27,061 nucleotides of DNA, taken from an uncultured Collinsella sp. (lineage in GTDB: Bacteria > Actinomycetota > Coriobacteriia > Coriobacteriales > Coriobacteriaceae). Of the stretch, positions 1 to 27,061 are shown one piece after another (position 1 is the first letter of the stretch; the number at the start of each line of letters is the position of its first letter). The stretch spans positions 1-27,061 of the forward strand of contig CABQHR010000004.1 in assembly GCA_902463875.1 (NCBI GenBank), read 5' to 3'. Below the pieces are notes generated by a model. It ran no database searches and was not told the origin of the DNA. It worked only from the letters and a program-made list of their open reading frames with translations. Position numbers and translations under genes: made by a program.

Positions 1-197
1 CGGAAAGCACATTAAGTGCTTTCCTTTGCGTGCGGAACTCGCGACAAACTTAACCCCCGCCCTCAGCCCCGGAGACCCTCCCTGCCGTCACTTTGTTCAA
101 CCAGCTCTTGTTCCTCGCCGCTTCGCGGCTCGAGATCCCCGTGCTCCTCGGCGGGGTTGTCTGATGATCTTTGTTGGACCTCGGCCTTTGGCTCATA
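1..197. other. Non-coding stretch at the window edge
   Basis: I see no convincing gene here. Bases 2-10 and 16-24 form a perfect 9-bp inverted repeat (ggaaagcac / gtgctttcc) with a 5-nt loop. It resembles the tgcgctttccg motif found again at 16433-16604 and near 22416, so it is probably an edge of the same dispersed repeat family. The short open frames lack ribosome-binding sites and recognisable protein character. Confidence 0.4.
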
Positions 198-232
198 AAA
201 AACGGGGGATGCGTTTTGCATCCCCCGTTTTT
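198..232. terminator. Bidirectional Rho-independent terminator
   Basis: A perfect 15-bp stem (198-212 with 218-232) has a 5-nt loop and an A-tract on one side and a T-tract on the other, so it can end transcription on both strands. On the minus strand it follows the phosphodiesterase stop codon by a few bases. On the plus strand it would end anything entering from the left. Confidence 0.88.
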
Positions 233-239
233 GTTGCGG

Positions 240-707
240 TTACTCTAGGTCAATAAATTTGGTGCTTAGGATTTTGCCGTCTTTTACTAGCATTCTGGCC
301 ATGGTGGGGCCTCTGCTGCCTCTGGGGTAGCTGGCGCTGCCTGGGTTGAGGACTAAGCAGCGACCCACTTGGGCTTCTTTGGTTACGTGGGTGTGGCCGT
401 TGATGGCTACGTCTACGGATCCCACCGGAAGGTCTTCGCGGTAGTGGGCTACGGCGAATTTGAGGCCTTCGTAGGTAAAGAGCGCAAGACGGTCTACGTC
501 GGGGCCGTAGTCGCGGTAGTAATCGTTGTTGCCCAATACGGCCCGCACGGGGGCGATGGTGCACAGGTGCTCGTAGTCCATCTCTGACGTGAGGTCGCCG
601 GCATGGATGATCAGGTCTGCGCCCTCAAGCTCATCCAAGAGCGCAGGCGATAAATAGCCGTGGGTGTCCGAGATGATGTCGATGCGCTTGGCGCTTGCGC
701 TGTTCAT
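240..707 (-). CDS. YfcE/MJ0936-type metallophosphoesterase
   Basis: A 155-residue single-domain calcineurin-like phosphoesterase of the YfcE/MJ0936 family. These are small cytosolic, metal-dependent phosphodiesterases whose physiological substrate is generally unknown. The dinuclear-metal signatures are in order: SDTHG (D14, H16), HAGDL, GNND and NGHTH near the C terminus. The length is slightly short of the usual 160-185. I chose the ATG at 707 because GGAAGGGA lies just upstream; a longer frame opens at 761 but runs through the preceding terminator region and lacks a ribosome-binding site. It appears monocistronic, with terminators on both sides (198-232 and 748-798). Family assignment is firm; substrate is not known. 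Confidence 0.9.
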   Translation of the reverse strand: MNSASAKRIDIISDTHGYLSPALLDELEGADLIIHAGDLTSEMDYEHLCTIAPVRAVLGNNDYYRDYGPDVDRLALFTYEGLKFAVAHYREDLPVGSVDVAINGHTHVTKEAQVGRCLVLNPGSASYPRGSRGPTMARMLVKDGKILSTKFIDLE

Positions 708-747
708 GGGATCCCTTCCGCAAAAAAACGATTCGGCAGATACATAC

Positions 748-798
748 AAAAAAGGCCCCACGGCTCCGCAGACGATGGGTCTACAGGGCTGCGGGGCC
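748..798 (-). terminator. Terminator of the glycosyltransferase-kinase-regulator operon
   Basis: Read on the minus strand, ggcccc and its complement close a long GC-rich hairpin (754-759 with 793-798, plus inner pairing ctgcgg/ccgcag), followed by six T. It starts a few bases after the stop codon of the LytTR gene. Confidence 0.82.
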
Positions 799-804
799 AG
801 TGTG

Positions 805-1521
805 CTAGAGACTCAGGGCCTTCTTGAGCGGCACGACGCGGCGGCGCGAAACCGGCACGCGTTCGTCGACGCCCGTAATGCCCAGCTGGATGGCGCCCGA
901 GGGCACCGTCTCAACGTCCGTGACGCACGCCAGGTTGACGATATAGCGGCGGTGAACACGGAAGAAGCCAAAGTCGCAGAGCTTGGCCTCAAACTGCGCC
1001 AGCGAGGTCGTCGACAAAAAGCGATCATCGACGGTATAGATGCAGGAGTAATCGTCCTTGGCCATGATAAAGCGAATGTCGTCCACGGGAATGAGCACCT
1101 TGCGGCCGCCCTTTTCCACCGGGATACGCTCGATGGTCACCTTGCTGTCCGTGACCGGCTTGGCGCGCTGCATAACCTTCTCGATCGCGCGATCCAAGCG
1201 AGCTTCCTCGACAGGCTTCATCAGATAATCGACGGCATCCACGTCGAATGCCTCGACCGCATGGTCGCTATACGCAGTCACAAACACGATCGCCGGCGGA
1301 TTTTTGAGCTTATGCAGCGCCTCGGCAAGTTGCAGGCCCGAGGCACCGGGCATCGAGATATCGAGAAACACGACATCCACGCGACTTTCCATAAGCATCT
1401 CGATGGCGGAGCGAACGCTCGACGCCTCCGTGATCGTGCCGATCTTGCCCGTTTGCTCGAGCAAGAAGCGAAGCTCCGAGCGAGCCGGCGCCTCATCATC
1501 CACAATCATCGCACGCAGCAT
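805..1521 (-). CDS. LytTR-family response regulator
   Basis: A 238-residue two-component response regulator. Residues 1-120 form a receiver domain: acidic pair D8-D9, phosphoacceptor D54 in VFLDISMPG, T82 and K102 in the MKP motif. Residues about 128-238 form a LytTR DNA-binding domain with the typical FFRVHRRYIVNL segment. LytTR regulators bind paired direct repeats and often control cell-surface, bacteriocin or pyruvate-sensing genes. I chose ATG 1521, preceded by GAAAGG at 10-nt spacing; a TTG start 21 bases upstream is less likely. It follows the kinase gene by 72 bases and a terminator comes right after. The partner is almost certainly that kinase. Its targets cannot be read from this window. 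Confidence 0.92.
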   Translation of the reverse strand: MLRAMIVDDEAPARSELRFLLEQTGKIGTITEASSVRSAIEMLMESRVDVVFLDISMPGASGLQLAEALHKLKNPPAIVFVTAYSDHAVEAFDVDAVDYLMKPVEEARLDRAIEKVMQRAKPVTDSKVTIERIPVEKGGRKVLIPVDDIRFIMAKDDYSCIYTVDDRFLSTTSLAQFEAKLCDFGFFRVHRRYIVNLACVTDVETVPSGAIQLGITGVDERVPVSRRRVVPLKKALSL

Positions 1522-1593
1522 AGGGATAAAACCTTTCGTCAACTAACTACGCCGGGCATCCGTCGCATGACGTTGAGCCCGTAGCCTTTTATT

Positions 1594-2937
1594 TTACTCT
1601 TGAATGTCAAAGATGCTCTCTGACAAATCAAGATGAAGAAGCACTTTGGTGCCCTTGCCCGGCGCCGATTCGACACGCGTATAGGAATGCGGCCCATAAA
1701 AGCGGTGAATGCGCTCCGAAATATTGTGCATGGCCACGCCGGCGCCGCCACCCTGGGGAGAGCTGGCGTCGGGACGGGCAGAGCGCTCGTCAAACAGTCT
1801 GGCGGCGGTACCCTCATCCATGCCCACGCCATTATCGGCCACGGCAATCAAGATTGCATCCTCGCCGTCTTGGTGAACGGTCACGTCGATCCTCAGGGCG
1901 TCGTCATCGCCCATACCATGACGCACGGCGTTCTCGACAATCGGCTGGATCACGAACGCCGGCACCAGCGTATCTTCCACGCCCTCGGACACATCGAACG
2001 TCGCGAGCACACGGTCCTCGCCAAAGCGGGCCTTCTCAAAGGTAAGGTAGCGCTTGGTCTGTGCGACCTCGCGCGAGACCGGAATAAGTGATCCCGAGTT
2101 GTCGAGCGTGGCGCGATAGAACGATGAGAACTCACGAAGCAGCTCGCGGGCGCGCAACGGATCGGTGCGCGTAAACGACGCGATGGTGTTGAGCGTGTTG
2201 AACAGGAAGTGCGGGTTAATCTGCGCCTGCAGCGCACGCACCTCGGCGCGCGCTGTGAGTTCCTTTTGCACCTCGAGCTCGTGGATGGCGAGCTGCGTGG
2301 ACAAGATCTCGGCAAAGCCCGAGGCAAGCGCGTACTGGGTACGGTCGACGGCGCGCGGGGTCTTGTAGTAGAACTTGAGCGTGCCGACGGTACGATCGCC
2401 CACCTTGATGGGGGCGATAATGCCGGCGGGGACTTGGTTGTGCGAGCCGTCCGAGCCTACGACATCCACCATACGGTTGAACGACTGCACGATGCCATGT
2501 TCGATAACGTAGCGTGTGGCAAGCGTGTGGATGGGAGAATCCGGCAGTAGTTTTTCCTCAAACTCGCCCGCGCAGGCAAGCACGTTGTCCTCGTCGGTGA
2601 TGGCCACCGTCATGGCGCGCGTCTCGGGCAAAATGCGCTGGCACACCAAACGCGCCGATTCCTGTGTCAAACCGCCCTTAATGTCCTCGAGCATGGCCGA
2701 GGCCACCGAGAGCGTCTCCTCGGTGTACTGGGAGCGCACCGAATCGGGATTGAGCGTCAAAAAGATAAAGATGCACAGAAAGATGCACAGCAGCGCGCAG
2801 GCAATCACCGTGGCGATCGGCTCGATACCGGTCACCAGGGCAAAAATAAAGTACACCAGCACGCAAATGGCGCAGGCAACGGCAATGATGCGAAAGATTG
2901 ATAATGAACTATCGCGCTGGGCGCGGCGGTCGATCAT
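1594..2937 (-). CDS. LytS-like sensor histidine kinase
   Basis: A 447-residue membrane histidine kinase. Two hydrophobic segments lie near residues 15-36 and 40-62, followed by a GAF-like cytosolic sensor region (about 80-215), a short coiled coil, the His_kinase core (LQAQINPHFLFNT, phospho-accepting H243) and a HATPase_c domain (N336 in QPIVENAVRHG; DNGVGM at 368-373; a glycine-rich GGGAG lid). It has only two membrane passes, not the five-to-eight-pass sensor of classical LytS, so the signal is probably detected by the GAF-like region or the short membrane hairpin. The ATG overlaps the glycosyltransferase TGA as ATGA, with GGAGGGGG upstream, so translation is coupled. It should phosphorylate the LytTR regulator encoded next. 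Confidence 0.92.
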   Translation of the reverse strand: MIDRRAQRDSSLSIFRIIAVACAICVLVYFIFALVTGIEPIATVIACALLCIFLCIFIFLTLNPDSVRSQYTEETLSVASAMLEDIKGGLTQESARLVCQRILPETRAMTVAITDEDNVLACAGEFEEKLLPDSPIHTLATRYVIEHGIVQSFNRMVDVVGSDGSHNQVPAGIIAPIKVGDRTVGTLKFYYKTPRAVDRTQYALASGFAEILSTQLAIHELEVQKELTARAEVRALQAQINPHFLFNTLNTIASFTRTDPLRARELLREFSSFYRATLDNSGSLIPVSREVAQTKRYLTFEKARFGEDRVLATFDVSEGVEDTLVPAFVIQPIVENAVRHGMGDDDALRIDVTVHQDGEDAILIAVADNGVGMDEGTAARLFDERSARPDASSPQGGGAGVAMHNISERIHRFYGPHSYTRVESAPGKGTKVLLHLDLSESIFDIQE

Positions 2938-4121
2938 TCGGCCCCCTCCAGGATACTGATCAGTTGTGTGTCACGCCAAAGCCCGTCCATGATCTTGGGC
3001 CAAAAGCTCTGGAAACGCAGGTAGCTTGCAGCGTTTTGGCGTGCATAGGCCTTTGCCTCGTCGATACCATGGCGCCAGATGCGCAGGTAGCCCTCATGCT
3101 CGCGGGTAAACATGCTGCGGACCATAGCGGTCTTGCGCACGCGGTCGTCGAGCTCGCGCGAAATCCACGGGCCCGGGTAGGGCATGAGCGATGCCGCCGT
3201 AACGGGAATGAGCTCCTTTTGATGCGCGGCGAACGTCAACTTGGCCCGTTCGTAGTACCAACGGTATACATCCTGCATAAAGCGCGGTGAGCGCTTTTCG
3301 GACTCCGGAGGCAGATGGCGCACGGTCCACTCGTTATCGAACCACACGTCGTAGCCAAACATGCGCATGTTAAAGAGGTAATCCAAGTCCTCGCCGCGGG
3401 TGATAAACGGGTCAAAGGCCACACGCGTAAAGGCGCGGGCGTGCAGGGCCATCAGGCCGCCGCACACGTAGTTGGAGCGCGAGATGCGGGTGCCCGAGAG
3501 CGCCTTTTTCATCCAACGGTTGAACTCGATGCGCTTGGTCCACCAACGATGGCAGATGCCCGCCTTGTCCGTGGGAGCCAGTGGCGAGCCGTCGCGATCG
3601 TAGAAATAGCCGCTCTTGACCAAGATAGGCAAGCCCTGACGCGTCTGCTGCCCCAACGCATAGGTCGCGCGCTTCATAAAGTCGGCGTCGATGACAGTCT
3701 CATCGTCATCCAAAAAGATAACCGCGTCATGCCCCAGCACAGCGGCACAGGCCAGCCCCATGTTGCGGATGGCACCGTAGCCTCGCAGGCTCACGCACTC
3801 GCCCGAACCCTTGGGCGCGATCTGAGCAACCCGGTCTGCGATGCGCGAGGCCTGGGTGTTGGTGACAACGGTGACCTTGAGCGTGGGATGCGCGTCGACA
3901 ATCTCGTGCACGCGCAGCGACACATCGGCTGTGGCGGAAACGGGACAGACCACCAAAAGGATGATGCGCGGGATGTCGCGCACCTGCTCAAGCGAGGCCA
4001 GGCAGCGGTCGAGTTCGGGATTGTCGGCGTTGAGTCGTGTCGAATGGTCATAGGTGCCAGGGGCGTTTGCGCGAGCGTCATCGCCCGCCCAATACGTTGG
4101 AATCACGACCGTGGCGTTCAT
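2934..4121 (-). CDS. GT-A fold (family 2-like) glycosyltransferase
   Basis: A 395-residue glycosyltransferase with no membrane segments. It starts with a VVIPTYW nucleotide-sugar binding strand, carries a metal-binding acidic run FLDDDE (138-141), a YVCGG segment at 218-222 and a catalytic-region RGED (242-245). These are the landmarks of GT2-type inverting transferases. The C-terminal 120 residues are helical and unassigned. Donor and acceptor cannot be inferred. The start at 4121 has GGGAGG at good spacing. Its stop codon overlaps the start of the sensor kinase, so this metabolic gene heads a two-component operon. A terminator (4143-4179) separates it from the MFS gene upstream. Confidence 0.85.
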   Translation of the reverse strand: MNATVVIPTYWAGDDARANAPGTYDHSTRLNADNPELDRCLASLEQVRDIPRIILLVVCPVSATADVSLRVHEIVDAHPTLKVTVVTNTQASRIADRVAQIAPKGSGECVSLRGYGAIRNMGLACAAVLGHDAVIFLDDDETVIDADFMKRATYALGQQTRQGLPILVKSGYFYDRDGSPLAPTDKAGICHRWWTKRIEFNRWMKKALSGTRISRSNYVCGGLMALHARAFTRVAFDPFITRGEDLDYLFNMRMFGYDVWFDNEWTVRHLPPESEKRSPRFMQDVYRWYYERAKLTFAAHQKELIPVTAASLMPYPGPWISRELDDRVRKTAMVRSMFTREHEGYLRIWRHGIDEAKAYARQNAASYLRFQSFWPKIMDGLWRDTQLISILEGAE

Positions 4122-4142
4122 GCCTTACCCTCCCTGCAACAC

Positions 4143-4179
4143 AAAAAACGGGACGCCGCCAAACACAGGCGACGCCCCG
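4143..4179 (-). terminator. Terminator of the MFS transporter gene
   Basis: Minus-strand hairpin of 12 bp with one mismatch (4149-4160 with 4168-4179) and a 7-nt loop, followed by six T. It lies between the MFS stop codon and the glycosyltransferase start. The rest of the 4122-4293 gap holds nothing else I can identify. Confidence 0.88.
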
Positions 4180-4293
4180 CGACCTAGCTGACTCCATCAT
4201 ACCCACTTGGGCTAATCATTGTTCGAAAGTCAGAATGTTTATTGCGGATAACCCCAAAAGAGTATCGCGGCGGACGCAATTACCGGCCAGTTC

Positions 4294-5553
4294 CTATGCG
4301 GCCTGCTCTGCCGTCTGAGACATGCGGGACAGACGGACCAGCAGCACAAAGCCAACAACCAGCAGAACGCCAATAGAAAGGACACCCAGCGACGGGTTGC
4401 CGGTCAGCGAGGTGACAACCGACACCAAGAAGGTGCCCATAACACTTGCATAGCGGCCAAAGATATCAAAGAAGCCGTAGTACTCGTTGGACTTTTCCTT
4501 GGGAATAATGCGGCCGAAGTAGCTGCGGCTCAGCGCCTGCACGCCTCCTTGGAACAGGCCGACCAAAATGGCAAGCACCCAAAACTCAAAGGCGGTCTTG
4601 AGAAAGAACGCGGCAAAGAGCACGATGCCCATATAGGCGGCGACGGCCACCAAGATCATATTGAGTGTGCCCACGCGACCGGCAAGCTTGCCGTAGATGA
4701 TGGCGGACGGAAAGGCCACAAACTGCGTAACGAGCAGAGCCAGCACCAGTTGGGTCGAGTCGATGCCCAAAGCCGATCCATAGCTGGTTGCCATGGAAAT
4801 GACCGTGTGCACGCCGTCGATGTAGAAGAAGAACGCGATCATATAGACCAGCACGGTCTTGTTGTGGGCGATCTCGCGCATGGTGTGTCCGACCTCGGAG
4901 AACACGCCGCCCACGATGTGGCCGATGGTGTCCTCGGGACCACGCTCGCGACCGTACTTTTGCTTATAGGTGCGAATGAGCGGCAGGGTAAAGATGAGCC
5001 ACCAGGCACCAGTGATGACAAACGACAGACGCGTTGCCAGCATGGTGGGGACACCAAGAGCGGAGCCACCCATGATAAGCGCCAGGCAGATGATGAACGG
5101 CACGGTGGAACCGATGTAGCCCCAGGCATAGCCCGAACTGGACACGGCGTCCATGCGCTCGTCGGTGGTAATGTCGGGCAGCATGGCGTCGTAGAACGTC
5201 ATAGAAGAGTTAAGGCCGATGGTGCACAGCACGTACACGGTCAAAAATGCCATGGCGGACATTGGGATAGCCTGCGCCAGGCAAAGAACCAGGCCCGTGA
5301 GGAAGAAACCCAAGAAGAACTTGATCTTGTTGCCGGCGTAATCGGCAAGCGCGCCCAGAACGGGCATGAGCATGGCAATGACCAGCGAGGCAATCGTCTG
5401 CGCGTTGCCCCAAGCGACCACCAGGCCTGCCGAAGAAGCACCGGTATTGATGGCGTTAAAGTAGATGGGCACCACCGAGGTATTGAGCAGCACGAGGGCC
5501 GAGTTTCCCACATCGTACATGACCCAGTTACGCTCGAGCTTGGTGTATTTCAT
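4294..5553 (-). CDS. MFS transporter, UMF1/Atg22-like
   Basis: A 419-residue integral membrane protein with about 12 hydrophobic segments. The N terminus reads KLERNWVMYDVGNSA, matching the YDWANSA-like signature of the UMF1/Atg22 branch of the major facilitator superfamily. A cytosolic loop after TM6 (KQKYGRERGPED) and a charged SYFGRIIPKEKSNEYYGFFDIFGRYASVMG segment in the second half also fit this group. Eukaryotic Atg22 exports amino acids from the vacuole; bacterial members are mostly uncharacterised, so the substrate is open. The ATG at 5553 is preceded by AAGGG. The phospholipase-like gene ends about 100 bases upstream on the same strand without an obvious terminator, so the two may be co-transcribed. 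Confidence 0.85.
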   Translation of the reverse strand: MKYTKLERNWVMYDVGNSALVLLNTSVVPIYFNAINTGASSAGLVVAWGNAQTIASLVIAMLMPVLGALADYAGNKIKFFLGFFLTGLVLCLAQAIPMSAMAFLTVYVLCTIGLNSSMTFYDAMLPDITTDERMDAVSSSGYAWGYIGSTVPFIICLALIMGGSALGVPTMLATRLSFVITGAWWLIFTLPLIRTYKQKYGRERGPEDTIGHIVGGVFSEVGHTMREIAHNKTVLVYMIAFFFYIDGVHTVISMATSYGSALGIDSTQLVLALLVTQFVAFPSAIIYGKLAGRVGTLNMILVAVAAYMGIVLFAAFFLKTAFEFWVLAILVGLFQGGVQALSRSYFGRIIPKEKSNEYYGFFDIFGRYASVMGTFLVSVVTSLTGNPSLGVLSIGVLLVVGFVLLVRLSRMSQTAEQAA

Positions 5554-5654
5554 GGACAGGGACCCTTCGTATTCGCCCGATATGCAGCTAGTTCATCGTA
5601 CCCCAATTGCATGGAGGCGCCGGTAAGGATTCGGCAAAGAGACAGGAGCGGACC

Positions 5655-6599
5655 CTACTCCTCGCGGTCGAACTCCTCGTCGGCGCCGAGCACGCGACCG
5701 CTGTAGTTGACGTGACTGGTCACGGCCTCCATGTCACCGGTCTCGATAAAACGCGCGACCGTGCACTCGTAATCGACCAGCGCGCGATCAAAGACCTCGG
5801 GGAAGCTCTCGTTCGAGACCTCATCGGTAAAGGGATTCTTCCATGTCAGATGGCCCAGGTTACCGGTGCGCTCGGGCAGCTCCGTCGTCACGCGATGGGC
5901 AAGGCCGTCGAGCAGCGAGTAGTCGTGCACCAACCCCTCAACCAGCGAGATCGCGCGCGTCTTTACGGAGCCGGCCGGCTCAATCGCACGGTAAAGTCGC
6001 TGCATATTGGCAACGGCAGCACCGTACTCCCCCGCCGGAATGTCAATGCCGTACACGCGTCCGGCAACATAGCTCATCAGCACGCCGGCCACGCGATTGA
6101 TGCGATCGGTGGTGACGATCTCGCCCGCCGGCGGGTAATCGTCGACCGTAGCGCCATCGCGCTTAAGCTGCAGCATCAGTACATCCAGGTCGCTCTCGAT
6201 CACGGCATGGACCTGGCTGCTCGAATCCTCAAGCTCTGAATCGGACTCCACGATGCCAAACTGCTGCTCATAGACAAAGGGATGGGCGTTGCGGTCGAGC
6301 ACGTAATGAGACAGCAGGCCCAGCGCAAAGGCGCGACCCAAGCTGGCGTCGCGCGGCAGCAGATGCGACACGCCGTCGCGCAGGCACGCGAACTGGCGAG
6401 ACACGCGCGAGCGATGCATGACCTGCGCCAGCAGCGTACAGTCGGAAACACGCGGTGTCAGAATGTGAAAGAAAAACGGGTCGGGGCCTTGGTTGCCCAA
6501 GATGAAGGCAATGCGCTCTTCATCGGACGTGATGACGCCCTGCGGAAGACGGTCGATGCTTTCCTCGCCAAACAGATGATGGGTGATAAGCGCGGGCAT
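5655..6599 (-). CDS. Zinc-dependent phospholipase C-like protein
   Basis: A 314-residue protein of the zinc-dependent phospholipase C (Zn_dep_PLPC) superfamily, the all-helical fold also seen in S1/P1 nucleases. Candidate metal ligands are spaced as in the family: H7/H8, D40 in GNQGPDPFFF, H98 and D102 in SHYVLDRNAHP, H106, H131 and E135 in VHAVIESD. There is no signal peptide, unlike secreted clostridial phospholipases, so a cytosolic role is likely and true phospholipase activity is uncertain. I chose ATG 6599, preceded by AAAGGA at 5-nt spacing; the frame extends to 6629 but without a ribosome-binding site. The MFS gene follows on the same strand. Confidence 0.82.
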   Translation of the reverse strand: MPALITHHLFGEESIDRLPQGVITSDEERIAFILGNQGPDPFFFHILTPRVSDCTLLAQVMHRSRVSRQFACLRDGVSHLLPRDASLGRAFALGLLSHYVLDRNAHPFVYEQQFGIVESDSELEDSSSQVHAVIESDLDVLMLQLKRDGATVDDYPPAGEIVTTDRINRVAGVLMSYVAGRVYGIDIPAGEYGAAVANMQRLYRAIEPAGSVKTRAISLVEGLVHDYSLLDGLAHRVTTELPERTGNLGHLTWKNPFTDEVSNESFPEVFDRALVDYECTVARFIETGDMEAVTSHVNYSGRVLGADEEFDREE

Positions 6600-6897
6600 A
6601 ATGATCCTTTCGATTTCATTCGATGCCACCCATTATGCCCACCGCGCGCCCATGCCAAACCCGCGGTGGTAAACGGCGCATCGCATGCTGTATGCGACGA
6701 CCATTCCCCTTCGCCGCAAAAACAGAATGAAAGCTTAATATCATCCCGCTCGTGCGCCGAAGCAACTGTTTGCCCGTCGATGCGGTAAGGCATTAATGGT
6801 CTACTATTTCAATACACGCGTCTTCATGCTGTATCAATGAGAAGATCACGTATATCGCAAAGCAGTTCAAGCAACCCGGCGTCGTTCGGAGGCATCC
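6600..6897. other. Divergent intergenic region between phospholipase-like gene and pucR-type gene
   Basis: About 300 non-coding bases separate the divergent genes, so promoters for both should lie here. The segment 6795-6860 is AT-richer and is the likeliest place for the plus-strand promoter, but I see no hexamer pair close enough to consensus to call. No stable hairpin or known riboswitch motif was recognised. Confidence 0.4.
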
Positions 6898-8043
6898 ATG
6901 ATTACCGTTGCCGACATTTTGGCCTTACCGGCATTCGAGCGGATTGATTTAGTCGCACCCATCGAAGATGCCGGGGAGCACCGCGTCTACAACGTTGGTA
7001 TCTTAGACTGCCCTCCTTCAATCAACGACTACAGCGCATACATGCCCGGCGAGTTCATTCTCACCAATCTTGGTTTTTGCTATGAAGACCCCGACCTATC
7101 CGACGCGTCGCTCATTGCCATGATTGAAAGGCGTGTCGCAGCCATTGCCGTTAAACGTGTGTACTCGCCATGTTTTACCGATGCAGTCGCCCAAGCAAGT
7201 GTACGCATGGGCGTCCCGGTATATCTCTATTCCGGCGCTTACCATGAGCGCGTCGCATTCGAGTCGCTCAACCTCTTGCAGCGCGATCTCGACGCATCCG
7301 ACAAAAGCGACGCAGTCGACACGCTCCTATCGGGAAAGCCAAAAGCCCAAGTAAGACAAGAGATCAACAAGTTGGCGGGCCTTACCGGATCGACGATGCG
7401 CTGCATTGCCATCTCTGCCGAAAAAGATGATCGCTGCTCACTGTACGCAATTCAAGACACCCTCAACGATTTTCTGGACTCGTTTCGACAGCGACACGAG
7501 GATGTCCAAAACGCATGCGCGTTTCGCTACCACGATGCGCTGCTCGTTTTCGTCTCGTATGCCACCGATAAACAGCACGAGGGCGTCTTCTGTGACCTAG
7601 AAAATGCCATTCGAGGAGTTGGCGTCAACTACTGCGGCATAGGCGACCTGGTGCCCCTCGGCGAGGCAGATATCTCCATTCGTCAGGCAACAATCCTTCT
7701 CAATGAAGCCCATCTGAGCGGAACGCGCAGACTTGAGTGGTCGGATCTGTCCATGGGCGCCTTCTCGTATGCAGCGCAGACCAACCCCATGTTCGAGCGC
7801 ACCGCGCAAGGTTTTCGCCACCGCATCGAAAGCTACGACACACAAAACTCTACCGAACTGGTCCAAACGGCACGTGCCTTTGTGCACTGCAGCGGCGACA
7901 TCATCGACACCGCCGATCGCCTACACCAACACCCCAACACCGTCCGATATCGGTTGCGGCGTATTCGAGCACTCCTCGACATGGGCGATTCACACGACCG
8001 CGAGCTGCTCGTATTCCTTTCCCTCACTTTCCTCAGCAGATAG
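6898..8043 (+). CDS. PucR/CdaR-type transcriptional regulator
   Basis: A 381-residue regulator. The N-terminal part (MITVADILALPAFERIDLVA, to about residue 125) matches the PucR ligand-sensing domain. The middle is a degenerate GGDEF-like CdaR region, and the C terminus (about 325-370, with HPNTVRYRLRRI) is the PucR-type helix-turn-helix. PucR of Bacillus subtilis activates purine/ureide catabolism in response to allantoin; paralogues control many nitrogen-compound pathways. The start has GGAGG seven bases upstream. It reads in the same direction as the carbamoyltransferase cluster 324 bases downstream and is the natural candidate for its specific regulator, but that link is inferred from position. 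Its codon use is less biased than that of the downstream enzymes, as expected of a weakly expressed regulator. Confidence 0.88.
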   Translation: MITVADILALPAFERIDLVAPIEDAGEHRVYNVGILDCPPSINDYSAYMPGEFILTNLGFCYEDPDLSDASLIAMIERRVAAIAVKRVYSPCFTDAVAQASVRMGVPVYLYSGAYHERVAFESLNLLQRDLDASDKSDAVDTLLSGKPKAQVRQEINKLAGLTGSTMRCIAISAEKDDRCSLYAIQDTLNDFLDSFRQRHEDVQNACAFRYHDALLVFVSYATDKQHEGVFCDLENAIRGVGVNYCGIGDLVPLGEADISIRQATILLNEAHLSGTRRLEWSDLSMGAFSYAAQTNPMFERTAQGFRHRIESYDTQNSTELVQTARAFVHCSGDIIDTADRLHQHPNTVRYRLRRIRALLDMGDSHDRELLVFLSLTFLSR

Positions 8044-8045
8044 TG

Positions 8046-8057
8046 CGAGTTAACTCG
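8046..8057. promoter_or_regulatory. 12-bp perfect palindrome, possible operator
   Basis: The sequence cgagttaactcg is a perfect palindrome starting three bases after the regulator stop codon. A second inverted repeat, caattggc / gccaattg, lies at 8098-8105 and 8116-8123. Both are suitably placed for a dimeric regulator acting on the carbamoyltransferase promoter. Which protein binds is unknown. Confidence 0.3.
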
Positions 8058-8120
8058 AATCGTCATTTTTCACAAAACAACTCCGAATACGCTCGGACAA
8101 TTGGCCTTGCAAGCCGCCAA

Positions 8121-8160
8121 TTGCTCACGAATAACAATTCATTTGTAAAAAATAACAAAT
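8121..8160 (+). promoter_or_regulatory. Candidate promoter with ArgR-box-like palindrome
   Basis: The 14-mer cgaataacaattca (8128-8141) matches 12 of 14 positions of the classical ARG box (TGAATwwwwATTCA) and contains a perfect GAAT-N4-ATTC palindrome. It lies between a possible -35 (TTGCTC, 8121-8126) and -10 (TGTAAA, 8144-8149) separated by 17 bases. A third inverted repeat, atttgt-N8-acaaat, occupies 8141-8160. This would place arginine-responsive control on the carbamoyltransferase cluster. The box is a pattern match only; no argR gene is in the window. Confidence 0.45.
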
Positions 8161-8367
8161 AGACCCCCGGAAGGCTTTGAGTTGGTACCAAACACACGGC
8201 ATCTGGGTGCTCCTAGACTTTGAGTCATGGTTTCGGCGTGCCGCTGCACCGGCGCCCGACTACAGGTATCGATGCCCCATCCGGGGCGAACGAAACGCCT
8301 GACCTGTCTGGAGGGGCCCACGTGCGGGGCGTCCGTCGGGGGTAGGCAAGAACCGACGAAAGGAAAC
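8161..8367 (+). other. GC-rich leader upstream of the carbamoyltransferase
   Basis: If transcription starts near 8155, about 210 bases of leader precede the gene. It can form several hairpins, including gcccc-atcc-ggggc nested inside a caggt/acctg outer stem (about 8262-8308) and gtcgg/ccgac just before the ribosome-binding site. I recognise no known riboswitch, T-box or attenuator T-tract. The open frame running through it from 8227 has no ribosome-binding site. Confidence 0.3.
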
Positions 8368-9390
8368 ATGACTATGACTGATTCGGTTTTCCAGGGTCGC
8401 CACCTGCTCTCCACGAGGGACTACACCAGGGACGAGCTCATGTGGCTCATCGGCTTCGCCGAGCACCTCAAGGACCTCAAGAAGCAGAACGTCCCGCAAC
8501 GCTACCTCGAGGGCAAGAACGTCGCGCTGCTCTTCGAGAAGACCTCCACCCGCACCCGCGCAGCCTTCACCACCGCCTGCATCGACCTGGGCGCCCACCC
8601 CGAGTACCTGGGCAAGGGCGACATCCAGCTGGGCAAGAAGGAGACGGTCCTCGACACCGCCAAGGTGCTCGGCTCCATGTTCGACGCCATCGAGTTCCGC
8701 GGCTTCAAGCAGGAGCACGTCGAGCAGCTCGCCGAGCACTCCGGCGTGCCCGTCTGGAACGGCCTCACTGACCGCGAGCACCCCACGCAGATGCTCGCCG
8801 ACTTCATGACCATCAAGGAGCACTTCGGCAGGCTCGAGGGCCTCACGCTCGCCTACTGCGGCCAGGGTCGCAACAACGTCCAGAACTCCCTGATGATCAC
8901 CTCCGCCATCCTCGGTGTGAACTACGTCAACGCCACCCCCAAGGAGCTCGAGCCCGACCCCGAGATCGTCGCCCTCGCGCAGAAGTTCGCCGCCGAGTCC
9001 GGCGCGACCATCCGCGTCACCAACGACCCCGTGGACGCCGTCCGCGGCGCCGACGCCGTCTACACCAACGTCTGGGCGGCCATGGGCGAGGAGTCCCAGT
9101 TCGCCGAGCGCGTCCGCCTGATGTCCCCGTTCCAGGTCAACGCCGAGCTCGTCTCCCACATCGAGAACCCCGACTGGATCTTCCTGCACTGCCTCCCGGC
9201 CTTCCACAACGCCGAGACCGAGTACGCCGCCAAGATCAAGGAGGAGCACGGCATCGAGGCCATGGAGTGCACCGACGACGTGATCTACAGCGAGCACTCC
9301 CGCTGCTTCGAGGAGGCCGAGAACCGCATGCACACCATCAAGGCCATCATGGCCGCGACCCTCGGCAACCTCTACATCCCGCGCGTCTAA
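8368..9390 (+). CDS. Ornithine carbamoyltransferase family protein with altered alpha-amino contacts
   Basis: A 340-residue transcarbamylase. Carbamoyl-phosphate motifs are intact: STRTR (60-64), HPTQ (138-141) and HCLP (274-277), with closing helix [10 protein letters not shown] as in ornithine carbamoyltransferases. By family, it transfers or phosphorolyses carbamoyl groups between carbamoyl phosphate and an amine; in an arginine-deiminase setting it works catabolically (citrulline + Pi to ornithine + carbamoyl phosphate). The usual TDVWVSMG ornithine loop reads TNVWAAMG here (N234, A238), and GDxRNN reads GQGRNN. The changed Asp and Ser are, as I recall the E. coli and human structures, the ligands of ornithine's alpha-amino group, so the true substrate may differ. 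ATG 8368 follows AAAGG; ATG 8374 is an alternative. Codons are extremely biased to NNC/NNG, suggesting high expression. Confidence 0.88.
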
Positions 9391-9411
9391 CCGCGCCACG
9401 GACCGACCGCA

Positions 9412-9441
9412 CGCCGCGGCCCGCCCCTCCGGGCCGCGGCG
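9412..9441 (+). other. Intercistronic hairpin without T-tract
   Basis: A perfect 12-bp, all-GC stem (9412-9423 with 9430-9441) with a 6-nt loop lies between the carbamoyltransferase and the YfcC carrier. No T-run follows, so it is more likely an RNA-stabilising or processing element that sets unequal expression of the two genes than a full terminator. Confidence 0.6.
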
Positions 9442-9462
9442 CCTCACGTAAGGAAATACACC

Positions 9463-10980
9463 ATGGCTGAAGAAATCAAGGAAAAGCCGGCGAGGAAGAA
9501 ATTCCAGATGCCGAACACCTATGTGATCCTGTTCGCCGTCATCGCCTTCATCGCCCTCCTGACCTGGTTCGTCCCCGGCGGAGCCTACGAGCTCTCCGAG
9601 GGCGGCGACGCCATCGCCGGCACCTACCACGTGGTCGAGAGCAACCCCCAGGGCCTCTGGGACATCTTCATGGCCCCCATCACCGGCATGCTCGGCGGTG
9701 GCACGGTCTCCGGCGCCATTTCGATCTCCCTCACCATCATGCTGTTCGGCAGCTTACTCGAGATGATGGATCGCACCTGCGCGCTCAAGACGGCCATCAA
9801 GCGCATCACTATCGCCAATCAGAACAACATGCATGCGCTGATCGCCATCCTCGTTATCCTGATGGCGTTCTTCGGTACGCTCGAAGGCGCCTATGAGGAA
9901 GGCATCGTCTACTTCCTGATGTTCGTGCCCGTCATCCTGGCCCTCGGCCTCGATACGGTCACCGCGATCATGATCGTCGTCCTCGGCACCCAGATCGGCT
10001 GCCTCTCGTCGATCATTAACCCGTTCTCCACGGGCATCGCATCGGGTATCGCCGGCATCTCCCCTGGCGAGGGCATGATTCCCCGCATCGCGATGTTCGT
10101 CATCTTCACCGGCCTCGTCATCCTCCTGATCTGCCGCTACGCCGACAAGATCAAGGCGCATCCCGAGAAGTCCGTCCAGTTCTTCCGGCGCGAGCAGGAC
10201 CTCAAGGAGTTCCCCGCCGCCGACGACGAGGACCTCACCCTCACCGGTCGCCAGAAGGGCGCGCTCGCACTGTTCGTACTTACCTTCGTCTTTATGATCG
10301 TCGGTCTGACCCCCTGGACCTCCCTCAACCCCGAGTGGACGTTCTTCGAGGACTTCGTCGCATGGGTCGCCGCAACCCCGGGCCTGCGCAACGTCCTGGG
10401 CACCGACATCACCGCCTTCGGAAACTGGTATTTCCCCGAGCTCTCGATGATCACCCTGATCATGGTCATCCTCATCGGCGTAGTCATGCACTATGATGCC
10501 GACACTATCATCGATACGATTCTCAAGGGCGCCTCCGGCCTGGTCTCCACCGCCTTCGTCGTGCCGCTGGCACGCGGCATCCAGGTCGTCATGGACAACG
10601 GCCAGATCACCCCGTCCATCCTCAACATGTGCGAGAACGCGCTGGCCTCCCTGCCGCCCTTCGCCTTCGTCGTCGTCGCCCTGGTCTGCTACTTCCTCAT
10701 CGCCTGCCTGATCCCCAGCTCCACCGGCCTCGCCGCCGCCACCATGGGTATCATGGGCACGCTGTCCACCTTCGCCGGCGTCGACGTCTACATCATGGTC
10801 ATCATCTACCTCATGGCGCTCGGCCTGGCCAAGATGATCACCCCGTGCTCCATCGTCGTCATGACGTGCACGGCCGCGGCGCACATGAGCTACGGCGACT
10901 GGGTCAAGAAGATCGCCCCCATCGTCGCCGTCCTGTTCGCCGCCTGCTGCGCCTTCCTCTGCGTCCTCGTGATGCTCTAG
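9463..10980 (+). CDS. YfcC/ArcD2-family carrier (amino-acid antiporter type)
   Basis: A 505-residue membrane protein of the YfcC (DcuC-like, ArcD2) family with about 12 hydrophobic segments. The N terminus carries the family pattern FQMPNTYVILFAVIAFIALLTWFVPGGAYE; the conserved NPFSTGIASG lies after TM5 and IPSSTGLAAATMGIMG near the end. Streptococcal ArcD, the arginine/ornithine exchanger of the deiminase pathway, belongs to this family, so exchange of a guanidino substrate for the amine product is the likely role here. AAGGA precedes ATG 9463. It lies 72 bases after the carbamoyltransferase, separated by a strong hairpin, and is probably co-transcribed with it. Substrate is inferred from neighbours. 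Confidence 0.87.
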   Translation: MAEEIKEKPARKKFQMPNTYVILFAVIAFIALLTWFVPGGAYELSEGGDAIAGTYHVVESNPQGLWDIFMAPITGMLGGGTVSGAISISLTIMLFGSLLEMMDRTCALKTAIKRITIANQNNMHALIAILVILMAFFGTLEGAYEEGIVYFLMFVPVILALGLDTVTAIMIVVLGTQIGCLSSIINPFSTGIASGIAGISPGEGMIPRIAMFVIFTGLVILLICRYADKIKAHPEKSVQFFRREQDLKEFPAADDEDLTLTGRQKGALALFVLTFVFMIVGLTPWTSLNPEWTFFEDFVAWVAATPGLRNVLGTDITAFGNWYFPELSMITLIMVILIGVVMHYDADTIIDTILKGASGLVSTAFVVPLARGIQVVMDNGQITPSILNMCENALASLPPFAFVVVALVCYFLIACLIPSSTGLAAATMGIMGTLSTFAGVDVYIMVIIYLMALGLAKMITPCSIVVMTCTAAAHMSYGDWVKKIAPIVAVLFAACCAFLCVLVML

Positions 10981-11010
10981 GTCTAGGCGCTACTCCCCTG
11001 CGGGAATCCT

Positions 11011-11049
11011 CGCGCGGCGGGCAAGCCCCTCCGTTTTTCCCGCCGCGCG
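11011..11049 (+). other. Second intercistronic hairpin without a downstream T-tract
   Basis: An 11-bp perfect GC stem (11011-11021 with 11039-11049) encloses a 17-nt loop that contains a five-T run. No T-tract follows the stem, so termination should be weak. It separates the carrier gene from the short deiminase gene, repeating the arrangement at 9412-9441. Confidence 0.5.
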
Positions 11050-11092
11050 CATTCCATCTAAGGTATGTAGGTCTTAAAGAAAGGAACCTGCC

Positions 11093-11950
11093 ATGTCTGA
11101 AGAGAAAATCTACGTCTCCAACGCCACCAATCCGCTCAAAAAGGTCATGATGTGCTCGCCGAAGTACTACACCTTCAACGGCATCAACGTCATCACCTCC
11201 GAATGGATGAAGAAGGGCGATACCGAACAGAACGACATCATGGTCAAGGAATGGCAGATGCTCGTTGACGCCTACAAGGATAACGGCATCGAGGTCGTCG
11301 AGGTCGAGGCCAACCCCAAGTACGAGGTCATGACCTTTGCCCGCGACTATGGTTGCATGATCAAGGAAGGCGCCGTCATGGGCCACTTCCGTCATCCGGT
11401 CCGCCAGATCGAGGCCCAGTCCTATGAGGCAAAGCTTAAGGAGATGGGTGTCCCCATCGTCGCCCGCGTTAACGCAGGTTGCATGGAGGGCGGCGACTTC
11501 TGGATGATCGATGAGCATACGCTCGCCTGGGGCATGGTCGATCGTACCGATGAACAGGGAGTCGCCAGCCTCCGCCATCAGCTCGAGAAGTTTGGCTATA
11601 CCGTCGTCGGCGTTCCCTGCCCGCCCGACAACCTGCACCTTGACATGATCTTTAACATCGTCGCTCCCCAAGTTGCGCTCGCTTGCATTGACCAGCTGCC
11701 CTATAACTTCCTGCAGATGCTCAAGCGCCGCGGCTTCGAGCTCATCCCCGTCGCCAGTGAGGATATGTACAAGCACGGCTGCAACGTCCAGTGCATCGGC
11801 AACAACAAGGTCGTTGCCATCGAGAAGAACAAGCACATCAACGACAAGATGCGCGCTCTGGGCATCGAGGTCATCGACGTGCCGCTCGACCAGATCCTGC
11901 ACGCCGGCGGCGGCCCGCACTGCCTGACCCAGCCGATCGAGCGTCCGTAG
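11093..11950 (+). CDS. Short arginine-deiminase-fold hydrolase (guanidino-group modifying)
   Basis: A 285-residue member of the guanidino-group-modifying (pentein) superfamily. Sequence order follows arginine deiminase: TFARDYGCMI (R84, D85; guanidinium Asp), MEGGD (E132), AWGMVDRTDEQG, LHLDMIF (H182, D184) and AGGGPHC (nucleophile C277). All catalytic positions are present. True arginine deiminases have about 400-410 residues because of an inserted five-helix domain; this protein is about 120 shorter and goes from the first strands almost directly to the FARD motif, so that domain is missing. The size resembles dimethylargininases and cyanobacterial arginine dihydrolase domains. Deimination of arginine or a derivative to a ureido product is the simplest role, feeding the carbamoyltransferase. 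AAAGGAA precedes the ATG. Substrate is open. Confidence 0.8.
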   Translation: MSEEKIYVSNATNPLKKVMMCSPKYYTFNGINVITSEWMKKGDTEQNDIMVKEWQMLVDAYKDNGIEVVEVEANPKYEVMTFARDYGCMIKEGAVMGHFRHPVRQIEAQSYEAKLKEMGVPIVARVNAGCMEGGDFWMIDEHTLAWGMVDRTDEQGVASLRHQLEKFGYTVVGVPCPPDNLHLDMIFNIVAPQVALACIDQLPYNFLQMLKRRGFELIPVASEDMYKHGCNVQCIGNNKVVAIEKNKHINDKMRALGIEVIDVPLDQILHAGGGPHCLTQPIERP

Positions 11951-11992
11951 TCCGAACGTTTCGCCTGGACAGTATTTGTCCGAGCCTCTCAT

Positions 11993-12036
11993 GGGGCGCC
12001 GCTCCGCTGGATTCCGGCGCTGCGGCGCCCCTTTTT
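11993..12036 (+). terminator. Terminator within the cluster
   Basis: A perfect 10-bp stem (11993-12002 with 12022-12031, ggggcgccgc / gcggcgcccc) with a 19-nt loop is followed directly by five T. It lies between the short deiminase and the dehydrogenase. Unless it is leaky, the dehydrogenase needs its own promoter, but only about 35 bases remain before its ATG, so partial read-through is likely. Confidence 0.7.
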
Positions 12037-12071
12037 ACCCACAAGCCCCTCAAAGGGGAAAGGAAGCACCC

Positions 12072-13079
12072 ATGAAGATCTTGATCAGCGATTATGCCGA
12101 GAGCATGATGCCCCAGCACGACCTCGAAACCGAGACCCTCAAATCTCATCTGGGTGAGGATATCGATGTTGAGGTTTACGCGTATACCGATGAGGCACGC
12201 GAGGAGTTCTACGAGCATCTTGCCGATGCCGACGCTCTGCTCACTGCCTTCATCAAGGTGGACAAGGAAGCGTTCGAGCACGCTCCCAACCTCAAGGTCA
12301 TCGCCATCAACGCCACCGGCTATGACAACGTAGACATGGACGAGGCAACTGCGCGCGGCGTGGGCGTCTGCCCCGTCGGCGAATACTGCACCTGGGATGT
12401 CTCCGAAAGCGCCATCGCCTATATGTACGCGCTCAACAAGAACTTCAAGTTCTACATCGGTCAGATTGAGCAGGAGCACCGTTGGGATTACGCCGCGGCT
12501 CCCGAGGTGCCTCGTCTTGAAGACCAGACCCTCGGCATCTTTGGTTTTGGCAAAATCGGCAAGTGCACCGCCCGTAAAGCCAAGGGCCTTGTCAAGCGCA
12601 TCATCTCCAACGACCCCTTTATCGACCAGAACCTTTTTGGGCAAAACGGTGTCGAGCAGGCCGAGATCGACGAGGTTTTGGCCGAGGCCGACATCATTAT
12701 CAATCATATGAATCTTAACGAGACGAACTATCATTACTTTGACGCCGAGAAGTTCGCCAAGATGAAGAAAAAGCCCATCGTCATTAACCTGGGCCGTGGC
12801 CTCTGCATGGACGAACCCGCTCTTATCGAAGCTCTCGATTCTGGCCAGATTCGCGCGTTTGGCGCCGATGTTCTGTATGACGAGACGCCCGACCTGGCAA
12901 ACCACCCGCTCGTTGGCCGCGACAACGTGATTATCACGCCGCACTCTGCGTTCTATTCGTCTTCGTCGCTACGCGACCTCATGATCTTCCCGTGCAACAA
13001 CATCGGACACTTCCTCAAGGGCGAAAAGGACCAGCTCTTCAAGTTGGTTAACGACGTTCCTGTCGTAAACGTGTTGTAG
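12072..13079 (+). CDS. D-isomer-specific 2-hydroxyacid dehydrogenase
   Basis: A 335-residue NAD-dependent dehydrogenase. It interconverts a 2-oxo acid and a D-2-hydroxy acid. The Rossmann motif GFGKIG (158-163) and the acidic D181 at the end of the second strand favour NAD over NADP. The catalytic triad is complete: R242 in NLGRG, E271 in DVLYDETPD and H291 in TPHSAF. It resembles the D-lactate/2-hydroxyisocaproate group more than phosphoglycerate dehydrogenases, and has no ACT domain. AAAGGA precedes ATG 12072. Such a gene is not part of standard arginine-deiminase operons; its position suggests the cluster handles an alpha-oxo or alpha-hydroxy acid, or that it recycles NADH with an amino-acid-derived oxo acid. 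Substrate unknown. Confidence 0.9.
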   Translation: MKILISDYAESMMPQHDLETETLKSHLGEDIDVEVYAYTDEAREEFYEHLADADALLTAFIKVDKEAFEHAPNLKVIAINATGYDNVDMDEATARGVGVCPVGEYCTWDVSESAIAYMYALNKNFKFYIGQIEQEHRWDYAAAPEVPRLEDQTLGIFGFGKIGKCTARKAKGLVKRIISNDPFIDQNLFGQNGVEQAEIDEVLAEADIIINHMNLNETNYHYFDAEKFAKMKKKPIVINLGRGLCMDEPALIEALDSGQIRAFGADVLYDETPDLANHPLVGRDNVIITPHSAFYSSSSLRDLMIFPCNNIGHFLKGEKDQLFKLVNDVPVVNVL

Positions 13080-13110
13080 GAGCTTAAACTGCTTCCAGAA
13101 CACGTGGCTC

Positions 13111-13143
13111 AACGGGATGAAGGCCTATTCTTCATCCCGTTTT
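13111..13143 (+). terminator. Terminator after the 2-hydroxyacid dehydrogenase
   Basis: A perfect 12-bp stem (13111-13122 with 13130-13141), 7-nt loop and T-run. It closes the carbamoyltransferase-to-dehydrogenase unit and separates it from the second YfcC gene. Confidence 0.87.
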
Positions 13144-13510
13144 ATTGCTCCCCCTATCGTCTAAGCGACGTGCAGTCGCCGCGAACCAAAACAGCAGGGG
13201 CCACCAGACCAACAGAAAATGGATCACTAGGGACCAGTCCTTAAAAATACCCGCATCTATATGCGACAACGTATATCACATTGTACGTTTACCGATAGGT
13301 CGGCTCGTTTGCGGAATACATGCCACCATAGATGTCCTCACATACTCACCGGATGGTATTATTGATATGTGATGCACGCTTTATTAAACGCATTACTTCC
13401 CCGACTTGAAGGGTGCAGCTTTCAAGTCGACAACAGAGTCAAGACCTTATTGATTAACGAGAGCCCCGTCTCCCATGGCGGAGGCAGGGCTTTCCGTGAA
13501 GGAGCTTTGT
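13144..13510 (+). promoter_or_regulatory. Regulatory region upstream of the second YfcC gene
   Basis: These 367 AT-richer bases hold no gene I can support. Two structures stand out. A perfect inverted repeat cgacttgaa / ttcaagtcg (13402-13410, 13421-13429) could be an operator. A 12-position hairpin with one mismatch and one wobble (13462-13473 with 13480-13491), followed by ttt, ends just before the AAGGAG ribosome-binding site and could attenuate transcription or gate translation. Looser inverted tcacata / tatgtga half-sites lie near 13340-13371. The promoter hexamers are not clear. Confidence 0.4.
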
Positions 13511-14989
13511 ATGTCGGATAAGGCTGCCGCATCTGGCAAAGAACGTAAGCCACGCCAGATGCCCTCATCTTTTACCATTCTCTTTGGCTGCCTGTTGCTC
13601 GTGGCCATCGCCTCGTGGGTCGTCTCGTCATTTAGCCCTGACGTGCAGGCCGCAACGCTTGGCAACTTTATGGCTTCTCCCTTCTTGGGCTTTGAGAGCG
13701 CCATGCAGGTCTGCGTGTTCATTCTTGTGCTTGGCGGTTTCCTGGGCGTAGTCCAAAAAACGGGCGCGCTCGACACCGGCATCGCCGTGCTCGTCCGTAA
13801 ACTAGGCGGTAATGATCTATTGCTCGTTCCTGTTCTCATGCTCGCCTTTGGCATCTGCGGATCCACGTACGGCATGCTCGAGGAATCCGTCCCCTTCTAC
13901 CTGCTCCTGGCATCGGTCACGTTTGCCATGGGTTGGGATCCGCTCGTTGGATGCATGGTAGTTCTCATGGGCTGCGGCCTTGGCGTTTTGGGATCGACGG
14001 TCAACCCGTTTTCGACCGGACTCGCGCTTGATGCTCTCAAGGCAGCCGGCATCCCCTATGACCAGGGACTCATGATCGGCATCGGTCTGGTTATGTTCGC
14101 CATCGCCGAGATTTCGGGCATCATTTTTGTCATGCGGTATGCCAAGCGCGTCCGCACCGACCGCGCCGCCTCATCGCTCACCCCCGAGGAATGGGAGACC
14201 GCCGAGCGTCTCTACGGCGACAAGGACGGCGATTCCGCCGAGGACGCGCACGTCGAGCTTTCCAAAATTCAAAAGCGCGTCCTTGTTCTCTTCGCCCTCA
14301 CGTTTGTCGTCATGATCATCGGCTTTATTCCGTGGCAGACATTCGGAGTTGGCCTATTTGATATCGGCGCCAAGGGCGATGACCTCAGCACCGCATGGAG
14401 CGCACTTTTGACTGGCCTGCCACTTGGTCAGTGGTACTTTACCGAATGCGGCATCTGGTTCTTCACCATGACAATTATTATCGGCAAGGTTGCCGGTATG
14501 CAGGAGAAAGAACTCGTCGACACCATCCTGCACGGCTGCGCCGACCTTGTTTCTGTCGCGCTCGTCGTCGCCGTCGCCCGCGGCGTCTCCGTGCTCATGT
14601 CCATCACCGGACTCGATGTGTGGATCCTCACCAACGCCGCCAACGCGCTCGCCGGCGTATCCGCCACAGTCTTTGCCCCGCTCTCCTATGCGCTCTACTT
14701 TGCCCTGTCTTTCCTCATCCCCTCGAGTACGGGCATGGCAACCGTCTCGATGCCTATCATGGGACCGTTGGCGGCATCCTTAGGCTTTGCCCCCGAAGCC
14801 ATGGTCGCAATCTACCTCGCCACACACGGCGTTGTAGCGATGATCACTCCCACATGCGGGTCCATCATGGCTGGCCTCGAGCTTGCCCAGGTAAGCTACG
14901 CGACCTACATCAAGACGGCCGCCAAATACATGGTCCTGCTTACCGTGATTACCGTTTCGTTTGTCACCGTGCTGATGCTCGTTTTGTAA
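13511..14989 (+). CDS. Second, divergent YfcC-family carrier
   Basis: A 492-residue membrane protein of the same family as the carrier at 9463, with about 12 hydrophobic segments, NPFSTGLALD after TM5 and IPSSTGMATVSMPIMGPL near the C terminus. The first periplasmic segment differs: the usual TWFVPGG is replaced by SWVVSSFSPDVQ and the following loop is shortened, so it is a diverged paralogue, not a recent copy. A central charged loop (residues about 215-260) resembles that of the first carrier. ATG 13511 has AAGGAG six bases upstream; the frame opens at 13475 but without a ribosome-binding site. It has its own regulatory region. A separate substrate, or uptake versus exchange modes, would explain two carriers. 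Substrate unknown. Confidence 0.83.
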   Translation: MSDKAAASGKERKPRQMPSSFTILFGCLLLVAIASWVVSSFSPDVQAATLGNFMASPFLGFESAMQVCVFILVLGGFLGVVQKTGALDTGIAVLVRKLGGNDLLLVPVLMLAFGICGSTYGMLEESVPFYLLLASVTFAMGWDPLVGCMVVLMGCGLGVLGSTVNPFSTGLALDALKAAGIPYDQGLMIGIGLVMFAIAEISGIIFVMRYAKRVRTDRAASSLTPEEWETAERLYGDKDGDSAEDAHVELSKIQKRVLVLFALTFVVMIIGFIPWQTFGVGLFDIGAKGDDLSTAWSALLTGLPLGQWYFTECGIWFFTMTIIIGKVAGMQEKELVDTILHGCADLVSVALVVAVARGVSVLMSITGLDVWILTNAANALAGVSATVFAPLSYALYFALSFLIPSSTGMATVSMPIMGPLAASLGFAPEAMVAIYLATHGVVAMITPTCGSIMAGLELAQVSYATYIKTAAKYMVLLTVITVSFVTVLMLVL

Positions 14990-15019
14990 TCGGCGGGCGC
15001 ACCACAAATCACATCTTTT

Positions 15020-15046
15020 GAAAGGGGCCCAAAGAGCCCCTTTCTC
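15020..15046 (+). terminator. Terminator after the second YfcC gene
   Basis: A perfect 9-bp stem (15020-15028 with 15036-15044), 7-nt loop, then a short pyrimidine run. The T-tract is weak, so termination may be partial. Confidence 0.6.
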
Positions 15047-15186
15047 TTAGCTCGAGGAGGGTGTCGCTTTATAGCGCCAAACTCGCCCCCGTTCGTGCCG
15101 TTTACCGAGCTTTTGGCGCGCGCACGCATTTGTTGTACATCTTTTTTGTAGGATAGACAGGTTATACATGAGGCAAGGCGGTTTAA

Positions 15187-16317
15187 ATGGCATATGGTTT
15201 TAACGACGGCGATCAACGGCGACAGAGCGTTCGCCTTGCCGGTCGCGCTACGCCGACGCCCGGAAGCTCGTCTTCTTCCACCGCCGCCAGCCCGCAGTAT
15301 CCAAGCAGCTCGCAACGGCAGCCCCGCCCTACGCCTCGGCAAAACACCAGCGGTTCTGAGACTCGAGGGCAGGCTAGTACCGCTGCGACTCGCAGACGCG
15401 ACGGTGCCGTCGCTTCGAGCAGATCCAACGCTAAAACCGAACGGCGCAGTCGCAGTACCGATCAACGCCAAAGCACGCGCTCTTTCACGGGCACGCGCCA
15501 GCGCCAGACCGATGTGCCGCAACTGCGTCGCAACGGTCGCCCCCAGCCCGGCATCTTTGTCCGCCGTTCTTTTTCGCGCCCGCAGAACGGACGCAGTGGC
15601 CTGAGCTCTCGCCCGGCATCTCGAGCCGGCTCCGGCGCTCCCGCTCTACCCTTCCGCCGCGCACGCATCGCGCTTTGCTCCATCGTCGCGTGCCTGCTCT
15701 TTTTATTTTTAGGCTCGTGTATCTCCCACGGATCAGCCGGTCTCGAGCCCACCGCCGAGGACAAGCTGCTCAAGGCCCCCGTCGCGCCCGGTTATTCTTT
15801 CGCCTTTTCGACCCCGCGCTCGCAATGGCAAGCCGGCACGATGCCCCATATCTATCAGATCGACCCTGCATGGTCGGAGCTGCCTTACGCCGGCGGTACC
15901 ATCCGCCAAAATGCTTGCGGGCCTACGTGCCTCACCATGGTCTATATCTTTAAGACGGGACGCACCGATATGACTCCCGTCGATATGTGCGCGCTTTCCG
16001 AGGCAGGCAATTACGCCCCCACCGGTGCAACCGAATGGTCGTTTATGACGAGCGGTGCGTGGCAGTTGGGACTTAACGGAACGGAGCTTCATAACGATCG
16101 CGACTCGATGACTCAGGCGCTGCGTTCGGGAGCGCCCGTCATCGCCGCCGTTCGGCCGGGCACCTTTACCAACGTGGGCCACTACATTGTACTTTACGGT
16201 ATTGACGACGCCGACCAGATTGAAGTCTTCGATCCCAACTCGGCCAGCCGCAGCGCCCGACGCTGGGGCGTCGTAGAGGTCCTCAACGAAGTCGAAGCCA
16301 TGTGGGCCTACTACTAG
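15187..16317 (+). CDS. Membrane-anchored C39-like cysteine peptidase with long basic N-terminal tail
   Basis: A 376-residue protein in three parts. Residues 1-160 are low-complexity, rich in Ser, Arg, Gln, Thr and Pro, strongly basic and probably disordered. Residues 161-178 are one hydrophobic segment; the flanking Arg residues place the tail inside the cell. The rest, outside the cell, is a C39-like (papain-fold) domain: nucleophile C244 in QNACGPTC with Q241 as oxyanion residue, H332 in GHYIVL and D349 in VFDPNS. Such domains cleave peptides, often leader or cell-wall peptides, but substrate is unknown. The ATG follows gaggcaaggcgg, a loose ribosome-binding site, so the exact start is less certain. 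It appears to be a single-gene unit. Confidence 0.82.
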   Translation: MAYGFNDGDQRRQSVRLAGRATPTPGSSSSSTAASPQYPSSSQRQPRPTPRQNTSGSETRGQASTAATRRRDGAVASSRSNAKTERRSRSTDQRQSTRSFTGTRQRQTDVPQLRRNGRPQPGIFVRRSFSRPQNGRSGLSSRPASRAGSGAPALPFRRARIALCSIVACLLFLFLGSCISHGSAGLEPTAEDKLLKAPVAPGYSFAFSTPRSQWQAGTMPHIYQIDPAWSELPYAGGTIRQNACGPTCLTMVYIFKTGRTDMTPVDMCALSEAGNYAPTGATEWSFMTSGAWQLGLNGTELHNDRDSMTQALRSGAPVIAAVRPGTFTNVGHYIVLYGIDDADQIEVFDPNSASRSARRWGVVEVLNEVEAMWAYY

Positions 16318-16330
16318 TCATTGGGCACTC

Positions 16331-16690
16331 ATTGGAGACAGACTTAAATGAGTGGTCGTCGGGGACAGTCTTACGGACGCCGGCCGAGAGCAAACGAAAA
16401 GGGCCATCCCGAACTGCTTGGAACTGCCAGCACGGAAAGCGCATCCTGCTTTGGGGCCCAATAGCGGGATGCGCTTTCCGTTAGCGGCCCGTTTGGGAAA
16501 CTAGGGACCGCTTTTCGACAAAAATCCGGGATGCATTTTCCGATTGAGGGCCTCAAGGGAAACCGCACCCCATGTTGGACGCTCATTCTGGGATGTGCTT
16601 TCCGCAGTTGATCGATGCGGCCTTTAAGGACTGTCCCAAGCTGCCGGCAGGAAAGGAACGTCCCCAAGTGCCGGGTTTCCGCAGCCTGTA
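16331..16690. repeat. Degenerate intergenic repeat array
   Basis: No gene lies between 16318 and 16770. The motif gggatgcgctttccg occurs at 16466, 16528 (gggatgcattttccg) and 16590 (gggatgtgctttccg), exactly 62 bases apart; the first two units also share gggaaac at the same internal position, so this is a decayed 62-bp tandem repeat. A perfect 14-bp inverted copy (16433-16446 with 16467-16480) forms a hairpin. At the left edge, bases 16331-16358 match 22433-22460 at 26 of 28 positions. The right part has gtccc-rich inverted segments (aaggactgtccc and aacgtccccaagtgccgg). This looks like a REP/MITE-type non-coding element. Confidence 0.7.
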
Positions 16691-16724
16691 ATGCTCCTCA
16701 TGAACAGCCGCCTCAATAGCAAAA

Positions 16725-16754
16725 GCCCCCGCGGCCGAAACGGGCCGCGGGGGC
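16725..16754 (-). terminator. Terminator of the beta-glucoside PTS operon
   Basis: A perfect 12-bp GC stem (16725-16736 with 16743-16754), 6-nt loop and, on the minus strand, TTTTGCTA. It follows the 6-phospho-beta-glucosidase stop codon by 16 bases. The hairpin at 22598-22627 after carbamate kinase has the same layout. Confidence 0.82.
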
Positions 16755-16770
16755 AGCAGGCTTGCAAGGG

Positions 16771-19576
<2,806 letters not shown>

Positions 19577-19585
19577 GGTCGCCTC

Positions 19586-19879
19586 CTAACCCAACAGCGA
19601 CTGGGCGAGTGCCAGCACGTTGGCGGCGTTGCCCATGCCGTAGTCCTGTGCGGGGATGACCGCGGTCGGCTTACCGCTCCCCTGCTTGACGGTGCTGAGC
19701 TGGTAGGACACCTGCGGCCCCAAGAGCAGCACGTCATAATCGGCGCAGGTCTCCTGATACTCGCCGATACCCACCGCATCGATATCGAGCTCGATGTCAT
19801 TTTGCTCCGCGTATTTCTCGAGTTTCTTCATCAGAATGCTTGTAGACAGGCCAGCTGCGCAAACAAGAAGGATCTTCAT
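19586..19879 (-). CDS. PTS lactose/cellobiose-family EIIB
   Basis: A 97-residue cytosolic EIIB with the low-molecular-weight phosphatase-like P-loop: MKILLVCAAGLSTSILM, phosphocysteine C7. It takes the phosphoryl group from EIIA and passes it to the sugar bound in EIIC. Length is typical of the class. The frame continues upstream to 19954 but that part overlaps the EIIA end and lacks family similarity; ATG 19879 has AAGGGA upstream. It lies 46 bases after EIIA and nine before EIIC. Confidence 0.92.
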   Translation of the reverse strand: MKILLVCAAGLSTSILMKKLEKYAEQNDIELDIDAVGIGEYQETCADYDVLLLGPQVSYQLSTVKQGSGKPTAVIPAQDYGMGNAANVLALAQSLLG

Positions 19880-19925
19880 AAGGGATTCCCTTCGCATTGA
19901 TTGGTTGGATAGTCGCCGCACGCCG

Positions 19926-20252
19926 TTAGGCGTTCTTGGCTGCAGTGCGCTCATACAGGCAGATCAGCTCCTGCACGAGCTCCTGGGCAAGCATGGAGCA
20001 CATGAGGTGGTCCTGAGCATGGACCAGCAACACATCCACCGACAGATGCTCGCCCGCCGCCTCGGTCGAAAGCAGCTGCGTTTGGATGTGGTGAGCTTTG
20101 ATTCCCGCATCCTTTGACTGCTTCATGAGTTTGGCGGCAGCGTCAAAATCCCCCGCCTTTGCCTTTTCAAGGGCTTCGAAGGCAAGGCTGCGCGCCTCTC
20201 CCGCTGCAGCGACCAGCTGAAACGAAACCATCTCGGTTCCCTGATCGTCCAT
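19926..20252 (-). CDS. PTS lactose/cellobiose-family EIIA
   Basis: A 108-residue helical EIIA that forms a trimer in this family. The active-site histidine is H78 in VHAQDHLM, with D81 as the metal-binding residue, at the same number as in lactococcal IIA-Lac. It accepts phosphate from HPr and passes it to EIIB. AGGAG precedes ATG 20252. It is the first structural gene after the regulator; the 115-base gap contains a gaatattc palindrome (20289-20296) next to ttcgaa, a possible operator, but I see no antiterminator-type hairpin with a T-tract there. Confidence 0.92.
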   Translation of the reverse strand: MDDQGTEMVSFQLVAAAGEARSLAFEALEKAKAGDFDAAAKLMKQSKDAGIKAHHIQTQLLSTEAAGEHLSVDVLLVHAQDHLMCSMLAQELVQELICLYERTAAKNA

Positions 20253-20367
20253 AACGGTCTCCTCTCCCGTGATGTTTGGTTTGTACTTGAATATTCGAAA
20301 CGCCTATCTCCCACCCGCAATCCTCGAGGTTTATTGCAGGCAGGCAGGGTTGTCGACAAAAGAAGCC

Positions 20368-22263
20368 TTAAGCCGTATGCGCTTGCACAAGCGCCATCAG
20401 CTCATGCCAAGACCGGCGCTCGCGTAAGCGCTCGACCCCCTGGCGATCCATAAAGATCTCAGCGAGCAGCGAGCTCAAGATCCGCGCCTCATCGCCGCCC
20501 GACCGGGCAAACGACACCATAAAGACGATATCGACCTCATGGCCGTATTCATCCCAAAGAATGGGATGTTCGAGCAGGCCCACGGTAACAAAGGCATCGG
20601 CGCTCAAAGGATGCATCCCATGGGGCATAGCCACCCCGTTGCCAAACGAGGTAGCACTCGCGCTCTCGCGCTCGGCGACCTCTTGGGCAAACTGGGGATC
20701 GACACGGCCGCTCTCGACGGCGCGCTCGGAGAGATATCGGAGAACGGCCTGCTTCGACGACGCCTCAACGCGGTTGAAGAACAGGGCACGGCTAAAGAAA
20801 GAGCTCAGGGAGTTCGATTGCGCAGTGTCGTCGCTCAGCACCTTGCGGATAGCGTTGACATCGCTCGTCTCCAAGAAGAAATCGGCCTCGCGGACGGGCA
20901 CGGGCAACTTGACGTTGAGCGGCACCGTTGTGAACACGTAGTCGATATGCGAAAAATCGAACGTTCCCACGCGGGCGACATCGCATGTCTCAATCGAATC
21001 GATATACATGCCAAACTGCTTGCGGTACTGGTGCTCGAGCATACGGGCGCTTCCCGCTCCCGAGGCGCACACGATCAGGATGCGTTTGCGACGCGGCTGG
21101 TCGGCTTGCTGCTCGAGGGCCAGGGCAAATGCCATGGCGATGTAGCCGAGCTCCTCATCAGAGGGCTGGCTGCCAAAATGACGCTCGAGTACCTGCGAGG
21201 TGCCGGCCGCCATCGAATAGGCCAACGGAAACCTCGTCTTGATATCGGACAGCATGGGGTTATCCATATGCATGTGATATTCAAGGCGATAGCCCAGAGG
21301 GCCAATATGCCGAGCAAGGTTCATGCGAAGTTCAAGATCGCTGCTAAAGTCAAACCTAAACTCATCGTTGACCGCACATACCATCTCGGAAGCGATCTCC
21401 CACATCTCGTCCGAGATAACGGCCGAGCCCTTCTCGGGCACGCCCGTGCCTCTGCCAAGCAAATGGATTGCGATAAAGGCAACCTCTTCTCGGGGCATGC
21501 TCACGCCCAGGGCGTCCTTGATGTTTGCGGCAATCTGGAAAGCCGCAGCGTATTCGCGCGTTCCCTCCAGCTTTAAAACGTCCGATTCTGCAGCCGGGAC
21601 ATAGCAGCCCTGCTCGATGCGGCCAAGAGCGATGTAAAGATGCATGATGAGATTGCGGGATGCCAGCGAGCTCACCGTGACGGGCGAGGCAGTCAGGGCA
21701 TCGTCCACACATGCGGCGATGACCCGCAGGCGCTCGGCGAGCTCTGCATCGTCGGTGTCGGGCAACACGGGCCTCACCAGCGAGGCCAGACACAGACGCC
21801 GTTGCGACTCCCCACCCGCAACGCGGATTCCGTAGCGAGGGCGCTTTTCGAGCGTCAAGTCAAATTGGGCGAGTTTCTGCTCTACCAGACGCATGTCATT
21901 GGACAGAGTTCGCGCCGAAACATAGAGCAGATCCGCATACTCCTCAATCGTCACCCACTGGGACCGCATGAGAAGGTCGTTAAGAAGGAAGGACACACGG
22001 CCGTCGCGCGTATCAGGAATGCCCGGATGGGCCAGAGCCGCACCGTCTAGCAAGCGAGCAAGCTCATCTGCATGTGCAACATCGATACGATATTGCCCTT
22101 TGCTGCCAACGATGCGTGCAACCCCCGCAAGCTTGTCGTTTGCGCGATGGATATAGTTTCTCACGGCGCGCTCGCTTACCTCGAGACGCTTGGCAAGCAC
22201 CGCGACAGCGACAGGCTGGCCGTCCTCGATCATATTTACAAGCTGCTTGACGCGAGCATCCAT
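20368..22263 (-). CDS. PRD-containing transcriptional activator with EIIB/EIIA-like domains (LicR/MtlR type)
   Basis: A 631-residue DNA-binding regulator. Domains in order: HTH_11 (about 5-60), a Mga-like second helix-turn-helix (90-150), PRD1 (185-290; H208, H267), PRD2 (300-390; H319), an EIIB-like domain (C399 in VCASGAGSA) and an EIIA-fructose/mannitol-like domain (H548 in AMPHGMHP). HPr and the EII proteins phosphorylate such sites to report sugar supply and PTS flux. The second PRD2 histidine is missing: the expected YxALH reads YIAMA (A378), so PRD2 control should be simplified. AAGGAGGAGG precedes ATG 22263. It sits upstream of and co-directional with the PTS genes, which it most likely activates. 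An inverted repeat gttccgc-N4-gcggaac (22326-22343) upstream may be autoregulatory. Confidence 0.9.
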   Translation of the reverse strand: MDARVKQLVNMIEDGQPVAVAVLAKRLEVSERAVRNYIHRANDKLAGVARIVGSKGQYRIDVAHADELARLLDGAALAHPGIPDTRDGRVSFLLNDLLMRSQWVTIEEYADLLYVSARTLSNDMRLVEQKLAQFDLTLEKRPRYGIRVAGGESQRRLCLASLVRPVLPDTDDAELAERLRVIAACVDDALTASPVTVSSLASRNLIMHLYIALGRIEQGCYVPAAESDVLKLEGTREYAAAFQIAANIKDALGVSMPREEVAFIAIHLLGRGTGVPEKGSAVISDEMWEIASEMVCAVNDEFRFDFSSDLELRMNLARHIGPLGYRLEYHMHMDNPMLSDIKTRFPLAYSMAAGTSQVLERHFGSQPSDEELGYIAMAFALALEQQADQPRRKRILIVCASGAGSARMLEHQYRKQFGMYIDSIETCDVARVGTFDFSHIDYVFTTVPLNVKLPVPVREADFFLETSDVNAIRKVLSDDTAQSNSLSSFFSRALFFNRVEASSKQAVLRYLSERAVESGRVDPQFAQEVAERESASATSFGNGVAMPHGMHPLSADAFVTVGLLEHPILWDEYGHEVDIVFMVSFARSGGDEARILSSLLAEIFMDRQGVERLRERRSWHELMALVQAHTA

Positions 22264-22325
22264 GTCCTCCTCCTTTCCCTGCGTCTAGTCTAACGCGGTA
22301 AAGAATGACACTCCACGTCGTGCTC

Positions 22326-22343
22326 GTTCCGCCAACGCGGAAC
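22326..22343. promoter_or_regulatory. Perfect 7-bp inverted repeat upstream of the PRD regulator
   Basis: gttccgc and gcggaac are separated by caac, about 63 bases before the regulator ATG. It may be an operator or the stem of a small leader hairpin; position alone does not decide. Confidence 0.3.
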
Positions 22344-22412
22344 AGGTTGCGGGGAGTCCAGCTGAACTTATAGGGAGCGCGGAGAGAGGGCCCGAAGGCA
22401 ATGCGTCGGTGT

Positions 22413-22477
22413 GAGGTGCGCTTTCCGCAGTCATTGGGGACAGACTTAAATGAGTAGTCGTTTAAGATCGTCCCCAA
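22413..22477. repeat. Copy of the dispersed hairpin repeat
   Basis: Bases 22416-22428 carry tgcgctttccgca, the motif of the 16466-16604 array. Next to it, 22434-22450 and 22461-22477 form a 17-bp inverted repeat with three mismatches around a tgagtagtcg loop. Bases 22433-22460 match 16331-16358 at 26 of 28 positions, so both loci carry the same element. Confidence 0.7.
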
Positions 22478-22491
22478 CGACTACCCACAGA

Positions 22492-22559
22492 ATGAGAGTG
22501 GATAATCTCCCGTTTTTGGCCTGTCTTCAGGCCCAAAGTGGGAAATTATCCACCCTCAT
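22492..22559. repeat. 68-bp long imperfect inverted repeat
   Basis: The outer arms (22492-22506 and 22545-22559, atgagagtggataat and its complement with one mismatch) enclose an inner perfect hairpin ggcctg-tctt-caggcc (22518-22533). As RNA it folds into one long stem-loop on either strand. It directly follows the repeat copy at 22413-22477 and may be a second element of the same kind. Confidence 0.65.
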
Positions 22560-22597
22560 GATTTGAAGGCCCCATCGGGGACTCGGTGAATAGCAAA

Positions 22598-22627
22598 AGC
22601 CCCGCAGTCGGAGCGGACCGCGGGGCT
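22598..22627 (-). terminator. Terminator of the carbamate kinase gene
   Basis: A 12-bp stem with one mismatch (22598-22609 with 22616-22627), 6-nt loop and TTTTGCTA on the minus strand, about 65 bases after the stop codon. Confidence 0.8.
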
Positions 22628-22692
22628 CATGAAGAGAGGCTAGTTTGTGGGCGCTTTGCCTGGCGCCCACGAGAGAGGCAACAGAGTAGAGA

Positions 22693-23655
22693 CTACTCGT
22701 GGATGCGGGTGCCGGAGAGGCCGGCCATGGTCTCGGCGGCCTTGTCCAGGGCGCCGATGATGCAGGTGCGGCCCTTGCGGGAGCGGGCGAACTTGATGGC
22801 GGCGCGGACCTTGGGCTCCATGGAACCCTTGCCGAACTGACCCTCGTCGGCCAGGCGCTCGGCCTCGTCGGCGGTGATGTCCTCGAGCTCCTCCTGGTTG
22901 GGCTTGCCAAAGTTGATGGCGACATGCTCAACGGCGGTCAGCAGGAACAGGACGTCGGCGTCGCAGTCCTCGGCCAGCAGCTCGCCGCCCAGGTCCTTGT
23001 CGATAACGGCGGGAACGCCCTTGTAGCAACCCTTGTTCTCGTAGTCGCGGACGACGGGGATGCCGCCGCCACCGCAGGCGATGACGATGAACTCGTTGTC
23101 GAGCAGGTTGAGGATGGAGTCGGCCTCGACGATCTTCTTGGGATCGGGGGAGGCGACGACGCGACGCCAGCCGCGGCCGGAATCCTCGACGAAGACCTTG
23201 GAGGGATCCTCGGCCATGAACTCCTTGGCCTGCTCCTCGGTGTAGAAGGGGCCGATCGGCTTGGTCGGGTTCTTGAACGCGGGATCGTCCGGGTCGCACT
23301 CGATCTGGGTGACGACGGTTGCGGCGTGCCAGCGCTTGTAGCGCTTGTGCATCTCGCGGCCGATGCCCTGCTGCAGGTGGTAGCCGATGTAGCCCTGGGA
23401 CATGGCGCCGCACTCGGGCAGCGGCATCTCGGGGGTGCCGATGGCGTCGTGGGCGGCGGCGAAGGCGTTCTGGATCATGCCGACCTGCGGGCCGTTGCCG
23501 TGGGTGATGATGATCTCGTTGCCCTGCTCGATGAGACCGAGGAGAGCGTGAGCGGTGTTGCTCACGGCCTCGATCTGCTCGACGGGGTTGTTGCCGAGGG
23601 CGTTGCCGCCGAGGGCGACGACAATACGATCGGGCTTACCAAGAGGCTTAGACAT
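22693..23655 (-). CDS. arcC: Carbamate kinase
   Basis: A 320-residue amino-acid-kinase-fold enzyme. It makes ATP from carbamoyl phosphate and ADP, the energy-yielding last step of arginine-deiminase-type pathways. The family landmarks are present: VVALGGNALG at the N terminus, THGNGPQVG, GRGWRRVVASPDPK, CGGGGIPV, a DKDLGGELLA segment and GSMEPKVRAA near the end. ATG 23655 has AAGGA eight bases upstream; the frame opens at 23691 without a ribosome-binding site. Codon use is as strongly NNC/NNG-biased as the carbamoyltransferase at 8368, suggesting matched high expression. It is on the opposite strand and 9-15 kb from the other pathway genes, with the PTS operon between, so it is a separate transcription unit. 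It could also serve other carbamoyl-phosphate-yielding routes. Confidence 0.95.
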   Translation of the reverse strand: MSKPLGKPDRIVVALGGNALGNNPVEQIEAVSNTAHALLGLIEQGNEIIITHGNGPQVGMIQNAFAAAHDAIGTPEMPLPECGAMSQGYIGYHLQQGIGREMHKRYKRWHAATVVTQIECDPDDPAFKNPTKPIGPFYTEEQAKEFMAEDPSKVFVEDSGRGWRRVVASPDPKKIVEADSILNLLDNEFIVIACGGGGIPVVRDYENKGCYKGVPAVIDKDLGGELLAEDCDADVLFLLTAVEHVAINFGKPNQEELEDITADEAERLADEGQFGKGSMEPKVRAAIKFARSRKGRTCIIGALDKAAETMAGLSGTRIHE

Positions 23656-24270
23656 TGCTGGATTCCTTTCTGTAAAAGGCCTACAACCCATTAATAACCC
23701 GCGTCCGTGCGATACGCGAGTTTATTAAGGTTTATATTCCTGTTATCCCTCATTTTATTCATTTTGAAAACAGTTGAACGGTGAACGGTCGTTTTTACCC
23801 GCTCAGCGTAAAGAAACCCAGCTCACGCATATCTACGCCTTTTACGTGCAACTTTATTTAAATAGAGCAGGGATTAGACCGGATTATGCAAACTATATCT
23901 TTGCTAAACACAAAACGGACAGCGCAAAATCTTACTCGCACTATACGAGATTCTATGCACTTATAAGACGAGTATGCACCCCTGCAAAAACATGGGGCTT
24001 TTCATCCAGCAATAGGAATAATCAATCGCGGCCCACCCTTCGGCAAGCGACTGAGAGCAAACTGCATTTTGACCAAGCGGGTTTGATCAAGCGTCCAAAA
24101 ACAAAACTGGGATATTGCTTCCCTGCCTGCGGCATGATACTTTAGCCGAGTACAGCACGGGCTGGGGCGACAGGTATCTGTCGTGAAGTTTGGGTTCGGC
24201 GACCCCGTGGCTGTCTTCTCCCTTATCCGCCAGCGAGCCCCTTGAGCGACGGATTGAGGAGGTCCTTACC
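23656..24270. promoter_or_regulatory. Long AT-rich divergent intergenic region
   Basis: About 615 bases separate carbamate kinase (minus) from the DUF3830 gene (plus). The 123-codon frame at 23774-24145 starts with TTG, lacks a ribosome-binding site and resembles no protein I know, so I do not call it. On the minus strand near 23740-23765, AATGAATAAAATGA resembles half of an ARG box. Near the DUF3830 gene, cgacag-gtat-ctgtcg (about 24160-24183) is a small perfect hairpin and ttgatcaa (about 24084) a palindrome. Promoters must lie here, but I cannot place them with confidence. Confidence 0.4.
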
Positions 24271-24687
24271 ATGACAAAAATGCTCAAGATCACGCTGAAT
24301 GACGAGACGTTTCTCGCCGACATGCTCTGGGACGAGGCACCCGAGACATGCAGTCTGTTCGAATCGTCCTGTCCGGTCGAGTCGCGCATCTTCTCGGCCA
24401 AGATCTGCGATTCCGAGGTGACCTATCCCGTATCGGGCCCCATCGCCAACTACGAGCACATCGAGAATCCCGTCTTTAACGAGCCGGCGGGCGCGGTGAG
24501 CTGGTACGGTGGCTGGTCCTCGATCTGCATCTTCTTTGATATTTGCGAGCCCTTTGGAACCTGCAACATGTTTGCCCGCATCTGCGAGGCCGACCGTAAG
24601 CGCTTTGCCGCCGTCTGCCGTAACGTCTGGGACAACCAGGGCATGTGCATCAAAAACGAAATCGTCGAGATCGAAGCGGAGGCCTAA
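24271..24687 (+). CDS. DUF3830 family (cyclophilin-like) protein
   Basis: A 138-residue protein matching DUF3830, a cyclophilin-like fold family of unknown activity. Recognisable features are the N-terminal strand plus DEAPETCSLFESSCP helix, ENPVFNEPAGAVSWYGGWSSICIFF and a closing NMFARI. It has eight cysteines, a high number for its size. DUF3830 genes are often found near amidases, hydantoinases and nitrogen-compound transporters, but no function is proven. GAGGAGG lies eight bases before ATG 24271; the frame upstream has no ribosome-binding site. Its stop codon is two bases before the next ATG, so the two genes form a tight operon. Confidence 0.8.
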   Translation: MTKMLKITLNDETFLADMLWDEAPETCSLFESSCPVESRIFSAKICDSEVTYPVSGPIANYEHIENPVFNEPAGAVSWYGGWSSICIFFDICEPFGTCNMFARICEADRKRFAAVCRNVWDNQGMCIKNEIVEIEAEA

Positions 24688-24689
24688 AG

Positions 24690-25214
24690 ATGATGGATAT
24701 CGACACCCTGCTCACACTCGACCTTGCCGAGTACACCACTTCGCTTGAAGCCCTCGCCGACCAAATGATGCTCGAGGAACCCCGCGATATCGACCTGATG
24801 CGTCGCCGCAAACTCGACACCGGCCGCGAATTCGCCGTCTGGAACTTCACCGTCGGCTACTGCATGAACGCCACCGACGCCCTCTCCCTCCTGCGAGCCC
24901 AGGCTAACGAAAACGCCAACGACGGCACCGCCGACCTCACAACGATCAACAACAGTGCCGCGCGCCTGTGCGACTGGTTCTCGGGCGCCTTCGACGTCAC
25001 CGGCAAAATGGACGACACCACAGCCATCCTAGCCCACAGCCGCGACCTCTACGCCCAGGTCGAAACCCACGAGCAGTTTGCCGCCCTCACCCGCGCCACC
25101 GAGCGCTATCTGGTTCAGCTGCAATTTTGGGTCGATCGCCAAATTCCTTGGCCGGCCATCAGCGACCTGGTCCACGGCCACCGCCTACGCACCGAAACCG
25201 GCGAGACAAGGTAA
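24690..25214 (+). CDS. Unrecognised protein partnered with the DUF3830 gene
   Basis: A 174-residue soluble, acidic, mostly helical protein that I do not recognise. It has no signal peptide or membrane segment. Features include a Met/Leu/Asp-rich start (MMDIDTLLTLDLAEYTTSLEALADQMMLEE), WNFTVGYCMNATDALSLL, CDWFSGAFDVTGKMDDTTAIL and an aromatic end FWVDRQIPWPAISDLVHGH. GGAGG lies seven bases before ATG 24690, overlapping the end of the DUF3830 gene, so translation is probably coupled and the products may act together. No catalytic motif is evident. Confidence 0.75.
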   Translation: MMDIDTLLTLDLAEYTTSLEALADQMMLEEPRDIDLMRRRKLDTGREFAVWNFTVGYCMNATDALSLLRAQANENANDGTADLTTINNSAARLCDWFSGAFDVTGKMDDTTAILAHSRDLYAQVETHEQFAALTRATERYLVQLQFWVDRQIPWPAISDLVHGHRLRTETGETR

Positions 25215-25268
25215 GCCGAACTAGCAACACCAACAACACCCCATCGCGGGACCCAAAGTAGCAATCAG

Positions 25269-25304
25269 AGGGCTGGAGACGCATACAGCAGCGACCCCAG
25301 CCCT
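25269..25304 (+). terminator. Possible terminator after the DUF3830 operon
   Basis: agggctgg (25269-25276) and ccagccct (25297-25304) form a perfect 8-bp stem with a 20-nt loop, followed by tt. The T-tract is poor, so this is a weak call. The adjacent 38-bp palindromic repeat may help to end transcription. Confidence 0.4.
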
Positions 25305-25308
25305 TTCG

Positions 25309-25346
25309 CAAAGTGACGCGCCTTTCGCGGCATAGCCGCGAAACAG
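25309..25346. repeat. 38-bp palindromic repeat, left copy
   Basis: It starts with caaagtgacgcgcc, followed by a perfect 9-bp inverted repeat tttcgcggc-ata-gccgcgaaa, then cagc. It is near-identical to 26916-26953, in the same orientation. The two copies bracket the AAA+ ATPase gene. Confidence 0.85.
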
Positions 25347-25374
25347 CAAGGGCTGGATTGCGGACTCAGATAGC

Positions 25375-26736
25375 CTAGAGAGATATGGGTGCAAACGAGA
25401 AATCGTTGTCGGGGTCGTCCTTTTCTATAAACTCATCGAGACAGAATGTCATATAGATAGGGACGTACAGGATCTTGCCCTCTTTGCCGAGATTCTCGTG
25501 GCTTAGCACAACAGCCTCGGGAATTTTGTACTCGTCTACACTCATTAGGCGATCGAGAGCCGCATGCGCTCGAACTTTCTTGCCCGATTTGACCTCGATC
25601 GGGACAACATGCCCGCGGGCGCCTTCGATCACAAAGTCAACTTCACCGACCTCACGCGTCTGGTAGTACCATGCATCAGCCCCAAGGGCGACAAGCTCCT
25701 GAGCGACCACGTTCTCGTAGAGACCGCCGAGGTTGGGAGTTTTCATATCAAGATAGACAGCTCGTGCCGTGCTGCCGGGATACCGCGATGCGAGCATACC
25801 CGTATCGGACTCGTACAGCTTGAAGGCTGTCGCCTTCTCCGTCCTCTTGAGGGGGCTCCGAGGCTCCGTTACCTGGGCGACCATCAATCCAACGCCCGCG
25901 CTCACCAGCCATAGGAAATCCTGCTCATATTTTTTAAGGCGCGCTCCCTCGCCCAGAGACGAAACAACAAAGCGATGGGACTCCGCTTCAAGCTGAACGG
26001 GAATTTGTTCGAAAATCGAGCGAACGTTAAACGCTCGAGTCGATGCATATTTAGAGATATCGCTTTTGTACTGATCGACCAGCTGAATTTGAAGCTCACG
26101 CGTTCTCACGAGCGAATAACCCGAATCGATATAGTTCTGAACGACCTCCGGCATGCCACCGCAAACGATATAAGCTCTATAGTTTTTGAGCATTGCCTCA
26201 TGAATGTAGTTTTCGACGGGATGTCTCTCGACAAGGCAGTTGCGAATGTCTGCAAGCACATTCTCGCTGACGCCATTTGCCCAACAAAACTCTTCAAAAT
26301 CCATCGGTCGCATAACAACGTGCTCGACATACCCCACCGGAAAAGAAGATATCCCCTTAAACTCGGTCCCAAGCATAGACCCCGAGAATGCATAGCTAAA
26401 GCGCCCGTCTTCGACCAACGCCTTCATAAGTGTGACAATCTGCGGATACTCCTGAATCTCATCGACAAAGACAAGCGTATCCCCCTCAACAAGCGGCGCG
26501 TCCGCAAGAAGGGCTACACGGTTGATAAAGTCAACGGCGTTCTTAGCGTCAATTAGCACATCCCTTGCCTCGGCATCGAGTAGCAAATTGACCTCAAAAT
26601 ACGAAGCGTAGTTGCCTTTTCCAAACGCGCGAATCGCATAACTCTTGCCAATCTGACGTGCGCCAGTAACAAGCAACGCCTTATTGGAGTTATTCTTCCA
26701 GCTCAAAAGCCTATCAGTAACCTTGCGGCGTAGCAT
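25375..26736 (-). CDS. AAA+ ATPase with DUF4143 C-terminal domain
   Basis: A 453-residue protein of the AAA_14/DUF4143 type, common in gut bacteria and archaea and of unproven function. The N-terminal ATPase has Walker A GARQIGKS (25-32) and Walker B VFVDEIQ (89-95). The C-terminal part contains GEVDFVI (D367) and PIEVKSGKK (E381, K383), the D...ExK pattern of a restriction-endonuclease-like fold. I chose ATG 26736 because AGGGG lies seven bases upstream and MLRRKVTDRLLSW is the usual family start. The frame runs on to 26847, but that part translates the direct-repeat array. It lies between two 38-bp repeats and has lower GC content than the metabolic genes, so it may be acquired. Confidence 0.88.
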   Translation of the reverse strand: MLRRKVTDRLLSWKNNSNKALLVTGARQIGKSYAIRAFGKGNYASYFEVNLLLDAEARDVLIDAKNAVDFINRVALLADAPLVEGDTLVFVDEIQEYPQIVTLMKALVEDGRFSYAFSGSMLGTEFKGISSFPVGYVEHVVMRPMDFEEFCWANGVSENVLADIRNCLVERHPVENYIHEAMLKNYRAYIVCGGMPEVVQNYIDSGYSLVRTRELQIQLVDQYKSDISKYASTRAFNVRSIFEQIPVQLEAESHRFVVSSLGEGARLKKYEQDFLWLVSAGVGLMVAQVTEPRSPLKRTEKATAFKLYESDTGMLASRYPGSTARAVYLDMKTPNLGGLYENVVAQELVALGADAWYYQTREVGEVDFVIEGARGHVVPIEVKSGKKVRAHAALDRLMSVDEYKIPEAVVLSHENLGKEGKILYVPIYMTFCLDEFIEKDDPDNDFSFAPISL

Positions 26737-26751
26737 TAAAACCCCTAAATG

Positions 26752-26837
26752 ACAAAAATTGGCAGATAGAATTACAAGTAATAGTACAAAAATTGGCAGA
26801 TAGTAATGACCTAAATAGTACAAAAATTGGCAAATGG
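26752..26837. repeat. Three direct repeats, 34-bp period, upstream of the ATPase
   Basis: acaaaaattggcagatag occurs at 26752-26769 and 26786-26803, with a variant (acaaaaattggcaaatgg) at 26820-26837. The starts are exactly 34 bases apart and the two 16-base spacers differ but both end in atagt. The array begins 16 bases upstream of the ATPase start codon. It is too short-period and too AT-rich for a CRISPR and looks like an iteron-type regulatory array. Confidence 0.8.
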
Positions 26838-26915
26838 CGAGTTTCACTGAGGTCTCAAAGCCACCGAAACAGTAAGAGCATAGAGGGCAGCAACAACCAA
26901 GCCCCCCTCCATACC

Positions 26916-26953
26916 CAAAGTGACGCGCCTTTCGCGGCTACGCCGCGAAACAG
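26916..26953. repeat. 38-bp palindromic repeat, right copy
   Basis: Same unit as 25309-25346: caaagtgacgcgcc, then tttcgcggc-tac-gccgcgaaa, then cagc. Only the 3-nt loop differs. The remaining bases to 27061 hold no gene I can support. Confidence 0.85.
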
Positions 26954-27061
26954 CGCCCGGGACAAGGCACCCCCACAGCCACATCCTTCATCAGCCCCAC
27001 AATCCGAGGACGTAGTCGTAGCAGGATCTGAGGGCTGACCTTCGCGGACACCCCGCAGGAC

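Follow-up and report, generated by a model that had tools for sequence, protein, structure and literature searches.

A putative arginine deiminase-like pathway for an arginine relative with a modified alpha position in Collinsella

What does an arginine deiminase-like gene cluster break down if two of its enzymes have exchanged the residues expected to hold the alpha-amino group of the substrate? The question is raised by a window of 27,061 nucleotides (the whole stretch of DNA analysed) from an uncultured Collinsella sp., in which genes for a carbamoyltransferase, a carrier, a deiminase and a dehydrogenase follow one another (Table 1). The gene positions given by an earlier note (8368-13079) agree with ORF calls and family models. 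The hairpin behind the dehydrogenase gene probably closes the transcription unit; here the argument is the length of the stem, as the consensus scan is weak by itself (10 sites found against a shuffle mean of 6.7). A PucR-like gene also precedes the cluster in L001-L014; L018 has one on the minus strand, and another is carried by an Enterococcus mundtii plasmid (L091). None was found near the cluster in L015-L017. The second YfcC-family carrier adjoins the cluster in L001 and L002.

Table 1. Features of the cluster and its surroundings in the window
Feature	Position	Strand	Evidence or remark
PucR-type regulator, likely regulates the cluster	6898..8043	+	PF13556 55 bits; PF07905 30.6 bits, below cut-off 33.5
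Carbamoyltransferase, OTC-like, altered alpha-amino contacts	8368..9390	+	TIGR00658 399 bits, cut-off 281
YfcC/DcuC-family carrier, probable precursor/product exchanger	9463..10980	+	PF03606 291 bits
Deiminase, ADI/DDAH superfamily, 285 aa, without helical insertion	11093..11950	+	PF19420 and PF02274
D-2-hydroxyacid dehydrogenase, complete	12072..13079	+	PF02826 158 bits and PF00389; model pLDDT 93.8
Terminator-like hairpin after the dehydrogenase, 13-pair stem	13111..13141	+	Consensus scan
Second YfcC-family carrier, separate unit, uncertain cluster member	13511..14989	+	431 bases downstream
Carbamate kinase, unlinked in the window	22693..23655	-	TIGR00746 366.6 bits, cut-off 358.25

In one scan, 18 loci (L001-L018) were found, and all keep the order carbamoyltransferase-YfcC-deiminase-dehydrogenase, with a carbamate kinase inserted in L018; the YfcC carrier is present in every one. 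These loci span Coriobacteriia, an Actinomycetaceae, a Lachnospiraceae MAG and Enterococcus. The conservation that the earlier note had thought worth seeking across Coriobacteriia thus reaches beyond that class, and its recurrence in both Actinomycetota and Bacillota shows that the pattern is not due to chance.

In ornithine carbamoyltransferase (OTC), D231, S235 and M236 bind ornithine, according to an excerpt of PMC4581275. The window enzyme scores above the OTC model cut-off and has the motifs STRT, HPTQ and HCLP. The DxxxSMG ornithine-recognition motif is absent from it. Asn is found at the E. coli D231 position (N234, codon 9067-9069) and Ala at the S235 position (A238, codon 9079-9081), giving NVWAAMG as against 'YTDVWVSMGE' in OTC, so the Asp to Asn and Ser to Ala changes pointed out earlier are real. 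The carboxylate contacts K58, N170 and M239 are kept. The carbamoyltransferases of all 26 further loci of the window's type likewise retain the carboxylate contacts and have no Asp facing the alpha-amino end. Asn/Ala is found in the window and in L001-L017 (17/17), and a second lineage (L018, L049-L053, L055, L056 and L091) has Met/Ser or Asn/Ser in 9/9 members and Asp in none. The second-lineage enzymes retain the Ser of SMG, which tells against the pathway favored below. The ordinary OTCs of the cluster genomes (18 sequences from 17 of the 18) are all Asp/Ser. The query and its 120 best listed homologues (of 7994) comprise 76 Asn/Ala, 43 Asp/Ser, one Arg/Ala and one gap/Ala pairs, with no Asp/Ala or Asn/Ser; in the same set, the carboxylate positions K53, N167 and M236 hold Lys in 119/121, Asn in 120/121 and Met in 121/121. 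In a tree with 19 of these 120 homologues (L071 and the short L045 row were excluded because of their length, and the motif of P0225 was not assigned), the Asn/Ala clade (support 100/99) lies among Bacillota OTCs and the second lineage lies apart. Two independent losses of the Asp are therefore the simplest reading of this tree, in which the long L075 branch leaves the deep root unsure. Of 138 family genomes, 15 have the deiminase, and the Asn/Ala motif occurs in 14 of these 15 and in no other. Similarly, the second-lineage carbamoyltransferase (E up to 1e-85) occurs in 8 of 295 Lactobacillales genomes, and the same eight carry the Val-type deiminase described below.

In the deiminase of Pseudomonas (ADI), we take Asn160 to be the alpha-amino contact and Arg185 and Arg243 the carboxylate arginines. 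The window deiminase belongs to the ADI/DDAH superfamily, with the catalytic Asp, Glu, His and Cys of the pentein fold (D85, E132, H182, D184 and C277, the last being the nucleophile), and it keeps the carboxylate arginines R104 and R151. Six residues ahead of the catalytic Asp, at a site occupied by Asn in ArcA and by Asp in DDAH, it has Val (V79, codon 11327-11329). This Val is found in 27/27 rows of the window's type; among the query and its listed homologues it is found in 118/121, with two Ile and one Ala, and both carboxylate arginines are kept in 121/121. Nine ArcA rows (L076-L084) have Asn there, four divergent ArcA-like paralogues (L085, L086) Ser or Thr, and a 293-aa relative (L089) Ser. 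The absence of the helical insertion was also borne out: aligned with one ArcA of 407 aa, the protein shows its largest gap, 79 residues long, directly ahead of residue 73. The protein falls below the cut-offs of all matched NCBIfam ADI, DDAH and arginine dihydrolase models, including TIGR01078 for ArcA (75.9 bits, cut-off 489) and three DDAH models. The L049 operon has an additional third enzyme, a clear DDAH with Ser at the position of human Asp73. This Ser-type DDAH is a single case, since Asp is found in 19/19 other DDAH loci (from a set of 25 matches, in which five second copies have no locus of their own and two of these lie inside loci L106 and L107). Asp73 of DDAH binds the alpha-amine, and in DDAH1 backbone carbonyls bind it too (excerpts of PMC10958460), so that one side-chain loss is not a strict exclusion of the amino group. 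Plain ADI, DDAH, putrescine-carbamoyltransferase and knotted-transcarbamylase identities were considered for these enzymes and rejected as not fitting.

Because amino contacts are lost and carboxylate contacts kept in both the carbamoyltransferase and the deiminase, the substrate is probably a carboxylate without an alpha-ammonium group. Could the substrate nevertheless be ordinary arginine and citrulline, handled by a redundant ADI route whose active sites have relaxed, next to a dehydrogenase with no part in it? The carbamoyltransferase score and an architecture that copies ADI would fit, as would the three of 18 genomes in which no full-length ArcA was found (L004 and L017, both MAGs, and L013, a record titled chromosome). 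However, ArcA exceeds the curated cut-off in 14 of these 18 genomes, a census made in relatives only, and an ordinary OTC accompanies the cluster in the 17 genomes from which one was retrieved. Moreover, two carbamoyltransferase lineages, the deiminase and one DDAH have all given up amino contacts, with carboxylate contacts almost invariant. We regard this explanation as quite improbable.

The dehydrogenase narrows the choice further. It belongs to the D-2-hydroxyacid dehydrogenases by both family models and by its Arg-Glu-His triad (R242, E271, H291, invariant in 20 rows), and is complete as had been stated. It is present in 25 of the 27 loci of the window's type (the L055 gene being apparently split between frames), so the lack of co-occurrence in relatives that the earlier note had named as telling against its pathway was not seen. 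Nevertheless, it is not indispensable, as two clusters of the window's type (L052 and L091) do without it. These two clusters, and the more distant L044 and L045, which also lack the gene, would suit a guanidino acid without any alpha substituent, such as 5-guanidinovalerate or 4-guanidinobutyrate, and the dehydrogenase would then be an accessory sink for NADH that uses some other 2-oxo acid; the contact residues of both enzymes fit such a substrate equally well. A distinct conserved family in 25/27 loci is hard to explain if unrelated, and the Asn that replaces Asp might hold a hydroxyl or a carbonyl, a weak point as the Met of the second lineage offers no such contact. An unsubstituted acid thus appears unlikely. 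The distant deiminases L046 and L047 adjoin an aminotransferase and a similar dehydrogenase yet keep Asn, suggesting that the dehydrogenase also accompanies deiminases whose substrate may be an amino acid. Family models of the L048 neighbours and of the genes downstream in L044 and L045 gave no metabolic clue.

An N-alpha-acyl arginine or D-arginine seems very improbable. The usual ammonium contact would be useless for either, the Asn could bind an acyl carbonyl, and the distant Asn-type loci L046 and L047 lie near an M20-like gene and an Asp/Glu racemase-like gene, respectively. However, no deacylase or racemase was seen in the partly scanned flanks of L016, L017, L018, L049, L050, L051, L052 and L055, and the dehydrogenase would be left unexplained. 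In addition, the acyl-ornithine carbamoyltransferases known so far belong to the knotted type (from the same excerpt of PMC4581275), and the window enzyme is far below the cut-offs of those models.

With the dehydrogenase alongside, 2-hydroxy- or 2-oxo-5-guanidinovalerate is the best guess. We therefore favor, at a probability of roughly 0.6, an ADI-like energy pathway for an arginine relative with a carboxylate and no alpha-amino group, most likely argininate (2-hydroxy-5-guanidinovalerate) and/or 2-oxoarginine (2-oxo-5-guanidinovalerate). In such a pathway, the YfcC carrier would import the acid against an end product, and the dehydrogenase would interconvert its 2-oxo and (R)-2-hydroxy forms; reduction of the 2-oxo acid is the more probable direction and would make the enzyme an electron sink too. 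The short deiminase would then hydrolyse the acid at its guanidino end, giving a ureido acid and ammonia, the altered carbamoyltransferase would convert the ureido acid and phosphate to carbamoyl phosphate and 5-amino-2-hydroxyvalerate, and carbamate kinase would make ATP from the carbamoyl phosphate. The earlier note had proposed the deimination, phosphorolysis and ATP-forming steps of this route for an alpha-modified arginine. Its reading of the contacts and the company of the dehydrogenase and of ArcA stand, weakened by a dispensable dehydrogenase and an unlinked kinase: the kinase it named is one by family model but lies outside the window's cluster, though inside that of several relatives. 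As judged from protein sequences, the cluster may thus encode a novel form of the arginine deiminase pathway, its putative novelty being the convergent loss of one contact in distant enzymes. Neither the cluster nor argininate degradation as a pathway was found in the literature searched (titles and abstract starts, with few subscription journals).

If this is true, a further ATP-yielding branch would be added to the arginine/agmatine deiminase family, with a new energy source for gut microbes, and the existing names of cluster-type proteins ('ornithine carbamoyltransferase' and 'DDAH family') would need correcting. A sequence rule may also follow: Lys kept before STRT with the DxxxSMG Asp lost suggests that a carboxylate is present and the amino group absent. 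Judging by their listings, metabolomics papers on blood and faeces mention deaminated arginines. Argininic acid is among listed uremic retention solutes (in part of PMC8745165) and DMGV is a liver-fat marker made by AGXT2 (in part of PMC11629207), so a microbial sink would be directly testable. A wider proposal, speculative and rather doubtful, is that gut Coriobacteriia and Lactobacillales ferment host- or microbe-made deaminated arginines (2-oxoarginine, argininate and, with the Ser-type DDAH, the methylated ADGV/SDGV (DMGV) made by host AGXT2 from dimethylarginines), the whole enzyme set having been re-tuned by stepwise removal of the alpha-ammonium contact. The cluster can sit on mobile DNA: among 72,556 records the deiminase (E up to 1e-40) was found on one plasmid, E. 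mundtii pLDW-8, typed as conjugative. This case has no bearing on the origin of the window's copy.

Comparison with known systems may clarify where the cluster belongs. The ArcABC pathway shares with it the deiminase, the carbamoyltransferase, the carbamate kinase logic, a carrier and the catalytic residues; in contrast, the cluster has a deiminase with neither helical insertion nor amino-contact Asn, a carbamoyltransferase that has lost the DxxxSMG Asp, and an added dehydrogenase. The window deiminase differs from DDAH/ArgZ-type enzymes in sharing 17-24% identity with them and in having Val at its alpha-amino contact. The arginine transaminase route (AruH/AruI) runs via 2-oxoarginine; that intermediate would be shared, whereas the cluster has no decarboxylase or transaminase and would use deimination instead. 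The acyclic imino acid reductase Bsp5 has a partner oxidase, and no oxidase was seen in the cluster. Bsp5 (6p2i, with D-Arg) resembles the dehydrogenase in fold and triad at 26% identity. Going by the title of that entry, the D-2-hydroxyacid dehydrogenase superfamily can handle an arginine-derived compound. Finally, the agmatine deiminase/putrescine carbamoyltransferase (PTC) pathway is a precedent for an OTC-like enzyme re-tuned to a changed alpha position. PTC-type L075 has the motifs 'FQQVSTRTR' and 'YTDVWYGLY'; the window enzyme keeps the Lys of FEKTSTRT, has NVWAAMG rather than DVWYGLY, and reaches 258 bits with TIGR04384 (cut-off 500). The two are mirror images: PTC retains the Asp and lacks the carboxylate-binding Lys (excerpt of PMC3282769), whereas the cluster enzyme keeps the Lys and loses the Asp.

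The four cluster genes, each with a purine-rich stretch 5′ of its start codon, are separated by spacers of 72 to 121 bases, and the D-2-hydroxyacid dehydrogenase gene is followed by a terminator-like hairpin.

Features in and around the cluster (window coordinates)
Feature	Position	Strand	Remark
PucR-type regulator	6898-8043	+	first of five adjoining plus-strand genes
Carbamoyltransferase	8368-9390	+	cluster gene
YfcC carrier	9463-10980	+	cluster gene
Deiminase-fold enzyme	11093-11950	+	cluster gene
D-2-hydroxyacid dehydrogenase	12072-13079	+	cluster gene
Terminator-like hairpin	13111-13141		13-pair; after dehydrogenase gene
Second YfcC carrier	13511-14989		separate unit
Beta-glucosidase-like gene, PTS-type components, BglG-type regulator	16771-22263	-	ORF translations by eye
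Carbamate kinase	22693-23655	-	away from cluster

The earlier note, which proposed that the cluster degrades an arginine relative with a modified alpha position, named conserved gene order as one check. Scanning a genome collection with the window deiminase gave 18 loci (L001-L018), from Collinsella, Atopobium, Olsenella, several Eggerthellaceae, an Actinomycetaceae, a Lachnospiraceae MAG and Enterococcus phoeniculicola, and all 18 keep the order carbamoyltransferase-YfcC-deiminase-dehydrogenase, with a carbamate kinase inserted in L018. Such a kinase lies directly 3′ of the dehydrogenase in L004, L005, L011 and L016, and a partial one follows it at a contig edge in L008. Among further loci the order varies: the dehydrogenase gene precedes the deiminase gene in L049, and YfcC comes last in L056. 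The distribution of the deiminase (E up to 1e-60) is sporadic: 8 of 197 genomes of the window's class, 15 of 138 of one family (including a divergent 52% form in G581) and 12 of 295 Lactobacillales genomes, four of these being distant (39-49% identity). The E. mundtii plasmid pLDW-8 (L091), typed conjugative, carries the cluster without its dehydrogenase; from this location, the cluster may move between strains.

The cluster is no replacement for arginine deiminase. Full-length ArcA, whose presence was also to be checked, exceeds the curated cut-off in 14 of the 18 scan-locus genomes, and the L016 genome has a full-length 396-bit match; ArcA was not found in those of L004, L013 and L017. Each of the 18 genomes has three to nine carbamoyltransferase-family matches, of which one or two ordinary ornithine carbamoyltransferase (OTC) genes per genome were sampled; all 18 fetched, from 17 of the genomes, have Asp and Ser at positions 231 and 235. 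The genome of L001, the locus nearest to the window (deiminase 100%, carbamoyltransferase 98% identical), also holds ordinary ArcA and OTC.

In OTC, the residues described as binding ornithine are K53 of FxKxSxRT, N167 and three in the DxxxSMG loop, D231, S235 and M236 (PMC4581275), the Lys pairing with the alpha-carboxylate (PMC3282769). Lys, Asn and Met are all retained in the window enzyme, whereas D231 is replaced by Asn and S235 by Ala, the two changes that the earlier note read; L001-L017 show the same pattern (17/17). When the query is taken together with the best 120 listed of 7994 homologues, 76 sequences carry Asn/Ala, 43 Asp/Ser, one Arg/Ala and one gap/Ala at these two positions; the combinations Asp/Ala and Asn/Ser do not occur. 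In 14 of the 138 family genomes a DNA pattern search found the Asn/Ala motif, all 14 being among the 15 deiminase-positive ones. A second type, about 40% identical to the window enzyme and 312 aa long in most cases, replaces it in the Lactobacillales clusters and in L056, of the window's class. It also keeps Lys, Asn and Met, with Asp replaced by Met in eight loci (L018, L049, L051-L053, L055, L056, L091) and by Asn in L050. This second lineage (E up to 1e-85) occurs in 8 of the 295 Lactobacillales genomes, the same eight that carry a deiminase with Val at the amino-contact position, as in the window; G281 carries this pair of genes on separate contigs. In a 64-row tree, whose deepest splits are unsure because of the long L075 branch, the Asn/Ala enzymes form a single clade (100/99) within a group of Bacillota OTCs, far from the second type. 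Given this separation, the simplest reading is that Asp was lost at least twice.

The Lactobacillales cluster L049 has a second hydrolase gene within the operon (L049:3829-4611, minus strand; the same as L092). By similarity it is clearly a DDAH (E 1e-77 to the Pseudomonas enzyme; 302 of 450 bits, under the NCBIfam cut-off). Its amino-contact Asp is Ser ('PSSVFIED' versus 'PDSVFVED'). A further 24 DDAH matches occur in 19 of the same 295 genomes, and all 19 other loci fetched keep Asp. Judged by its residues, this is a third enzyme with the same contact change, in a single case, and its substrates may include methylated 2-oxo acids, for example ADGV or SDGV.

Other deiminase relatives also vary at this contact. 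At L044:5045-8566 and L045:5906-10538 the deiminase, about 50% identical, has Tyr there and is paired with an Asn-type carbamoyltransferase ('YGNTWHSMG'); an amino-acid permease takes the place of YfcC, and the dehydrogenase is missing. Several L045 genes seem split across frames. In the divergent ArcA-like genes of L085 and L086 (about 230 to 430 bits) the residue is Ser or Thr, and the usual Cys position is missing from two of these four genes.

The window dehydrogenase is complete and belongs to a conserved family; among structures, its predicted model comes closest to those of glyoxylate reductase and phosphoglycerate dehydrogenase. Co-occurrence with the other cluster genes, on which the proposed pathway depended, was seen in 25 of 27 loci of the window's type (the 18 scan loci, L049-L051 and L053-L056, the L055 gene being seemingly split between frames); it was absent from L052 and the plasmid locus. 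L046 and L047 each have a 40-41% identical dehydrogenase next to an aminotransferase and to a distant deiminase of the Asn type, which suggests a link to 2-oxo acids of amino acids. Since the usual equilibrium of 2-hydroxyacid dehydrogenases favours reduction, the cluster enzyme would by analogy be favoured to work as a reductase. Within L046:4973-11915 and L047:326-9566, the deiminases (44% and 38%) neighbour a HisC-like aminotransferase, amino-acid ABC transporters and the 2-hydroxyacid dehydrogenase, together with an M20-like gene in L046 and argininosuccinate-lyase-like and Asp/Glu racemase-like genes in L047. These sets make up a related module.

Loss of the alpha-amino contact is thus seen in both carbamoyltransferase lineages, in the deiminase and in one DDAH, with the carboxylate contacts retained by the main enzymes. 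The simplest reading of these residues is a substrate that has a carboxylate but lacks an alpha-ammonium group. The main rival is a guanidino acid bearing no alpha substituent, which seems unlikely; as the operon contains a 2-hydroxyacid dehydrogenase, the best fit would be argininate or 2-oxoarginine (probability about 0.6). Metabolomics papers name argininate. Transamination or oxidation by microbes could supply such compounds. Host AGXT2, described as converting dimethylarginines and homoarginine to 2-oxo acids (PMC11629207), is another possible source. Putrescine carbamoyltransferase, whose substrate carries no carboxylate, is described as being without the carboxylate-pairing Lys (PMC3282769), whereas the window enzyme retains it.
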